Positions 1 through 64,000 of a stretch of 64,000 nt of DNA are shown piece by piece (the stretch's first letter is position 1; every line of letters starts with the position of its first letter). Source of the DNA: Amaricoccus solimangrovi (GTDB lineage Bacteria > Pseudomonadota > Alphaproteobacteria > Rhodobacterales > Rhodobacteraceae); assembly GCF_006385685.1 (NCBI RefSeq), contig NZ_VFRP01000012.1, positions 62,001 to 126,000 on the forward strand, given 5' to 3'. The notes beneath the pieces are model-generated. The model was not told where the DNA came from. It saw only the letters and a list, made by a program, of their open reading frames with translations, and searched no databases. A program made the position numbers and the translations under genes.

Positions 1-102
1 GATCCGAGGGCGACGATGGAAAGCCTCGGCCTGCCGAAGAAGACCTTCTACGACAAGCTGCGCCGCTACGGCATCGCCCGCGCCGATTTCGCCGAGGGCT
101 GA
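1..102 (+). CDS. dctD: C-terminal end of a DctD-type sigma-54 response regulator (partial)
   Basis: Only the last 33 codons lie in the window, so the start is off the left edge. The fragment reads as a Fis-type helix-turn-helix: the stretch MESLGLPKKTFYDKLRRYGI matches the DNA-binding end of DctD/NtrC-family activators, especially DctD, where LGLPRKTFYDK is typical. DctD is the response regulator that activates C4-dicarboxylate transport genes with sigma-54 RNA polymerase. The gene runs toward the exopolysaccharide locus and its end overlaps the convergent glycosyltransferase by 37 bp. The family (sigma-54 activator) is fairly certain; DctD specificity rests on this short motif only. Confidence 0.7.
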   Translation, partial: DPRATMESLGLPKKTFYDKLRRYGIARADFAEG

Positions 103-1295
103 GCGGGCGAGGCCGCGTCGATCAGCCCGGCGAAGCGGGCGGCGCGGCTGTCCCAGGTGTGATGCGCGCGGATATTGGCGAGCGCCGCGCGCGACGCGGC
201 GGCGTAGGTTTCGGCATCGGTCAACCGGATCAGCGCCTCCGCGAAGCCGCCGATGACGGCTTCCGGCGGGCCGACCGGCACGAGCAGGCCGCCGCCCGGG
301 GGCAGGATCTCCGCGGCGCCCTGATGGTCGAGCGCCACGACCGGAATGCCCGCCGCCAGCGCCTCCAGCACCACGTTGCCGGAGGTGTCCTGAAGGCTCG
401 TGAAGGCGAGCACATCCGCCGCGGCATAGACGTCGCCGATCGCGGCGAAGGGGATCTCGCCCCGGACGGCGAGGCCGGGGATATCCAGGGCGGCGGCGCG
501 GATCTCCGCGAGGAGCGGGCCGGCCCCGATCATCGTGAAGGCGAAGTCGCCGGGCCGGGCGATGGAGAGCGCGCGCGCGACGCCGAGGAGCAGCCCCGGC
601 GCCTTGCGCGGCTCGAACCGGCCGACCCAGAGCACGCGGAGGGGATCCCGCGCCTGCCGGGGCGTCGCGGCCGGCGGGTCGATCGCCGTCTCCAGCATCC
701 GCCGGACGCGGCCGGACCGCGCGAGCGGCGCGAGCCGGGCCTCCGTCTCGGCGTTGGCGGCGAGCACCAGCGTGGCGCGGGCGAGGGCGAGGCGGACGAA
801 GGGATTGAAGCGCAGCCCCGCCTTCATCCGCGCGCGCCAGACCTGGCGCCGCCAGCCCGCGCCGTAGAAGGCGGCGAGGGCGCGGGGCGGCGTCTGGCCG
901 CCCCCGGCCGGCCCCCAGAGGAACCGGGGCCCCGGGATCGCCCAGAGCAGTCCGGGGAAATCGACCGCGTTGTAGGTGACGTGATGGATGTCGGTGATCC
1001 GCTCCCGCCGGACGATCCAGGCCGCGTAGGGCAGGACCGCGATCTGCCAGAGGATGTAATAGAGCTTCATCAGCCGGTGGCGGTGGTCGAGCCCGGCGAG
1101 GAAGGGCAGGTCGAAGAAGCGGAACTCGAGCCCGTCGCCCGCGTGGGGCGCGAGCGCGGCGCGGTGGTGGCGGCGGGTCAGCACGATGCGCGCGTGCCCG
1201 GCATGAACGCGCCGCGCCCAGTGCCAGCCGACATAGGGTTCCGATCCCGCTCGCGGGTCGCAGGCGAAGCAGGAGAGCAGGAAGCGGCGGCTCAT
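66..1295 (-). CDS. Glycosyltransferase family 4-like, exopolysaccharide locus
   Basis: This 409-residue protein has the two-lobed GT-B layout. The N-terminal half is an acceptor domain that begins with the motif CFACDPRAGSEPYVGW. The C-terminal half is a Glycos_transf_1 domain with LWVGRFEPRKAP followed by NVVLEALAAGIPVVALDHQG and a GGGLLVP segment, as in GT4 enzymes. It should transfer an activated sugar to a lipid-linked repeat unit at the cytoplasmic face. The ATG at 1295 overlaps the preceding glycosyltransferase stop by 4 bp, so it is the last gene of the minus-strand operon. Sugar donor and linkage cannot be read from sequence. Its 3' end overlaps the convergent DctD-like gene. Confidence 0.85.
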   Translation of the reverse strand: MSRRFLLSCFACDPRAGSEPYVGWHWARRVHAGHARIVLTRRHHRAALAPHAGDGLEFRFFDLPFLAGLDHRHRLMKLYYILWQIAVLPYAAWIVRRERITDIHHVTYNAVDFPGLLWAIPGPRFLWGPAGGGQTPPRALAAFYGAGWRRQVWRARMKAGLRFNPFVRLALARATLVLAANAETEARLAPLARSGRVRRMLETAIDPPAATPRQARDPLRVLWVGRFEPRKAPGLLLGVARALSIARPGDFAFTMIGAGPLLAEIRAAALDIPGLAVRGEIPFAAIGDVYAAADVLAFTSLQDTSGNVVLEALAAGIPVVALDHQGAAEILPPGGGLLVPVGPPEAVIGGFAEALIRLTDAETYAAASRAALANIRAHHTWDSRAARFAGLIDAASPAQPSAKSARAMP

Positions 1296-2260
1296 GGCGC
1301 GGGTGCCGGGTGGAACGGGTCGCGCAGCCGGAGCCGCCGCGTCGCCGCGTGATAGCGCGCCTTGGCCCGCTCGCCGCGCTCGAATTCCTCCGGGGAGATG
1401 GTCACGAAGGGCTCGACCGGCGTCGGGGCGAGGCGGGGGGCGCCCGGGCGCGGGATGCCGCGCCGGGCGGCCTCGGCCAGCCAGTCCTTGGCTCCCGAAC
1501 TGGCATGGAAGCACTTGAGCCGGTGGGCGCGTTCGAGCCGGAGCAGGCCGGGTCCGCCGAGCCCGGCGAGCATCAGGAGCCGCTTTCCCGCCGACCGCTC
1601 CCAGCAGGCCCAGGCGCGGGGCGAGAGATAGCCGCCGCCGATCCGCGCCGCGATCATCGCCCAGAGGATCGATTCGACATGAGCGACGCGCGGCAGGCTC
1701 TCGCCGCCGATCCGGGCGATGGCCTCCTCGATCCAGTCCCAGGGCAGGGGGCCGTGCTGGGCCACGCCGATGTCGGTGTGATGGACGAGCGCGTAGCCGG
1801 CGCGGAAGGCGGCGCGGACCACCTCCGCCGGCAGCAGGCAGTGGCGGCGCTGGCGCATCAGCAGGAGCCGGCCGGGCGGCGCCGGTTCGAAGGTGAAGGG
1901 GTTCGGGAACACGAGATCCGGGTCGAGCACGACGATCTCCGCGCCCGGCGCGGCGAAGAGCGTCGGGTCGGTGATCTTGCGCCAGCAGGGGTGGCCCCGG
2001 CGGAAGGCGCGGAGCGCCGGATGCGCGCGAAAGGCCGCCTCGGCGCGGGCGTCGCATTCGGCGGCGTCGTGGACCGCGCGCGGCGTGTCGGAGGGGAGCC
2101 GGGCCAGCAGCTCCGCGTAGGCGCGTTTCTCCGCCGGGCCGTCGGTCAGGATCGTGAAGCGGATCGGATCGCGGCAGTTCGCGAGCAGCGAGCCGATGGC
2201 GACTTCGGCGTAGCCGAGCGCGTCGCGGCCCGCCACCATGGTGATCGAGCGTCGGGTCAA
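1292..2260 (-). CDS. Putative glycosyltransferase (GT-A/GT8-like) with TTG start
   Basis: The product is 322 residues. The N-terminus, TMVAGRDALGYAEVAIGSLL, looks like the Rossmann-like start of a GT-A sugar transferase. VVLDPDLVFPNPF supplies a DxD motif where nucleotide-sugar enzymes bind metal. Later HTDIGVAQHG and the CFHASSGAKDW stretch are compatible with a GT8-like fold, but the family assignment is tentative. The start is taken as TTG at 2260 because a GGAGG lies 7 nt upstream and the TTGA overlaps the flippase stop by 4 bp; an internal ATG at 2239 has no visible ribosome binding site. It is translationally linked to its neighbours in the exopolysaccharide operon and probably adds one sugar of the repeat unit. 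Confidence 0.65.
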   Translation of the reverse strand: MTRRSITMVAGRDALGYAEVAIGSLLANCRDPIRFTILTDGPAEKRAYAELLARLPSDTPRAVHDAAECDARAEAAFRAHPALRAFRRGHPCWRKITDPTLFAAPGAEIVVLDPDLVFPNPFTFEPAPPGRLLLMRQRRHCLLPAEVVRAAFRAGYALVHHTDIGVAQHGPLPWDWIEEAIARIGGESLPRVAHVESILWAMIAARIGGGYLSPRAWACWERSAGKRLLMLAGLGGPGLLRLERAHRLKCFHASSGAKDWLAEAARRGIPRPGAPRLAPTPVEPFVTISPEEFERGERAKARYHAATRRLRLRDPFHPAPAP

Positions 2261-3540
2261 GGGGCGGCCTCCGGTTCCGTTGTCCCTGTCTCTCCGGGAA
2301 AGTGTCGCGCGCGCGCCGACACCGCGGGAAGCGTGGCGAGCAGGCCCGCCGCGAGAAGCGCGGCGCCCCAGGCGGCGGCCTGGGCCGTGAGCACCCCCGC
2401 GACGCCATGGGGAAGCGCCGCGGGCAGCAGGGCCGCGAGGGTCGCGAGCGCGACGAGACTGGCCGCGAGCACCGCCCCGGTCCGCTCGCGCGCGCGCAGG
2501 TTCACGATGAAGGCCTGGGCCGCGACGAGGCAGGTCGCGCCGCAGCCCGCGATGGCGAGGAGCAGCGGCTCGATCCGGTAGTCCGGCCCGAGCAGGTGTG
2601 GCTCGGCCTTCGTCCAGGCGGCGACGGTGGCGAGCGTATAGGCCGCGCCGCCGCCGGCGAAGCCGAGGAGCGCGGTGATGGTGGTCATCGCATCCCCGCC
2701 GCCGGTCCTTGCGAAGCGGCGCAGCAGCAGCAGGCTCGCGACCGCGCTCGCCTGCGAGAGCGGCATGAAGACGAGCGCGAGCATGCGCAGTTGCGCCGCC
2801 GCCGCGAGGCCGAGCCAGAGCGGCGGGACGAGCAGCGGCCCGTTCGTCAGCGCCCAGTTCACCGCCTCGGCGCCGAGCGCCCAGCGGCCGTAGGCGAGGT
2901 GGCGCGCGCGCAGGTCCGCGGGCGGGGTCGCGCTCCCCGGCGGCCAGCTGAGCCGGCGGGCGAGGAAGGCGGAGGCGGCGACCGCGGCGAGGGCGGGGCC
3001 GAGGATCGCGGCGGCGGGGCCGAGCCCGCCGAGCGCGCGGGCGGCGCCGAGAAGGCCGAGCGTCGCGGCGGCGTGGATCAGCGTCGCGGCGAGCGAGAGG
3101 CCGGGCCGGCCGAGCGCGAAGGCGATCCGGCGCAGGAGCCAGAGGTAGAGGATCGGCGGCGCGGCGAGGGCGAAGGCGAGCAGCGCGGCCGCGACCGGCG
3201 CCGCGCCGCGCGCCAGCGCGAAGGCCGCCGGCGCCAGCCCCGCCGCGACGAGGCCGAGGCTGAACCGGATCGACCAGCGCCCGAGCAGCAGCCGGTGGTA
3301 GCGCGGCAGCGCGTCGCGGAGCCGGCCGGCGGAGAAGACCAGCATCGGTTCGATCACGCAGGTCTGGTGCGCGATCGCCGCGATCAGGAAGAAGGTGGAG
3401 GCGACGCTGTAGGCGCCGAAGGTCGCGGGCGTCACCGCGCGGGCGAGCAGGAGCTGGGTCGCGAGGCCGGTGAGGGCGAAGGCCGCCTGCTCGGCGAGGA
3501 GCATGAGCGGCGCCGCGCGGAGGATCCGCTCAGCCGTCAT
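2257..3540 (-). CDS. Polysaccharide flippase-like membrane protein (Wzx-type, MOP superfamily)
   Basis: This 427-residue, strongly hydrophobic protein has about twelve predicted membrane spans, starting with LLAEQAAFALTGLATQLLLA. The N-terminal pattern, in which TPATFGAYSVASTFFL follows the first helix, is the usual opening of PST/MOP-family exporters that flip undecaprenyl-linked repeat units to the periplasm. Length matches Wzx proteins. It overlaps the Wzc-like gene by 11 bp upstream and the glycosyltransferase by 4 bp downstream, so it belongs to the same operon. Flippases diverge quickly, so the assignment relies on hydropathy, the short N-terminal motif and context rather than catalytic residues. 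Confidence 0.75.
   Translation of the reverse strand: MTAERILRAAPLMLLAEQAAFALTGLATQLLLARAVTPATFGAYSVASTFFLIAAIAHQTCVIEPMLVFSAGRLRDALPRYHRLLLGRWSIRFSLGLVAAGLAPAAFALARGAAPVAAALLAFALAAPPILYLWLLRRIAFALGRPGLSLAATLIHAAATLGLLGAARALGGLGPAAAILGPALAAVAASAFLARRLSWPPGSATPPADLRARHLAYGRWALGAEAVNWALTNGPLLVPPLWLGLAAAAQLRMLALVFMPLSQASAVASLLLLRRFARTGGGDAMTTITALLGFAGGGAAYTLATVAAWTKAEPHLLGPDYRIEPLLLAIAGCGATCLVAAQAFIVNLRARERTGAVLAASLVALATLAALLPAALPHGVAGVLTAQAAAWGAALLAAGLLATLPAVSARARHFPGETGTTEPEAAP
2268..2272 (-). promoter_or_regulatory. Shine-Dalgarno GGAGG supporting a TTG start
   Basis: A perfect GGAGG on the minus strand lies 7 nt before the TTG at 2260. It sits inside the flippase coding end and decides the TTG over the ATG at 2239 as the start of the second glycosyltransferase. 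Confidence 0.6.
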
Positions 3541-5197
3541 GCGCGGGCCCGGCGTGCGGCGTGTGGCGGCGGAGATCCCTGGCCGTGAGGTCGGTGAGCA
3601 GCACGCCGAGCAGGTTCCGCGTCAGCCCCGGCTCCTCGCGCAGGATGGCGCGGAGCGCGTGGGCGGGGGTCGCGCCCCAGCGGACGAGCGCCGCCCAGCC
3701 GTCGAGAAGCGGCAGGATCGCGCGGGTGAGGGCGGCTTCCTCCAGCGCGGGCAGGTCGACGAGGATGAAGTCGTAATCCGCGCGCCGGGCGGCGAGGAAC
3801 CGGCCGAAGGCTTCCGCCTCGACATGGAGCGGCGCGCTGGCGCCGCGCGCGGGGAGAAAGGCGAGGCCTTCGCCGCCCGGGCCCTCTCCCCGGCGGGGTA
3901 TCCAGGCGGACTCGGGCGCGGCGAGCAGGTCGCCGAGGCCGAGGCGGGCCTCGGGCGCGAAAGTGTCGCCGAGGCCTTCGCCGCGCAGGTCCGCGTCGAT
4001 CAGCAGCGTCCGGCCGCCCTCCGCGGCGAGCAGCGCGGCGAGATTGGCGGCGGCGAGCGACTTGCCCTCGCCCGGCCGGGCCGAGCAGAGGCCGAGGGTG
4101 AGCGCCGCGCCGGGAACGCGGCGGCTCTCCGCGCGGGCGCGGAGGAAGCGCAGCGTCTCGGCGTAGCGGCAGCGCGGATGCGCGGCGGCGGCGCGCCAGA
4201 CCGGATGCGCCGGATTGCCGGCGCGGCTGCGCACGGCGGGCAGGCGGGGCAGGTAGCCGAGGAAGGGCTGGCCGAGGCGGCGGCGGATCTCGTCGCCGGT
4301 CCGGAGCGTGTCGTCGAGATTTTCCCGCGCGAGCGCGAGCCCGCCGCCGCAGGCGAGGCCAAGGAAGAGGCCGAGGGTCAGGATCATGAAGGGTTTCGGC
4401 CCCTTGGGCTCCAGCGGGGGCGCCGCGTCGCTCAGGACGCTGGCGCGGAGTTCGCCCGGATCGGCGTCGTGATCGGCCGCGCGCAGCGCCGAGAGCGCGC
4501 CGGCATAGGCGGCGCGGTCGCTCTCGAGCAGCTGTTCGAGTTCTCCCCGCCGCATCATCGCCTCGTCGAACCCCCCCGGCGCGCGGGAGGCGGCGAGGAT
4601 CTCGGCCTGGCGCGCGCCGAGGGCGGCGCGCAATTCGGCCACGCGCGCGCCGAGCGCCGCCCGGCGCGCGCCGGCGGCGGCGGCGGCGGCGGCCTCGCGC
4701 CGGGCGACGTAGCTCCGGGCGACCGCGTTGGCGAGCCGCGCGGCGCTTTCGGGGTCGGGGCCGGTCGCCTCGACGAGGAAGATGTGCGACTCCTCGAGCC
4801 GCGAGACCCGCACCCGGTCCCGCAGCGGATCCTCCTCCGCTTCGGCGAAGGGATGGTCGGGGCCGAGGCGGGCGAGCACCTCCCCGGCCAGTTCGCGCGA
4901 GCGCATCACCTCGAGCTCGCCGCGGAGCTCCGCGGCGGGGATCGTGCCGGGGCCGTCCGGCAGGCCGGCCGCGAGCGGCGCCGGGCGCCTCATCAGCACC
5001 AGCGCCCGGGCCTCGTAGGCGGGGCGGGCGAGGGCGAGCCAGAGGCTCGCGAGGCCGAGCCCGGCGAGCCCCGCGAGCGTGAGCCCGCGGGAATGGCGCG
5101 CCGCGATCATCGCGAGGCGCCGGAGGTTCGGCACGCCGTCGTCCGCCGGGGGCGGAAGCGGCTCCTCCGGCCGGTGGCGCGGGCTCATCGTGTTCAC
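3530..5197 (-). CDS. Wzc/Wzz-like polysaccharide co-polymerase with BY-kinase-like ATPase domain
   Basis: The product is 555 residues. A Wzz-type chain-length domain lies between two membrane spans (about residues 38-56 and 270-290), with an alpha-helical periplasmic segment of about 200 residues. A cytoplasmic P-loop domain follows: Walker A SARPGEGKS at 372-380, Walker A' LLIDADLRG near 398-406, and a Walker B-like YDFILVDLP. This is the layout of BY-kinases that control capsule and exopolysaccharide chain length. The C-terminus ends without the usual tyrosine cluster, so autophosphorylation at a C-terminal tail is doubtful. The GTG at 5197 is chosen because GGGAG lies at suitable spacing; an ATG four codons in is possible. 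Confidence 0.85.
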   Translation of the reverse strand: MNTMSPRHRPEEPLPPPADDGVPNLRRLAMIAARHSRGLTLAGLAGLGLASLWLALARPAYEARALVLMRRPAPLAAGLPDGPGTIPAAELRGELEVMRSRELAGEVLARLGPDHPFAEAEEDPLRDRVRVSRLEESHIFLVEATGPDPESAARLANAVARSYVARREAAAAAAAGARRAALGARVAELRAALGARQAEILAASRAPGGFDEAMMRRGELEQLLESDRAAYAGALSALRAADHDADPGELRASVLSDAAPPLEPKGPKPFMILTLGLFLGLACGGGLALARENLDDTLRTGDEIRRRLGQPFLGYLPRLPAVRSRAGNPAHPVWRAAAAHPRCRYAETLRFLRARAESRRVPGAALTLGLCSARPGEGKSLAAANLAALLAAEGGRTLLIDADLRGEGLGDTFAPEARLGLGDLLAAPESAWIPRRGEGPGGEGLAFLPARGASAPLHVEAEAFGRFLAARRADYDFILVDLPALEEAALTRAILPLLDGWAALVRWGATPAHALRAILREEPGLTRNLLGVLLTDLTARDLRRHTPHAGPAHDG

Positions 5198-5225
5198 GGG
5201 GCGTCTCCCATCCGCCGCGCCGCGC

Positions 5226-6191
5226 TCAGGCGGGCGCCGCCTCCGCCTCGCGGTCGTACCAGTCGATCACCGCGCGGATCCCGTCCTCGAGCCCGATCCG
5301 GGGCCGCCAGCCGAGCGCGGCGAGCCGGGAGGTGTCGAGGAGCTTGCGGGGCGTTCCGTCGGGCTTCGTCGCGTCGAAGGCGAACTCGCCCTCCCAGCCG
5401 GTCAGCCGGCAGACGAGCGCGGCGAGGTCGCGGATCGCGATATCCGCGCCCGCGCCGATATTGACGGGCTCCGGTCCCGAGAAGGTCTTCATCAGATGCG
5501 TGAGCGCGTCGGCGCAGTCGTCCACGTGCAGGAATTCGCGCCGGGGCGTCCCGGTGCCCCAGAGCTCGATCCGCCGCGCGCCGGTGCGCCGCGCCTCGCG
5601 CGCCTTGCGGATCAGCGCGGGCAGGACGTGGCTGGTGGCGAGGTCGAAATCGTCGCCGGGACCGTAGAGATTGGTCGGCATCGCGGCGATGAAGTCGGCG
5701 CCGTGCTGCGCGCGGCAGGCCTGGCAGAGCCTGATCCCGGCGATCTTCGCCACCGCGTAGGCCTCGTTCGTCGGCTCGAGCGGGCCGGTCAGGAGCGCCT
5801 CCTCCGGGATCGGCTGGGGCGCGAGGCGGGGATAGACGCAGCTCGATCCCAGAAAGAGGAGCTTCTCCACGCCGACCGCGCGGGAGGCCTCGATCACGTT
5901 CGCGGCGATCATCAGGTTCCGGTAGAGGAAATCCGCCGGGGCCGTCGCATTGGCGAGAATGCCGCCGACGCGCGCCGCGGCGAGAAAGACCGCCTCGGGC
6001 CGCGCCCGGCGCAGGAACGCCTCGGTTTCCTCCTGCCGCGTCAGGTCCACGCCGGGACGCGGCGCGGTCAGGATCTCGCAATCCTCGCGCGCGAGGCGGC
6101 GGACGAGGGCGCTACCGACCATGCCGCGATGCCCGGCGACGAAGACGCGCTTGCCGGCGAGGCGATAGGGCGGCGTCATCGGCTCAGCCAT
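5226..6191 (-). CDS. fcl: GDP-L-fucose synthase
   Basis: This NAD(P)-dependent epimerase/reductase converts GDP-4-keto-6-deoxymannose to GDP-L-fucose, the step after Gmd. The protein, 321 residues from the chosen start, opens with the nucleotide-binding motif [18 protein letters not shown]. It has the SDR serine in LGSSCVYP and the catalytic YAVAK pair. [20 protein letters not shown] is characteristic of the WcaG/Fcl family. The ATG at 6191 overlaps the gmd stop by 8 bp; a second in-frame ATG at 6179 is equally credible and lies just after gmd, and neither has a strong ribosome binding site. Together with gmd it implies L-fucose, or a related 6-deoxyhexose, in the exported polysaccharide. Confidence 0.93.
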
Positions 6192-7284
6192 TGGAGCGGC
6201 GGGCGAGGCGGACGACCTCCGCCGGTTCGGTGTCGAACGCGCCAAGTTCGGCGGCGACCATCTCCGCCACCAGATCCTCGAAGCGCACCGTATGGCGCCA
6301 GCCCAGCGTCTCGCGCGCCTTGTCCGGCGCGCCGAGCAGCAGGTCCACCTCCGTCGGGCGGAAGTAGCGCGGATCGACCGCGACGAGGCAGCGCCCGGCC
6401 GCGTCGTAGCCCCGCTCCTCGACCCCCTCGCCGCGCCACCGGATCGCGATCCCGACCTCGCGAAAGGCGAGTTCGACGAATTCGCGCACGCTGTGGCATT
6501 CCCCGGTCGCGAGCACGTAGTCTCCCGGGGTGTCCCGCCGCAGCATCAGCCACATGCCGCGCACGTAGTCCCGCGCATGCCCCCAGTCGCGCCGGGCGTC
6601 GAGATTGCCGAGGTGAAGCCGCTCCTGCCGGCCGCGCGAGATCGCCGCGACGGCGCGCGCGATCTTGCGGGTGACGAAGGTCTCGCCCCGGAGCGGGCTC
6701 TCGTGGTTGAAGAGGATCCCGTTCGAGGCGTGGATGCCATAGGCCTCGCGATAGTTCACCGTCATCCAGTAGGCGTAGAGCTTCGCCGCCGCGTAGGGGC
6801 TGCGCGGGCGGAAGGGGGTCGTCTCGCGCTGCGGCGTCTCCCGGACCGCGCCGTAGAGTTCCGAGGTCGAGGCCTGGTAGAACCGCGTCCTGCCCGCGAG
6901 ACCGAGCAGCCGGATCGCCTCCAGCAGGCGCAGGGTGCCGAGCCCGTCGGCGTTGGCGGTGTATTCCGCCGTCTCGAAACTCACCTGCACATGGCTCTGC
7001 GCGCCGAGGTTGTAGATCTCGTCCGGCTGGACCTCCTGCACGACGCGGATCAGGTTGGTCGCGTCCGTCAGGTCGCCGAAATGGAGGATGAAGCGGGGGT
7101 CGCCCTCGTGCGGATCCTGGTAGAGATGCTCGATCCGCCCGGTGTTGAAGGAGGAGGAGCGGCGCTTCAGCCCGTGAACCACATAGCCCTTCGCGAGCAG
7201 GAATTCCGAGAGATAGGCGCCGTCCTGACCCGTCACCCCGGTGATCAGCGCGACTTTGGGTTGCTGGTCCACATCGATCTCCAT
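6184..7284 (-). CDS. gmd: GDP-mannose 4,6-dehydratase
   Basis: Gmd dehydrates GDP-D-mannose to GDP-4-keto-6-deoxy-D-mannose, the precursor of GDP-L-fucose. The 366-residue protein has the cofactor loop [18 protein letters not shown], the family signature [13 protein letters not shown], the catalytic STSELYG and YAAAK motifs, and the C-terminal [11 protein letters not shown] segment. Length and motifs agree with the family throughout. It sits between the WecG-like gene (30 bp upstream) and fcl, with which it overlaps. Nothing appears missing. Confidence 0.96.
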
Positions 7285-7314
7285 GCTGGGGTCCGGGGCG
7301 GGCGGGGTTGACGT

Positions 7315-8148
7315 TCAGAGGCGGCGGGGCAGCGGCGCGCGCGGGCGGCGGAGCGCGGCCGCGCGCAGACCGAGCGCGAGGATGCCGAGGAAGGGGAGGA
7401 TCGTGCCGGCGTAGCGGCGCAGGAGCCGGGGCTGCTGCGCGAGCCGCCAGAGCCATTCCCCGCCCGCGGCCTGGAGCGCCCGCGGCGCCCGGCTGATCCC
7501 GCCCGCGGCGTAGTCGAAGGCGGCGCCGACGCCGACGAAGGTCGCGGGCAGTTCCGCGACCGCCCGCGCCATCCATTTCTCCTGTTTCGGGCAGCCGAGC
7601 CCGACGAGGACGAAGCGGGGTCCGAAGGCCGAAAGCGCCGCCAGGATCTCCGGGCTCGGCCCCTCGCCCTCCGCGACATGGCCCGGCGCGATCATCAGCA
7701 CGTCGCCGCGCCGCGCCTCCGGCAGGTCTCGGGCGAGGCGGGCCAGCACCGCCTCGCCGCCGCCGACGAGCGCGACGCGCAGGCCGGGGGCCGCGAGCAT
7801 CGCCGCGAGAAGGTCGGGGCCGGTGATCCGGGGGACGCGGCCCCCGGTCAGGAGCGACAGGAGCCAGGCGACCGGCTGGCCGTCGCAGAGCGAGAAGGCC
7901 GCGCCCCGCATCGCCCTCGCGAGCGCCCGGTCGCGGCCGGCGGCGACGAGCATGTGGACGTTGCAGACGGTGATCATCCGCCCGCCCGCGGGGGCGGAGC
8001 GGAGAAGGTCGAGAAGCTCCGGCATGTCGCCGAGGAAGAAGCGCATCCCGGCCCGCGCCGCGCCGAGCGCGGCGTCGAGTTCGCACGCGGTCTCGCGCGT
8101 CCCGGGGGGCGCCCAGGCGGCCGCGGCGGGGAAGCTCCAGTCGGTCAT
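7315..8148 (-). CDS. WecG/TagA/CpsF family glycosyltransferase (GT26)
   Basis: These enzymes add the second sugar, often N-acetylmannosaminuronate, N-acetylmannosamine or glucose, to a lipid-linked primer on the cytoplasmic membrane. The 277-residue protein carries the family signatures: VCNVHMLVAAGRDRAL, CDGQPVAWLL with its conserved aspartate, TGPDLLAAML, and LVGLGCPKQEKWMARA. The C-terminal SRAPRALQAAGGEWLWRL and a basic amphipathic end are typical membrane-association features. The ATG at 8148 overlaps the export protein stop by 4 bp (ATGA), indicating translational coupling. No initiating phosphoglycosyltransferase is seen in this window; it is presumably elsewhere. Confidence 0.9.
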   Translation of the reverse strand: MTDWSFPAAAAWAPPGTRETACELDAALGAARAGMRFFLGDMPELLDLLRSAPAGGRMITVCNVHMLVAAGRDRALARAMRGAAFSLCDGQPVAWLLSLLTGGRVPRITGPDLLAAMLAAPGLRVALVGGGEAVLARLARDLPEARRGDVLMIAPGHVAEGEGPSPEILAALSAFGPRFVLVGLGCPKQEKWMARAVAELPATFVGVGAAFDYAAGGISRAPRALQAAGGEWLWRLAQQPRLLRRYAGTILPFLGILALGLRAAALRRPRAPLPRRL

Positions 8149-9353
8149 TCGCGGTCTCCTCTGGCGGGATCGGGGGCGGGGGCGACATGGACGATGTCGC
8201 CCGGCCGCAGCGGCGCGTCCTCGCCCGGCGCGACGGCCAGGGCGGGGGCGGCGCCCCGGCTCACCTCGACGCGGAGCCGCGACGCGGCGCCGGCGCCCGC
8301 GACGCGGGCGAGCGTTTCCCCGGCCGCGGCGAGTTCGGCGCGGAGTCCCTCCAGCGCCGGCAGTTCGCCGGCGAGCGCCGCCGCCGCCTCCTCGCGGGCC
8401 TGGAGCGCGCGCTGGGCGCGGAGGTTGCCGAGCAGGCGCTGGTCGCGCGCGAGGCTGGCGAGACGGGCCTCGGTCTCCCATTGGCCGGAACGGGCGAAGA
8501 GCAGGCCGCGGCGCGACTCGGCGAGCCGCGCGGCGGTGATCGAACCGGCCTTGCCCGCCTCGCTCAGCCGGGCGAATTCGGCCGCGTCGGCCGCGGCCCC
8601 CTCGGTCTCGGCCGCGAGCTGGCGCGCGAGCGCGTCGTGCTCGGTCGCCGCGAGGCCCGCCGCCGCGTCGAGATAGGCGAGATCGGCCTGGCTCCGCGCC
8701 CGGCGGAGCGATCCGGTCAGCCGTTCGAGCGCGACCGGTTCCGGCGCGTCCCCGGCCTCGGGTTCGGGATCGGTCGCGGAATCGGGCTCGGGATCGGCCT
8801 CCGCCCGCAGCCGCGCGATCCGCGCCTCCGAGGCGCGGAGGCGGGCGCGGAGGCCGTCGATCCGGGCGCGGAGCTCGATCGTCCGGAGCGCGGGATCGCC
8901 GCTCTCGCCGGCGGGACCGATCCCGCCCGCGAGCGCGATCGCCTGGCGCGCCGTCAGGCCGGGCACGAAATCATGCGCGCCGGGGCGCCGTACCGCGCCA
9001 TCCACATAGACGGGGCGATAGCCGCCGAGGCCCACGCTGACGAGGCTCGGATGGATGTGCTCGGCGCTGCTGAGCCCGTTCCCGCCGGTGACGGGCAGGG
9101 CGGCCATCGCGATGCGCGCGCGGATCTCCTCGGTGATCTCGGCGAGCGGCCGGCCGGCGGCGGGCAGCACGCCCGCGAGCGGCGCCACGATCTCGCCGTC
9201 GATGTCGACCGGCATGCGCGCGCGGATCTCGGCGCGTCCGGCGACATAGAGTTCGAGCACGTCGCCCGGCTGGAGCAGGTAGGATCCGGCGAGCGCGGGC
9301 GCGGCGAGGAGCGGCGCGGCGAGGAGGGCGGCGAGACGGAGGTGCGTGGCCAT
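8145..9353 (-). CDS. Polysaccharide export protein (Poly_export/SLBB, Wza/KpsD-like) with long coiled-coil
   Basis: This is a 402-residue secreted protein. A signal peptide ends near ALAG at about residue 23. The Poly_export domain follows with YLLQPGDVLELYVAGRAEI, then a SLBB segment, VYVDGAVRRPGAHDF. Residues of roughly 125-370 form a long alanine/glutamate/arginine-rich coiled-coil. A final SLBB-like LRPGDIVHVAP closes the protein. There is no lipobox cysteine, so unlike Wza it is not a lipoprotein, and the helical insert is reminiscent of periplasmic-adaptor-like variants. It is the first gene of the minus-strand operon and should form or contact the outer-membrane export channel. The ATG at 9353 precedes a clean signal peptide; upstream open frame is non-coding. 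Confidence 0.85.
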   Translation of the reverse strand: MATHLRLAALLAAPLLAAPALAGSYLLQPGDVLELYVAGRAEIRARMPVDIDGEIVAPLAGVLPAAGRPLAEITEEIRARIAMAALPVTGGNGLSSAEHIHPSLVSVGLGGYRPVYVDGAVRRPGAHDFVPGLTARQAIALAGGIGPAGESGDPALRTIELRARIDGLRARLRASEARIARLRAEADPEPDSATDPEPEAGDAPEPVALERLTGSLRRARSQADLAYLDAAAGLAATEHDALARQLAAETEGAAADAAEFARLSEAGKAGSITAARLAESRRGLLFARSGQWETEARLASLARDQRLLGNLRAQRALQAREEAAAALAGELPALEGLRAELAAAGETLARVAGAGAASRLRVEVSRGAAPALAVAPGEDAPLRPGDIVHVAPAPDPARGDRE

Positions 9354-9659
9354 CGGTCCCTCCCTGTGGCGTGATCCGGCGCCGCTCAGGGCTAGAGGAG
9401 GAAGGTTAAGCCATCGTTTCGGGCGCGAAGCGGCGCGTCGGCTTCCTTTCCGATGCCCTGGCCGCCGGACCGCGCCTCTTATCGGCTTCTTAACGGTTTC
9501 GCCGCTGATCTGGCCCGGTCCGCGAAGGAATCCCCGTTGTGAAGCAAGGCCGCCCGCCCCGTCGTCCGCGAGAAGCCGCGCCGGTTGCCCGTCCGGGACA
9601 CGTGGCCAGGCGGCGGACCATCGCGGCTCTCCCGTCGCGACGGCGGCGAGGCTGAGCGC
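9354..9659. promoter_or_regulatory. Divergent intergenic region of the exopolysaccharide locus
   Basis: This 306-bp gap separates the minus-strand export-led operon from the plus-strand acetyltransferase/polymerase pair and must hold both promoters. It contains two short AT-richer patches (near 9407-9420 and 9478-9502, the latter including CTTATCGGCTTCTTAACGG) that stand out from the GC-rich background. No confident -35/-10 pair or known operator could be assigned by eye. Confidence 0.5.
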
Positions 9660-10196
9660 ATGATCCTTCCGGAGAGGGTGCGCGCCTTTGTCTGGCGCCG
9701 GCTGGCGGTGGGGGCGGGGGTCACGCTCGGGCCCCGCGTGCATGTCGGCCCCGGCTCCCGCCTCTGGGCGCCCCGGCGGCTCACGGTGGGCGAAGACAGC
9801 TACATCGGCCGCTGGTGCACGATCGAGGTCGACGGGAGCATCGGCCGGGGCGTCCTGATCGCGAACGCGGTCGGCATCGTCGGCCGGCGCGACCACGATT
9901 TCCGCTCGGTCGGCGTCCCGGTGCGCCGCGCGCCCTGGGTCGGCGATCCCGGGCGCGGCGGCCAGTCGGGCCGGGTCGAGATCGGCGACGACGTCTGGAT
10001 CGGCTATGGCGCGGTGATCCTCTCCGGCGTCCGGATCGGCCGGGGCGCCGTCATCGCCGCGGGCGCGGTCGTCATCGACGATGTCGCGCCCTACGAGATC
10101 CGGGGCGGCGATCCCGCCCGGCGCCTCGGGATGCGCTTCGGGGCGGAGGAGATCGCCGCGCACGAGGCGGCGCTCGCCGCGCGCGGCTGGTCATGA
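9660..10196 (+). CDS. Hexapeptide-repeat acyltransferase (LbH family), exopolysaccharide locus
   Basis: The 178-residue product has several hexapeptide turns forming a left-handed beta-helix, clearest in IGDDVWIGYGAVILSGVRIG and the following RGAVIAAGAVVIDDVAPYEI. The family transfers acetyl or other acyl groups to sugars; a colanic-acid-type O-acetyltransferase role is likely because the next gene encodes the polymerase/ligase. The ATG at 9660 overlaps no upstream gene; an upstream in-frame ATG at 9585 would add a low-complexity basic segment and is disfavoured. The stop overlaps the next start by 3 bp. Confidence 0.85.
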   Translation: MILPERVRAFVWRRLAVGAGVTLGPRVHVGPGSRLWAPRRLTVGEDSYIGRWCTIEVDGSIGRGVLIANAVGIVGRRDHDFRSVGVPVRRAPWVGDPGRGGQSGRVEIGDDVWIGYGAVILSGVRIGRGAVIAAGAVVIDDVAPYEIRGGDPARRLGMRFGAEEIAAHEAALAARGWS

Positions 10197-11500
10197 CCCC
10201 GGCGCTGCCCGGCCGGCTCTACCGCCCGCTCCTCCACCTCATGCTGGCGACGCTGGCCGCGGACATCATCCTGACGGGGGGCTTCATGCTGCTGCGCGTG
10301 CCCCCCGTGGGCCCGGGCGTGCCGGTCAACGAGATCGTGCTCGGCCTCGGCCTCGGCGCGCTGCTGCTCGGCGGCCGCGGGCTCGGCGGGATCGCGGAGA
10401 CGCCCGCCTTCGCGGCGCTCTGCGCTCTCTGGGTGCTCGCGGCGGGCCATCTGATCCTCGACGTGCCGCGCCGCGGCGCCTGGGCGATCCGCGACGCGGC
10501 TAACATGATCGAGGGCGGGTTCTTCGTGATCGGCTTCGCGCTGGCGGAGGACGGGCGCTTCCGGCCGGCGCTGACGCGCTGGCTGAACGCGGTCTTCCCC
10601 GCCGCCGCCTGCTACGCGCTGCTCTATCCGTTCCAGGCCTGGCTCGTCCGGTTCTCGCCCAGCGTGGCGTCGATGTCGGGCTATGACGCGCCGCTCTTCT
10701 TCACCTTCGTCGACACCTCCTCGGTCGCGCTGACGGCGGTCTGCCACATCCTGCTCCGCGACCGCTGGCCGCCGCTCGCGCGGAGCCTCGTGGCGGGGCT
10801 CGTCGTGATGGTGCTGATCGCCTTCGCACAGACGCGGATCACCTATCCGCAGATCGTCTTCCTCGCCGCGCTGCTCGGCCTTTCCGCGCGCCGGGAACTC
10901 GCGCGGTTCGCGCGGGCGGGGGCCGTCGCCGCGCTCCTGCTGGCGCTCTTCCTCGCGAGCGGGGTCCATCTGCCGGGCCGGCTCGGCCAGACCGTCTCGC
11001 TCGATTTCCTGGTGAGCCACGTCCAGGCGACCTGGGGCGGGGGCGGCGCCAGCACGCGCGACGCCGCGGCGGGGGTGGATCTGCGCCTCGGCTGGTGGGC
11101 GGAGATCCACCGCGATCTCGCGCGAAGCCCCGCCGAATGGTTCCTCGGCCTCGGCTACGGCATGCCGCTGACCCCGTTTCGGGGCGTCAGCGACGACGTG
11201 GTGCGCGAGCCGCACAATTCCTACGTCTCGGTCTACGGCAGGCTCGGCTGCGTCGGGATCGCGCTCTTCCTCGCCTTCCTCGCGACGACCGCGGGCACGA
11301 GCGCGCGGCTGATCCGCCTCGCCCGCGGCGACGCCGAGTTTTCCGCCGCGGCGCTCACCATCGCCTGTTTCCTCGGGATGCATGCGATCTACGCGCTGGG
11401 GGAGGGCGGGATGGAGGTGAGCTTCGTCGCCGTGCCCTTCTACTTCCTCGCCGGCGCGCAGGCGGCCATGCTGCGCCGGGCGGAGCGCGAAGCGCCATGA
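10193..11500 (+). CDS. O-antigen ligase/polymerase-like membrane protein (Wzy/WaaL superfamily)
   Basis: This 435-residue integral membrane protein has about ten to eleven predicted spans. The largest periplasmic loop, near residues 260-330, contains the LGYG and REPHNSYVSVYGRLGCVGI stretch; PHNSYL-like motifs are typical of the O-antigen ligase/Wzy family, where the histidine region is functionally important. In this locus it is the likely polymerase of the repeat unit made by the minus-strand operon. Its ATG lies inside the acetyltransferase stop (ATGA-type overlap), so the two are co-translated. Polymerase versus ligase cannot be separated by sequence. Confidence 0.85.
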   Translation: MTPALPGRLYRPLLHLMLATLAADIILTGGFMLLRVPPVGPGVPVNEIVLGLGLGALLLGGRGLGGIAETPAFAALCALWVLAAGHLILDVPRRGAWAIRDAANMIEGGFFVIGFALAEDGRFRPALTRWLNAVFPAAACYALLYPFQAWLVRFSPSVASMSGYDAPLFFTFVDTSSVALTAVCHILLRDRWPPLARSLVAGLVVMVLIAFAQTRITYPQIVFLAALLGLSARRELARFARAGAVAALLLALFLASGVHLPGRLGQTVSLDFLVSHVQATWGGGGASTRDAAAGVDLRLGWWAEIHRDLARSPAEWFLGLGYGMPLTPFRGVSDDVVREPHNSYVSVYGRLGCVGIALFLAFLATTAGTSARLIRLARGDAEFSAAALTIACFLGMHAIYALGEGGMEVSFVAVPFYFLAGAQAAMLRRAEREAP

Positions 11501-11501
11501 C

Positions 11502-11529
11502 GGCCGCGCCGGGAGGATCCGGCGCGGCC
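11502..11529. terminator. GC-rich hairpin between convergent genes
   Basis: There are perfect 10-bp inverted arms (GGCCGCGCCG at 11502-11511 and its complement at 11520-11529) with an 8-nt loop. The hairpin sits exactly in the 35-bp gap between the convergent polymerase and SGNH hydrolase genes. There is no T-tract, so an intrinsic bidirectional terminator is inferred from position and stem strength only. Confidence 0.5.
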
Positions 11530-11535
11530 CCGCGG

Positions 11536-13326
11536 TCAGAGCTTCTCGATCAGGATGTTGTCCCAGTCGCAATAGCCGGTCGTGGCCGGACTGTCGCAGG
11601 CCAGCGAGAGATACATGGCCGGGGCCCCGGCGGTGAAGCTGTGCTGCCCGGTCCCGCTCGCCGAGAGAGCCAGGCGCACGTCCTCCCCGTCCGGCGCCCA
11701 GCCGAGGCGGAGCACGCCGTCATGGCCCGCCTTCAGGAAATCATAGCTCACGCGGTAGCGCGCGCCCGCCTCGCAGGGGATCGGCGCGGCGCGGTGGCAC
11801 TTGCTCCAGGCGCCGCCGTTGTTGGCGCAGCGCAGCCGGCCCTCGACGAGCGAGATCGCATTGCCCGCCCCGGCGGCCCAGCCGGCGAGGCTCTCGAAGG
11901 TCTCGCGCACCAGCGGCTGGCGGGGCAGGACCAGCGCGCTGGCCGAATGCGCGACCGTCGTGCCGGCGGCGTTGGTCGCCGTCACCTCCAGCGAGAGCAC
12001 CGCCCCCTCGAGCGACTCGTCCGGCGTGAAGGTCGCGACGTTCTCCGCCACGACCGCGCCGTCCACCAGCCAGCGGTGGCTGAGCGTCGCATCCGGATAG
12101 GCGTCCCAGGCGCCGGCATTGGCGCTCAGCGTCGCGCCGACCGAGGGCGCGGGCGCGATGGCGGGCGCCGCGACGTTCTCGGGCGCGTAATCGGCGACGT
12201 CGAGCGGATAGGCCTCGCAGACGACGGGCGCGGCGATCGACCAGTCGAGGGCCGCGTTGTTGATCGCCTCGAACTGCAGCGCGAGCCCCTCCGCCGTCGG
12301 CGCGGCGGCGAGGAACATGCCCCGCCCGGTCCGCGCGTAGGCGGCGTCGGCGGCGGCGTAGATGGCCCCCCCGCCGGTGCTCTCGCGCAGCCGGACGGCG
12401 AGGCCGGCGCCGCCGCCGGTCGCGATCGCGGGCACGTCCCAGAGCGCGAAGAACCGGCGCCCGGCGGCGCCTCCGGTCAGCACCTGCTGCGACAGCCCCT
12501 TGAAGGGATTGGCGCCGGAGACCGCGACGGCGCCGCCGCTCGCCGCGAGCGTGGTGTCGGCCGGGACGGTCCAGCCCCCGGTCGAGCCGCCGGCGAAACC
12601 GGGATTGGCGAGCAGGTTCGGCAGCGGCTCGGTCAGCGCGCGATGGGCGAGGATCGCCTTCAGGATCACCCGCGCCTGCGTCTCGCAGCCCGCCGCGTTC
12701 AGGTGGAGCGCGTCCTCCGCCGAGACGACGAGGCTCGCCGAGGGCAGGTCGTTCGCCGCGCGGGCGACGTCATCGGCCCAGTCGGCATTGTGCTCGCGTA
12801 CCGCCTCGGCGCGGTGGTCGGCGAAGAAGACCGCCGCGCCATCCGCCCGCGCGGCGAGCCCGGCATTGACCTCGGCCCATTTGGCATAGCCGGCCGAACC
12901 CGGATTCTCCGTTCCGTTGTTGTAGTTGTGGACCGAGCCGAGGATCACCACCTCGCCCGGCACCCGGTCGGCCAGGATCGCGTCGATGCCGGCGAGGATC
13001 TCGGCCGCCGTGCGCGTCGCGTCGTTGCGGCCGGCGCAGACGTAGTTGTACTGGCGATGCACCGCGCGCGCGCGCCAGGCCGCGACGGCCACCTCCGAGG
13101 CGGAGCCGGGAACCGCGTGGTTCACCGTCCGGTAGCCGAGGCCGGTCGCGAGCAGATAGCGCCGCAGCGTCGGTTGCAGCGAGTCGAAGGCGGCCACGTC
13201 TCCGCCGCCGGAGGAGCCTTCGGCGAAACTGTCGCCGTAGAAGGCGACGACGCCCGCCGAGACGGGCCGGACGGGCGGGGCGGCGGGCAGCGGCAGGCGC
13301 TCGATCGTGATGCCGATGGTGATCAT
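11536..13326 (-). CDS. Large SGNH/GDSL-type hydrolase with Ig-like and carbohydrate-binding-like C-terminal regions
   Basis: The protein has 596 residues. The N-terminal catalytic region has the block I serine in AFYGDSFAEGSS, an asparagine in CAGRNDATR, and the Asp-His pair in DALHLNAAG, which together fit an SGNH esterase. After about residue 240 comes a beta-rich module beginning NLLANPGFAGGSTGGWTV, as in carbohydrate-binding modules. An Ig-like region with ATLSANAGAWDAYPDATLSH and a further jelly-roll-like C-terminal domain follow. No signal peptide is evident, so export may use another route such as type I secretion, though no RTX repeats are seen. Position beside the polymerase suggests deacetylation or modification of the exopolysaccharide, an inference. 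Confidence 0.75.
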   Translation of the reverse strand: MITIGITIERLPLPAAPPVRPVSAGVVAFYGDSFAEGSSGGGDVAAFDSLQPTLRRYLLATGLGYRTVNHAVPGSASEVAVAAWRARAVHRQYNYVCAGRNDATRTAAEILAGIDAILADRVPGEVVILGSVHNYNNGTENPGSAGYAKWAEVNAGLAARADGAAVFFADHRAEAVREHNADWADDVARAANDLPSASLVVSAEDALHLNAAGCETQARVILKAILAHRALTEPLPNLLANPGFAGGSTGGWTVPADTTLAASGGAVAVSGANPFKGLSQQVLTGGAAGRRFFALWDVPAIATGGGAGLAVRLRESTGGGAIYAAADAAYARTGRGMFLAAAPTAEGLALQFEAINNAALDWSIAAPVVCEAYPLDVADYAPENVAAPAIAPAPSVGATLSANAGAWDAYPDATLSHRWLVDGAVVAENVATFTPDESLEGAVLSLEVTATNAAGTTVAHSASALVLPRQPLVRETFESLAGWAAGAGNAISLVEGRLRCANNGGAWSKCHRAAPIPCEAGARYRVSYDFLKAGHDGVLRLGWAPDGEDVRLALSASGTGQHSFTAGAPAMYLSLACDSPATTGYCDWDNILIEKL

Positions 13327-13556
13327 CGCGGGTCCTCGGGGCTGACGGACGGGAGGGGAGGCCCCCCGGGGACGGCGGTCGCGCGCGAGATGCGGTGAGA
13401 GGCCAGGCGCAAGGGTGCCGTCCTTTTCCTGAAGGGCTGTGCTCGGGGGGCGGGATGCGCGGTCCGGGAACGGGGCGCGGGCCGGACGAAGAATGCCGGC
13501 TCGCGTCTGATAGACGGCCAGGGTTAACGGGTGATGAACGCGCCCCGCGCGGGGGC

Positions 13557-13844
13557 TCAGTCGCAGCCGGCCTCGTCCGCGCGTTTCCACCAGCCGAGCG
13601 CCGCGGTCGCGTAACGATCGCCGCGCCGTTCCGCCTCGCGCAGCAGAAGCGCGACCCGTTCGGGCGCGGCGTCGGTCCCGGCGGGGAGGCCACGGGGGCG
13701 CACCACCTCCTCGGCGAGCAGGTCCCCCCGCGCGCGGTAGAGCGCGCAGACCCATCGCGGATCGGCGCGAAGTTCGCTCAGCGTCAGCGCGCCGGCGGGG
13801 GTGGCGAGGCAGAGAAGGGCCGCGAGGGCGGTCAGGCGGGTCAT
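13557..13844 (-). CDS. Small secreted protein of unknown function
   Basis: This 95-residue protein starts with a clear Sec signal peptide (MTRLTALAALLCLATPAGAL). The mature part of about 75 residues has two cysteines (in WVCALY and the C-terminal EAGCD) that could form a disulfide. The ATG at 13844 has GGAG about ten bases upstream; a longer frame from 13892 would bury the signal peptide. I do not recognise the family. It stands alone between the SGNH hydrolase and the divergent winged-helix/TPR regulator. Confidence 0.6.
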   Translation of the reverse strand: MTRLTALAALLCLATPAGALTLSELRADPRWVCALYRARGDLLAEEVVRPRGLPAGTDAAPERVALLLREAERRGDRYATAALGWWKRADEAGCD

Positions 13845-14124
13845 CGGAACATCTCCAGCATCCGACTGATTCTCCGCGCACCAACCCTTCACGCGCGCTT
13901 AATCCAGCCGGCCCCGCGCGCCAAGTGCCCAGAAAGGCGTCAGCCGCTCGCGTTTTCGGGTGGCGGATCGTCGCCGATCGATTAGGCTGGTCGCATTGCT
14001 CCCCGCCGCGCCGCGCATCGGGGAAATGTCATTCGTGTTTCGGGCGGAGGTGCCAAGTTTCGGTTGCCTCGCGCCCTTTCGGTGTTGGAGAATTGGGCCC
14101 CGGAGGGCCAGGCAGTTGAACTTG

Positions 14125-15816
14125 ATGGTGAACACGGAGAGCGCCGAGTTCGAACTCGAGCTTCGTCTGGCCGGGCGGCTGCGCCTGACACGAAGCGACG
14201 GCGCCGATGTCACGCCGACCGGGCGAAAGGCGCAGGGGTTGCTCGCGCTGCTCGGCGTCGCGCCCGAATACCGCCGGAGCCGCGCCTGGCTCCAGGACAA
14301 GCTCTGGAGCACGCAGCCGAGCGAGCTCGGCGGCGCCAGCCTGCGGCAGGAACTGGCGCGGCTGCGCCGGCTGCTGGGGGAGAGCCGCGACTGCATCCTC
14401 TCCGACCATGGCGGTCTCGGGCTCGACCCGAGGCGCGTGCGCGTGCGCGTCGATCCGGAGCCCCAGGACTGGGAGATCGCGGGCGAGCCGCCTGAATTCG
14501 TCGAGGGGCTCGACGTGCCCGATCCCGAATTCGAGGACTGGGTGCGCGACCAGCGCATCGCGCTCTCCGAACGCTACGAGGCGATGCGGCCCGCGCCCGC
14601 CGCGGTGGAGGCGCGCGCCCTCGCCCCGGTGGCGGAGGCGCCGGCCTTCCATCCGCCCTCGATCGCGATCCTGCCGATCGTGGCGCTCGGCGATCCCTCC
14701 GACGGGTCGTTCCTCGCCACCTGTCTCGTCGTCGACATCATCGGCCATCTGACGCGGTTCCGCCGGGTCGACGTGATCGCGCACCAGACCACGATGAACT
14801 TCGCCGCCGCCGGGCTCGGCGCGGCCGAGATCGGCGCGCGGCTCGGCGCGCGCTACATCACCCAGGGCACGCTCTGGGTCATGGGCTCGAAGATGCGGCT
14901 GAAGTTCGACCTGATCGAGGCGGAGACGAGCCGCGTCGTCTGGAGCGAGAATATCACCACCGCCTGCGAGGAGATGTTCGAGGTCGAGGCGGAGATCGCC
15001 ACCTCGGTCGCCGCCGGGCTGATGGTGGAGATCGACCAGATCGAGCGCGCGCGCGTGCGCGCCCGCGACCCGAGTTCGCTCGCCGCCTACGAACTCTGCA
15101 TCCGCGGCCTCGACGAGATCCTGCGCGTCGATCCGAACTGCTGCCTGCGCGCGATCGGCTTCTTCAACCAGGCGGTGGAGCGTGAGCGGGGCTATGCCCG
15201 CGCGCTCTCGGGCATCTCGCGCGCCTACGGCTTCCAGTGGAAATACCGCTGGGCGCAGGATCGCGCGGCGGCGATGGACCGGGCCGAGGAATTCGCGCTG
15301 CGCGCGATCGATTCAGACATCAACGACGCCAGCGCCAACGCCGGTCTCGGCTGGGTCGCGCTCTATCGCCGGGAGCACGACCGCTGCATCGAGGCCTACC
15401 GCCGCGCGATGCAGCTCAACCCGAGCGACGCGGACATCCTCGCGGAATACGCCGACGCGCTCACGCACAACGGCTCGGCGGCGGAATCGGTGCCGCTGTT
15501 CGAACGGGCGATCCGGCTCAATCCCTACGCGTCGGACCACTACCTGAAGGATCTCGCCGGCGCCCATCTCGTCTGCGGCGAATACGATCTCGCGATCCGG
15601 ACGATCCACCGGATGCGCCGGCCGCAGCTTTCGAACGTGATCCTCGCCGCGAGCTACGGCCTCGCCGGCGATATCGAGGCGGCCCGGCGCACGGCGCGGG
15701 AGGTGCGCTCGGTCTTCCCGAACTTCGATCCCGAGACCTGGATCCGGATGGTGCCGGACCGCTGCGAGGAGGACAGCCTGCGCTTCCTCGAGGGGATGCG
15801 GCTCGCGGGCCTCTGA
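14125..15816 (+). CDS. Winged-helix regulator with TolB/FlgO-like and TPR domains (CadC/adenylate-cyclase-like architecture)
   Basis: From the ATG at 14125 the product is 563 residues. Residues 10-110 resemble a SARP/OmpR-type winged helix (TPTGRKAQGLLALLGVAPEY, then LWSTQPSELGGASLRQELARL). Residues 175-290 match the TolB/FlgO-like region found in many TPR regulators (SIAILPIVALGDPSDGSFLA, then YITQGTLWVMGSKMRLKFDL). Residues 340-560 are TPR repeats, e.g. IEAYRRAMQLNPSDADILAE. No membrane span is seen. A TTG at 14116, 8 nt after GGAGGG (14102-14107), is an attractive alternative start. The gene converges on the ycaO operon with an 18-bp gap and could respond to a small-molecule or peptide signal; that is inference. 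Confidence 0.75.
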   Translation: MVNTESAEFELELRLAGRLRLTRSDGADVTPTGRKAQGLLALLGVAPEYRRSRAWLQDKLWSTQPSELGGASLRQELARLRRLLGESRDCILSDHGGLGLDPRRVRVRVDPEPQDWEIAGEPPEFVEGLDVPDPEFEDWVRDQRIALSERYEAMRPAPAAVEARALAPVAEAPAFHPPSIAILPIVALGDPSDGSFLATCLVVDIIGHLTRFRRVDVIAHQTTMNFAAAGLGAAEIGARLGARYITQGTLWVMGSKMRLKFDLIEAETSRVVWSENITTACEEMFEVEAEIATSVAAGLMVEIDQIERARVRARDPSSLAAYELCIRGLDEILRVDPNCCLRAIGFFNQAVERERGYARALSGISRAYGFQWKYRWAQDRAAAMDRAEEFALRAIDSDINDASANAGLGWVALYRREHDRCIEAYRRAMQLNPSDADILAEYADALTHNGSAAESVPLFERAIRLNPYASDHYLKDLAGAHLVCGEYDLAIRTIHRMRRPQLSNVILAASYGLAGDIEAARRTAREVRSVFPNFDPETWIRMVPDRCEEDSLRFLEGMRLAGL

Positions 15817-15834
15817 ACGGGCCCGCGCGCGCGA

Positions 15835-16335
15835 TCAGTCGTCGTCGGACCGGAACCGGCGCCCGCGGCGCGGCGCCGGGCTCAGCGCGGTCGGCGCGCC
15901 GACCTGCCGGCCGCCCCGCACGTAATCCTGCAAGCCCTCGCGCCCCATCTCGTAGTCGATCAGCACCCGGCTGAAGCTCCCGGTCACCTGATCGAGCCGG
16001 AGCGTCATGTCGTCGCGGTCGTATTCCCACGCTTTCACGCCGGCGGCGAAATCCTTCTGCGTGAGTGGCAGCCCGATCCCGGCGAGCAGTTCCTTCGTGA
16101 TTTCCGCGCCGTCGCCATGGACCAGGAAGATGGCCGGCTTCTCGAGGGACACGAACTGGCCCTCGAATCCGAAGCTGAAGATCCGGGCAAGCCTGGCGTC
16201 CTTGTGCTTCATGGATTCGAAGAGGCGGCCTTGCGGCCCCGGCCCGCTCTGGCCGGCGGGCGGCGTGAACGTGATGTCGGTCATCACACCGCCGAAGAGC
16301 CAGACGGTCGATCCTGACAATAATGTCTCTGCCAT
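15835..16335 (-). CDS. Orphan 166-residue protein, last gene of the ycaO-tfuA-peptidase operon
   Basis: The family is not recognised. The protein is acidic to neutral, soluble-looking, has no cysteine, no signal peptide and no membrane span. An internal FTPPAGQSGPGPQGRLFESM segment and a basic then acidic tail (RRGRRFRSDDD) are its most distinctive features. A strong AAGGAG lies 10 nt before the ATG, giving it the best ribosome binding site of the operon although it is the distal gene. It follows the metallopeptidase by 54 bp. It could be the substrate of the YcaO/TfuA pair, a partner, or unrelated; absence of cysteine argues against a thiazoline precursor but not against a backbone thioamide. 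Confidence 0.7.
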   Translation of the reverse strand: MAETLLSGSTVWLFGGVMTDITFTPPAGQSGPGPQGRLFESMKHKDARLARIFSFGFEGQFVSLEKPAIFLVHGDGAEITKELLAGIGLPLTQKDFAAGVKAWEYDRDDMTLRLDQVTGSFSRVLIDYEMGREGLQDYVRGGRQVGAPTALSPAPRRGRRFRSDDD

Positions 16336-16345
16336 GTCTTGAAAT

Positions 16346-16351
16346 CTCCTT
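16346..16351 (-). promoter_or_regulatory. Strong ribosome binding site of the orphan operon gene
   Basis: A perfect AAGGAG (minus strand) lies 10 nt before the ATG at 16335. The upstream ycaO-tfuA-peptidase genes are coupled by overlaps, whereas this one has independent strong initiation, suggesting that its protein is needed in larger amounts. Confidence 0.6.
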
Positions 16352-16389
16352 GGTGATACTTGGGAATGTCTTACGTGAACAGATTCGCG

Positions 16390-17655
16390 TCAATCGGGCA
16401 TCGCGGTTCGCGCCGAATGCATGTGGCTCGACGCGTCGGGCGGGCGCAGTCGCGGACCGGGCGGGACGAGGCCGACGCCGCGCCGGCCGAAACAGCCGCG
16501 CACGACGGGATAGATCGCCCCGTCGAATTCGCGCCGGTCGACCTCGCGCAGCAGCCCCGGCAGCGCGGCGAAGCTGAAGCGCCGGGGATCGGCGATCTCC
16601 CAGAGCCCGATCAGCATCACCGCCGCGATCTCGCGCGCCTCGACCAGCGCGTCGTGGAAGGCCTCGGGCCGGCGCGCATACCAGCGCGCGAAGCGCCGCG
16701 ACACCTCCGCGCGTAGCCCGGGCGCGAGCTCCGCCCGTTCCGCGAGGCGGGAGAGGCCGGGCGGGATCACGCCGCCGCGCACGAGGATCGTCTTGTAGAT
16801 CTGCACGAAGGCGTCGTAGAGCGCTGCGATGATCGGGAGCGCGAGCTCGTGCTCGTCATGCCAGCCCGCCTGGAAGTCCCACATGGTGAAGGTGTTGTTC
16901 GCCTGCCGGATCTGCGCCTTCGGGCTCAGTTCGCCGAAGCGGGTGAGCTGGTTGAACCCGTCGAGATCGCCCCGCGTCATCTCCAGCAAATCCGCGACCG
17001 CCTGTTCGAAATGCATCGAGGCGACGAGCGCGGCCCAGTCGGCGGAGGCCTCGTGGAAGGCGCCGTATTCGGCGGTCTGCGCCTGCGCCGGCACCTCGCC
17101 CGCGAAGCTCATCATGATCGCATGGCCCACCTCGTGCGCGAGCACGTCGAAATCGAGCGCGTAGTCGGCCGTCGTCCCGTCCTCGAGCGGGCATTCCCCG
17201 GCCTCGAGATAGCCGTAGCCCATGTGCGCGTTGTTCCAGGCGCTGAGCGCCAGCACCTCGAGCTTGTCGAAATCCCGCTCGAAATGCCACGGGATGCGCC
17301 GGTCGAGATAGCCCTCCCAGATGTCGAGCGCCATGCGCGCGCAGCCGTAGAGATGCACCTGCCGGAAGCCCGGATCGCCGGGGCCGAGATGGTCGAAATG
17401 CCCGTCCGGTCCGGGCGCGACCGCCGGCCCGATCAGCCCTTCGTAGGGCGGGAAGGCCCCGCGCCCCCGGTCCTCGCCATAGGGCCGCTTGCCCGGCGCG
17501 ACGGCGACGTACATCCGGTCGTCCTCCGGCCCCGCGCGCACCATGCCCCGCCGGGGCGCGAGCTCCACCGTCTCGAGCCGCGCGGTTCCGGCCACGGGCG
17601 ATTGCGGATAGAGCCGCGCCCGCGTCCGCTCCGGCTTCGCCTCCGCGTGGCTCAT
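16390..17655 (-). CDS. Gluzincin-type zinc metallopeptidase (M4-like), no signal or propeptide
   Basis: This 421-residue protein contains a zinc-binding HEVGH at residues 174-178 (VLAHEVGHAIMMSFAG). A third-ligand candidate is E202 in FHEASADWAAL, the HExxH...ExxxD spacing of thermolysin-like gluzincins. Residues before 165 lack the FTP/PepSY propeptide of secreted M4 enzymes and there is no signal peptide, so a cytoplasmic enzyme is likely. The C-terminal half is helical (ALYDAFVQIYKTILVRGG). It starts with ATG at 17655 overlapping the tfuA stop by 4 bp. In RiPP-type clusters such a peptidase would trim a leader peptide, or it could act on modified protein; both are inference. Confidence 0.8.
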   Translation of the reverse strand: MSHAEAKPERTRARLYPQSPVAGTARLETVELAPRRGMVRAGPEDDRMYVAVAPGKRPYGEDRGRGAFPPYEGLIGPAVAPGPDGHFDHLGPGDPGFRQVHLYGCARMALDIWEGYLDRRIPWHFERDFDKLEVLALSAWNNAHMGYGYLEAGECPLEDGTTADYALDFDVLAHEVGHAIMMSFAGEVPAQAQTAEYGAFHEASADWAALVASMHFEQAVADLLEMTRGDLDGFNQLTRFGELSPKAQIRQANNTFTMWDFQAGWHDEHELALPIIAALYDAFVQIYKTILVRGGVIPPGLSRLAERAELAPGLRAEVSRRFARWYARRPEAFHDALVEAREIAAVMLIGLWEIADPRRFSFAALPGLLREVDRREFDGAIYPVVRGCFGRRGVGLVPPGPRLRPPDASSHMHSARTAMPD

Positions 17656-18965
17656 GCGCTCTTCTCCCGCGGGGCGGCGGCGAAGGCCTCCTCGCGCCAG
17701 AGCAGCCGGTGCAGCGCCCGCCGGTCGGTGAGCCCGAGCGCGCGCGCGAGCAGGTCGAGGTCGTCGATCTCGATCGTGAAGCGCCGCCGCGCGCCGAGCA
17801 CGTCGAGCATCGCGCGCAGTTCCGCCTCGTCGTAGCGCGGCGGGGGGCGGTGGCCGAGCATCGCGCGCTTCGCCTCCGCCCGCGCGGCCAGCGCCCCGAA
17901 CCGCCCCTCGATCCGCGCGTCGTCGAGCACGGCGGGCGCGAGTTCGGGGATCGACCCCTCCAGCGCCGTCTGCAGCCGCTCCTCGTCGTCGAGCGCCCGC
18001 ACCAGCGCCCGCGCCTCGCCCCCCACCTCCGCGAGCCAGCCGCGGAAGGCCTCGGCCGTCGGCAGGTCGAGGCGCAGCCGCAGTTCCTCGATCATCTCGC
18101 TCTCGGACCGCTCCGCCTCCGTCACCCTGTCGCGGGCGGCGCGGCGGGCATAGGCGCGGATCAGCGCCCGTTCGAAGCGGATCGGGTCGAGCCGCATCTC
18201 GTCGAGCACCGCCTCCTCGGCCGGGGCGAGCGCGCCGCCCCGGCGCTCGAACCACTCGACGGCGCGGCGCCAGGTCCGCGTCCCGGCGAAGCGGAAGGTA
18301 GGGACCGCGGGCGCCGGCCCGTCGAGCGCGGCGGCGGCCGCGGCGATCAGCGCCTGCGCGTCGGCGCGCTTGAGATCGACCGCGCCGCCGGGCAACCAGC
18401 CGGCGAAGCGCGCCGCCGTCTCCGGCGCCCAGCCGATCCCGGCCGCGCCGGAGAGGAGCCGGGGCCAGGTCAGCTCCTTGAAGAAGACCGCGCGCGCCAG
18501 CGCGAGCATGCCGCGGACCTCGCCGGATCCGAGGATCCCCTCCGCCTCCGCCCGTTCCAGCGTCGCGCGGATGTTCACGAGTGGCACGCTCAGCGCCGGA
18601 TAGCCCATTTCCGCCGGGCCGAAGACGAGCGCGAGCTCCGCGTCGTCCTCGAGCCCGCCGTCGCGGAAGCGCGCGAAGATCTCGCCCACGCCCTCCATCC
18701 CGAAGGACGCGCATTCGACGGCGCGCAGCGCCCCGAGGCTCGCCGCGCCGAGGACGCGGACCCCTTGCGAGAGCGCGAACAGGATCTCCTTGTGCCAGAC
18801 CGTCGGGCGATCCTCGAAGGCGCCGTCGACCAGTCCGATCACCGCGACGCCCGCGCACGTGGCGGCGTGAAGATCGCCCGCCACGGCCGGTCCCCGGATC
18901 TCCACGCCGGGCGGAGGCACCGGCATGCTCCCGAGGCTCGGCCCGGCGAAGACGACCGCCCTCAT
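17652..18965 (-). CDS. TfuA-like protein (YcaO partner) with C-terminal extension
   Basis: The product has 437 residues. The first 200 are the TfuA core: MRAVVFAGPSLG at the start, WHKEILFALSQGVRVLGAAS, then the hallmark LGALRAVECASFGMEGVGEI. TfuA proteins accompany YcaO enzymes in trifolitoxin biosynthesis and in the thioamidation of methyl-coenzyme M reductase, where the pair installs a backbone thioamide using ATP and a sulfur source. Here it overlaps ycaO by 4 bp upstream and the peptidase by 4 bp downstream. Residues 220-437 are a helical, Arg/Glu-rich extension of unknown function. Confidence 0.9.
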   Translation of the reverse strand: MRAVVFAGPSLGSMPVPPPGVEIRGPAVAGDLHAATCAGVAVIGLVDGAFEDRPTVWHKEILFALSQGVRVLGAASLGALRAVECASFGMEGVGEIFARFRDGGLEDDAELALVFGPAEMGYPALSVPLVNIRATLERAEAEGILGSGEVRGMLALARAVFFKELTWPRLLSGAAGIGWAPETAARFAGWLPGGAVDLKRADAQALIAAAAAALDGPAPAVPTFRFAGTRTWRRAVEWFERRGGALAPAEEAVLDEMRLDPIRFERALIRAYARRAARDRVTEAERSESEMIEELRLRLDLPTAEAFRGWLAEVGGEARALVRALDDEERLQTALEGSIPELAPAVLDDARIEGRFGALAARAEAKRAMLGHRPPPRYDEAELRAMLDVLGARRRFTIEIDDLDLLARALGLTDRRALHRLLWREEAFAAAPREKSA

Positions 18966-20254
18966 GCCGTCGCTCCCGCCATGATCTCCGCCGCCCGCGC
19001 CGCCCGGGGGCCGGGCCGGACCTCGGAGGGGCCCGCCGGCTCGAGGCCCGGCACGATCACCCGGAGGACCGCGATCCCCGGCTCGCGCGAGAGATCGACG
19101 GCGAAGGCCGCCTTCGCGACCCGCGCCAGCGCGGCGACCACCCGGGCGAGATCCGCGCGCAGGCAATCGCCCGCGAGGTCGGGCAGCGCCGCCCAGTCCC
19201 GCGCCGGCGCCCCGGTCTCGCGCGCGGCCCAGCGGAAGCGGAGCCCCGTCGTGCCGGCGAAGACCTCCGGGCCGAGGTCGTCGCGCGTGCCGGTGATCGC
19301 GATGAGCCGGGTCTGCGCCGCCTCGGTGATCGCCCGCGCCGCCGCGACGCCCGGATCGGGATGGCAGCCGGAACCGAAGCCCGGCGGCGTGTCGGGCGCG
19401 CGCGTGTCGATCAGCGCGGCCATCACGACCGCCACGCCGACATCGCTCGTCGCGTCCCAGAGCGCGAGCCGGAACCCCGCCGCCTCCGCCCGCGCGACGA
19501 GCGCCGCGACCGCGCCCCCGGGGGCCTCCGCGAGGCCGAGCCGCCGTCCCGCGCGAAGCTCGGGCGGCAGCAGGTCGAAGAGCGCGCAGGCGTCGCGCTC
19601 GATCACCTCGCAAAGCCCGTGCAGCGCCGCCTCGACCGGATGCGTTCCGGAGGCGAGCCCGTTGGTCGATGTGTGGAAGCCATGGTCGGACACGCCTTCG
19701 AGCCAGTTGCAATGCACGAGATCGAAGGGGAGAAGCGCCGGGCCGCCCGTCATGAGGTCGCGCGCCTCGGCCCAGAGGATCGGCCCCGGCTCCGCCGCGG
19801 CCTCTGGCCGGCGCGGCAGTCCGTCGAGCCAGGCGGGACATCCCGGCCTCGCCACATCCTCGGGCAGGCCGAAGCGCGGCGCGAGATCGGGTCGCTCGGC
19901 ATGCCAGCGCTCGACCGCCTCCATCAGCGCCGAGACCCTGGCGGAGGGCAGGCAGAGCCCCTTGCCGTTGGCGACCGAGACGCCGCGCGCATTCGGCTGC
20001 GTGGCCATCGTCACCTCGATCCCGAGCCGGTCGAGCCCGGTCAGCCGCGCGAGCCTGGTAATGCCGAATTCCGCCATCCGGGGCAGGATCCGCGCCAGCG
20101 TGACCTCGAGCCGCTCGGTCCGGTGCGTGCCCTCGGCGAGCGCCTTCGGCAGCGGGTCCATCCGCTCCGGCGACAGTGTCTCGATGCCCGGGAACGGCGC
20201 GTTTCCCCCGGCGTGGCGCCGTCCTTCCGCCTTCCCGGCCGTTCCGACGGTCAT
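18962..20254 (-). CDS. ycaO: YcaO-domain ATP-dependent cyclodehydratase/thioamidase
   Basis: YcaO enzymes phosphorylate peptide backbone amides to make azolines, thioamides or amidines. The 430-residue protein has the ATP/Mg motifs in order: ANGKGLCLPSARVSALMEAV with E112 and E115R, and GLCEVIERD with E216, E219 and R220, which belong to the conserved SxxEAxER and ExxER patterns. NGLASGTHPVEAALHGLCEV is the usual YcaO core. The C-terminus ends GATA, not the proline-rich PxPxP of azoline-forming YcaOs, which fits a TfuA-dependent rather than an E1-partner-dependent enzyme. ATG at 20254 has a GGGCGGGGG upstream; a GTG at 20320 is possible. It is the first gene of the operon. Confidence 0.92.
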   Translation of the reverse strand: MTVGTAGKAEGRRHAGGNAPFPGIETLSPERMDPLPKALAEGTHRTERLEVTLARILPRMAEFGITRLARLTGLDRLGIEVTMATQPNARGVSVANGKGLCLPSARVSALMEAVERWHAERPDLAPRFGLPEDVARPGCPAWLDGLPRRPEAAAEPGPILWAEARDLMTGGPALLPFDLVHCNWLEGVSDHGFHTSTNGLASGTHPVEAALHGLCEVIERDACALFDLLPPELRAGRRLGLAEAPGGAVAALVARAEAAGFRLALWDATSDVGVAVVMAALIDTRAPDTPPGFGSGCHPDPGVAAARAITEAAQTRLIAITGTRDDLGPEVFAGTTGLRFRWAARETGAPARDWAALPDLAGDCLRADLARVVAALARVAKAAFAVDLSREPGIAVLRVIVPGLEPAGPSEVRPGPRAARAAEIMAGATA

Positions 20255-20393
20255 GGAGCCCCCGCCCTGACGCCGGCGGGTCGAAGCGCCCGCCCGTGAA
20301 ATGATCTTGCGCGGATCCACGCGGGATCCCGTGCCAAATTGCTCCGCGCATTCTTCCCCGGGCGGGGCCGTTCTGGCAAGCCCCGATCGCGCC

Positions 20394-21173
20394 TCAGCGC
20401 CGGCCGCGGGCGAAGGCCGCGTTGGCGAGCCAGCCGCAGACGAGCGCGAGCGCCACGGCGAGCAGCCCGTAGAGCAGCGGCTCCTGGCGCGCGAGATTGT
20501 AGAGCCAGCGCTCGATCCCCTCCTTCTCGACGGTGATGACGGTATGGGCGGAACTGATCACGCGCCGGTCGCGCACGAGGAAGAATTCCGCGTCGTAATC
20601 CCCCTCGACCAGGTTGGCCGGCAGTTCGAACCGTGCCTGGAACAGCGTCTCCTGCGCGAGGTCGACGCCCTCGTCCTGCTCGCTGTAGAGGCCGCGGTCC
20701 TCGCGGATCCGGGCCAGCGCCTCGGTGAAGCGGCTCGTGTCGGTCAGCCCGGCCACGCCTTCGACGCGGCGGGCGGCCTGGTCCATGCCGATCTGGTGGC
20801 GCAGGCGCTCCGTCTCGGTCAGCAGCCCCGCGTCGAGCGGCCGGGTCGAGGCGATGGCGTAGTAGCTCGGCGCGCCGCGCACCCGCACCGCCTCGGTGTT
20901 GAGCCAGATGCCGAGGCGGCGGTCCTTGCGGCGGATGATCACCGATTTCGGCGGACCCTTCAGCGTGATGATCACATCGGGCGGGCCCATGCCCGGCGGG
21001 GTCGGCGCGTCGCGGCGGATCGCGCCGAAGACGAGGATCTCGGATCCTTCGTAGCGCGCGGTGAGCGCGATCCGGTCGGTCGAGAGGCCGGTCACCACCG
21101 ACTCCCGCGCCGCCGCCCCCTGACCGGCGAGGCCGGCGAGCCAGAGGGCGAGGAGAAGCCGCGCGAGCGTCAT
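20394..21173 (-). CDS. TIGR02186-family transmembrane protein, partner of TSUP exporter
   Basis: This 259-residue protein begins with a signal peptide (MTLARLLLALWLAGLAGQGA), has a periplasmic beta-rich domain containing ALTARYEGSEILVFGAIRR, and ends in one transmembrane helix near residues 230-252. It matches a conserved alphaproteobacterial family usually encoded next to a TauE/SafE permease. Its start overlaps the stop of the TSUP gene (shared base 21173), so the two are co-translated. A role in sulfur-anion transport is inferred from partnership, not shown. Confidence 0.8.
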   Translation of the reverse strand: MTLARLLLALWLAGLAGQGAAARESVVTGLSTDRIALTARYEGSEILVFGAIRRDAPTPPGMGPPDVIITLKGPPKSVIIRRKDRRLGIWLNTEAVRVRGAPSYYAIASTRPLDAGLLTETERLRHQIGMDQAARRVEGVAGLTDTSRFTEALARIREDRGLYSEQDEGVDLAQETLFQARFELPANLVEGDYDAEFFLVRDRRVISSAHTVITVEKEGIERWLYNLARQEPLLYGLLAVALALVCGWLANAAFARGRR

Positions 21174-22084
21174 CAGCCCGCCAGGAGCGAGTAGACCTCG
21201 GCCGGGCGGATCACGAGATCGACGAGCAGCTTGAGGCAGACGACGAGGACGAGGAGCGCGAGCAGGATCCGGAGCTGCTCCGCGCGGAGCTTCGCGGCGA
21301 AGCGCACCCCGATCTGCGCCCCGATCACGCCGCCGACGAGCAGGATCAGCGCGAGGAAGACATCGACCGAACGGTTCGAGATCGATTGCAGGATCGTCGT
21401 GAAGCTGGTCACGAAGAGGAACTGGAAGACCGAGGTTCCGACCACGACCTGGGTCGGCATGCCGATGATGTAGATCATCGCCGGCACCATGACGAAGCCG
21501 CCGCCGACGCCCATCACCGCGGCCAGCACGCCGACGATCGCGCCGATGGCGAAGGGCGGGATCGCGCTGACATAGAGCTGCGAGGTGCGGAAGCGCATCT
21601 TGAGCGGCAGGCCGTGCGCCCAGGTATGCCGCCGCCGCCGGATGAGCCCGGCGTTCGGATCCTTCGCCCGGCGCAGCGCCCGGAGGCTCTCGGCGAGCAT
21701 CAGCCCGCCGATCGTGCCGAGCATCACGACGTAGAGCAGGCTGATCACCAGTTCGAACTGCCCCGCCCGGCGCAGGAGCGAGAAGATGTGCACGCCGATC
21801 CAGGAGCCGAGCAGACCGCCCATGAGCAGGATCGTGCCCATCCGGAAGTCCACCGTCCGGCGCTTGAGATGGGCCAGCAGGGCCGAGAAGGAGGAACCCG
21901 CGATCTGGTTCGCGGCGGAGGCGACCGCGACCGTCGGCGGGATGCCGATGAAGAAGAGGAGCGGCGTCAGGATGAAGCCGCCGCCGACGCCGAACATCCC
22001 CGAGAGCACGCCGACCATCGTCCCGATGGCGAGCAGCAGCGGGAGGTTGACGGAAACCTCGGCGATGGGGAGGTAGATCTGCAT
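21173..22084 (-). CDS. TSUP family sulfite/anion exporter (TauE/SafE)
   Basis: This membrane protein of 303 residues has two homologous halves, each with the TSUP glycine signature: GVLSGMFGVGGGFILTPLL near residue 25 and AAVMGVGGGFVMVPAMIYII near residue 195. About eight spans are predicted. The family moves organosulfur or sulfite anions across the inner membrane. The downstream TIGR02186-family gene overlaps by one base. An AT-rich palindrome at 22177-22192 lies upstream and may be its operator. Confidence 0.9.
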   Translation of the reverse strand: MQIYLPIAEVSVNLPLLLAIGTMVGVLSGMFGVGGGFILTPLLFFIGIPPTVAVASAANQIAGSSFSALLAHLKRRTVDFRMGTILLMGGLLGSWIGVHIFSLLRRAGQFELVISLLYVVMLGTIGGLMLAESLRALRRAKDPNAGLIRRRRHTWAHGLPLKMRFRTSQLYVSAIPPFAIGAIVGVLAAVMGVGGGFVMVPAMIYIIGMPTQVVVGTSVFQFLFVTSFTTILQSISNRSVDVFLALILLVGGVIGAQIGVRFAAKLRAEQLRILLALLVLVVCLKLLVDLVIRPAEVYSLLAG

Positions 22085-22176
22085 GCGCGCGACCCCGATG
22101 CGGTTCTTCTGGCATAGCCGGTCCGCCGCGGCTTTTCATCCCGAATTTCGGTGATCCGGCGGGTGGCCCTTGGCGA

Positions 22177-22192
22177 ATATGCATATGCATAT
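22177..22192. promoter_or_regulatory. Perfect 16-bp AT-rich palindrome (possible operator)
   Basis: ATATGCATATGCATAT is self-complementary and forms an abrupt AT-rich island in very GC-rich DNA. It lies 93 bp upstream of the TSUP start and 15 bp beyond the purine nucleoside phosphorylase stop. It could be a dimer-binding operator or part of a promoter for the TSUP/TIGR02186 pair. No known regulator motif was matched. Confidence 0.45.
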
Positions 22193-22206
22193 CCGCGCGC
22201 CTCGCC

Positions 22207-22998
22207 TCAGGTCAGGGCGCGGAGGAAGGCGCGCAGGATGCGTTCGAGTTTCGCCGCGCCGAGCGGGGCCATGGCCTTGGTGTGCTCGTGGCTGATCGCC
22301 TCGTCGCTCATCCCGGCGGCCATGTTGGTGACGGTCGAGATCGCCGCGACCCGGAGGCCGAGGAAGCGGGCGAGGATCACCTCCGGCACCGTGGACATGC
22401 CGACCGCGTCGGCGCCGAGCACCCGGAGCGCCCGGATCTCGGCCGGGGTCTCGAAGGAGGGGCCGGAATACCAGGCATAGACGCCGTCGGCGAGCGCGAT
22501 CTCCTCCGCCTTCGCCGCCTGGGCGAGCGCGGCGCGGAGCGCGGGGTCGTAGGCGTCGACCATGTTCACGAACCGCGCGTCGGTCGGCTCGCCGATCAGC
22601 GGGTTGCGCCCGGAGAAGTTGATGTGATCGCGGATCAGCATCAGATCGCCCGGCGGGATGTCGGGCCGCAGGGAGCCGGCGGCGTTGGTGAGCAGAAGCG
22701 CCTCCGCGCCGAGCGCGCCGAGCGTCTCGAGCGGCGCGCGCATCACCTGGGCGTCGCCGCGCTCGTAGTAATGCGCCCGCCCGCCGAGGACCGCGACGCG
22801 CTGTCCCTCGAGCATGCCGATCACGAGCTTCGGCGCGTGGCCGGAGACGCCGGTGCCGGGAAAGCCGGGCAGGTCGGCGTAGTCGATCGCCACGCCCGCG
22901 ACCGCCTCGGCGAGATGGCCGAGGCCGGAGCCGAGGATGAGGCCGAGGCGGACAGGCTCGGCCCCCGCGCGGTCGCGGATGATGTCGATGGCGGCCAT
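22207..22998 (-). CDS. Purine nucleoside phosphorylase (PNP-MTAP family)
   Basis: This enzyme splits purine nucleosides with phosphate to free base and ribose-1-phosphate. The 263-residue protein has the PNP family phosphate-site glycine loop ILGSGLGHLAEAVAG, the GRAHYYERGD motif, TNAAGSLRPDIPPGDLMLI and the purine/ribose site segment containing GMSTVPEVILARFLGLRVAA. It starts one base after the permease stop and is the last gene of the ABC transporter operon, so imported nucleosides can be salvaged immediately. Class II trimeric PNP is the likely type; substrate preference is not read from sequence. Confidence 0.93.
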   Translation of the reverse strand: MAAIDIIRDRAGAEPVRLGLILGSGLGHLAEAVAGVAIDYADLPGFPGTGVSGHAPKLVIGMLEGQRVAVLGGRAHYYERGDAQVMRAPLETLGALGAEALLLTNAAGSLRPDIPPGDLMLIRDHINFSGRNPLIGEPTDARFVNMVDAYDPALRAALAQAAKAEEIALADGVYAWYSGPSFETPAEIRALRVLGADAVGMSTVPEVILARFLGLRVAAISTVTNMAAGMSDEAISHEHTKAMAPLGAAKLERILRAFLRALT

Positions 22999-23964
22999 TC
23001 AGCGCTCCTTCACGTAAGGTCTGCCGCCGGCCCTGGGCGGGACGGCCCGGCCGACGAATCCCGCGAGGATCACCACCGTCAGGATGTAGGGCAGCGCCTG
23101 CATCAGCTGGACCGGTACTGTCCAGCCGAGAAGCGTGATCGTCTGGTAGCGGATCCCGATCGCCTCCAGCAGCCCGAAGAGCAGGCAGGCGCCAAGCGCG
23201 GGCCAGGGCCGCCATTTCGCGAAGACGAGCGCGGCGAGCGCGATGAAGCCCTTGCCCGCCGTCATCTCGCGCGTGAAGCCCGCCGCCATCGCCGTCGAGA
23301 GATAGGCGCCGGCGATCCCGCACAGCAGGCCCGCGATCAGCGCCGCGCCATAGCGCAGCCGCGTGACGGAAATGCCCGCGGTATCGACCGCCGCCGGGTT
23401 CTCGCCCACCGCGCGCAGCCGCAGCCCGAAGCGCGTGCGATGCAGCGCCCACCAGGTGAGAGGCACCGCGGCGAGGGCGAGATAGAGCAGGATGTTGTGG
23501 TCCGAGACGAGCCCGGCGTAGACCGGCCCCAGCACGGGCACCTGCGAGAGCGCGGCGGCGAAGGGCAGGGTGATCGGCTCGAACCGCGCCGCGCCCGAGA
23601 GTTGCGGCGTCAGGCCGCCCTGGTGGAACCAGTTCTGGCCGACGAGCGCCGTGAGCCCGGAGGCGAGGAAGTTGATCGCGACGCCGGAGATGATCTGGTT
23701 GCCTCGGAGCGTGATCGAGGCGAAGCCGTGCAGGAGCCCGAGCAGGAGCGAGGCGCCGATCCCTCCGAGAAGCCCGAGCCAGGCCGAGCCCGTCACCGCG
23801 GCGAAGGCGCCGGCGGTGAAGGCCGCGGCCAGCATCTTGCCTTCGAGCCCGATGTCGAAGATCCCGGCGCGTTCGGACCAGAGCCCCGCGAGGCAGGCGA
23901 GGAGGAGCGGCGTCGCGAGGCGCAGGCTCGATCCCGCGAGCTGGAGCAGGGTCTCGGGATCCAT
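22999..23964 (-). CDS. ABC transporter permease, nucleoside (BMP) type, second subunit
   Basis: The product is 321 residues with about eight spans. The motifs LWSERAGIFDIGLEGKMLAA and GENPAAVDTAGISVTRLRYG are typical of the second permease of BMP-linked nucleoside/simple-sugar importers (BPD_transp_2). It overlaps the preceding permease by one base and directly precedes the nucleoside phosphorylase. Confidence 0.92.
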   Translation of the reverse strand: MDPETLLQLAGSSLRLATPLLLACLAGLWSERAGIFDIGLEGKMLAAAFTAGAFAAVTGSAWLGLLGGIGASLLLGLLHGFASITLRGNQIISGVAINFLASGLTALVGQNWFHQGGLTPQLSGAARFEPITLPFAAALSQVPVLGPVYAGLVSDHNILLYLALAAVPLTWWALHRTRFGLRLRAVGENPAAVDTAGISVTRLRYGAALIAGLLCGIAGAYLSTAMAAGFTREMTAGKGFIALAALVFAKWRPWPALGACLLFGLLEAIGIRYQTITLLGWTVPVQLMQALPYILTVVILAGFVGRAVPPRAGGRPYVKER

Positions 23965-25055
23965 CAGCCCGCCCCCCGCCGGGCGAGGAGCCGTTCGATC
24001 GGCGCCCGCGTCAGGTTCTCGAGCGCGCCGGTGAAGAGGATCACCAGCGCCTGGATCACGACGATCATGTCGCGGCTGATGTCGGGCATCTCGAAGGCGA
24101 GTTCCGATCCGCCCTGGTAGAGGATGCCGAAGAGGAGCGCGGCGAGCAGGATGCCGGCCGGATGGTTGCGCCCCATCAGCGCCACCGCGATGCCGACGAA
24201 TCCCGCGCCGCCGACGGAATCGAGCACGAAGCGGTGCTGGGAGCCCATGATGACGTTGAGCGCCATCAGCCCCGCCAGCGCGCCCGAGATCACCATCGCG
24301 ATCACGATGATCCGCGCCGGGTCGATCCCCGCGTAGACCGCCGCCGGTTCCGAATGGCCGAGCGCGCGCATCTCGTAGCCGAGGCGCGAGCGCCAGATCA
24401 GCGCCCAGGCGAGGCCCGCGGCCAGGAGCGCGATCAGGGCCGAGAGGTTGAGCGGCGTGCGCGAGACCCGGATCCCGATCGCGGCCAGCATCTCGTGGAA
24501 GAAGGGCAGATGCGCGCCGGCCTCGAAGGTGCGCGATTCCGGCGACATGGAGCCCGGCACCTTCAGCGTGTTCACCAGCAGGTAGACGATCAGCGCGGAG
24601 GCGATGAAGTTGAACATGATCGTGGTGATCACGACATGGCTGCCCCGTTTCGCCTGGAGCCAGCCGGGGAGGAAGGCCCAGGCGCCGCCGAAGGCCGCGC
24701 CGGCGAGGATCGCCGCCGGCAGGACGAGGAGCCAGTGCGTCCGGTCGAGCGCGAGGCAGACCAGCGTGACGCCGAGGCAGCCGAGCTGCGCCTGCCCCTC
24801 GGAGCCGATGTTGAAGAGGCCGGCGTGATAGGCGACGGCGACCGAGAGCCCGGTGAAGACGAAGGTCGTCGCGTAATAGAGCGTGAAGCCGATCCCGTAG
24901 GAGGAGCCGAGCGAGCCGGTGACGAGCAGCTCGACCGCGCGGAGCGGGTTCTCCCCGATCAGGATCACGACGAGCCCGGCGACGAGGAGCGCGAGCAGCA
25001 GGTTGACCGCGGGGATCAGCGCGAGATCGGCCCAGCGCGGCGGGGAGGTCCTCAT
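23964..25055 (-). CDS. ABC transporter permease, nucleoside (BMP) type, first subunit
   Basis: This 363-residue membrane protein has about nine to ten spans and the BPD_transp_2 motifs YHAGLFNIGSEGQAQLGCLG and HSEPAAVYAGIDPARII. It pairs with the following permease to form the membrane channel of the importer. The ATG at 25055 overlaps the ATPase stop by 4 bp. Confidence 0.92.
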   Translation of the reverse strand: MRTSPPRWADLALIPAVNLLLALLVAGLVVILIGENPLRAVELLVTGSLGSSYGIGFTLYYATTFVFTGLSVAVAYHAGLFNIGSEGQAQLGCLGVTLVCLALDRTHWLLVLPAAILAGAAFGGAWAFLPGWLQAKRGSHVVITTIMFNFIASALIVYLLVNTLKVPGSMSPESRTFEAGAHLPFFHEMLAAIGIRVSRTPLNLSALIALLAAGLAWALIWRSRLGYEMRALGHSEPAAVYAGIDPARIIVIAMVISGALAGLMALNVIMGSQHRFVLDSVGGAGFVGIAVALMGRNHPAGILLAALLFGILYQGGSELAFEMPDISRDMIVVIQALVILFTGALENLTRAPIERLLARRGAG

Positions 25056-26626
25056 GCCGCGCCCTTCGCCTTCGGATCGATCCCGGCCATCAGCAGGCCG
25101 AGTTCGCGCTCGTCCGTCTCCTCCGCGCGCCGCGTGCCCGAGACCGCGCCGTCGAACATGACGAGGATCCGGTCGGAGAGCGCCTGGATCTCGTCGAGTT
25201 CGACGGAGACGAGGATGATCGCCTTGCCGCGGTCGCGCAGTGTGACGATCTGGCGGTGGATGAACTCGATCGCGCCGATGTCGACGCCCCGCGTCGGCTG
25301 GCCGACGAGCAGCACGTCGGGCTCGCGGTCCATCTCGCGGGCGATGACGATCTTCTGCTGGTTGCCGCCGGAGAAATTCGCGGCCTTCAGATCGCAGGAG
25401 GGCGGGCGGATGTCGAACCGCGCGATATCGGCGCGCGCCGCGGCGCGGATCGCGTCCCGGTCGAGCAGGCCGAAGCGCGCCGCGAAACGCGCCTCGTCCT
25501 GATAGCCGAGGCAGGCGTTCTCCCAGGCGGCGAAGGGCATGACGAGGCCGCGGCGGTGCCGGTCCTCGGGAACATGGGCGATGCCCCTGGCACGCCGGTC
25601 GGCGCCATTCGTCGCGCGCGAGAGATCGAGCGGCCGGCCGCGCAGCAGCGCCGCGCCCGAGGTGGCGGGCCGGATCCCGGCGAGGATCTCGAGCAGTTCC
25701 GACTGACCGTTGCCGGCGACCCCGGCGATGCCGAGGATCTCGCCCGCGCGGACCTCGAAGGAGACGTCGCGGAGCCGCCGCGCGCCGCCCGCGTCGGTGA
25801 GCGACAGGCGGCGCGCCTCGATCACCACCTCGCCGGGGCGGGCGGGCGCCTTGTCCACGCGCAGCAGCACGCGGCGCCCGACCATCAGCTCGGCGAGTTC
25901 AGCGGGGCTCGTCTCCGCGGTTGGCAGCGTCCGCACGATCTCGCCCCGGCGCATCACGCTCACCGCGTCGGTGATCGCCATGATCTCGCGGAGCTTGTGG
26001 GTGATGAGGATGATCGTCTTGCCCTCGTCGCGCAGCGCGGCGAGGACGCGGAAGAGATGGTCGGCCTCGGCGGGGGTCAGCACGCCGGTCGGCTCGTCGA
26101 GGATCAGGATCCGGGCCTCGCGGTAGAGCGCCTTCAGGATCTCCACCCGCTGCTGCGCCCCGACCGAGAGATCGCCGACGATCGCGTCCGGATCGACCTC
26201 GAGCTCGTAATCCCGCTCGAGGCGGCGCAGCGCGTCGCGTGCCCGGGCGAGCGAGGGGCGCAGCAGCCGCCCGTCCTCGGCCCCGAGCACGACGTTCTCG
26301 AGCACGCTGAAGGGTTCGACCAGCATGAAATGCTGATGCACCATGCCGATCCCGGCCGCGATCGCGGCGCGGCTGTCGGGGATCGGCGTCGGGCGGCCGT
26401 CGACGCGGATCTCGCCGGCGTCGGCCTGGTAGAAGCCGTAGAGGATCGACATGAGCGTGGACTTGCCCGCGCCGTTCTCGCCGACGATGCCGTGGATCGT
26501 GCCCCGGCGCACCGCGAGATGGATGTCGCGGTTCGCCTCTACCGGGCCGAAGCTCTTCGAGACGCCGGCGAGTTCGATCGCGAGATCGGGCTTCCCGGCG
26601 CCCCGGGTATCCGTGCCGACGGTCAC
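25052..26626 (-). CDS. ABC transporter ATPase, duplicated domains, nucleoside (BMP) type
   Basis: The 524-residue product has two nucleotide-binding domains, as in MglA/RbsA-type importers. Domain 1 has a complete Walker A, GENGAGKST, and LSVGAQQRVEILKALYREAR. Domain 2 has GVAGNGQSELLEILAG (degenerate Walker A) and a signature in FSGGNQQKIVIAREMDREP. It energises the two permeases downstream. The start is GTG at 26626, overlapping the binding-protein stop as GTGA. Confidence 0.93.
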   Translation of the reverse strand: MTVGTDTRGAGKPDLAIELAGVSKSFGPVEANRDIHLAVRRGTIHGIVGENGAGKSTLMSILYGFYQADAGEIRVDGRPTPIPDSRAAIAAGIGMVHQHFMLVEPFSVLENVVLGAEDGRLLRPSLARARDALRRLERDYELEVDPDAIVGDLSVGAQQRVEILKALYREARILILDEPTGVLTPAEADHLFRVLAALRDEGKTIILITHKLREIMAITDAVSVMRRGEIVRTLPTAETSPAELAELMVGRRVLLRVDKAPARPGEVVIEARRLSLTDAGGARRLRDVSFEVRAGEILGIAGVAGNGQSELLEILAGIRPATSGAALLRGRPLDLSRATNGADRRARGIAHVPEDRHRRGLVMPFAAWENACLGYQDEARFAARFGLLDRDAIRAAARADIARFDIRPPSCDLKAANFSGGNQQKIVIAREMDREPDVLLVGQPTRGVDIGAIEFIHRQIVTLRDRGKAIILVSVELDEIQALSDRILVMFDGAVSGTRRAEETDERELGLLMAGIDPKAKGAA

Positions 26627-27624
26627 TTCGCGGGGCAGCTCCCGTCGGTGGTGAAGTCGTGCACCTTGATCTCGCCCGAGATGATCTTCGCCTTCGCCTC
26701 CTCGGCGGCGGCGAGCATCTCCGGGGTCAGGAGGGGCTTGTTGTACTCGTCCACCGCGTAGCCGACGCCGTCCTGGGCGAGGCCGAGCACCTGGACGCCG
26801 GGCGTCCAGGATCCGTTTTTCGCATCCATCATCGCCGTGTAGGTCGCGACGTCGACGCGTTTCAGCATCGAGGTCAGCATGTTGCCGGGATGGAGGTAGT
26901 CCTGGTTCGAATCGACGCCGATGCCGAGCTTGCCCGCGTCGGCCGCCGCCTGCAGCACGCCGATGCCGGTGCCGCCGGCGGCGTGATAGATCACGTCCGC
27001 CCCCTGGTCGATCTGGCTCTTCGCGAGTTCGCCGCCGCGCACCGGGTCGTTCCAGGCCGCGCCGGTGGTGCCGGTCATCGCCTGCAAGACGGTCGCCTCG
27101 GGATTGGTGTCCTTCACGCCCTGGACATAGCCGCAGGCGAATTTCTGGATCAGCGGGATGTCCATGCCGCCGACGAAGCCGACCTCGCCGGTCTTCGAGG
27201 CCATCGCGGCGAGCAGGCCGACGAGGTAGGAGCCTTCCTCCTCCCTGAAGACCACGGACCGGACGTTGGGCAGGTCGACCACCGCGTCGATGACCACGAA
27301 ATCGGTGTCGGGATAGTCGGGCGCCACGGTCTTCACCGCGGATTCATTGGAGAAGCCGGCGACGACGACCGGGTTGTAACCCTGTTCGGCGAAGCGACGG
27401 AGCGCCTGTTCGCGCTGGGCGTCCGACTGCAGTTCGAATTCGTGATAGCCGACGCCCGTCTCGGCCTTGAACCGCTCCGCCCCCTCGTAGGAGGCCTGGT
27501 TGAAGGAGCGGTCGAACTTGCCGCCGAGATCGAAGATGACCGCCGGCTCGGCCTCCTGGGCGAAGAGCGCCGAGGTTCCGAGCAGGAGCGCGGCGGCGGT
27601 CGCGAGAGGTCTGGCTAGGATCAT
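26623..27624 (-). CDS. Periplasmic BMP-family nucleoside-binding protein
   Basis: This 333-residue protein has a Sec signal peptide cleaved near LFAQEAE. There is no lipobox cysteine, so it is a free periplasmic binding protein rather than the lipoprotein seen in Gram-positive relatives. The Bmp domain is shown by AVIFDLGGKFDRSFNQASYE, then NPVVVAGFSNESAVKTVAP and VIYHAAGGTGIGVLQAA. It is first in the operon binding protein-ATPase-permease-permease-phosphorylase; every junction is an overlap or adjacency, so all are co-transcribed. Purine nucleosides are the likely ligand, inferred from the terminal phosphorylase. Confidence 0.93.
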   Translation of the reverse strand: MILARPLATAAALLLGTSALFAQEAEPAVIFDLGGKFDRSFNQASYEGAERFKAETGVGYHEFELQSDAQREQALRRFAEQGYNPVVVAGFSNESAVKTVAPDYPDTDFVVIDAVVDLPNVRSVVFREEEGSYLVGLLAAMASKTGEVGFVGGMDIPLIQKFACGYVQGVKDTNPEATVLQAMTGTTGAAWNDPVRGGELAKSQIDQGADVIYHAAGGTGIGVLQAAADAGKLGIGVDSNQDYLHPGNMLTSMLKRVDVATYTAMMDAKNGSWTPGVQVLGLAQDGVGYAVDEYNKPLLTPEMLAAAEEAKAKIISGEIKVHDFTTDGSCPAK

Positions 27625-27770
27625 CGTCTACTCCAGGAACGCGGGCGCGCGGCGCCCTCGGATCGGGGGAGGGCGGCGGCGGGCCGGCCCGGAACGGGCC
27701 AAGTAAGGCCGAAGGGGGGCGATGGGTCAAATGCTTTGTGGGCGGGACCGGGGCCGCCCGGGCGGCGTGA

Positions 27771-28187
27771 TCAGCGCGCCGCACGCGCCAGCACCAGCGC
27801 GTCGACGGCGGGCGCGTTCCGGCGCCGGTAATAGCCGCGCCGGAGCCCCCGTTCGACATAGCCCGCGGCCCTGTAGAGCGCCCGGGCCGGGAGATTGGTC
27901 ACCGCGACCTCGAGGAAGATCTCCTCGACCCCCTCGGCCGCGAGCCCTTCCGCGAGCGTCTCGAGCAGCGCCCGGCCGGTGCCCCGGCGCCGCAGCTCCG
28001 GATCGACGGCGATGGTCAGGAGTTCCGCCTCCGGCCCCGCCGTCTGGGCGAGCGCGAAGCCGCCCGCGCGGGTCACGAGGCGCGCGCCGGGCAGGGCGAG
28101 GAGCAGCGAGAACTCGCCCGCCGACCAGGGCGGCGGCGTGTCCTCGAAACAGCGCAGATGCAGCGCCGCGAGCGCCTCAGGCGTCAT
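27771..28187 (-). CDS. rimI: Ribosomal-protein-alanine N-acetyltransferase RimI-like (GNAT)
   Basis: This GNAT-fold protein of 138 residues has the acetyl-CoA loop RRRGTGRALLETLAEG and LEVAVTNLPARALYRAAGY, the usual RimI core. It would acetylate the N-terminus of a ribosomal protein. Its start overlaps the tsaB end by 11 bp, and tsaB-rimI is a widely conserved pair. Confidence 0.88.
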   Translation of the reverse strand: MTPEALAALHLRCFEDTPPPWSAGEFSLLLALPGARLVTRAGGFALAQTAGPEAELLTIAVDPELRRRGTGRALLETLAEGLAAEGVEEIFLEVAVTNLPARALYRAAGYVERGLRRGYYRRRNAPAVDALVLARAAR

Positions 28188-28854
28188 CGAGGATCACCGC
28201 CGGCGCCTCGCCGGGCGGCGCGGCGTCGGCGCGGCGGATGTAGAGCGGCGCGGGCCTCGGCGCCTCTCCCCGGAGGTGGCGGAGCGCGGCGACTTGCGCG
28301 ATCGCCACCGCATCGGGCAGGGCCGCGTCGTTCCCCGCGCGAAGGCCGAGTTCCGCCGCGACCTCCGGGGCCGCGTGGCCGAGGCAGAGCGTGCCGGCGG
28401 GAAGCGGGCCGAGATCCGGGGCGAGCCGGCCGGCCGCGGTCTCGATCGCCGGTCCCGCCGGCAGGCCATCGCGGAGCATCCGCGCGAAGAGCCCGCCCCG
28501 GCGGTCGTCGAGCGTGACCAGCGCCGGGCCGCGATGGCCGTGCGCGAGGCTCTCGAAGAGGCTGACGCCGATCGCGGGGATACCCCGGCCGAGCGCGAGG
28601 CCGCGGGCGGCGGCGACGCCGATCCGGAGCCCGGTGAAATTGCCCGGCCCCGTGCCGACCGCGACGAGCCCGACGTCTCCCCAGCCCGCGCCGGCCCCGG
28701 CGAGCAGTTCGCCGAGGAGCGGCATCAGCCGCTCCGCCTGGCCGCGGGCCATCGGCTCGGCGGCGCGGGCGCGCACGGAGGCGCCCTGAACCAAAGCGGC
28801 CGCGCAATGCGCGGCCGCGGTGTCGAAGGCGAGGACGAGCGGATCAGCCGGCAA
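28177..28854 (-). CDS. tsaB: tRNA threonylcarbamoyladenosine biosynthesis protein TsaB
   Basis: This is the non-catalytic ASKHA-fold partner of TsaD in t6A37 synthesis. The 225-residue protein has LVLAFDTAAAHCAAALVQG at the start and the characteristic VGTGPGNFTGLRIGVAAARG. Start is TTG at 28854, which overlaps the nfuA end by 11 bp and has GGAGG roughly 10 nt upstream. The gene is followed by rimI. Confidence 0.92.
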   Translation of the reverse strand: MPADPLVLAFDTAAAHCAAALVQGASVRARAAEPMARGQAERLMPLLGELLAGAGAGWGDVGLVAVGTGPGNFTGLRIGVAAARGLALGRGIPAIGVSLFESLAHGHRGPALVTLDDRRGGLFARMLRDGLPAGPAIETAAGRLAPDLGPLPAGTLCLGHAAPEVAAELGLRAGNDAALPDAVAIAQVAALRHLRGEAPRPAPLYIRRADAAPPGEAPAVILDDA

Positions 28855-29404
28855 CCGGCCGCACCTCCGTCACCTCGGGGATGTAGTGCCGGAGCAGGTT
28901 CTCGATCCCCATCTTCAGCGTCATCGTCGAGGAGGGGCAGCCGGCGCAGGCGCCCTGCATGTGCAGGTAGACCACCCCGCGCTCGAACCCGTGGAAGGTG
29001 ATGTCGCCGCCATCCTGCGCCACGGCGGGGCGCACCCGCGTGTCGAGCAGTTCCTTGATCTGGCTCACGATCTCCTCGTCCGGCCCGTCATGGGCGGCGT
29101 GCTCGACCGAGCCGGCCTCGCCCTCCATCACCGGCTCGCCGGACTGGTAGTGCTCCATGATCGCGCCGAGGATGCCCGGCTTGATATGCGCCCAGTCCGC
29201 CTCGTCGGTCTTGGTCACGGTGACGAAATCGGGGCCGAAGAACACACCCGCGACGCCGCCCGCGCCGAAGACGCGGCGGGCGAAGGGCGAGGCGCTGGCG
29301 GCCTCCTCGGTCGGGAAATCGGCGGTCCCGGCGGCGAGCACGGCCCGGCCGGGCAGGAATTTCAGGGTCGCCGGGTTCGGCGTGGATTCGGTCTGGATGA
29401 ACAT
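28844..29404 (-). CDS. nfuA: Iron-sulfur cluster carrier NfuA/NifU-like protein
   Basis: This 186-residue protein has an N-terminal Nfu_N domain starting MFIQTESTPNPATLKFLPG and a C-terminal NifU domain with VAQDGGDITFHGFERGVVYL and the cluster-binding CAGC motif in MQGACAGCPSSTM. It delivers Fe-S clusters to client proteins. GGAGGTGC precedes the ATG. An Irr-box-like element and TTGACT lie upstream, so iron control is plausible. Confidence 0.95.
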   Translation of the reverse strand: MFIQTESTPNPATLKFLPGRAVLAAGTADFPTEEAASASPFARRVFGAGGVAGVFFGPDFVTVTKTDEADWAHIKPGILGAIMEHYQSGEPVMEGEAGSVEHAAHDGPDEEIVSQIKELLDTRVRPAVAQDGGDITFHGFERGVVYLHMQGACAGCPSSTMTLKMGIENLLRHYIPEVTEVRPVAG

Positions 29405-29434
29405 GGTCGGAGCACCTCCGGTCGCTTGGAGCGT

Positions 29435-29487
29435 TAGGTGGACCTCATGAGCGATCGAGTCAAGAATTATTCTGGAATGCTTCTAAG
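29435..29487 (-). promoter_or_regulatory. Candidate nfuA promoter with Irr-box-like (ICE) element
   Basis: On the minus strand, CTTAGAAGCATTCCAGA (29487-29471) matches the iron control element TTTAGAA-N3-TTCTAAA of alphaproteobacterial Irr at most positions. It is followed 8 bp downstream by TTGACT (29463-29458) and, after 17 bp, CACCTA (29440-29435). The arrangement suggests an Irr-regulated promoter for nfuA. The match was judged by eye. Confidence 0.45.
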
Positions 29488-29538
29488 AAGGCTCACGGAT
29501 CCGGGAACCCGTCGCCGGGCCGTCGCCCCCCGGCGGGA

Positions 29539-29994
29539 TCAGCTGACGGCGGCGATCTCCTCCTTGGTCATGCCGCCCGGCACGATCGTGATCGGAACGT
29601 GCATCTCGTTCATCCGCCGCCCGGTCAGCGCCGCCACGAGCGGCCCGGGTCCCTTGTCGGTCCCCGCGCCCAGCACCAGCACGCCTATCTCGGGATCGGA
29701 TTTCACATGCGCGATCACCTGCTCGATCCTGTCGCCCTCCCGGATCGCGAGCGTGGGCGTCAGCCCCTCCCGCTTCTCGAGCCGGCTCTTGAACACCTGG
29801 AAATGCGCCTCGATCTTCTCGCGCGCCTCGGCCCGCATCACGTCGGCCACGCCCATGAAGGGCTGGAAGTCCACGGGCGAGATGATCCCGAGCATCTCGA
29901 TCGCGCCCCCGGTCTTGGAGGCGCGGATCGCCGCGTAGCGGATCGCGTTCAGCATCTCGGGCGTGTCGTCGAGGATGATCAGGAACTTGCGCAA
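29539..29994 (-). CDS. Universal stress protein (UspA family), TTG start
   Basis: The 151-residue protein begins LRKFLIILDDTPEMLNAIRY, has the central GDRIEQVIAHVKSDPEIGVL and ends with the ATP-loop-like VLGAGTDKGPGPLVAALTGR. It is a short alphaproteobacterial UspA. Start is TTG at 29994 with GAGGA upstream; no ATG lies near the domain start. It follows the 369-residue membrane protein by 59 bp and may be co-transcribed with trpS and others. Confidence 0.85.
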   Translation of the reverse strand: MRKFLIILDDTPEMLNAIRYAAIRASKTGGAIEMLGIISPVDFQPFMGVADVMRAEAREKIEAHFQVFKSRLEKREGLTPTLAIREGDRIEQVIAHVKSDPEIGVLVLGAGTDKGPGPLVAALTGRRMNEMHVPITIVPGGMTKEEIAAVS

Positions 29995-30053
29995 GGGGAG
30001 GTCCTCGGGAAGGCGCGGGGATGATCGCGCGAAGCGATGGTCCGGCGCAACGG

Positions 30054-31163
30054 CTATTCGCGCGCGAGCCGGGGTTCGCGCGCGAGGCGGCGGAGCGCGC
30101 GCAGCGTGAGCGACTTCAGCGTGGCGAGGAGGAGGCCGGCGAGCGCGGCGGCGGCGGAAAGCGCCGAGGCGGCGGCGTACCAGACCTCGTCCGCGTAGCG
30201 CAGGGTGAGCCGCCCCAGGTGCCTCATCCCGGCCCATTCGACCGTGCCCGCCGCGCGCGGGCCGAGGGGCTTCGCGGTGGCGGCGAGAACCTTCGCGTCC
30301 TCGGCCCGTCTCGCCTTCCCCAGCATGAAGATCGCGTCCCGCGTGCCCGCCGATTTCACGAGGCCGCCCGCGTCCTCGAGAAAGGCCGTCGCGGGCCGGA
30401 GCGCGCCCGGGCGGATCGCCGCGGCGAGCTCGTCTCCGAAGCCCCGCCCCGGGCGCAGCTTCGAGACCCGTCCCCAGTCGATTCCGGTGCGCGCGCCCCG
30501 GCGGAGCGTGGCGACGACCGGCTCCGACAGCGCGCCCATCCGGTAGGCCGTCCGCATCACGCCCGCGCCCGCGTCCACGAGCGTCGAGGCGCCCGCCGTC
30601 AGCGGCACGGCCAGCGTGGCGGCGAGGCCGACCGTCGAGAGCGCGAGATCGATCTCGTCCACCTCCGCGCCGGCGACGAGATGGCCGCTCTCCCGCGCGA
30701 CCGAGACCGCGTCGCCGAACGGGATGAGCGCGACCGCGACCTGACAGAGGGCGATCGCGCTCAGGTCGCACCGCGCGGGATCCCAGGCGCAGGCGAGGCA
30801 GTCGCGCGTGCGCGCCATGGCGCTCCGGTCCTCCGCGTCCGCCGCCGAAAGCCGCGCGGCGACCTCCGGCGAGGGCGCCACGCCCTGTTCCTCTGCGAGC
30901 CGGGAGAGCGCGTCGATCGCCGCCCAGTCGCGCGGGCTCGCGTCGAGATGGGCGGTCAGCCTGCGGTCGAGCGCCTCGGGCGTGACCTCGCGGGCCAGCA
31001 GGCGCTCGAGCCGCGCGGCGATCTCGGTCTCGCTCCGGGCGACGAGCATGGCTCCGACCGGGCTGGCCGCGAGCGTCCAGGCGTTCCAGGCCGCGAGGCC
31101 AAGCGAGACGAGCAGGAGCAGCGAGAGGATGAGGCGCGCGGCCCGCCGCGCGAGCGCGTGCAT
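30054..31163 (-). CDS. Membrane protein of unknown function
   Basis: The product has 369 residues. A hydrophobic N-terminal helix (about 11-32) is followed by a soluble helical region. A cysteine cluster follows (CLACAWDPARC and then ALCQVAVALIPFGDAVSVAR), with a hydrophobic pair in the middle (STVGLAATLAVPLTAGASTL), and a C-terminal helix near residues 325-345. I do not recognise the family. It lies between trpS (4 bp from its stop) and usp, so it belongs to the conserved housekeeping block by position. Confidence 0.65.
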   Translation of the reverse strand: MHALARRAARLILSLLLLVSLGLAAWNAWTLAASPVGAMLVARSETEIAARLERLLAREVTPEALDRRLTAHLDASPRDWAAIDALSRLAEEQGVAPSPEVAARLSAADAEDRSAMARTRDCLACAWDPARCDLSAIALCQVAVALIPFGDAVSVARESGHLVAGAEVDEIDLALSTVGLAATLAVPLTAGASTLVDAGAGVMRTAYRMGALSEPVVATLRRGARTGIDWGRVSKLRPGRGFGDELAAAIRPGALRPATAFLEDAGGLVKSAGTRDAIFMLGKARRAEDAKVLAATAKPLGPRAAGTVEWAGMRHLGRLTLRYADEVWYAAASALSAAAALAGLLLATLKSLTLRALRRLAREPRLARE

Positions 31164-31167
31164 CGTC

Positions 31168-32196
31168 CTACCGGCTCCGCACGAAGCCCACGATCTCCTT
31201 CGCCTTCGCGAGGATCGGCAGCGAGATCTCGGCCGCGCGCTCGGCGCCCCGGCCGAGGATGCGGTCGATCTCGGTCGGGTCGGCGAGAAGCTCGCGCATC
31301 CGGGAACTGATCGGGGCGAGGCTCGCCACCGTCACCTCGGCCAGCGCCGGCTTGAAGACCGAGAAGGCCTGGCCCGCGAAGCGCTCCATCACCACCTCCC
31401 GCGCCTCGCCCGAGAGCGCGGCGTAGATGTTGACGAGGTTGCGCGCCTCCGGCCGTTCGGAAAGCTCGTCCCAGGTCTCGGGCAGCGGCTCGGGGTCGGT
31501 GCGGGCCTTGCGGATCTTCGCCGCGATCGTGTCGGCGTCGTCGGTCAGGTTGATCCGGCTCTGGTCCGAGGGATCGGATTTCGACATCTTCTTCGTGCCG
31601 TCGCGGAGCGACATGACGCGCGTCGCCGTGCCCTCGATCACCGGGGCCGGCATCGGGAAGAAATCGACGCCGTAGTCGTGGTTGAACTTCGCCGCGATGT
31701 CGCGCGTGAGTTCGACATGCTGCTTCTGGTCCTCGCCCACGGGCACATGGGTCGTGTGATAGGCGAGGATGTCCGCGGCCATCAGCGCGGGATAGGCGTA
31801 GAGGCCGAGGCTCTCGTTCTCGGCGTTCTTGCCCTGGGTCTTGTCCTTGAACTGGGTCATCCGGTTCATCCAGCCGAGCCGGGCGACGCAGGAGAGGATC
31901 CAGGACAGTTCCGCGTGGGCGCTGACCTGGGACTGGTTGAAGAGGACCGAGCGTTCAGGATCGATCCCGCTCGCGATGAAGGCGGCGGCGAGCTCGCGGA
32001 TCGTCCGGCGCAGCTTCTCGGGATCCTGCCAGACGGTGATCGCGTGGAGGTCGACCACGCAGTAGATCGACTCGACGCCGCGCTCCTGGCTCTCGACGAA
32101 GCGGCGGAGCGCCCCGAGATAGTTGCCGAGCGTCAGGTTGCCCGAGGGCTGGATGCCGGAAAAGACACGCGGGGAACGGGGGGCCGCGTCGGACAT
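31168..32196 (-). CDS. trpS: Tryptophanyl-tRNA synthetase
   Basis: This class I aminoacyl-tRNA synthetase of 342 residues has the HIGH-equivalent [14 protein letters not shown], tryptophan-site segments ([20 protein letters not shown]) and [15 protein letters not shown]. Length and motif order agree with bacterial TrpRS. It forms a block with murJ and glnD upstream on the same strand, the usual order in Rhodobacterales. Confidence 0.97.
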
Positions 32197-32282
32197 GGAA
32201 GGAACTCCGGGAGCTTCGCTGTGATCGGCGGGTTATCGCCGCCCGCCCGCGCGGCGTCAACCGAGGCCGGGCGGAAGGCGGC

Positions 32283-33842
32283 TCAGGCGTTCGCGCCGCG
32301 CCGCCGCCGCGCGAGGCCGCGCAGATCCGAGAAGCTCATCACGCCGGTCGCGACGATCGCGAGCGCGTAGGAGCCGAGCCCGATCGCGACCAGCAGGGCC
32401 AGCGCGGGATAGCGGACGAGAGGCGTCGCGAGCCAGCCCCCCATCAGATGCGCCGCGACAACCAGCACGCCGCCCATCAGGAGCGAGGCGAGGATGATGC
32501 GCGGCACCGAGCGGCGCAGCCGCGTGTCGGCGCGGGCGGAGGCGTCCATGGCCCGCGTGCCGCGCCAGAGCTGCCAGTACATCGTCCAGCCCGCCACCGT
32601 GGTGCCGAGCGCCGCCGCCTCGAAGCCGAGCACCGGGGCGAGACCGATCGCGACGACGACGTTCACGATCATCGAATGCCAGGCGAAGCGGAAGGGCGAG
32701 CGGGTGTCCTCGCGCGCGTAATAGAGCGGCGAGACCACCTTCTGCATCACGAAGGCGGGCAGGCCCGCGCCGTAGATCGCGACGGCGACCGCGGTCGCCG
32801 CCGTGTCCGCCGGGCCGAAGGCGCCGCGTTCGAACAGGACCGAGACGAGCGGCCCCGGGATCGCGACCAGCGCCACCGCCGCCGGCAGCGTGAGCGCGAG
32901 CGTGAATTCGGCGCCCCGGTTCAGCGCGTCCTGCCCGCCCTGGGTGTCGCCGGCATGGAGCTTGCGCGAGAGGTCGGGGAGCAGCACGACGCTGATCGCC
33001 GCGCCGACCACGCCGAGCGGCAGCTGGTAGAGCCGGTCGGCATAGGAGAGCCAGGCGACCGCGCCGTCGAAGAACGAGCCGACCTGCCGGCCGACGAGCA
33101 GGTTGATCTGCACCACCCCGCCCGCGAGGATCGCGGGGGCGGCCACGACGGCCAGGCGGCGGAGTTCGGGGGTGATCCGGGGCCAGCGCGGCCGGATCCG
33201 CATCCCGGCCCGGTCGCAGGCCCACCAGCAGAGCCAGAGCTGCGCGACGCCCGCGATCGGCACCGACCAGATCTGCCAGAGCCCGACGTCGAGGAAGTCG
33301 CCGCGCGCGCCCACGATCAGGAAGGCGATCATGATCGCGTTCATCAGCACGGGCGCCGCCGCCGCCACGGCGAAGCGGCCGAGCGAGTTCAGCACGCCCG
33401 AGAGCAGCGCGGTCAGCGAGATGAAGAGGATGTAGGGAAAGGCGATGCGCCCGTAGACGACCGAGAGCGTGAAACGCTCGTCCCCCGCGAAACCCGAGGC
33501 CATCGCGAGCACGAGCCAGGGCATCGCGAGATGGCCGAGCACCGAGAAGACGATCAGCACCGCGCCGAGCCCGGAGAGCGCGTCCTCGGCGAAGCCGCGC
33601 GGGTCGTCGCCGTCGTGCAGCTTCTTCGCGAACATCGGCACGAAGGCGAGGTTGAACGCCCCCTCGCCGAAGAAGCGGCGGAACATGTTGGGGAGCGTGA
33701 AGGCGATCAGATAGGCCTGGGCCACCGGCCCGGTGCCGAGGATCGCGGCCATCAGCATGTCGCGGACGAGGCCGAGCACGCGGCTCAGCATCGTCCAGGA
33801 TCCAACGGAAAGGAAGGCTGGCAGAAGCCGTATGGGGTTCAA
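32283..33842 (-). CDS. murJ: Lipid II flippase MurJ (TTG start)
   Basis: This 519-residue polytopic protein has the MurJ start NPIRLLPAFLSVGSWTMLSR, then VLGLVRDMLMAAILGTGPVA and the conserved FRRFFGEGAFNLAFVPMF. About fourteen spans are predicted. MurJ flips lipid II for peptidoglycan synthesis. The start is TTG at 33842 because NPIRLLP is family sequence lying before the first ATG; TTGA overlaps the glnD stop. It is translationally coupled to glnD. Confidence 0.95.
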   Translation of the reverse strand: MNPIRLLPAFLSVGSWTMLSRVLGLVRDMLMAAILGTGPVAQAYLIAFTLPNMFRRFFGEGAFNLAFVPMFAKKLHDGDDPRGFAEDALSGLGAVLIVFSVLGHLAMPWLVLAMASGFAGDERFTLSVVYGRIAFPYILFISLTALLSGVLNSLGRFAVAAAAPVLMNAIMIAFLIVGARGDFLDVGLWQIWSVPIAGVAQLWLCWWACDRAGMRIRPRWPRITPELRRLAVVAAPAILAGGVVQINLLVGRQVGSFFDGAVAWLSYADRLYQLPLGVVGAAISVVLLPDLSRKLHAGDTQGGQDALNRGAEFTLALTLPAAVALVAIPGPLVSVLFERGAFGPADTAATAVAVAIYGAGLPAFVMQKVVSPLYYAREDTRSPFRFAWHSMIVNVVVAIGLAPVLGFEAAALGTTVAGWTMYWQLWRGTRAMDASARADTRLRRSVPRIILASLLMGGVLVVAAHLMGGWLATPLVRYPALALLVAIGLGSYALAIVATGVMSFSDLRGLARRRRGANA

Positions 33843-36643
33843 CGCTCGGGTCCGGAATTGGGCGTGATCGCGGCCCGGAGCCGGGTCTCGAGCGCGCGCC
33901 GCCGGTTCTCGGCGTGCAGCTTCAGCCCGAAGAGATCCTTGACGTAGAACACGTCCACCGCCTGCTCGCCATAGGTCGCGATGATCGCCGAGGCGATCGA
34001 GATGTTGTTGGCCGTGAGCGTGCGGGCGAGGTCGTAGAGGAGGCCCGGCCGGTCGCGCGTCTCGACTTCGATGATCGTATAGATGTCGGAGCCGAGGTTG
34101 TCGAACCGGATCCGCGTCGGCACGATGAAATCCCCGTGGCGCTTCTTCATCTGCGTGCGATCGCGGTCGCGCAGCGCGCCGCGGGCGCTGACCTTGCCGG
34201 CGAGGATGCGCGAGACGCTGTCGCGCAGGCGGCTCAGCCTGGCGCGCTCGTAGGGCCGGCCCTCGTTGTCCTGGATCCAGAAGGCCGCCGTCGCGACGCC
34301 GTTGTTCGAGGTATAGGTGCGCGCGTCGACGATGTTGGCGCCCGCCAGCGCGAGCGCTCCGGTGAGCCGGGCGAAGATGCCCGGATGGTCGGGCATCGCG
34401 AAACAGGCCTCGGTCGCGTCGCGCGCCGCGTCGAGCTCGATCCGGATCGCGGGCCTGTCGTCGGACATGTCGCGCGCGAGTTCGGCGAAGACCACATGCG
34501 TGCGCGTGTCGAACCCGATCCAGTAGGGCGGGTAGTGCCGCGAGGTTTCCGCCTCGATCTCCTCGGCCGGCCAGTCGGGCAGGGCGGCGGCCAGCGCCTC
34601 CTTCGCGGCCTGCTCGCGCTCGCCCCGGCCGTTCGGCTGTCCGCCGCCGGTCAGGTATTCCATCGTCGTGTGGTAGAGGGCGCGGATCAGCACCGCCTTC
34701 CAGTTGTTCCAGACGCCGGGTCCGACGCCGATGATGTCGCAGACGGTGAGCACGGTCAGCAGCCGGAGCCGCGTCGGCGTCTTGATGGTCTTGGCGAAGT
34801 CGCGGACCGTGCGCGGTTCGGTCAGGTCGCGTTTCTGGGCCACGTCGGACATGACGAGGTGGTGGCGGACCAGCCAGGAGACGAGCTCGGTATCGGCCTC
34901 GTCGAAGCCGAGCCGCGGGCAGACGTCGAGCGCGATCTCGGCGCCGTATTCGGAATGGTCGCGCCCCGACCCCTTGCCGATGTCGTGCAGCAGCAGCGCG
35001 GCGTAGAGCACGCGGCGGTTGACGCCGGCGTTCATGATCGCGCTCGAGGTCGGCAGCGCCTCCTTGTATTCGCCCGCCTCGATCTTGCCGAGCGTCGCGA
35101 TCGCCTGGATCGTATGCTCGTCCACCGTGTAGTGGTGGTACATGTTGAACTGCATCATCGCGACGATCCGGCCGAACTCGGGCATGAAGGCGCCGAGCAC
35201 GCCGACCTCGTTCATCAGCCGCAGCGTGCGCTCCACCTCGCGCGAGCAGAGCAGCGTCAGGAAGATCCGGTTCGCCTCCGGATCCTCGCGCGTCTTCCGG
35301 TCGATCAGGCCGAGGTTCGAGGAGACGAGGCGCAGCGCGTCCGGATGGATCGGGATGCCGCTGGTCGCCTCCTCCTGGAACAGCCGCAGGATGTTGACCG
35401 GATCGGCGAGGAAGGCTTCGTAGTCGATCAGGTCGAGCCGGCCGTTGCGCAGGCGGTAGCCCTGCCGCGCCGCCTCGCGGCCGAAGGTGAAGACCCGCCG
35501 CATCGAGCGGATGCTCGGCCTCGGCTTGACATGCCGCGCCTCCAGCACCGCGAGGAAGATGCGCGTGAGATCGCCGACGGATTTCGCATGGCGGAAATAG
35601 TCGTGCATGAACCGCTCGACCGCGCGCTGGCCCTCGGTCGCGTGGTAGCCGAGCAGCGAGGCGATCTCGACCTGGGTGTCGAAGGTGAGCTGTTCCACGC
35701 CGCGGTTCGCGAGCAGGTGCAGATGCACCCGCGTCATCCACAGGAAATCGGCCGCCTCGGCGAAGACGCGGTATTCGGCCGGGGTGAAGGCGCCGACCTT
35801 GACGAGCTCGCCCGGCGTCTGGGCGCGGTTGAGGTATTTCGCGATCCAGAACAGCGTCTGCAGATCGCGCAGCCCGCCCTTGCCCTCCTTCACGTTCGGC
35901 TCGAGCAGGTAGCGCGATCCGCCCTGGCGCTTGTGACGCTCGGCGCGTTCGGTGAGCTTCAGCTGGACGAATTCGGGGCCGGTGCGCTCGAAGAGCTCGC
36001 TCCAGAGCCGGTCGGACAGATCCTCGGCCAGCGGCTGCTCCCCGACGAGGAAGCGCAATTCCAGCATGCTGGTGCGGATGGTGACGTCGGTCTTGGCGAG
36101 GCGCAGGCATTCCTCGATCGTGCGCGCCGAGTGACCGACCTTCAGCCGCAGGTCCCAGAGGCAGTAGAGCATGCTCTCGATCACGCTCTCGCCCCAGGGG
36201 GTCTGCTTGTAGGGGGTGAGGAAGAGCAGGTCGACGTCGGAGAAGGGCGCGAGTTCGGCCCGGCCGTAGCCGCCGACGGCGAGCAGCGCGACCCGCTCGG
36301 CCGCGGTCGGGCTCGGGTTGGGATGCAGCCAGGTCGTCGCCAGTTCGAAGGTCAGCAGGACGATCTGGTCCATCAGCCAGGCGTAGTCCCGCGTCGCGCG
36401 ATGGGCCTCGCGCGGGCGGGCGGCCACCTCGGCCGCGATCTCCGCGCGTCCGGCCTGATAGGCGGCGCGCAGGATCGGCACCGCGGCCGCCCGGATGGCG
36501 CCGCGGTCCTCGGCGCCGACCGCGGCCTGGCCGATCGCCGCGCGCACGGTCTCGATGTCGAGGATCGTCCGCGGCGATCCGATCAGCCCGGCCCAGCCGG
36601 GAGGGGGCGGCGCGGGTCGCCGCTCAGTTGCCAAGACTGTCAA
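33839..36643 (-). CDS. glnD: [Protein-PII] uridylyltransferase/uridylyl-removing enzyme
   Basis: GlnD senses glutamine and modifies PII proteins. The 934-residue protein has the nucleotidyltransferase core AVGGYGRAELAPFSDVDLLF, an HD domain with LLLHDIGKGSGRDHSEYG, and two C-terminal ACT domains (EACFAMPDHPGIFARLTGAL and VETRDRPGLLYDLARTL). The start is TTG at 36643 with GAGGT upstream; it overlaps the LpoA-like stop by 20 bp. Domain order and length are complete. Confidence 0.96.
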   Translation of the reverse strand: MTVLATERRPAPPPPGWAGLIGSPRTILDIETVRAAIGQAAVGAEDRGAIRAAAVPILRAAYQAGRAEIAAEVAARPREAHRATRDYAWLMDQIVLLTFELATTWLHPNPSPTAAERVALLAVGGYGRAELAPFSDVDLLFLTPYKQTPWGESVIESMLYCLWDLRLKVGHSARTIEECLRLAKTDVTIRTSMLELRFLVGEQPLAEDLSDRLWSELFERTGPEFVQLKLTERAERHKRQGGSRYLLEPNVKEGKGGLRDLQTLFWIAKYLNRAQTPGELVKVGAFTPAEYRVFAEAADFLWMTRVHLHLLANRGVEQLTFDTQVEIASLLGYHATEGQRAVERFMHDYFRHAKSVGDLTRIFLAVLEARHVKPRPSIRSMRRVFTFGREAARQGYRLRNGRLDLIDYEAFLADPVNILRLFQEEATSGIPIHPDALRLVSSNLGLIDRKTREDPEANRIFLTLLCSREVERTLRLMNEVGVLGAFMPEFGRIVAMMQFNMYHHYTVDEHTIQAIATLGKIEAGEYKEALPTSSAIMNAGVNRRVLYAALLLHDIGKGSGRDHSEYGAEIALDVCPRLGFDEADTELVSWLVRHHLVMSDVAQKRDLTEPRTVRDFAKTIKTPTRLRLLTVLTVCDIIGVGPGVWNNWKAVLIRALYHTTMEYLTGGGQPNGRGEREQAAKEALAAALPDWPAEEIEAETSRHYPPYWIGFDTRTHVVFAELARDMSDDRPAIRIELDAARDATEACFAMPDHPGIFARLTGALALAGANIVDARTYTSNNGVATAAFWIQDNEGRPYERARLSRLRDSVSRILAGKVSARGALRDRDRTQMKKRHGDFIVPTRIRFDNLGSDIYTIIEVETRDRPGLLYDLARTLTANNISIASAIIATYGEQAVDVFYVKDLFGLKLHAENRRRALETRLRAAITPNSGPER

Positions 36644-37820
36644 AGGACCTCGCCGCGCCCTGCGCGAGCGAGGCGGTGCCGTTCTGCACCGTCATGATCG
36701 CGAGGTTGCGCTGAATCGTGCCGTCGGGCAGCAGGCGGAAGGGGCCGGAGGCGCCGGCGAAGCCGGAGGACTGCGTGATCCGGCCGGGATCGAACGGCTC
36801 GCCGCCCGAGCTCCGCGCCTCCGAGATCAGCGCGCCGACCGCGGCGACGCCGTCGAAGGCGAGGCTCGCCAGTTCGTGCGGCGCCTCGCCATAGGTGTTC
36901 TGGTAGCGACCGACGAAGGCGCCGGCGTAGCTCGGGTCGGGTGCGACGAAGGCGCCGCCCTGCAGCGCGGGATCGCCCACCGCCTCGGCCGAGACGTCCC
37001 AGCGCTGCATGCCGAGAAACTGGGCGTAATCCTGCGAGAGCCCGCCGTCGCGCAGGCCCTTCGCGATCAGCCCGAGCCCGCCGGTCGGCCCGTCGGTCAG
37101 GATGATCGCGTTCGCCCCCGCGCTCTGGAGCCGCCCGGCGGCGGCCGGGGCGACGGAATTGATGCCCTCGACGGAGAGGTCGTAGGCCTGCGACGCGACG
37201 AGCAGGCCGCCCCGGCGCTGGACCGCGGCCTCGGCGGCGGCGCGGGCCGCCTCGCCCTCGATGCCGCTCGGATAGACCACGCCGAAGCTGTTCAGCCCGC
37301 GCGACTGCGCGAAGGCGACGATCTGGTCGGCGGAATTGGCGAAGGTATTGCCGAGGATATAGACGTTGCCCCCCGCGACGTCGGGGTTGTTCGAGAGGCT
37401 CAGCACCGTGATCCCGGCCGCGCGGGCCACCGGTTCCGCCCCCGCCGTCGCGGTCGAGAAGAGCGGGCCGATGATGATCTTCGCCCCCTCGTCCACCGCC
37501 TGGCGCGCCGCCGCGGCGCCGCCCGCCGAGGTGCCGGAGTCGGGATAGACGACGAGATCGATGCTCGCGTTGGTCAGGTCGGCCTGGGCGAGCTTCGCCG
37601 CGTTGACGAGATTGGTCCCGATCCGCTCCTTGCCCGGATCGCCCGAGCCGAGCGGCGCGAGCAGCGCCACCTTCACGGTCTGGTTCGGATCCACGCTGAT
37701 TCCGGTCTCGCCGGACGCGATCGGCTTCGTCGGCGCGCAGGCGCTGATCACCGCCAGCGCCGCGGCGCCCGCGAGCGCGCGCAGGCCGAGGCCGCGCCGT
37801 GAAATACGTGTTGACAGCAT
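36624..37820 (-). CDS. LpoA-like lipoprotein (penicillin-binding protein activator, Peripla_BP_6 fold)
   Basis: This 398-residue lipoprotein has a signal peptide with lipobox VISAC. The mature part has a type I periplasmic-binding fold (VKVALLAPLGSGDPGKERIG, then IIIGPLFSTATAGAEPVARA). It matches the single-domain alphaproteobacterial LpoA/YraM family next to rsmI and yraN. In Enterobacteria LpoA activates PBP1A; that role here is by family and context. It overlaps glnD. Confidence 0.85.
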   Translation of the reverse strand: MLSTRISRRGLGLRALAGAAALAVISACAPTKPIASGETGISVDPNQTVKVALLAPLGSGDPGKERIGTNLVNAAKLAQADLTNASIDLVVYPDSGTSAGGAAAARQAVDEGAKIIIGPLFSTATAGAEPVARAAGITVLSLSNNPDVAGGNVYILGNTFANSADQIVAFAQSRGLNSFGVVYPSGIEGEAARAAAEAAVQRRGGLLVASQAYDLSVEGINSVAPAAAGRLQSAGANAIILTDGPTGGLGLIAKGLRDGGLSQDYAQFLGMQRWDVSAEAVGDPALQGGAFVAPDPSYAGAFVGRYQNTYGEAPHELASLAFDGVAAVGALISEARSSGGEPFDPGRITQSSGFAGASGPFRLLPDGTIQRNLAIMTVQNGTASLAQGAARSFDSLGN

Positions 37821-37921
37821 GGTTCCCCGTCGTGACCTAATCTTGCGAAACGTCTACCGGTGGTCGGACCCCCAAGCTAGGGTCAAGGCCCCGTGAAGTA
37901 AACCGGGATGGCCAGACGATC

Positions 37922-38806
37922 ATGGAGACGGGGACGGGCGGCGACCCGGACGCCAACGGCCCGCGCGCGCTGGCGCCGGGACTCTATCTGGTGGCGACGC
38001 CGATCGGCTCGGCGCGCGACATAACCTTGCGCGCCCTCGACATCCTCGCGGGGGCCGATCTGCTCGCGGCCGAGGATACCCGCCGCGCCCGGCATCTGCT
38101 CGACATCCACGGCGTGCGGCGCGACGCGCGAAGCCTCGTGCCCTATCACGACCACAACGGCGCGCGGCAGCGGCCGCGGCTGCTCGCCGCGCTCGCCGAG
38201 GGACGCTCGGTCGCGCTCGTCTCCGACGCGGGGACGCCGCTCGTCGCCGATCCGGGCTACCGGCTCGCGGTCGAGGCGATCGCCGCCGGCCATCGGGTGC
38301 ATGCCGCGCCCGGCGCCTCGGCGCTGCTCGCGGCGTTGAGCGTCGCCGGGCTGCCGACCGACCGTTTCCTCTTCGCGGGTTTCGCGCCGCCCAGACAGGC
38401 GGCGCGGCTGCGCTTCCTCGCCGGGGTGGCGGGGGTGCCGGCGACGCTGGTGTTCTACGAATCGCCGCGAAGGCTCGCGGCGGCGCTCGCGGACATGGCC
38501 GAGGCGCTTGGCGGCGCGCGCCAGGCCGCGGTCTGCCGCGAACTCACCAAGCGGTTCGAGGAGACCCGCCGGGGCACGCTCGCCGAACTCTCCGCGGCCT
38601 TCGCGGCGGAGCCGGAGCCGAAGGGCGAGATCGTCGTGGTGATCGGCCCGCCCGCCGCCGAGGAGGTCGGAGAGGAGGCGCTCGACGCGGCGCTCGACGC
38701 GGCGCTGGCGCGGCTCTCGGTCAAGGACGCGGCGGCGGAGGTCGCGCGCGCGCTCGGCCTGCCCCGGCGCCTCGTCTATGCCCGCGCGCTGGAGCGGGCG
38801 GAGTGA
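37922..38806 (+). CDS. rsmI: 16S rRNA (cytidine1402-2'-O)-methyltransferase
   Basis: This SAM-dependent TP-methylase of 294 residues has GLYLVATPIGSARDITLRAL, LLAAEDTRRARHLLDIHG, VSDAGTPLVADPGYRLAVEA and VFYESPRRLAAAL, the RsmI signature set. It methylates C1402 in the ribosomal decoding site. It is divergent from the LpoA-like gene across 101 bp and overlaps yraN by 4 bp. Confidence 0.95.
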   Translation: METGTGGDPDANGPRALAPGLYLVATPIGSARDITLRALDILAGADLLAAEDTRRARHLLDIHGVRRDARSLVPYHDHNGARQRPRLLAALAEGRSVALVSDAGTPLVADPGYRLAVEAIAAGHRVHAAPGASALLAALSVAGLPTDRFLFAGFAPPRQAARLRFLAGVAGVPATLVFYESPRRLAAALADMAEALGGARQAAVCRELTKRFEETRRGTLAELSAAFAAEPEPKGEIVVVIGPPAAEEVGEEALDAALDAALARLSVKDAAAEVARALGLPRRLVYARALERAE

Positions 38807-39177
38807 CGCCCGGCCCGCGGCGGGGTGAGGGGCGGGTCGCCGCGCAGTCGGGCCGCGCGGCGGAGGAGATCGCGGAGCGGCTCTATCTCGGCCTCGGCGG
38901 CCGGATCGCCGCGCGCCGCTGGCGGGGCGGGGGCGGCGAGATCGATCTGGTGGTGGACCTGGGCGCGGAGACGGTCTTCGTCGAGGTCAAGGCCCGCCGC
39001 GACCTCGCCGGAGCGGCCGAGGCGCTGCGCCCGGCGCAGGCGGCGCGCCTCGCCCGCGCGGCGGAGGTCTACCTCGCCGGCCGCGAAGGCCGCGCCTGCC
39101 GCTTCGACCTCGTCCTGGTCGACCGCGCCGGCCGGGTCGAGCGCGTCGAGAACGCGCTGAGCTTCGACACCTTCTGA
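38803..39177 (+). CDS. YraN family endonuclease-like protein (UPF0102)
   Basis: The 124-residue product has the UPF0102 core, GGGGEIDLVVDLGAETVFVEVK, a PD-(D/E)xK-like arrangement with E...D...ExK. The biochemical role is unsettled. Start is GTG at 38803, overlapping the rsmI stop as GTGA. The rsmI-yraN pairing is conserved. Confidence 0.9.
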   Translation: MTPGPRRGEGRVAAQSGRAAEEIAERLYLGLGGRIAARRWRGGGGEIDLVVDLGAETVFVEVKARRDLAGAAEALRPAQAARLARAAEVYLAGREGRACRFDLVLVDRAGRVERVENALSFDTF

Positions 39178-39331
39178 CCGCCCGCCGCCACCTCCCGCGC
39201 GGGCCGGAGGGCGCGCGCTCGCCGCCCGGTCCGGGGGCCGGTTCCCCGGGCCGATTTTCCAACGGAGTTTCCGGACGGAATTTTCGCGCGCCCCTCTGGA
39301 CACCGGCGCGCGACTGGCCTAGTGAGACGCC

Positions 39332-39351
39332 CGAACCGGTGATCCGGTTCG
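39332..39351. repeat. Inverted repeat directly before tRNA-Phe
   Basis: Perfect 8-bp arms CGAACCGG and CCGGTTCG flank a TGAT loop, ending 2 bp before the mature tRNA-Phe 5' end. It could terminate yraN transcription or mark the tRNA leader. No T-tract follows. Confidence 0.45.
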
Positions 39352-39353
39352 AC

Positions 39354-39428
39354 GCCCGGGTAGCTCAGGGGTAGAGCAGCGGATTGAAAATCCGCGTGTC
39401 GGTGGTTCAAATCCGCCCCCGGGCACCA
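39354..39428 (+). tRNA. tRNA-Phe (GAA)
   Basis: The 75-nt cloverleaf is complete: acceptor GCCCGGG/CCCGGGC, D-stem GCTC/GAGC, anticodon stem GCGGA/TCCGC with loop TTGAAAA (anticodon GAA), T-stem GGTGG/CCGCC with TTCAAAT, then discriminator A and encoded CCA. It marks the left border of an accessory segment. Confidence 0.97.
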
Positions 39429-39956
39429 TTGAAATCAATGAGTTAGAGCGTTCCACAGTGCTTCCTTCCGGCACTGACCTGTCCGCTGGGGCGCTCCGGG
39501 GGCGCTTATGGCTGTTGCTTGCGACTCGGGCCTGCTCCGCCCCGACGACGAGGACAACGGGGAAGGACAGCGAGGACCTTGGGAGGAGCGGCCGCGCCGC
39601 TTGCGTTGGCGTTTACAACCCGCGGATCACCTCGCAGCCGCTCCTCCCACGGTCTGAGCGGCTGCGCGACCCTATTACAGGGCCCGGCCTGGATCAGGAT
39701 GCAAACCGTAGGCCGCGCTCGGCGTCATGCTCGAAGAAGCGCCGCCACCTCAAGCCTTTCCGAGGCCTGTCAAATGCGGCAGCGCCTCGCGCTAGCCGGC
39801 CTCGGAGGTCGCGGCCTTCATCGGAGCGCGCAAGGCTGCCCGCGCCGCCGGCTAGGTGCGTGGTCGGCGCCCCTCCGGTCGGGCCTTCGCAGCCCGGAGG
39901 CTGACCGGAGCGAAGGCGCCCACTCCTCCGTCGGCTCGAAGATTCCCCAGAACCCC
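39429..39956. other. Degenerate DNA after tRNA-Phe, no recognisable gene
   Basis: This stretch of about 530 bp has several overlapping open frames but none with recognisable protein content, and its base composition looks less codon-biased than the flanking genes. It lies between tRNA-Phe and a broken primase gene, so it is probably eroded mobile DNA. No integrase remnant or tRNA 3'-end repeat was seen. Confidence 0.5.
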
Positions 39957-40470
39957 ATGACCAATCTTCGCACCCGTCCCGAAAAGTTCGCCGCAAGTAC
40001 TCTGGCTTTCGCCAAGTCGGGCATGCACGTCTTTCCCTGCTTCCGGACCAAGGAACCGATGACCGTAACGGGTACAAGGACGCCACCACCTGCCCCCACG
40101 CGATCGAGCAATGGGCCGCCACCCTCGATGACCCTCAGATCGGCGTCGCCTGCGCGGCGAGCGGACTCGTGGTTGTCGACATCGATGATGTCGAGGCTTG
40201 GAGGCAGTTTCTGTCTGACCATGGGCTGCCTGTTCCTGAAACGGCCCGAGTGATCACGCCCAGCGGCGGGATGCACTTCTGCTTTAGAGCCGGACCCGGC
40301 GCGAGATATGGAGGAAAGCTCTGTGTCGGCGTCGGATACGTCCTTGCCCCCTTCGGTCGCTTGGTCGAGGCGAGCGGGATGCGAAGGTACCTGCCGGTGG
40401 GTCCCGGGGAGCGGCCTGCCGGCCGACGCGCCGGTCTGGCTCGAGACGACCGACGCCCGCCCTGGCATGA
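39957..40470 (+). pseudogene. Frameshifted bifunctional Prim-Pol primase/polymerase relic
   Basis: The first frame (from ATG 39957) reads LAFAKSGMHVFPCFRTKEP. Near 40065 the match jumps to another frame with NGYKDATTCPHAIEQW, GLVVVDIDDVEAWRQFL and ITPSGGMHFCFRAGPGA, consistent with loss of one base. Near 40400 it shifts again to GLPADAPVWL. These are the conserved parts of the N-terminal Prim-Pol domain found in prophage and plasmid replication primases. The helicase half is absent. It is a non-functional remnant of a mobile element beside tRNA-Phe. Confidence 0.8.
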
Positions 40471-40707
40471 GCCGTGCCGCGCCCATGGACGGCCGATCCC
40501 CGATCTCGCGGAGGGAGGGCGCCGTCGGGTGAACGATATGGGGCCGACCGTTTTTCGTGCGTGTGCGAAGCCGGCGGGCGGGGCGCCATCGGCCCGGCCG
40601 CGACCCCGGCGCAGGTACAAAACGTGAAAATCGTGGATGTTCAACGGGCGCTTCGTTGATTATCAATCGGATACCTGACCGTTGCCACCTGGGATGCGCC
40701 CGCGACC
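40471..40707. other. Remnant DNA upstream of the SbcD-like operon
   Basis: These 237 bp hold no recognisable gene. A local AT-richer patch at about 40615-40685 (GTGAAAATCGTGGATGTTCA, then TTGATTATCAATCGGATACC) is the likely promoter area of the phosphoesterase operon. Exact -35/-10 elements could not be assigned. Confidence 0.4.
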
Positions 40708-41970
40708 TTGACCTTCCGATTCGTTCATACCGCCGACCTTCACCTCGACTCCCCGCTCGTCGCCCTGTCGCTCCGGGATCCGGAGCTTGCCCGGCAGGTG
40801 GGCGTCGCGACGCGCGCGGCCTTTTCCGCCACGGTCGAGCTCTGCCTCGCCGAGGGAGTCGACGCGCTCCTGATCGCGGGCGACCTCTGGGATGGCGGGC
40901 AGGTCTCGGTGAAGGCGCCGCGGTTCCTGAAGCGGGAGCTGACCCGGCTTCACGACGCCGGGATCCGCGTCTTCGTCATCCGGGGCAACCACGACGCGCT
41001 GTCGAAGGTGACGCGGGAGCTCGATCCGCCGCCCAATACCACGATCTTCGGCGCGCGCGCGGCGACCGGGCGGTTCGAGGCCGGCGGGCGCGCCATCGCC
41101 GTTCACGGGCTGAGCTTCGCCGAGGCGCGGGCGCCGGAGAGCGCGCTGCCGGCCTATCCGCCGCCCGAGCCGGGCGCCTTCAACATCGGGATGATGCACA
41201 CGAGCCTGAACGGCAGCGCGGGCCACGACGTCTACGCGCCCTGCCGCCTCGCGGATCTCGAGGCGCATGGCTACGACTACTGGGCGCTCGGGCATATCCA
41301 CCGGCGGAGCGAGCATCGCGGGCGCTGCGCCGTGGTCATGCCGGGCATCCCGCAGGGCCGCGACATCGGCGAGGCGGGGCACCGTTCGGTCACGCTCGTC
41401 ACGCTCCATGACGACGGCCGGCTCGACATCGCCGAGCGGGTCGTCGCCTCGGTCCGGTTCGAGCGGCGGGAGGTCGATCTCGACGGCGTCGGGGACTGGA
41501 GCGAGGCGGTCGCCCGTCTCGATCACGCGCTGCGCGCGCTCGCGGCGGAGCCGCGCGCGGAGGCGCGTCTGGTCGCGCGTCCGCGGCTGCGGGGCGCGAC
41601 GCCGCTCGCCTGGCGCATCGCACGCGACCTCGACGCGCTGACGGAGGAGGCGCGCGCCACCGCCGGGCTTCTCGACGGGCTCTCGATCGACCGGATCGAG
41701 AACGCGACGGACGGCGGCGCGGAGGGGCTGGCGGGCACCGGCGCGCTGCCGGACGAGCTGCTGCGGATCGTCGAGGAGGAACTGCCGGGCGATCCCGCGC
41801 TCTCCGCCGCGCTCGCGGATCTCGCGCGGGACTTCCAGGGAAACCTGCCCGGGGAGGCGCGCGCGGTGTTCGGGACCGACGAGGCGAGCTTCGCCGCGGC
41901 CTGTTCGGAGCTCCTGGACGAGGGCACGCGCCTCGTTCTCGCCCGGCTGATCGATCCGAGGGAGGGCTGA
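40708..41970 (+). CDS. SbcD/Mre11-like metallophosphoesterase (YhaO-type), TTG start
   Basis: The 420-residue protein carries the calcineurin-like nuclease motifs: TADLHLD (residues 8-14), GDLWD (58-62), RGNHDAL (92-98), MMHTSLNGSAGH and WALGHIHRR. The C-terminal half is a helical capping region. Family members make SbcCD/Mre11-type DNA exonuclease/endonuclease heads that need a partner ATPase, here the next gene. Start is TTG at 40708 in frame with TFRFVHTAD; no closer ATG exists. The TGA stop shares a base with the ATG of the next gene. It lies just beyond the mobile-element relic, so it belongs to the accessory island. Confidence 0.9.
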   Translation: MTFRFVHTADLHLDSPLVALSLRDPELARQVGVATRAAFSATVELCLAEGVDALLIAGDLWDGGQVSVKAPRFLKRELTRLHDAGIRVFVIRGNHDALSKVTRELDPPPNTTIFGARAATGRFEAGGRAIAVHGLSFAEARAPESALPAYPPPEPGAFNIGMMHTSLNGSAGHDVYAPCRLADLEAHGYDYWALGHIHRRSEHRGRCAVVMPGIPQGRDIGEAGHRSVTLVTLHDDGRLDIAERVVASVRFERREVDLDGVGDWSEAVARLDHALRALAAEPRAEARLVARPRLRGATPLAWRIARDLDALTEEARATAGLLDGLSIDRIENATDGGAEGLAGTGALPDELLRIVEEELPGDPALSAALADLARDFQGNLPGEARAVFGTDEASFAAACSELLDEGTRLVLARLIDPREG

Positions 41971-44900
41971 TGCGTCTCGACCGGCTCGCGCTCACGCGCT
42001 ACGGGCGCTTCACCGACACGGAACTGGTCTTCGAGCCGCCGGCGGCGGGGGAGGCGGATCTGCATGTCGTCTTCGGGCCGAACGAGGCGGGAAAGTCCAC
42101 GCTCTTCGCGGGCTGGCTCGACCTGCTCTTCGGGATCCCGCAGCGCTGCGGCTACGAATTCCTGCATCCCGGCCCGACGCTGCGCCTCGGCGCGGAACTC
42201 TCCCACGCGGGCGGCGGGCTCGTGCTCTCCCGGCTGAAGCGGGCGGCGCCGAGCCTGCGCGACGCCCATGACGCGCCGATCCCGGAGGCGGTGCTCCAGT
42301 CGGTGCTGGGCGGGCTCACGCGGGAGGGCTACGCGGCGATGTTCTCGCTCGACGACGACACGCTGGAGAAGGGCGGCGACGGGATCCTCGCGAGCAACGG
42401 CGATCTCGGCGAGATGCTGTTCTCGGCGAGCGCGGGGCTCGCGGGGCTGGGCGCGCGGCTGGGCGAGATCCGGTCGGAACTCGACGCGTTCCATCGCCCG
42501 GGCGGCCGCAAGGGCGAGCTGCGGGAGGCCAAGGCGCGGCTCGCCGAGATCGAGCGCGAGCGCCGCGAGATCGACGTCTCGGCGCCGGCGAGCCAGCGGC
42601 TCGCGCGCGAGGCGCGGGAGGCGGAGGCCGCCTGGAGGCGGGCGCGCGCGGAGGAGGACGCGGCGGCGGAGGCGCTCGGGCGGCTGCGCGAACTCCGCGC
42701 GCTCGGTCCCGAGCGCGACCGGCTCGCGCGGCTGGAGGCGGAGCTCGCCCCGCTGGCCGACCTTCCCGGGGCGGGGGAGGAGGAGGAACGCCGGTTCCAG
42801 CGGCTGAGGACGGCGGAGATCGAACTCGCCTCACGGATCGCGGACCGGGGCGAACGGATCGCGCGGTGGCGGGAGGCGCTCGACCGGGTCGTGCCCGATC
42901 CCGCCGTGCTCGCCGCGGCGGAGGCGATCGCGGCGACGGAGGCGGCGCGGCCCGCGTACGAGACCGCGCTGGACGATCTCTCCCGCCGCCGCCGGGAGGC
43001 CGAGCAGGAGGAAGGCGGGATCCGCGAGACCCTGGCCCGGCTCGGCCGGCCGGGGGCCGAGGCCGAGGCGCTTCTGCTCGACCCCGCCCGGCTCGCCCGG
43101 CTCCGCCAGCTGCTGGGCCGCCGGTCGGGCGTCGAGACGGCGCGCGATCACGCGCGGCGCGAGGCGGAGGCGGCGCGCGCGCGGCTGGCCGGGACCGAGC
43201 GGCGCGAGGGCGATCCGGGGCCGGAGACCGAGCCCGGCGCGCTCGCCGCGCTGATGGCCCGGCTCCGCGCCGAGGATCCGGCGGCGGAGGTGGCACGGGC
43301 CGGCGAAGCCCGCGACGCGGCGCGCGCGCGCCTCGCCGCCGCGCTCGGCGCGCTGGAGCCGTGGCGGGGTGACGCGGAGAGCCTCGCGGCGCTGCCGGTC
43401 CCGCCGGTCCGGTGTCTCGAGTCCTGGGAGACGGAGGCCGAGGCGCTCCGGCGGGGCTGCGCGGAGGCCGGGCAGGAGCATGCCCTTCGCCGCGCCGAAC
43501 GCGACCGTGCCGAGGCGGAGGACGAGGAGCGGCGGGATCGGGGCGGCGCGCCGGGGCTGGCGCTCGAAGATGCGGCGGAGGCGAGGGGCCGGCGTGAGCG
43601 TGCCTGGACCGCGCATCGCGCCGCGCTGACGCCGGAGAGCGCCGAGGCATTCGAGGCGGCGATGCGGATGGACGACCAGATCGCCGCGCTGCTCGCGGAG
43701 GCGCTGGCCGAGGCGCGGCGGGCGGGCGCGGCGGCGGGAGAGCTCGCGCGGCTGCGCGCCGCCGAGGAGGAGGCCCGTTCCCGCGTGGAGGAGGCGCGGT
43801 CGCGGCGCGCGGCGCATGAGGCGGAGGTGGCCCAGGCCTCCTGCGCGCTCGGGATCGGCGCCGCGCCGCTCGGCGATCTTCGGGCGTGGCTCGTGGCACG
43901 GACCGCCGCGCTCGCGGAGCGCGCGGCGCTCCGCGCGGCGGAGGACGCGCTCACCCGCGCCGAGGCGGCGCGGGACGCCGCGGCGGAGGCGCTCCGCGCG
44001 CTGCTCGGCGCTTCCGGGGGAGAATTCGAGGCGCTTCGGGCCGAGGCGGAGGGCCGGCTCGACCACGCGGCGGAGCGGCGGGAAATCCGGCGGCGGCTGG
44101 CCGAGCTCCGCCATGAACTCGAGGAACGCACGGCGGCCGCGGCGCGGGCCGAGGCGGAGGCCGAGGCCTGGCAGGCGGACTGGACCGGGGCCGCGCGCGG
44201 GAGTCTTCTCGCGGAGGTTCCGCCGGAGGGGGCGGGCGAGATGCTCGACCTGCTCGACGCGCTGGGGCGGGCCAGCGCCCGGCGCCTCGGGCTGATGGAC
44301 CGGATCGCCAAGATGGAGGCCAATGTCACCCGGTTCCGCGACGGGGTGGCGGGGGTTTTCGCCGCGCTCGATCTCCCGTCCGAAATGCCCTGGCAGAGCA
44401 TCCCCGCCCGGCTCCGCGCCGCCGAGGCGGCGGAGGCCGAGCACCGGCGCCTGACGGCGGAGCTGGGGAAGGCGGAGCGGGAACAGGCGGACGACGCGCG
44501 CCTCGCCGCGGAGAACGCGGCGGCGCGGGGCGAATTCGGCGCGGCGCTCGGCGCGGGGGCGGAGGAGGGGGGTGAGCTGGAGACGCGTCTCGCCGACGCG
44601 CTCCGCGCGAGCCGGCTCCGGCGCGAGATCGCCGAGACCCTGGCGGCGCTCGCCGCGCATCCCGCGCCCTCCGGGCCGACGGATCCGGACGGGCTCGCCG
44701 CGCAAGAGGCCGAGGCCGCTTCGGATCTCGAACTGCGCCGGAGCGAGACGCAGGCGTGTTTCGCGGCGCTGAGCGAGGCGCGCCGGAAGGTCGAGGCCAT
44801 CGGCGCCGACGAGGCCGTCGCCAGGCTCGACGCGGAGCGGGAGAACCTGCTGAACGGGCTTCGCGTCGAGGCCCGCGCCCATCTCGCCGCGCGCTTCGGC

Positions 44901-45353
44901 CTGGCCGCGCTCGAGACGGGGCTTCGACGCTACCGTGACCAGCACCGGAGCGCGATGCTGGAGCGAGCCTCGGACGCGTTCCGGCAGCTGAGCCGGGGCG
45001 CCTATTCCGGGCTCGCCGCCGTGCCGGAGGGGGGGCGCGAGACGCTGGTGGCGCTGGCGCCCAGCGGCGCGAAACGGGCGGTGGACCTCTCGAAGGGAAC
45101 CCGGTTCCAGCTTTATCTCGCGCTCCGGATCGCGGGCTATCACGAGCTCGCGCGGAGCCGGCCGACGGTGCCCTTCATCGCCGACGACATCATGGAGACC
45201 TTCGACGACGACCGCGCCGCGGAGGCCTTCGCGCTGCTCGGCGACATGTCGCGCCTCGGACAGGTCATCTACCTGACCCATCACCAGCATCTCTGCGACA
45301 TCGCGCGCGCCGCGTGCCCGCGATGCAAATTCATCGACCTGCGCGCATGCTGA
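41970..45353 (+). CDS. Rad50/SbcC/YhaN-like ATPase
   Basis: The 1127-residue SMC-like protein has a Walker A at residues 36-44 (GPNEAGKST), LHPGPTLRLGAELSH nearby, and a long Ala/Glu/Arg coiled-coil from about residue 170 to 1000. The C-terminal lobe has FRQLSRGAYSGLAAVPEGG, LSKGTRFQLYLALRIAGY (ABC signature region) and a Walker B/D-loop segment PFIADDIMETFDDDRAAEAF, followed by the H-loop YLTHHQHL. No CxxC zinc hook is visible, which places it nearer YhaN than classical Rad50. It should form a heads-and-coil complex with the adjacent phosphoesterase and act on DNA ends. Confidence 0.9.
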   Translation: MRLDRLALTRYGRFTDTELVFEPPAAGEADLHVVFGPNEAGKSTLFAGWLDLLFGIPQRCGYEFLHPGPTLRLGAELSHAGGGLVLSRLKRAAPSLRDAHDAPIPEAVLQSVLGGLTREGYAAMFSLDDDTLEKGGDGILASNGDLGEMLFSASAGLAGLGARLGEIRSELDAFHRPGGRKGELREAKARLAEIERERREIDVSAPASQRLAREAREAEAAWRRARAEEDAAAEALGRLRELRALGPERDRLARLEAELAPLADLPGAGEEEERRFQRLRTAEIELASRIADRGERIARWREALDRVVPDPAVLAAAEAIAATEAARPAYETALDDLSRRRREAEQEEGGIRETLARLGRPGAEAEALLLDPARLARLRQLLGRRSGVETARDHARREAEAARARLAGTERREGDPGPETEPGALAALMARLRAEDPAAEVARAGEARDAARARLAAALGALEPWRGDAESLAALPVPPVRCLESWETEAEALRRGCAEAGQEHALRRAERDRAEAEDEERRDRGGAPGLALEDAAEARGRRERAWTAHRAALTPESAEAFEAAMRMDDQIAALLAEALAEARRAGAAAGELARLRAAEEEARSRVEEARSRRAAHEAEVAQASCALGIGAAPLGDLRAWLVARTAALAERAALRAAEDALTRAEAARDAAAEALRALLGASGGEFEALRAEAEGRLDHAAERREIRRRLAELRHELEERTAAAARAEAEAEAWQADWTGAARGSLLAEVPPEGAGEMLDLLDALGRASARRLGLMDRIAKMEANVTRFRDGVAGVFAALDLPSEMPWQSIPARLRAAEAAEAEHRRLTAELGKAEREQADDARLAAENAAARGEFGAALGAGAEEGGELETRLADALRASRLRREIAETLAALAAHPAPSGPTDPDGLAAQEAEAASDLELRRSETQACFAALSEARRKVEAIGADEAVARLDAERENLLNGLRVEARAHLAARFGLAALETGLRRYRDQHRSAMLERASDAFRQLSRGAYSGLAAVPEGGRETLVALAPSGAKRAVDLSKGTRFQLYLALRIAGYHELARSRPTVPFIADDIMETFDDDRAAEAFALLGDMSRLGQVIYLTHHQHLCDIARAACPRCKFIDLRAC

Positions 45354-45372
45354 GCGCGCATCGGGGGCTATC

Positions 45373-48300
45373 ATGACCGACGCGATCCCTTCCTCCGCCC
45401 CGGCGGACGACGCTCCGGAACATCGGCTCGCGGTCCGGGCGAGGGTCCGGACCAGGGTGAACTTCGCCGCCGCGCAGAACGGCGTCTCGGTGCTGCGCGA
45501 GCTCGCGATCGTCAACACGGGCGAGGCCGCGGCCGAGGCGGTCACGCTCACGCTCTCCGCCTCGCCCGGGATCCTGCGGGAGAAGACCTGGCGCCTCGAC
45601 CGCGTCGCCCCGGGGGGCGAGATCGCGCTCGGCGATCTGGAAACCCCGCTCGACACCACCATCCTCGGCGGTCTCGACGAGGCCGAGATCGGCCGGCTCG
45701 ACTTCCGCGTGACGGTGGACGGCGCCACGGTGGAGGCGAGCCGGCATCCGATCGAACTGCTGGCGCGGGACGAATGGGGCGGACTCGCCGAGCAGGACAG
45801 CATCCTCGCGGCCTTCGTCTCGCCGAACCAGCCGCTCGTCGCGCGGCTCCTGCGCGACGCGTCGCTGCTGCTGGAGCGCGCGGGCCATTCCGGGGCGATG
45901 GAGGGCTACCAGTCGAAGGACCCGCTCCGGGTCTGGATGATGGCGGGCGCGATCTGGTCGGCCGCGACCGGCCTCGGGCTGAGCTACGCCGTGCCGCCGG
46001 CCTCCTTCGAGAGCGCGGGGCAGAAGGTCCGCGATCCGGAGCGGATCGGCGCGGAAGGGCTCGCGACCTGCCTCGACGCGTCGCTCCTGCTGGCCGCGGC
46101 TTTCGAGGCGGCCGGGCTCAACACGGCGATCCTCTTCGCGCGGGAACACGCCTGGGTCGGCGTCTGGCTGACGCCGCGCGATTTCGGCCGGCTGGTGGAG
46201 CCCGATGTCGTCGCGGTGCGCAAGGCGGCGACGGCGCGCGAATTCGTGCCGCTCGAGACGACGCTGCTGACGAAGCGGCCGAGCGTCGGTTTCGAGGCGG
46301 CGGTGGCCGCCGGGCGCGACCGGCTCTCGGAGGCGCGCGAGGCGGAATTCATCCAGGCCGTCGACATCAACCGCGCCCGCGCCGCCCGCGTGCGCCCGCT
46401 CGCCTCGCATCGGCTCCGCGAGGAGGAGGCGGGGGCGGAGGAGGAGAGCGTCGCGCCCGCGGCCCTGCCGCGGCCGCTCGACCTCGGGCAGCTTCCCGGC
46501 GACGTGATCGACGAGGCGCCGACGACGCCGAAGGGCCGGATCGAGCGCTGGCAGCGCAAGCTCCTCGACCTCTCGCTCGCCAACCGCCTGCTGAACTTCC
46601 GGGAGACGAAGCTCGCGGTGCCGATGATCTGTCCCGACCTGCCGCGGCTCGAGGACCGGCTCGCGGGTGGCGAGGCCTTCCGGCTGCTCGCGCTCAGCGA
46701 CGAGCGGGCGCTGGCCGGGCGCGATCTGCCCGCGGAGGAGGCGCGCGGGATCGAGGCGGATCTGGCCCGCGAGGCGCTGGAGCGGGGCCAGATCGCGACG
46801 CCGCTGACGGGCAGGGAGATGCTGGTCCGCCTGACCGAGCTCTACCGCAAGGCGCGCGCGGACGCGCAGGAGGGCGGGACCAACACGCTCTTCCTCGCCG
46901 TGGGCTTCCTGCGCTGGAAGCGCGACGCCGCCGAGGAGCGCGTCTACCGCGCGCCGCTCCTGCTGCTGCCGGTGAAGCTCGAGCGCCGTTCGGCGCGTTC
47001 GGAATTCCGCCTCTCGCTGCTCGAGGACGAGGCGCGCGTCAACGCCACGCTGCTCGAACTGCTCAAGCGGGATTTCGAGCTGCGCTTGCCGGAACTCGAG
47101 GGGGCGCTGCCGGCGGATGGCAACGGCCTCGACATTCCCCGCATCCTCGAGATCTTCCGCCGGCGCGTGCGCGACGCGGCCGGGTTCGAGGTGGTCGAGG
47201 AATGCGCGCTCTCGACCTTCTCCTTCGCGAAATACCTGATGTGGAAGGATCTGGTCGACCGTGTCGACAGCCTGCGCGAAAGCCGGCTCGTGCGCCATCT
47301 CGTCGACAACCCGACCGAGGCCTTCGAGGGCGGCGGGACGGGAATGCCGCGCGCCGCCGACATCGACCACCGGCTGGCGCCGGGCGACCTGCTCACCCCG
47401 CTCCCGGCCGACAGTTCGCAGCTCTCGGCCGTGCTGGCGGCGGCGGAGGGGCGGGATTTCGTGCTGATCGGCCCGCCCGGAACCGGCAAGAGCCAGACCA
47501 TCACCAACATCATCGCCGACCAGCTCGGCCGCGGCAGGACGGTGCTCTTCGTCGCCGAGAAGGCCGCCGCGCTCGACGTGGTGCAGCGCAGGCTCGCGCG
47601 GGCGGGGCTCGGCGAGGCGGTGCTGGAACTGCATTCGAACAAGGCCGACCGCAAGGCGGTGCTGGCCCAGCTCGGCCGCTCGTGGGAGCGCGCCGCCGGG
47701 CAGGGCACGCGGGAATGGCGCCGCGCGACCGAGGATCTGCGCGCCGCGCGCGATCGGCTCAACACCTATGTCGCCGCGCTGCATCGCCCGGGCAGCCAGG
47801 GGTTCAGCATCTTCGAGGCCATCGGCCAGGCGACCGGAGCGCCCGCGCCGTTCCGGCTGTCCTTCGCCGGCCGGGACTGCCATGACGAGGAAAGCTGGTC
47901 GCGCCTGCGCGCCCTCGCGGAGGAGGTGGGCCAGCGGCGCCGGATCGTCGCGGAGCTCGGGGAGGCGGGGCCGCTCGGCCTCGTCGCGCCGGGCGAATGG
48001 TCCTACGGCTGGCAGGAGCGGTTTCTCGCCGCCCTCGGCGCCCTGCGCGACTCGCTGCGCGCCGAGCACGCCGCGCGGCACGCGCTCGCGGATCGCCTCG
48101 GCTGCCCGCCGGGCGAGGCGGACCGGCCCGAGGTGGCGGAGGTGCTCGCGCTCCTGCCCGCCGCGCGGCTCGGCCGCCGGGATCTCGCGGCGGCGGCGCT
48201 CGCCGATCCCGAGGGCGGGCGGGCCGCGCTGGACGAACTCGCCGCCGCCTGCCGGGACTGCGTGGCGCAACGGGCGATGCTCTCCGCCCGCTATTCCGAC

Positions 48301-50841
48301 GAGGCGATCCTCGCCCTGCCGCTCGACGCGCTCGAACAGGAGTGGCGGGAGGCGCTCGGGAAGGTCTGGCCGCTCGCGGGGCTCGCCCAGGGCAAGGTCC
48401 GCAAGCGGCTCCAGGCGCATGCCCAGTCCGGCGCGGCGGATCCGGAGCGCGACCTTCCGGCGCTGCGGCGGCTCGCGCGCGCGCTGACGCGCATCGCCGC
48501 CTCGCCGCTCGCGGGGATCCCGGGCTTCGCGGGGGAGGCGAGCGATCCCGACACGCTCGCGGCGCAACTCGACGCCGCCGAGGCCTATCTGCGGCTCGAG
48601 GCGCGGTTCGCCGCGATCGGCGCGCCGGAGGACTGGCTCCAACTCCTGCGCGGCAACCTGACGCTGCGCGATGGCGGCGTGCTGGAACCCGAACTGCGCG
48701 CCCTGGCCGCGGCCGGGGAGCGTCTGCGGGCGGATCTCGCGCGGTTCGCGGCGGCGGGGGGGCGGCCGGGGGCGCGTCCCGACCGGCTCGCGGCGGAGCT
48801 CGACGCGCTCGAGGCGGCGAAGGGTCATCTCGCCGACTGGATGAAATGGCTGGCGGTCCGGGAGCGGGCGGTCGCGGGCGGGCTCGAACCGCTCGTGGAC
48901 GCGCTGGAGGCGGGGGAGCCGGTCGCGGACGCCGCCCTCGCCTTCGAACGGGCCTATTGCGCCTGGTGGCTTCCGCTCGCGCTCGATTCCGAGCCGGCGC
49001 TGCGGGGCTTCGCCTCTTGGGAGCACGAGGCGCTGATCGCGCGGTTCCGGGAACTCGACGACGCGATGACCGGGATGGCGGCCGCGGAGGCGATGCGCCG
49101 CCTCGGCAACGACCTGCCCGCCCGCGATTCGGTGCCGCGCAATTCGGAACTCGGCACGCTGCGCCACCAGATCGGCCTGCAACGCCCCTCGGTCTCGATC
49201 CGCAACCTCCTCGCGCAGATGCCGACCACCTTCGGCAAGCTCGCGCCCTGCGTGCTGATGTCGCCGCTCTCGATCGCGCAGTACCTGCCGGCGGGTCAGG
49301 CCTGTTTCGACCTCGTGATCTTCGACGAGGCCTCGCAGATCTCGACCTGGGACGCGATCGGCGCGATCGCGCGCGGCCGGCAGGCGATCATCGTCGGCGA
49401 CCCGAGGCAGCTGCCGCCGACCAACTTCTTCGGCCGCGCGGATTCCGACGAGGACGATCCCGACATCGCCGAGGTGGAGAAGGACATGCCCTCGATCCTC
49501 GACGAGGTGGCCGCCGCCGGCATTCCCACGCACCGGCTCAACTGGCACTACCGCAGCCGCGACGAGTCGCTGATCGCCTTCTCGAACCACCTCTATTACG
49601 ACGACCGCCTCGTCACCTTCCCCTCGCCCGACGCCACCCACCGCGCGGTGCGGCTGGTCCCGGTCGCGGGCACCTATCAGCGCGGGACGGCCCGGACCAA
49701 TCCCGAGGAGGCGCGCGCGATCGTCGCGATGATCCGCGCGCGCCTCACGGAGTGGGCGCGGCTGCCGGAGAAGGAGCGGCCCACGCTCGGCGTCATCACC
49801 TTCAACGCGCAGCAGCAGAGCCTCATCCTCGACCTGCTCGACGCGGAGCGGAAGGCCGACGACACGCTCGAATGGTTCTTCTCCGACGAGCGGGAAGAGC
49901 CGGTGATCGTGAAGAATCTCGAGAACATCCAGGGTGACGAGCGCGACGTGATGCTGTTCTCGATCACCTTCGGCCCCGACCAGGCGGGCAAGACCACGAT
50001 GAACTTCGGCGCGCTGAACGGCGACGGGGGCGAGCGGCGCCTCAATGTCGCCGTCACCCGCGCGCGGGCCGAACTGCATGTCTTCAGCTCGCTCGGCGCC
50101 GAGCAGATCGATCTCGCGCGCACCGGCGCGCGCGGCGTGAGGGACCTCCGGACCTTCCTCGATTTCGCCGCGCGCGGGCCCGTCGCGCTCGCCGCGCGGG
50201 ACGAGGGCTCGCTCGGGGGCGTCGAGTCGCCGTTCGAACAGGCGGTGCGCGACGCGCTCGCGGACCGGGGCTGGGAGGCGCGCAGCCAGATCGGCGTCTC
50301 GGGCTTCCGGATCGACCTCGGGCTGCGCCATCCCGACCATGCCGGGGTCTGGCTCGCCGGCGTCGAATGCGATGGCGCGCGCTACCACGCCGCGGCCACC
50401 GCGCGCGACCGCGACCGGATCCGCCAGGCGGTGCTGGAGGGGCTCGGCTGGACGATCCTGCGCGTCTGGTCGACCGACTGGTTCCGCGATCCCGTCCGGG
50501 TGGCGAACGGGCTCGACGCCCGGCTGCGCGAGATCCTTGAGGCCGACCGCCGGCGCCGCGCCGCCGCGGCCGAGGCCGAGGCCGGTGAACCGGCGCAGGA
50601 CGCCGCGCCGGCGCCGCCGGAGGAGGAAGCCGTGGCGCCCGACGCCGCGGCGCCGGACTCCGCCGCCGAGATCCCGGCGCCCGCGCCGCCCCGCGACGAG
50701 CCCGCGGGCGCGCCGGAGTTCGGTGAGCTGAGGGCAGAGGCGGGGGACGTGGAGACCGAGCCCGACCCTCCCTTCGAAGCCGGCTACACGCCGCGTCTCG
50801 CGGCGCTCGTCGCGCGGTCGTGGCGATCGGGCGACCCGTGA
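45373..50841 (+). CDS. DUF4011 protein: transglutaminase-like, SF1 helicase and PD-(D/E)xK nuclease (Hhe-like)
   Basis: The product has 1822 residues. Residues 1-150 are beta-rich. About 150-290 look transglutaminase-like: GLATCLDASLLLAAAFEAAG supplies the Cys and REHAWVGVWL the His. About 388-690 are DUF4011 (WQRKLLDLSLANRLLNFRE). The SF1 helicase has Walker A GPPGTGKS at 700-707, a long helical insert, Walker B FDEASQIS near 1317, VGDPRQLPPTNFF near 1341 and NVAVTRARAELHVF. Residues 1620-1720 are a Vsr/MTES_1575-like nuclease (FEQAV, FRIDLGL, VECDGARYH). A Pro/Glu/Ala tail follows. DUF4011-helicase-Vsr proteins are known as predicted or tested anti-phage effectors. The start lies 19 bp after the ATPase gene. 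Confidence 0.9.
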   Translation: MTDAIPSSAPADDAPEHRLAVRARVRTRVNFAAAQNGVSVLRELAIVNTGEAAAEAVTLTLSASPGILREKTWRLDRVAPGGEIALGDLETPLDTTILGGLDEAEIGRLDFRVTVDGATVEASRHPIELLARDEWGGLAEQDSILAAFVSPNQPLVARLLRDASLLLERAGHSGAMEGYQSKDPLRVWMMAGAIWSAATGLGLSYAVPPASFESAGQKVRDPERIGAEGLATCLDASLLLAAAFEAAGLNTAILFAREHAWVGVWLTPRDFGRLVEPDVVAVRKAATAREFVPLETTLLTKRPSVGFEAAVAAGRDRLSEAREAEFIQAVDINRARAARVRPLASHRLREEEAGAEEESVAPAALPRPLDLGQLPGDVIDEAPTTPKGRIERWQRKLLDLSLANRLLNFRETKLAVPMICPDLPRLEDRLAGGEAFRLLALSDERALAGRDLPAEEARGIEADLAREALERGQIATPLTGREMLVRLTELYRKARADAQEGGTNTLFLAVGFLRWKRDAAEERVYRAPLLLLPVKLERRSARSEFRLSLLEDEARVNATLLELLKRDFELRLPELEGALPADGNGLDIPRILEIFRRRVRDAAGFEVVEECALSTFSFAKYLMWKDLVDRVDSLRESRLVRHLVDNPTEAFEGGGTGMPRAADIDHRLAPGDLLTPLPADSSQLSAVLAAAEGRDFVLIGPPGTGKSQTITNIIADQLGRGRTVLFVAEKAAALDVVQRRLARAGLGEAVLELHSNKADRKAVLAQLGRSWERAAGQGTREWRRATEDLRAARDRLNTYVAALHRPGSQGFSIFEAIGQATGAPAPFRLSFAGRDCHDEESWSRLRALAEEVGQRRRIVAELGEAGPLGLVAPGEWSYGWQERFLAALGALRDSLRAEHAARHALADRLGCPPGEADRPEVAEVLALLPAARLGRRDLAAAALADPEGGRAALDELAAACRDCVAQRAMLSARYSDEAILALPLDALEQEWREALGKVWPLAGLAQGKVRKRLQAHAQSGAADPERDLPALRRLARALTRIAASPLAGIPGFAGEASDPDTLAAQLDAAEAYLRLEARFAAIGAPEDWLQLLRGNLTLRDGGVLEPELRALAAAGERLRADLARFAAAGGRPGARPDRLAAELDALEAAKGHLADWMKWLAVRERAVAGGLEPLVDALEAGEPVADAALAFERAYCAWWLPLALDSEPALRGFASWEHEALIARFRELDDAMTGMAAAEAMRRLGNDLPARDSVPRNSELGTLRHQIGLQRPSVSIRNLLAQMPTTFGKLAPCVLMSPLSIAQYLPAGQACFDLVIFDEASQISTWDAIGAIARGRQAIIVGDPRQLPPTNFFGRADSDEDDPDIAEVEKDMPSILDEVAAAGIPTHRLNWHYRSRDESLIAFSNHLYYDDRLVTFPSPDATHRAVRLVPVAGTYQRGTARTNPEEARAIVAMIRARLTEWARLPEKERPTLGVITFNAQQQSLILDLLDAERKADDTLEWFFSDEREEPVIVKNLENIQGDERDVMLFSITFGPDQAGKTTMNFGALNGDGGERRLNVAVTRARAELHVFSSLGAEQIDLARTGARGVRDLRTFLDFAARGPVALAARDEGSLGGVESPFEQAVRDALADRGWEARSQIGVSGFRIDLGLRHPDHAGVWLAGVECDGARYHAAATARDRDRIRQAVLEGLGWTILRVWSTDWFRDPVRVANGLDARLREILEADRRRRAAAAEAEAGEPAQDAAPAPPEEEAVAPDAAAPDSAAEIPAPAPPRDEPAGAPEFGELRAEAGDVETEPDPPFEAGYTPRLAALVARSWRSGDP

Positions 50842-51078
50842 CGGCCGAGGCGCGACCGCCTGCGAGGTCGGATCCCGCGCTCAGGGCAAGGCGGAGACGA
50901 CCCCTGATCCGGTCTTGGGCCTCGGGCGCGGGCCCTCCGACTCACGGCCGGAGATCACTTGCCCTGGAGACAGGATCCAGTGGCCGGACCGTCCCCGTCT
51001 CGCGGTGACGCCAGCGGATTCCGTCATGGCGAGGCATCAAGTCCCGCGAGCATATCTACTGAAGTTCTGGGAGATAAG
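50842..51078. other. Gap between the DUF4011 gene and tRNA-Arg
   Basis: These 237 bp contain no gene that I recognise. Base composition becomes more AT-rich toward 51030-51080, next to the tRNA 3' end. No direct repeat of either bordering tRNA 3' end is visible here. Confidence 0.4.
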
Positions 51079-51155
51079 TGGCGGACTGGGGAGGATTCGA
51101 ACCCCCGACCCCTTGATTCGTAGTCAAGTGCTCTATCCAACTGAGCTACCAATCC
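51079..51155 (-). tRNA. tRNA-Arg (ACG)
   Basis: The 77-nt cloverleaf on the minus strand has acceptor GGATTGG/CCAGTCC, D-stem GCTC/GAGC, anticodon stem CTTGA/TCAAG with loop CTACGAA (anticodon ACG), T-arm GGGGG-TTCGAAT-CCTCC, discriminator G and encoded CCA. It closes the accessory segment on the right. Confidence 0.97.
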
Positions 51156-51301
51156 GTCGGGGGTGCAGATAGCCGGGCGGGCGGGGATTCGCAAGGGGCG
51201 GGTGGCGGATTTTTCGCTTCTTTCCCGAAGTTTTCGCCACCGGGGCCGACGCGGGCCGGAAAGGTCCGGGGGCGGCGCGATCCGGGGACGCCGGATCGCG
51301 C

Positions 51302-52156
51302 TCAGCGGATGGCGAAGCGGACCGGGACGGCGATGTCGAGCCGGCTGCCGGGCGGGGGCGGCGGTACGGGGGAGGCGCGGCGGACCATCGCGAGGACTTC
51401 CGCGTCGAGTTCCGCCACGCCGGAGGAGCGCGACAGGCGCGCGCTCAGCACGTTGCCGGCCGGGTCGATCGAGAAGCTGAGCGTCGCCACGCCTTCGTCG
51501 CCGCGGCGGCGCGCGGCCGCCGGATAGCGCTTGCGCCGCTCGAGGTGCGCGAGCAGCCGCGACTGCCACTTCCGCGTGGCGGCGGCCGGGACAGCGGGCT
51601 GTTTCGAGGTCCGCCGCACGGATTCCCGGGGCGGGGTCTTCTTCGGGGGCGCCGGTTCGGCCGCCCGCGGCGTCTCGGCCGGGGGCCGGGGCGGCGGCTT
51701 CGCCGGGAGCACCGCCTCGGCGGTGTCGAGCGCGGGCGGATCGGGCTCGGCCGGGGGGGCGGGCTCGGCCACCTGCCGGGGCGTCTCGTCCCGGGGTGGC
51801 GCCTCCTCAGCGGGGTCGGGAGGCGCGACGGTCTCCACCTCGTCGAGCGCGGTCGGCGGGTCGAGCGGCTCCGTCTCGGCCGGCGGCGCATCGGTCAGGC
51901 TGTCCGAGATCCGGGTCTCCTCGGCGACCGGCGCGACGGGTTCGGGCGCGAGGTCGATCAGCACGGCCTCGGCGGCGGCGGGAGCGTCCGAAAGCGGCTC
52001 CGGGCCGCTCCGCGTCGCCCAGACCGCGACGCCGGCGTGAAGCGCGAGGACGGCCATGCCGGCGGCGGCGTAGGCGCCGGCTTCGCGCAGCGGATGCCGC
52101 GGCCATGCGCGGGTGAGGTCCCCGACGGGAACGGGATGGTCCGGCGCCCCGGTCAT
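51302..52156 (-). CDS. tonB: TonB energy transducer
   Basis: This 284-residue protein has one N-terminal membrane helix ([20 protein letters not shown]), a Pro/Glu-rich periplasmic spacer of about 130 residues, and a C-terminal TonB domain ([20 protein letters not shown], then [20 protein letters not shown]). It transmits the proton motive force from ExbBD to outer-membrane receptors for iron complexes. It overlaps exbD by 4 bp and is last in an exbB-exbD-tonB operon. Confidence 0.93.
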
Positions 52157-52605
52157 GGAACCTCCGGGGAGGCCGGACCGGAGCGGGCCGTCTCGAGGCC
52201 GACGAGGGCGATCTTCAGATAGCCCGCGTCGCGCAGCAGGTTCATCACCTCCATCAGCTCGCCATAGGGCACCGCCTCGTCGGCGCGCAGGAAGATCCGG
52301 CTTTCCCTGTCCCCGCCCGCGCGGGCGTCGATCGCGGGGCCGAGCGCGGCGCGCGCGACGGTCTCCTCGCCGAGGGCGAGCGTGGCGTCGCGCCGCAGCG
52401 TCACGTAGATCGGCGCGTCCGGCCGCGGCTGGCGCGTGGCGCTCGAGGCGGGAAGGTCGACATTCACGTCGACCGTCGCCAGCGGCGCGGCGACCATGAA
52501 GATGATGAGCAGCACGAGGATCACGTCGATGAAGGGCGTGATGTTGATCTCGTGGTTGACCTCCATCTCGTCCGAGCCGGAGGGACGCCGGATGCCGCCC
52601 GCCAT
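52153..52605 (-). CDS. exbD: Biopolymer transport protein ExbD
   Basis: This 150-residue protein has [20 protein letters not shown], the single transmembrane helix with its functional aspartate, and a periplasmic domain with [19 protein letters not shown]. It forms the proton channel with ExbB to drive TonB. It overlaps tonB by 4 bp and is 3 bp from the exbB stop. Confidence 0.95.
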
Positions 52606-52608
52606 GCC

Positions 52609-53535
52609 CTATTCCGCCGCCATGTCGAGAGGGCGCAGCCGCCCGTGGTCGAGATCGCGGCTCACCATCCGCTCGAGATGCGCGGCGATGTCGGCGAGCT
52701 CCTGCCGGTAGCCGGTGATCGCGCGCGCGAAGTGGTTGTAGATGACGACCGCCGGAATGGCGGCGACGAGCCCCATCGCGGTGGCGAGCAGCGCCTCGGC
52801 GATGCCGGGGGCGACCACGGCGAGATTGGTGGTCTCGGCGCGCGAGATGCCGATGAAGGCGTTCATGATGCCCCACACCGTGCCGAACAGGCCGATGAAC
52901 GGGGCGGTGGAGCCGATCGTGGCGAGAAGGCCGGTCCCGCGGGTCGCGCGGCGGCCGGCCTCGGCCTCGATCCGTCCGAGGTGGGAGGCGACGCGTTCCC
53001 GGAGCCCTTCGCCGCCCGCGCGGGGCAGCGCGGCGGCGGAGGCGCGGGATTCCTCCCAGACGGCGCGGACCATCACCGCCACGACGCCGGGGCTGTTCTC
53101 GAAGGCCCGGCGCGCCTGGGCGAGGTCGGGGCGCCCGTCGAGCAGCTTTCGCGCCCGTCGCGCGCGCCGCCGCGCGCCGGCGAGTGCGACCGACTTGACG
53201 AGCCATACCGTCCAGGTGGTCAGCGACGCGAGGAGCAGGCCGACCATCACCGATTTCACGACCGCGTCCGCCGCCATGAACATGCCCCGGGGCGAGAGGT
53301 CGCGGGGCAGGGCCGCCTCGGCGGCCGGGGTTCCGGCCGCGCCGGGCGGGGTGGCCGGTGGCGCGATGCCCTCGGGGAGGGCGGACGGCGCCGGCGCCTG
53401 AGCGGCGGGGACGGCGTCCATGGCGGCGGGCGGGGTTTCCTGCGCCGCCGGGGCAAGCGGAGCGAGCATCAGGAGCACCGCCCCGAGGAGGAGCCTCGCG
53501 CTCCGGTTCCGCCAAAGTCTTCCGTCCGCGCGCAT
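52609..53535 (-). CDS. exbB: Biopolymer transport protein ExbB (with N-terminal signal and spacer)
   Basis: From the ATG at 53535 the product is 308 residues. A cleavable signal ([18 protein letters not shown]) and an Ala/Pro-rich periplasmic stretch precede the three-helix MotA/TolQ/ExbB domain ([20 protein letters not shown], then [20 protein letters not shown] and [19 protein letters not shown]). This extended N-terminus is a known ExbB variant. An upstream frame to 53709 is disfavoured because the signal peptide would be internal. Together with exbD and tonB it forms an iron-uptake energiser. Confidence 0.93.
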
Positions 53536-53829
53536 CGCTCGTCCCGCCAGCTGCCAAGGGTTCAAGAAAGGGTGGCTGGCGGAGGCGCGCCCCGCGGGGG
53601 CGGCCGGCTGGCTCGCATCGGGACGGAGGCGCGAAGGCGCGCCGTCCCGGCCCGCCCTTAGCAATGCGCGCGCTTCGGCGCAAGACGGCTCACAAGCCCG
53701 ATAATTCAAGGGCTTGAGCCTAAATCCCTGAAAAGGTGATAAAATCGGTCAGGTCCGCCTCCGCCTGCCCGCGCGCGATTTTCCCGGCGCGGGGTCCGGG
53801 GGTGTCGCGCGTTGGCCGGGGCGGGAGAA
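53536..53829. promoter_or_regulatory. Upstream region of exbB-exbD-tonB
   Basis: This 294-bp gap has an AT-richer core at 53691-53755 with an imperfect inverted repeat (AAGCCC at 53694-53699 and GGGCTT at 53710-53715). It presumably holds the promoter of the TonB operon. A clear Irr, RirA or Fur box was not found by eye. Confidence 0.4.
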
Positions 53830-54153
53830 TCACGTGCCGAAGGTCTCGGCCACGTCGTACATCACCGGCTCGAAGCCCCGGCAGAGCTCGGCGATGCGCC
53901 GGTTGCGGCTCCGCATCTCGTCGGAGCGCAGCATGGCGAGGAAATCCTCCCGCCGCGCCCATTGCGAATAGTTGGCGATCCGGGTCTGCGCGTCGTTCAC
54001 GTGAAGTCCCGCGCCGAGGAAGCCCGGCTGGTGGCGGATGAAGCTCTCGTAGGCGTCGCGCAGCTCCTCGAGCAGGTCGTGGCAGGTGCCCGGGGTCATT
54101 TCGAACGTGGTGATGACCGTTTGCACCGGAGCGTCGCGCGAGATGGTCGGCAT
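53830..54153 (-). CDS. Antibiotic biosynthesis monooxygenase (ABM) family protein
   Basis: This 107-residue ferredoxin-like protein has VQTVITTFEMTPGTCHDLLE and FIRHQPGFLGAGLHVNDAQT followed by IANYSQWARREDFLAML, the ABM pattern. Such proteins include heme-degrading and quinol monooxygenases. Its neighbourhood, the TonB system, makes a heme- or iron-related role possible, but key heme-ligand residues cannot be confirmed. GGAGGAAG precedes the ATG. Confidence 0.8.
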   Translation of the reverse strand: MPTISRDAPVQTVITTFEMTPGTCHDLLEELRDAYESFIRHQPGFLGAGLHVNDAQTRIANYSQWARREDFLAMLRSDEMRSRNRRIAELCRGFEPVMYDVAETFGT

Positions 54154-54273
54154 GGTCTCTTCCTCCCTGAGTGGCGGGGAGGATAGCAGCTTCGCGCGCG
54201 CGGTTCATCCGGCTCGATCAAGGCGCCGTTAACCGGATCCGATGTTTCCTCCTCGGGTTTCGGGAGAGGTGGA

Positions 54274-54969
54274 ATGCGCGCGATCCTGCTCGGTCTGACG
54301 TTGCTCCTGCCCGCGCAAGGCGCGGCCGCGGGGGCCTGGCCCCGCGCGGAGGGGACGACCTTCCTCGCGCTCGGCCAGTCCGCCTCCTCCGGATCCCCGG
54401 CGCTGCTCGCGCCCGACCAGAGCTTCCGCTCGCAAAGCTCGGTCTATGCCGAATACGGGCTGACGGAACGGCTGACGCTCGGCTTCGACGGCGCCTATGG
54501 CTGGGGACCGGAGGCGGATCTGTGGACCGGCCTCGCCTTCCTCCGCTGGCCGGTCGCCACGACGCCGGCGGGCGACCGCTTCGCCCTCGACCTCGGGCTC
54601 GGCCGGCGCGTCGATTCCGAGGAGGGGGCTGATACGCGCGCCCGCCTCGGCCTCGCCTGGGGACGGGGATTCGAGATCGGCCTCGGGCAGGGCTGGATGG
54701 GTGTCGAAAGCTCCGCCGAGCGGCTCGTTCCGGCGAATGACACCGTCTACAAGGCGGATTTCACGATCGGGCTCAGGCCGGATGACGACTGGATGCTGAT
54801 CCTGCAGGTCTGGACCGGGCTCTATCCCCGCGCCGCGCCGCTGGTTCGCCTCGCCCCCTCGGTCGTCCGGCGCCTGGGCGAGCATCTCCATCTCCAGTTC
54901 GGCGCTGATACCACGGTGGCGGGCGACCGGTCCTACGGGGTGAAGCTCGCGACCTGGATCAGCTTCTGA
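54274..54969 (+). CDS. Putative outer-membrane beta-barrel protein
   Basis: This 231-residue protein has a signal peptide (ILLGLTLLLPAQGAAAG), then alternating amphipathic strands such as SSVYAEYGLTERLTLGFDGA and LDLGLGRRVDSEEGADTRAR, ending in an aromatic residue (LATWISF), as required for barrel assembly. No family name is recognised. The start has GGGAGAGGTGG upstream. Its end overlaps the convergent DUF4864 gene by 11 bp. Confidence 0.7.
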   Translation: MRAILLGLTLLLPAQGAAAGAWPRAEGTTFLALGQSASSGSPALLAPDQSFRSQSSVYAEYGLTERLTLGFDGAYGWGPEADLWTGLAFLRWPVATTPAGDRFALDLGLGRRVDSEEGADTRARLGLAWGRGFEIGLGQGWMGVESSAERLVPANDTVYKADFTIGLRPDDDWMLILQVWTGLYPRAAPLVRLAPSVVRRLGEHLHLQFGADTTVAGDRSYGVKLATWISF

Positions 54970-55393
54970 CGGCTTCCGGGGCGGCGCGCGCCTCGGTCGC
55001 GGCGCGGAACTGGATCGCGTTGACCACCCAGCGGTCGCCGTCGCGCACCATCTGCCAGTCGACGAAATGCAGCGCGCCGGCCCCGTCGGTGATCAGCGCC
55101 GATTGCAGCCGCTGGCGCCCCGATTCCGCGATGCCCGCGAACTGCACGGCGCTGTCGGAGCGGAGTTCGGGATGGGCGTCGAGCGTCGCGCGGGCGAAGG
55201 TCCTCGGCCCGCCGCTCTCGCGCCGGGCCTGGCGCGAGACGAGCCTGTCGGCGCCCCGCGCGTCGCCCGCGCGCACGGCGCGCACCAGATCCGAGATGAC
55301 GGCGCGGATCTCCACCGTCTCGTCCGGCGGCGCCTTGCCGCCGCCGAGGCCGAGACTGCCGGCGATCACCGCGATCGTCGCCCTGAAACGCAT
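54959..55393 (-). CDS. DUF4864-type secreted protein
   Basis: This 144-residue protein has a short hydrophobic N-terminus (ATIAVIAGSLGLGGG). The rest has the alpha-plus-beta, NTF2-like pattern of DUF4864 (EIRAVISDLVRAVRAGDARG, then HFVDWQMVRDGDRWVVNAIQ). Function is unknown. It converges on the barrel-like gene with an 11-bp overlap. Confidence 0.65.
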   Translation of the reverse strand: MRFRATIAVIAGSLGLGGGKAPPDETVEIRAVISDLVRAVRAGDARGADRLVSRQARRESGGPRTFARATLDAHPELRSDSAVQFAGIAESGRQRLQSALITDGAGALHFVDWQMVRDGDRWVVNAIQFRAATEARAAPEAVRS

Positions 55394-55470
55394 CGCCTAA
55401 CTCCCCAACCGGGCAGGGGAAATAGGCGCCCCGAACGGGACGCCTGTCAATGCCCGGCGCGGGAGTGTGA

Positions 55471-57051
55471 TCAGGCCGCGAGTTCGCCCGCGAGCGCGGC
55501 GTCGATCAGCGCCACCGTCTCGTCGACGCCGTAGAGCGCGATGAACCCGCCGAAGCGCGGCCCCTGCTCGGCGCCGAGCAGCACCTCGTAGAGCGTGCCG
55601 AACCAGGCGCGGAGCGGGTCATAGCCATGCGTCTTGCCGACCTCGAACACCATGTCCTGCAGCGCGCCGGCCTCCGCCGGCCCCTCCCAGGCCCGCAGTC
55701 GGTCGCGCAGCTCCGAGAGCGCCGCGACGTCGAGCGCGTCGGGGCCGCGGTAGACCTTCGCGGGTTTCACGAAATCCTCGAAATAGCGCACGGCGAAGCC
55801 CGCGGCCTTGTCGAGCGTCGGATGGCTCTCGGGCGTCGCATCGGGCGCGTAGCGCCGGATGAAGCCCCAGAGCACGTCCTTGTCATGGGCGTTCGCCGCG
55901 CTCGCGAGGTTGAGCAGCATCGAGAAGGAGACGACCATGTCATCCGCCGGCGGTTCGCCCTGATGGACGTGCCAGACCGGGTTGGCGATCCGCTGGGCGA
56001 GATCCTGGCCCGGATAGGCGCGAAGCTGCTGGTGATACTCGTCCACCGCCTTCGGGATCACGTCGAAGAACATCCGCTTCGCGGTCTTCGGCTTCTGGAA
56101 CATGAAGTAGCCGAGGCTCTCGGTCGAGGCATAGGTCAGCCATTCGTCGATCGTGAGCCCGTTGCCCTTCGACTTCGAGATCTTCTCGCCGCCCTCGCCG
56201 AGGAAGAGTTCGTAGACGAAATGCTCGGGCTTCCTGCCGCCGAGGATCTCGCAGATCCGGTCGTAGATCGGCGTATTGGTCGAATGGTCCTTGCCGTACA
56301 TCTCGAAATCGACGCCGAGCGCGGCCCAGCGGGCGCCGAAGTCGGGCTTCCACTGCAGCTTAACGTTGCCGCCGGTCACCGGCACGGTCAGCTCGGTGCC
56401 GTCCTCGTCGTCGAAGGTGATCGTGCCGTCCTTCGCGTTCACCTCCTTCAAAGGCACGTAGAGCACCCGGCCCGTCGTGGGCGAGATCGGCAGGAAGATC
56501 GAATAGGTCTTCTGCCGCTCCTCGCGCAGGCTCGCGAGCATCACCTCCATGATCGCGTCGTATTTCTCCGCGGCGCGCAGCAGCACGGCGTCGAACGCGC
56601 CGGAGCGGTAGAACTCCGTCGCCGAATAGAACTCGTATTCGAAGCCGAAGGTGTCGAGGAAGCGGCGGAGCATCGCGTTGTTATGCGCGCCGAAGCTCTC
56701 GTGCGTGCCGAACGGGTCGGGCACCGAGGTCAGCGGGCGCTGCAGGTTCTCGCGCAGCATCTCCTGGTTCGGCACGTTCTCCGGCACCTTCCGCATCCCG
56801 TCGAGATCGTCGGAGAAGCAGATGAGCCGGGTCGGAATGTCCGAGATCGCCTCGAAGGCGCGGCGGATCATCGTCGTGCGCGCGACCTCGCCGAAGGTGC
56901 CGATATGCGGAAGGCCGCTCGGGCCATAGCCGGTCTCGAAGAGGACGTAGCCCTTCTCCGGCGGCGCCTTCTCGTAGCGTTTGGCGAGTTTGCGCGCCTC
57001 CTCGAACGGCCAGGCCTTCGACGTCAGGGCGGCTTCGCGCAACGCGGTCAT
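55471..57051 (-). CDS. lysS: Lysyl-tRNA synthetase, class I
   Basis: This 526-residue class I LysRS has [20 protein letters not shown] (HIGH-like) and [14 protein letters not shown] (KMSKS-like). Class I LysRS is the archaeal-type enzyme also standard in alphaproteobacteria, so it supports the taxonomic guess. It charges tRNA-Lys. Length is normal and the ATG at 57051 is unambiguous. Confidence 0.97.
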
Positions 57052-57231
57052 GGGATCGGTCCTCCGAACGGGCGATCAGGTGAACGGAAGCGCCCCCTAT
57101 GCGGAAACGGGGGCTCGCGGTCAAGTCGCGGGGGCGCCGAGGGGGAGGACGGCCGCGCGCGGCACTTGTCGGCGCGCCGCCCGAGCCGGTATACGAGGCG
57201 CGACATCGGCATTCCGGGGCGCGCACAGGAC

Positions 57232-57672
57232 ATGGCAAGCGATTTTCCCACTCCCTCCTTCTCCGCCCAGGACGCGCTCGTCGCCGTGATGATCGGCGTC
57301 TCGGCCTCGGACGAGAACATGACGACGCTCGAACTGCTGTCGATCAGCCGCATGGTCGACACGCTTCCCGTCTTCGAGGGCTACGACCGCGACCGGATCC
57401 GGACGGTGAGCCAGACGGTCTTCGACCTCTTCGCCGAGGAGGACGGGCTCGAGGCGCTGTTCGGGCTCGTGCGCGACGCGCTGCCCCCGGCGCTGCAGGA
57501 GACGGCCTACGCGCTCGCCTGCGACGTGGTCGCGGCGGATCTCCATCCGTTCCAGGCGGAGCTCCGCTTCCTGCTCGAACTGCGCGAGGAGATGAACATC
57601 GACCTGCTGCAGGCGGCGGCGATCGAACACGGCAGCCGCGCGCGTCACAGGCGGCTGCCCTCGGGGATCTGA
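57232..57672 (+). CDS. TerB-like (tellurite resistance/COG3793-type) protein
   Basis: This all-helical protein of 146 residues has the TerB pattern: FSAQDALVAVMIGVSASDEN, MTTLELLSISRMVDTLPVF and LACDVVAADLHPFQAELRFL, the acidic helices that can bind metal. Stand-alone TerB-like proteins of this length are common in Rhodobacterales; a tellurite phenotype should not be assumed. It is divergent from lysS. Confidence 0.8.
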   Translation: MASDFPTPSFSAQDALVAVMIGVSASDENMTTLELLSISRMVDTLPVFEGYDRDRIRTVSQTVFDLFAEEDGLEALFGLVRDALPPALQETAYALACDVVAADLHPFQAELRFLLELREEMNIDLLQAAAIEHGSRARHRRLPSGI

Positions 57673-57677
57673 ACGCC

Positions 57678-58163
57678 TCAGCCGGGCGGCTCGCGCATCT
57701 CCTCGGCCGGAAAGCCGATCGACCGGCGGATGCGCCACGCGCCGTCCGCCTCCCGCGTTAGGATGTCGAGCCGCCGCTCCTGGCTGGTCGTGACCGAACC
57801 CGCGTCCTCGATCCCGAGCGTCCAGACCGCGCGGACCGCGGCGAAATCCCCCGAGGGCGCGATCAGGATCTCCTCGATCTGCGGCGCGTAGGTGACATCG
57901 CGCGCCGGGTCGCCCAGCACCTCGTCGACCCGGTCGCAGGCGGCCGCCTTGTCCGCGTCCGGCAGACCCGGCCAGACGCCCTCGAAATCCCCGGCGTAGA
58001 TCTCGCAGACGCGTCCCGGATCCGCCGCGTTGAAGGCGTCGGCCCAGGTTTCGAGCCGGGCGCGGATCGCGTCCTCCGGCCCCTCGGCCCGGGGCGCCGC
58101 GGCGCTCGCGAGCAGGAGCGCGGCGGCGAGGACGGGCCGCCAGCATGTCCCGGGCATCCTCAT
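57678..58163 (-). CDS. Secreted SnoaL/NTF2-like protein
   Basis: The 161-residue product has a signal peptide (LAAALLLASAAAPRAEG) and a cystatin/NTF2-like domain (RLETWADAFNAADPGRVCEI, then AVWTLGIEDAGSVTTSQERR), as in DUF4440/SnoaL-like proteins. Function is unknown. It overlaps the carboxypeptidase stop by 4 bp, so the two are co-translated. Confidence 0.7.
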   Translation of the reverse strand: MRMPGTCWRPVLAAALLLASAAAPRAEGPEDAIRARLETWADAFNAADPGRVCEIYAGDFEGVWPGLPDADKAAACDRVDEVLGDPARDVTYAPQIEEILIAPSGDFAAVRAVWTLGIEDAGSVTTSQERRLDILTREADGAWRIRRSIGFPAEEMREPPG

Positions 58164-59575
58164 CCCCCGTAAACCTCGACCCAGCGGCGCAGCAGCGCCT
58201 GCTCCTGGCCGCGCGCCCGCTTCGCCCAGGGTTTCGCGCCGGGCGGATTGTCGCGCTGATCGGCGGGAATGCGCGCCCGCGCGGCGGGATCGGCGGCGAA
58301 GATCACGAAGGCGAGCCGGCGCCCGGCCGTCGTCAGGTAGCCGGCGAGAGCGCTGACGAAATCGAGCGTGCCGGTCTTGCAGAGGAGCCGCGCGCGCCCG
58401 GGATCGAACCCCGCCTCTCCCGGCGCCCCGGCGAGCTTGCGTTCGCGCAGCAGGTCGGAGAGCGGACCCTGGGCGCGGATCAGCACGCCCGCCAGATCGG
58501 CGGGCGCGATCCGGGTCGCCTCGGTCAGGCCCGAATGGTTGAGGATCACCGCCTTCTCCAGTCCCAGCGTTCCGCGCGCCCAGTTCTCCATCGCCCCGGC
58601 CGATCGCGCGAGGTCCGGGGCGGCCGCTCCCCGCGCCTGGCTCGCGCGGAGGCCGAGCGTCTCCGCCGTCAGGTTGGTCGAGTGGAACAGCATGCTCCGT
58701 ACCAGATCAACGGCGGGGTCGGAGAGATGTTCCGCCAGCGCCGGCCCGCTCGTCCCGGCGGGCGCCGCGCCCGCCGGCGCGGGTGGCCCGAGCCCCGCGC
58801 CGCCGAGCAGCGTCGAGAAGACGCCGCCCGCGTAGGCGGCGGGTTCGCGCACCGGCAGCCAGAGGCCGCCGCGTCCGGCGAGTTTCGCGCGCGGGATGCG
58901 CCAGACCTCGCCCTCCGGCCCGTCGCCATGCCCGGGGCGGGCGCGGTCGGTGGGGACGACCCTCGGCACGGCGACGGGGGCCTCGAATCTCTCCCCGGGC
59001 GCGCTGACCGACATCCGGCCCCGCGACCAGCTGAGGAAGGCGCGGTTGTAGTTGAGGTTCAGCCCGGAGATCGCGGGGTTGTAGGCGGCGAGCGGCGGCT
59101 GGTCGCGGTCGATCATCTCGATCGCGGGCAGGGCGCCGCTCGCCGTGAAGAGCCGCCGCGCCCCCGACGCGCGGCGCGCCACCTCGCGCGCGAGATCCCC
59201 GAGCGCGTCGGTATCGAGCCCGGGCGCGCCGTCGCCCATCAGGACGAGGTCGCCTCCCGCGCCGATCACGCGCGTGCGGAACCGGTAGCCGGAGCCGAGC
59301 GTGTCGAGGGTGTAGAGCGCGGTCAGGATCTTGACGACCGAGGCGGGCGGGAAACCACGGTCCGCGCGGTGCGCCTCGAGCGGCGCGCCGGTGGCGAGAT
59401 CGACGACGACGAATCCCGTCTCCCGCGCGAGGCCCGACCGGGCGAGGATCGTCTCGGTGCTTTCGGCGCCGGTGGCCGCCCGCCCCGGGGCGGCGCCCGC
59501 GCCGAGCGCGATGGCCGCGAGACCCGCCAGGATGTCCCGGCGGGACGGTCCGGCGGGCCGCGCGGCCGCGCTCAT
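58160..59575 (-). CDS. dacB: D-alanyl-D-alanine carboxypeptidase/endopeptidase (PBP4, S13 family)
   Basis: This 471-residue penicillin-binding protein has a Tat-like signal (SRRDILAGLAAIALG), the SxxK nucleophile in PPASVVKILTALYTLD, an SxN-region NHSGLTEATR and the KTG motif LLCKTGTLDFVSALAGYL. It trims or cleaves peptidoglycan cross-links in the periplasm. The second motif shows an arginine-less, weak SxN match, usual in this subgroup. It is followed by the NTF2-like gene. Confidence 0.9.
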   Translation of the reverse strand: MSAAARPAGPSRRDILAGLAAIALGAGAAPGRAATGAESTETILARSGLARETGFVVVDLATGAPLEAHRADRGFPPASVVKILTALYTLDTLGSGYRFRTRVIGAGGDLVLMGDGAPGLDTDALGDLAREVARRASGARRLFTASGALPAIEMIDRDQPPLAAYNPAISGLNLNYNRAFLSWSRGRMSVSAPGERFEAPVAVPRVVPTDRARPGHGDGPEGEVWRIPRAKLAGRGGLWLPVREPAAYAGGVFSTLLGGAGLGPPAPAGAAPAGTSGPALAEHLSDPAVDLVRSMLFHSTNLTAETLGLRASQARGAAAPDLARSAGAMENWARGTLGLEKAVILNHSGLTEATRIAPADLAGVLIRAQGPLSDLLRERKLAGAPGEAGFDPGRARLLCKTGTLDFVSALAGYLTTAGRRLAFVIFAADPAARARIPADQRDNPPGAKPWAKRARGQEQALLRRWVEVYGG

Positions 59576-59582
59576 CGCCGCC

Positions 59583-60257
59583 TCAGCAGCCGCCGTCGAT
59601 CATCGCCGCGCCATCGGCGTCGAAGCCGGTGAGGCTGAAGTGGCAGCCGTTCGCCTCCTGCTCCTCGCCGACCTTGAGCGTCTGGAGCGACTGGCCGTTG
59701 ACCGCGACCATGGCGCTGCCCGCCGCGCTGTCCGCGGAGGAGAGGAAGACATGCAGCTTGTCGGGCGAGATCACCGCCGTCATGCCCGGCCGCAGCGCGG
59801 TGCCGGTCCCGGCCGGGGCCGCCTGTCCGCCCGCCGGCCCGGAGTCGCCTCCGGACTCGCCCCCGGTCTCGCCCCCTGTCCCGCCCATGCCGCGCATCGA
59901 GGACAGGGCGGAGCGCATTCCGTCCATCTGCGACTTCATCGTCTCGCCGATGCCCGCGCCGAGCTTGTCCACCGCGCCGGAAACCGTCTGGCCGATCCCC
60001 TGGATCTGGCCGCTGAGAGCGGTCAGCGCCTCGTTCTGCGTGGCGTTGAACGCCACGACGGCGGCCTCGACGCCGCCGAGCTTCTGGTCGAGCCCGTCGA
60101 CCTTGCCCGACATCGCCTCGACCTGGGTCGACAGCGCCTCGGTCCGGGCCAGGGCCTCCCGCGCGGTCTCGTCCTCGCCGCCGCTCATCGAATAGCCGAT
60201 GATGATGCCGACGAGCAGCGCGCCCGCGCCGACCACCAGAGAATTGTTCATGTCCAT
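59583..60257 (-). CDS. Membrane-anchored coiled-coil protein of unknown function
   Basis: This 224-residue protein has a transmembrane helix at about residues 7-22 (LVVGAGALLVGIIIGYSM), a coiled-coil with regular heptads to about residue 110, a Gly/Ser/Pro linker, and a C-terminal domain with two cysteines (GCHFSLTGF and DGGC). The family is not recognised. GGAGGGGAG precedes the ATG at 60257. Confidence 0.65.
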   Translation of the reverse strand: MDMNNSLVVGAGALLVGIIIGYSMSGGEDETAREALARTEALSTQVEAMSGKVDGLDQKLGGVEAAVVAFNATQNEALTALSGQIQGIGQTVSGAVDKLGAGIGETMKSQMDGMRSALSSMRGMGGTGGETGGESGGDSGPAGGQAAPAGTGTALRPGMTAVISPDKLHVFLSSADSAAGSAMVAVNGQSLQTLKVGEEQEANGCHFSLTGFDADGAAMIDGGC

Positions 60258-60383
60258 GGGTCGCTCCCCTCCGTGGATATTTCCCGGCCGCGCGTGTTAC
60301 CGGCCGGCCTTGGCGCGCAGGTTAGCCAGCGCGGCGGACGCTGTCCAATGCGCCGCGCGGTCGCGGGCGAGGAAGCTCCGGTC

Positions 60384-60983
60384 TCAGCCCTGCCAGCGGC
60401 CGAGCCGGCGCAACTCGGTGGAGGAGAGGTCGAGCATCCGCCCGCTCAGCAGCGTCCAGGCGGGCGGATCGCGGAAGGGCAGGGTGGCCGCCGCGCCGCG
60501 CGGCAGCCGCCAGCGCGCGAAGCCGCGCGCCACCGGCGAGAGCCCGGCGCGAAGCTGCTCGCCGGGCCGTGCCAGCACGCCGACGGGAACGGTCCCGAGG
60601 ATTTCCTCCCAGCGGTCCCAGCGGTGGAAGCTCCGCAGATTGTCCGCGCCCATGAGCCAGACGAAGCGCGCGCCGGGATAACGCCGGCGCAGACCCGTCA
60701 GCGTCGCCTGGGTGTGCCGGGTGCCGAGCCGCGCCTCGACGTCGGTCACGACGATTCGCGGGTCGCGCGCGATGGCCCGGCAGGCGGCGAGCCGGCGCGG
60801 CATGTCGGCGGGCGCGTTCCGCTTCAGCGGGTTGCCGGGGCTCACCACCCACCAGACCCGGTCGAGCCGGAAGGCGCGGAGCGCCCATTTCGAGATGTGC
60901 AGATGCCCGGCGTGGGGCGGGTCGAAGGAACCGCCCAGCAGGCCGACGCGCAGCCCCGGGGGGGCGACGGGAAATCCCAGCAT
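60384..60983 (-). CDS. nadD: Nicotinate-nucleotide adenylyltransferase
   Basis: NadD adenylates nicotinate mononucleotide in NAD synthesis. The 199-residue protein has the nucleotidyltransferase motif LLGGSFDPPHAGHLHISKWA, WWVVSPGNPLKR, FVWLMGADNLRSFHRW and the C-terminal LDLSSTELRR (ISSTxIR-like). Length and motifs are normal. The start ATG at 60983 is a little upstream of GLRVGLLGGSF, so a slightly shorter form is possible. Confidence 0.95.
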   Translation of the reverse strand: MLGFPVAPPGLRVGLLGGSFDPPHAGHLHISKWALRAFRLDRVWWVVSPGNPLKRNAPADMPRRLAACRAIARDPRIVVTDVEARLGTRHTQATLTGLRRRYPGARFVWLMGADNLRSFHRWDRWEEILGTVPVGVLARPGEQLRAGLSPVARGFARWRLPRGAAATLPFRDPPAWTLLSGRMLDLSSTELRRLGRWQG

Positions 60984-61093
60984 CCGCCCCTCCGCGACGG
61001 TTTCGTGATAGCCGAGCTATCGCGGCGCGGGGCGGGGATTGTCAATGCGTCCGGGGCGCGTCGCGCGGGCTCCCGCGGCGCGCCGCCCGCGGC

Positions 61094-63271
<2,178 letters not shown>

Positions 63272-63423
63272 CGCGGCTGTTCCGATCGTTCCGGGGGTGG
63301 GCCGCGCGGGAAAGGCGGCCTGCTTCCAAACATGGTCGATCCGGCGCGAAGTGCAAGTGCCGCGGGCGGTGGCGGCGGATCGGCGGATTTCCGCCTATAG
63401 TCGATCCCGACATGGGTTGCTAA

Positions 63424-63536
63424 ACCCTTGCGTGTGTTCTTCCGCTGGTGTACAAGGGTCCGGCAAGCAGCGAAGTGGTCGTCGTCCGGGTGCGTACACC
63501 CACCCCACCCCTCGCTCCCTCGTATCCGGACGACGA
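63424..63536. ncRNA. Possible structured non-coding RNA or regulatory leader between uvrB and the complex I subunit gene
   Basis: Two hairpins can form: ACCCTTG (63424-63430) with CAAGGGT (63453-63459), and an 11-bp perfect pair TCGTCGTCCGG (63479-63489) with CCGGACGACGA (63526-63536). The second encloses 36 nt. The segment has no coding frame of note and lies in a 405-bp divergent gap. It could be a small RNA or a 5' leader. Strand is not determined; it lacks the conserved SRP RNA core. Confidence 0.3.
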
Positions 63537-63676
63537 TTCACCCCCGCCATGATCGGCGGCGCCGCCATTCCCCCCCTCCCGTCACGCTCTCCCGCGCGCG
63601 CCCCGGACCCTTCCCGCCGCTTGATCCCGCCGCGCGGATTGGCCATAACCGTCGCAGGTGTTCCACGGAGAAGTCG

Positions 63677-63988
63677 ATGGTTGCGAGGATCTACAAGCCG
63701 GCCCGGAACGCGATGCAGTCCGGGACAGCCAAGACGCATGACTGGATCCTCGAATTCGCCCCGGCGGATGCCCGCTTCATCGATCCGCTGATGGGCTGGA
63801 CCGGCTCGGACGACATGGACAGCCAGGTGACGCTGCGCTTCCGGACGAGCGCGGAGGCCGTGGCCTACGCGACGCGCCATGGCCTCGCCTACCAGTTGTT
63901 CGATCCGAAGCCGCGCGCCCACGTGCTGCGCCCGAACGGCTACGGCGACAACTTCGCCGCGCAGCGCCGCGCTCCCTGGACGCACTGA
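63677..63988 (+). CDS. NDUFS4-like NADH dehydrogenase complex I accessory subunit
   Basis: This 103-residue protein starts [20 protein letters not shown] and has [20 protein letters not shown] and [20 protein letters not shown], the ETC complex I subunit conserved region related to mitochondrial NDUFS4. It would sit on the peripheral arm of complex I. GGAG precedes the ATG. Such subunits are an alphaproteobacterial trait. The final 12 bases of the window follow its stop. Confidence 0.93.
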
Positions 63989-64000
63989 CGAGACCAAGAC

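What the first reader, a model, noticed from the sequence alone, without database searches (positions are those of the whole stretch)
40708..50841. Three-gene Mre11-like/Rad50-like/DUF4011-helicase-nuclease operon: candidate new defence system
Seen: SbcD-like nuclease and SbcC/YhaN-like ATPase genes (sharing one base), then a giant DUF4011 protein 19 bp later, all plus strand, flanked by tRNAs and a mobile-element relic. Known: DUF4011-helicase-Vsr proteins act in phage defence (Hhe type), and Mre11/Rad50-like pairs sense DNA ends. The combination of both in one operon is, to my knowledge, not a standard named system; this is from memory.
Basis: partly seen in the sequence, partly recalled or inferred. 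Interest (0 to 1): 0.87.

Follow-up and report, generated by a model that had tools for sequence, protein, structure and literature searches.

The report
Known phage-defence gene with repair-like partners
A known bacterial anti-phage protein here sits in one operon with a pair of DNA-end-processing proteins, a partnership that recurs in several layouts in other bacteria and may mean that they work together.

Summary
In detail: nuclease 40708-41970, YhaN-like ATPase 41970-45353 (one shared base), 1,822-aa DUF4011 protein 45373-50841 (19-bp gap), plus strand, motifs intact. The DUF4011 protein is a curated anti-phage protein, ProA (NCBIfam NF058533, 2008.8 bits, cut-off 1500; PADLOC PDC-S37), not Hhe. 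The window's Mre11/Rad50-like pair passes no NCBIfam cut-off. New: the linkage recurs. A pair (whole, cut or decayed) flanks ProA in 21 of 80 best chromosomal relatives and 13 of 23 plasmid regions viewed, in four layouts and with different pair types; on the ProA tree the label needs 12 changes, at least 10 forced. It is optional: 59 of 80 relatives show no pair, 38 of 44 same-order genomes with the nuclease have no DUF4011 gene, and decayed pairs lie beside full-length ProA. A class-level sample shows linkage only in the window. ProA also has an unannotated N-terminus: an Ig-like domain plus a transglutaminase/PNGase-like domain with a near-invariant Cys-His-Glu triad. Best reading: ProA is the effector and the pair an accessory DNA-end processor. 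Joint function is inferred from gene order; nothing was tested at the bench, and the original ProA report could not be read.

The parts
40708..41970 (+). Mre11/SbcD-like metallophosphoesterase (YhaO-like), 420 aa, TTG start
   Evidence: PF00149 9.1e-15; closest solved structures by sequence Mre11 and SbcD; D10, H12, D59, N94, H95, D96, H196, H198 conserved in an alignment of 63
41970..45353 (+). Rad50/SbcC-like ATPase (YhaN-like), 1127 aa
   Evidence: PF13514 3.3e-64; weak Rad50 matches, E 0.007-0.0095; Walker A aa 36-44, LSKG aa 1040, DD aa 1072-1073
45373..50841 (+). ProA: DUF4011 helicase-nuclease, 1822 aa
   Evidence: NCBIfam NF058533 2008.8 bits, cut-off 1500; PADLOC PDC-S37 1120 bits
45448..45762 (+). 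ProA Ig-like domain (aa 26-130)
45778..46395 (+). ProA transglutaminase/PNGase-like domain (aa 136-341) with C233, H259, E295
46558..47064 (+). ProA DUF4011 domain (aa 396-564)
   Evidence: PF13195 1.8e-45
47413..50088 (+). ProA SF1 helicase: Walker A aa 700-707, DEA aa 1318, GDPRQLPP aa 1342, TRAR aa 1562
   Evidence: PF13604, PF13086, PF13087; motifs
50233..50526 (+). ProA MTES_1575 (Vsr-like) nuclease: E1622, D1648, E1665, D1667
   Evidence: PF18741 2.5e-32; E1622 and D1667 in all rows with a letter there, D1648 Ala in 3 rows, E1665 Ile in 1
39354..39428 (+). tRNA-Phe(GAA) left of the region
   Evidence: ARAGORN
39957..40627 (+). broken Prim-Pol gene (mobile-element relic)
   Evidence: PF09250 3.7e-5 for the piece 40169-40624; the upstream piece 39957-40250 had no hit and is included by my reading of its sequence
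51079..51155 (-). tRNA-Arg(ACG) right of the region
   Evidence: ARAGORN

Best explanation
An anti-phage locus built of two modules. (1) ProA, an already catalogued anti-phage protein: Ig-like + transglutaminase-like + DUF4011 + SF1 helicase + Vsr-like nuclease; it unwinds and cuts invading DNA (inferred from domains). (2) An optional Mre11/Rad50-like pair, found beside ProA again and again, that acts with it: the ATP-gated nuclease complex recognises or opens DNA ends, hairpins or blocked ends of phage or plasmid DNA and so produces or flags the substrate that ProA loads on and destroys. Shown here: gene layout, family membership of ProA, motifs, recurrent linkage. Inferred: co-transcription, cooperation, direction of flow (pair first, ProA second), target.
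For: ProA equivalog score far above cut-off. Neighbour clusters of ProA (90 loci): nuclease in 19 (17 of the 80 loci, 0 of 8 from the class sample, and L144 and L170, which had been fetched because of their nuclease), ATPase 9 (a second ATPase cluster 3), then a generic ABC-transporter cluster 7. In 21 of the 80 best relatives an Mre11/Rad50-like pair, whole, cut by the contig end or decayed, lies in the flank: 18 by tblastn plus L027, L029, L043 by HMM; rough expectation for the window's pair type 0.03 of 80 (assuming 4-Mb genomes). Layouts: pair then ProA 14, divergent 4, convergent 2, ProA then pair 1. Plasmids: intact pair beside ProA in 10 of 23 regions viewed, decayed in 3, with 2-50 bp between ProA and the nuclease in five tandem cases. 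Pair types differ: the window's, a shorter one (373-374 + 874-882 aa; L029, L207, L211, L215, L217), and SbcCD-like (L043). On the ProA tree the label needs 12 changes, at least 10 forced by starred branches (88 rows); on the pair tree 8 (64 rows). Order sample: of 5 genomes other than the window's with both nuclease and any DUF4011 gene, 2 have them within 10 kb (chance about 2.5e-4 under random placement). Class sample co-occurrence: 6 genomes against 1.3 expected (p = 5e-4; without the window 0.002), though some of those ProA hits are partial.
Against: 59 of 80 ProA relatives show no pair (6 marked as too short to tell, others short on one side), nor do 10 of 23 plasmid regions. 38 of 44 order genomes with the nuclease have no DUF4011 gene. 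In the class sample only the window's own genome is linked (1 of 6 with both hits). Order-sample co-occurrence is weak when only ProA-type copies count (5 genomes against 2.0 expected, p = 0.03; without the window p = 0.08). Decayed pairs beside full-length ProA (L010, L017, L210, L214, L218) suggest that ProA does not need the pair. Other defence genes also adjoin ProA, so linkage could be island clustering. L043's pair may be the housekeeping SbcCD.
Confidence: 0.48

Rival explanations
1. Two independent defence or repair modules that share a niche: both are mobile, are gathered in defence islands and end up adjacent; neighbouring genes may be co-transcribed but do not cooperate.
For: Each occurs often without the other; other defence genes adjoin ProA: a PDC-S06 match (L212; similar proteins in L204, L216, L224) and ThiF/multiubiquitin-type operons. 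In L018 and L043 the pair is convergent with ProA.
Against: No other family recurred next to ProA as often as the pair; gaps of 2-50 bp in tandem plasmid cases and 19 bp in the window; divergent shared upstream regions; different pair types; at least 10 forced changes. In the order sample a pair adjoins 4 of 13 ProA-type but 0 of 7 other DUF4011 copies (Fisher p = 0.15: suggestive only).
Confidence: 0.34
2. The pair is a host-side safeguard rather than part of the attack: it repairs or trims host DNA damaged by ProA.
For: Mre11/Rad50-type proteins are repair enzymes (established knowledge); divergent layouts could place both under one trigger.
Against: Five loci keep full-length ProA with a decayed pair, and most relatives lack a pair; ProA without a safeguard should be costly under this reading.
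Confidence: 0.1
3. An ordinary repair operon with no defence role.
For: The nuclease and ATPase families are repair-like, and the pair without ProA shows no constant neighbour.
Against: ProA is a curated anti-phage equivalog; in the genus it is in 1 of 11 genomes and the nuclease in 2 of 11, the window's included, as for accessory genes; plasmid carriage.
Confidence: 0.08

Closest known systems
ProA, NCBIfam NF058533 'anti-phage protein ProA' / PADLOC PDC-S37 (probably the DefenseFinder system Prometheus; that link is my inference)
   Same: Match to profile positions 1-1784 of 1903, far above the curated cut-off.
   Different: My scans of both libraries gave the Mre11/Rad50-like partners no ProA-system name. 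The original description is not held, so I do not know whether partners were defined there.
Hhe (NF042953), DUF4011 anti-phage protein
   Same: Shares the helicase and nuclease half (best stretch aa 1149-1719).
   Different: 794.1 bits against cut-off 2000. Seven of 20 order-sample DUF4011 copies lack ProA's N-terminal region by tblastn; whether these are Hhe was not tested.
Bacillus YhaO-YhaN (recalled) / PF13514 YhaN-type ATPases
   Same: Same two-gene order (recalled) and ATPase domain; annotation of relatives reads 'YhaN family protein' and 'DNA repair exonuclease'.
   Different: Here joined by position to a defence gene.
SbcCD / Mre11-Rad50
   Same: Phosphoesterase motifs; Rad50-like ATPase ends.
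   Different: Below the SbcD cut-off; no central zinc hook.
Lamassu and Wadjet (SMC-like defence systems)
   Same: An SMC/Rad50-like ATPase in a defence setting (PMC10586767, passages seen).
   Different: No LmuA, LmuB or Wadjet (Jet) hit for the window's three proteins at E 0.001; here the candidate effector is a helicase-nuclease.

Membership tests
ProA (NF058533) | score over curated cut-off 1500 | tested here: met
   2008.8 bits, profile 1-1784 of 1903
Hhe (NF042953) | score over curated cut-off 2000 | tested here: not met
   794.1 bits
Prometheus (DefenseFinder) | gene content as defined by its authors | not testable with these tools
   The name is seen only in passages that list systems; no description held
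SbcD (TIGR00619) | score over curated cut-off 77.65 | tested here: not met
   52.4 bits
SbcC/Rad50 | central CxxC zinc hook | tested here: not met
   only CxxC is CPRC at aa 1116 of 1127
YhaN-type ATPase (PF13514) | score over gathering cut-off 22 | tested here: met
   216.7 bits
Transglutaminase-like superfamily (ProA aa 136-341) | fold | tested here: met
Transglutaminase-like superfamily (ProA aa 136-341) | catalytic Cys-His-Asp/Glu triad | tested here: inconclusive
   C233, H259, E295 together in 85 of 88 rows; their geometry against a solved active site was not checked
Lamassu | LmuA and LmuB | tested here: not met
   no hit for the window's proteins; weak LmuB hits only for ATPases of other loci

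The most novel reading that the evidence does not exclude
A composite immune system not yet named: a DNA-end-sensing Mre11/Rad50-like complex hands foreign ends to ProA, or licenses it, and ProA combines helicase and nuclease with a transglutaminase-like peptidase or Rad4/XPC-like DNA-distortion sensor domain, so that end sensing, a protein-processing or lesion-sensing switch and DNA destruction are joined.
Probability: 0.3. Interest if true: 0.78.

Novelty: new variant of a known kind. Interest (0 to 1): 0.57.

Why it matters
It would add an Mre11/Rad50-like end-processing partner to a widespread anti-phage protein whose trigger I found no account of in the papers held, and suggests repeated recruitment of repair complexes into immunity. 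The N-terminal transglutaminase-like domain, not annotated by Pfam at its cut-offs, gives three residues for a direct test of how ProA is switched on.

Tried and rejected
Hhe-type reading rejected by the cut-off. Canonical SbcCD rejected for the window. Integration at tRNA-Phe: no second copy of the tRNA end in the window beyond one 15-base match (one mismatch allowed) at 45704. RsmI is in 9 and the ExbB-like gene in 7 of the 10 other same-genus genomes, on different contigs in the 7 that have both; no tRNA in the 11 pieces fetched; so no empty site could be shown. Constant partner of pairs without ProA: the largest neighbour cluster held 6 of 52 loci, scattered. Literature: DUF4011 occurs in 3 papers; ten searches (terms on DUF4011, ProA, Prometheus, Mre11/SbcCD with defence words, YhaN/YhaO, PDC-S37) listed no paper that I could recognise, from title and abstract start, as describing this combination; two papers looked up by DOI are not held. 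Passages only were seen of PMC10250203 (a DUF4011 gene flanks a defence hotspot in every P. aeruginosa isolate; no mention of Mre11, SbcC or ProA), PMC12390725, PMC13356809, PMC12629846, PMC12846349, PMC11706625 (an instrument, not a system), PMC10586767, PMC12447246; PMC13092281 holds none of the terms sought. DUF6197 topped the Pfam table by members for ProA's N-terminus (9 of 40, best E 0.0022; window member 13.8 bits against cut-off 24.6); set aside for the fold result. The PDB sequence search of the N-terminus gave one hit at E 0.29. Foldseek on the whole N-terminus matched mainly the Ig-like part or overlaid both domains badly (rmsd about 17); the second domain was therefore folded alone.

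Rows dropped or chosen: the pair tree left out L010, L011, L017 (broken) and loci under score limits, so L027, L029, L043 too. The ProA tree left out copies under 1500 aa except L170, and 6 loci on short contigs were not counted in its label; its 24 linked rows include L144 and L170, which were fetched because of their nuclease. Of the 23 plasmid regions, L203-L205 were opened because both hit lists named the plasmid; the others were taken from the ProA list, rhizobial ones first, 17 of the 25 alphaproteobacterial records among the 60 listed and 6 of the 35 others.

Full report
What is there. The three ORFs are real and tightly packed. Domain searches give a calcineurin-like phosphoesterase, a YhaN-type AAA_27 ATPase, and a DUF4011-SF1 helicase-MTES_1575 nuclease protein. 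PADLOC names it PDC-S37. The window's nuclease and ATPase pass no curated NCBIfam cut-off and have only weak PADLOC hits. GC of the three genes is 0.74-0.77 in a window of 0.73. In the genus, ProA is in 1 of 11 and the nuclease in 2 of 11 genomes, the window's included, so the locus looks acquired.

Does the trio recur? The best 80 of 558 ProA-encoding stretches in genome contigs were fetched with up to 10 kb flanks. tblastn with the window's nuclease and ATPase found the pair in 18 of 80; an HMM of the pair added L027, L029 and L043, 21 of 80 in all. Both genes look whole in 16; L008 and L012 are cut by the contig end; L010 has an interrupted ATPase, L011 a split nuclease, L017 only a fused remnant. 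Layout: pair-then-ProA in 14, divergent in L027 (with a further ORF between), L030, L045, L050, convergent in L018 and L043, ProA-then-pair in L029. L043's nuclease passes the SbcD cut-off (158.4 against 77.65), so that pair may be the housekeeping one.

Plasmids. tblastn against PLSDB gave 68 records for ProA (E 1e-100) and 203 for the ATPase (E 1e-20). I viewed 23 of the 68 ProA regions, not a random sample (see Tried and rejected). An intact pair adjoins ProA in 10 (L203, L204, L205, L207, L211, L212, L213, L215, L217, L224), a decayed one in 3 (L210, L214, L218), none in 10. Several are near relatives of one another. In L203 ProA itself is annotated as two pieces. L224 (Paraburkholderia) carries the association outside Alphaproteobacteria; so does L027, titled Oceanospirillaceae. 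Tandem cases have 2 bp (L207, L217), 13 bp (L211, L215) or 50 bp (L203) between ProA stop and nuclease start.

Independence. On a FastTree of 88 ProA rows the label linked/unlinked needs 12 changes, at least 10 forced by starred branches, against a shuffled mean of 21. On a quick IQ-TREE of 64 pairs it needs 8. The label thus changed often, by gain or loss; the counts cannot say which. Linked pairs fall in well separated clades: L030/L045, L050, L064, L018/L170, L144 and the window's clade. Different pair types are beside ProA: the shorter ATPases reach the PF13514 gathering score of 22 only marginally or not (L207 22.2, L029 21.8 bits) and resemble the window's type poorly. None of the other pairs scanned passes an NCBIfam cut-off except L043's nuclease.

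Samples not chosen by ProA similarity. Order sample: nuclease in 44 of 292 genomes, DUF4011 in 19 of 292 (20 copies). Of the 20 copies, 13 (window included; L233 and L242 only in part) show ProA's N-terminal region and 7 do not. An Mre11/Rad50-like pair adjoins 4 of 13 ProA-type copies (G000, G373, G433; G208 with a distant pair whose HMM scores resemble L043's, not family-scanned) and 0 of 7 others (Fisher p = 0.15). Five genomes hold both the window's pair type and a ProA-type copy; three of them are linked, two without the window. Class sample: ProA query 19 of 190, nuclease 13 of 190, ATPase 11 of 190; nuclease and ProA-query hits together in 6 genomes (1.3 expected, p = 5e-4), linked only in the window's; some of these 6 ProA hits are partial or distant. 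Genome size was not controlled for in either co-occurrence test.

Optional, not obligate. 38 of 44 order genomes with the nuclease have no DUF4011 gene, and the 52 pair loci examined show no constant neighbour. Decayed pairs lie beside full-length ProA. The Pseudomonas, planctomycete and chlorobial ProA loci showed no pair in the flanks held. ProA therefore probably works alone in many hosts, and the pair is an add-on.

How it most likely works. From family knowledge, Mre11/Rad50-like complexes bind and cut DNA ends, hairpins and blocked ends under ATP control, and SF1 helicase-nucleases need a loading site. The simplest joint scheme: the pair opens or marks foreign ends, ProA loads, unwinds and cuts; the transglutaminase-like domain gates ProA. 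Each step after the gene layout is inference. The strongest rival is co-location of independent modules, for which the frequent separation of the two is good evidence; tight spacing in both orders, divergent layouts and recurrence with unlike pair types speak against it.

Novelty. ProA is known. I found no name for the ProA + Mre11/Rad50-like association in the scans of NCBIfam 20.0 and PADLOC 2.0.0 nor in the listings of ten paper searches; the original report of ProA/Prometheus is not held, so prior description cannot be excluded. The letter A in ProA may hint at further named components; this is open.

Noticed in passing
window 46069-46257 (ProA aa 233-295): Unannotated transglutaminase/PNGase-like domain with near-invariant Cys-His-Glu in ProA; its region was not found by tblastn in 7 of 20 DUF4011 copies of the order sample.
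   Followed up: yes
L207, L210, L213, L218: Operons annotated with ThiF plus multiubiquitin, E2 or Mov34/JAB-like genes (ubiquitin-like defence type, recalled) stand near ProA on rhizobial plasmids.
   Followed up: no
L212:13899-16544; also L204, L216, L224: A PDC-S06-type AAA ATPase (PADLOC candidate; PADLOC scan on L212 only, the others by tblastn similarity) near ProA in 4 of 23 plasmid regions.
   Followed up: partly
L054, L057, L058, L065, L071: Gene cluster beside ProA that I read from its sequence as a type I restriction-modification methylase (recalled, no family scan).
   Followed up: no
L039, L040, L042: ProA of three planctomycetes has Ala in place of the nuclease aspartate D1648 but keeps E1622, E1665 and D1667.
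   Followed up: no
L010, L017, L210, L214, L218: Pair genes decayed by insertion or deletion beside full-length ProA.
   Followed up: partly
L203 (Bosea plasmid) and G034:C4:46137-51338: ProA copies that look broken: two annotated pieces in L203, one in-frame stop in G034.
   Followed up: no
window 39957-40627: Broken Prim-Pol gene next to tRNA-Phe; the stretch 39430-40700 has lower GC (0.668) than its surroundings.
   Followed up: partly
G484:C5:271001-272170: A same-genus genome holds a relative of the nuclease (42% identity) but no ProA hit.
   Followed up: no
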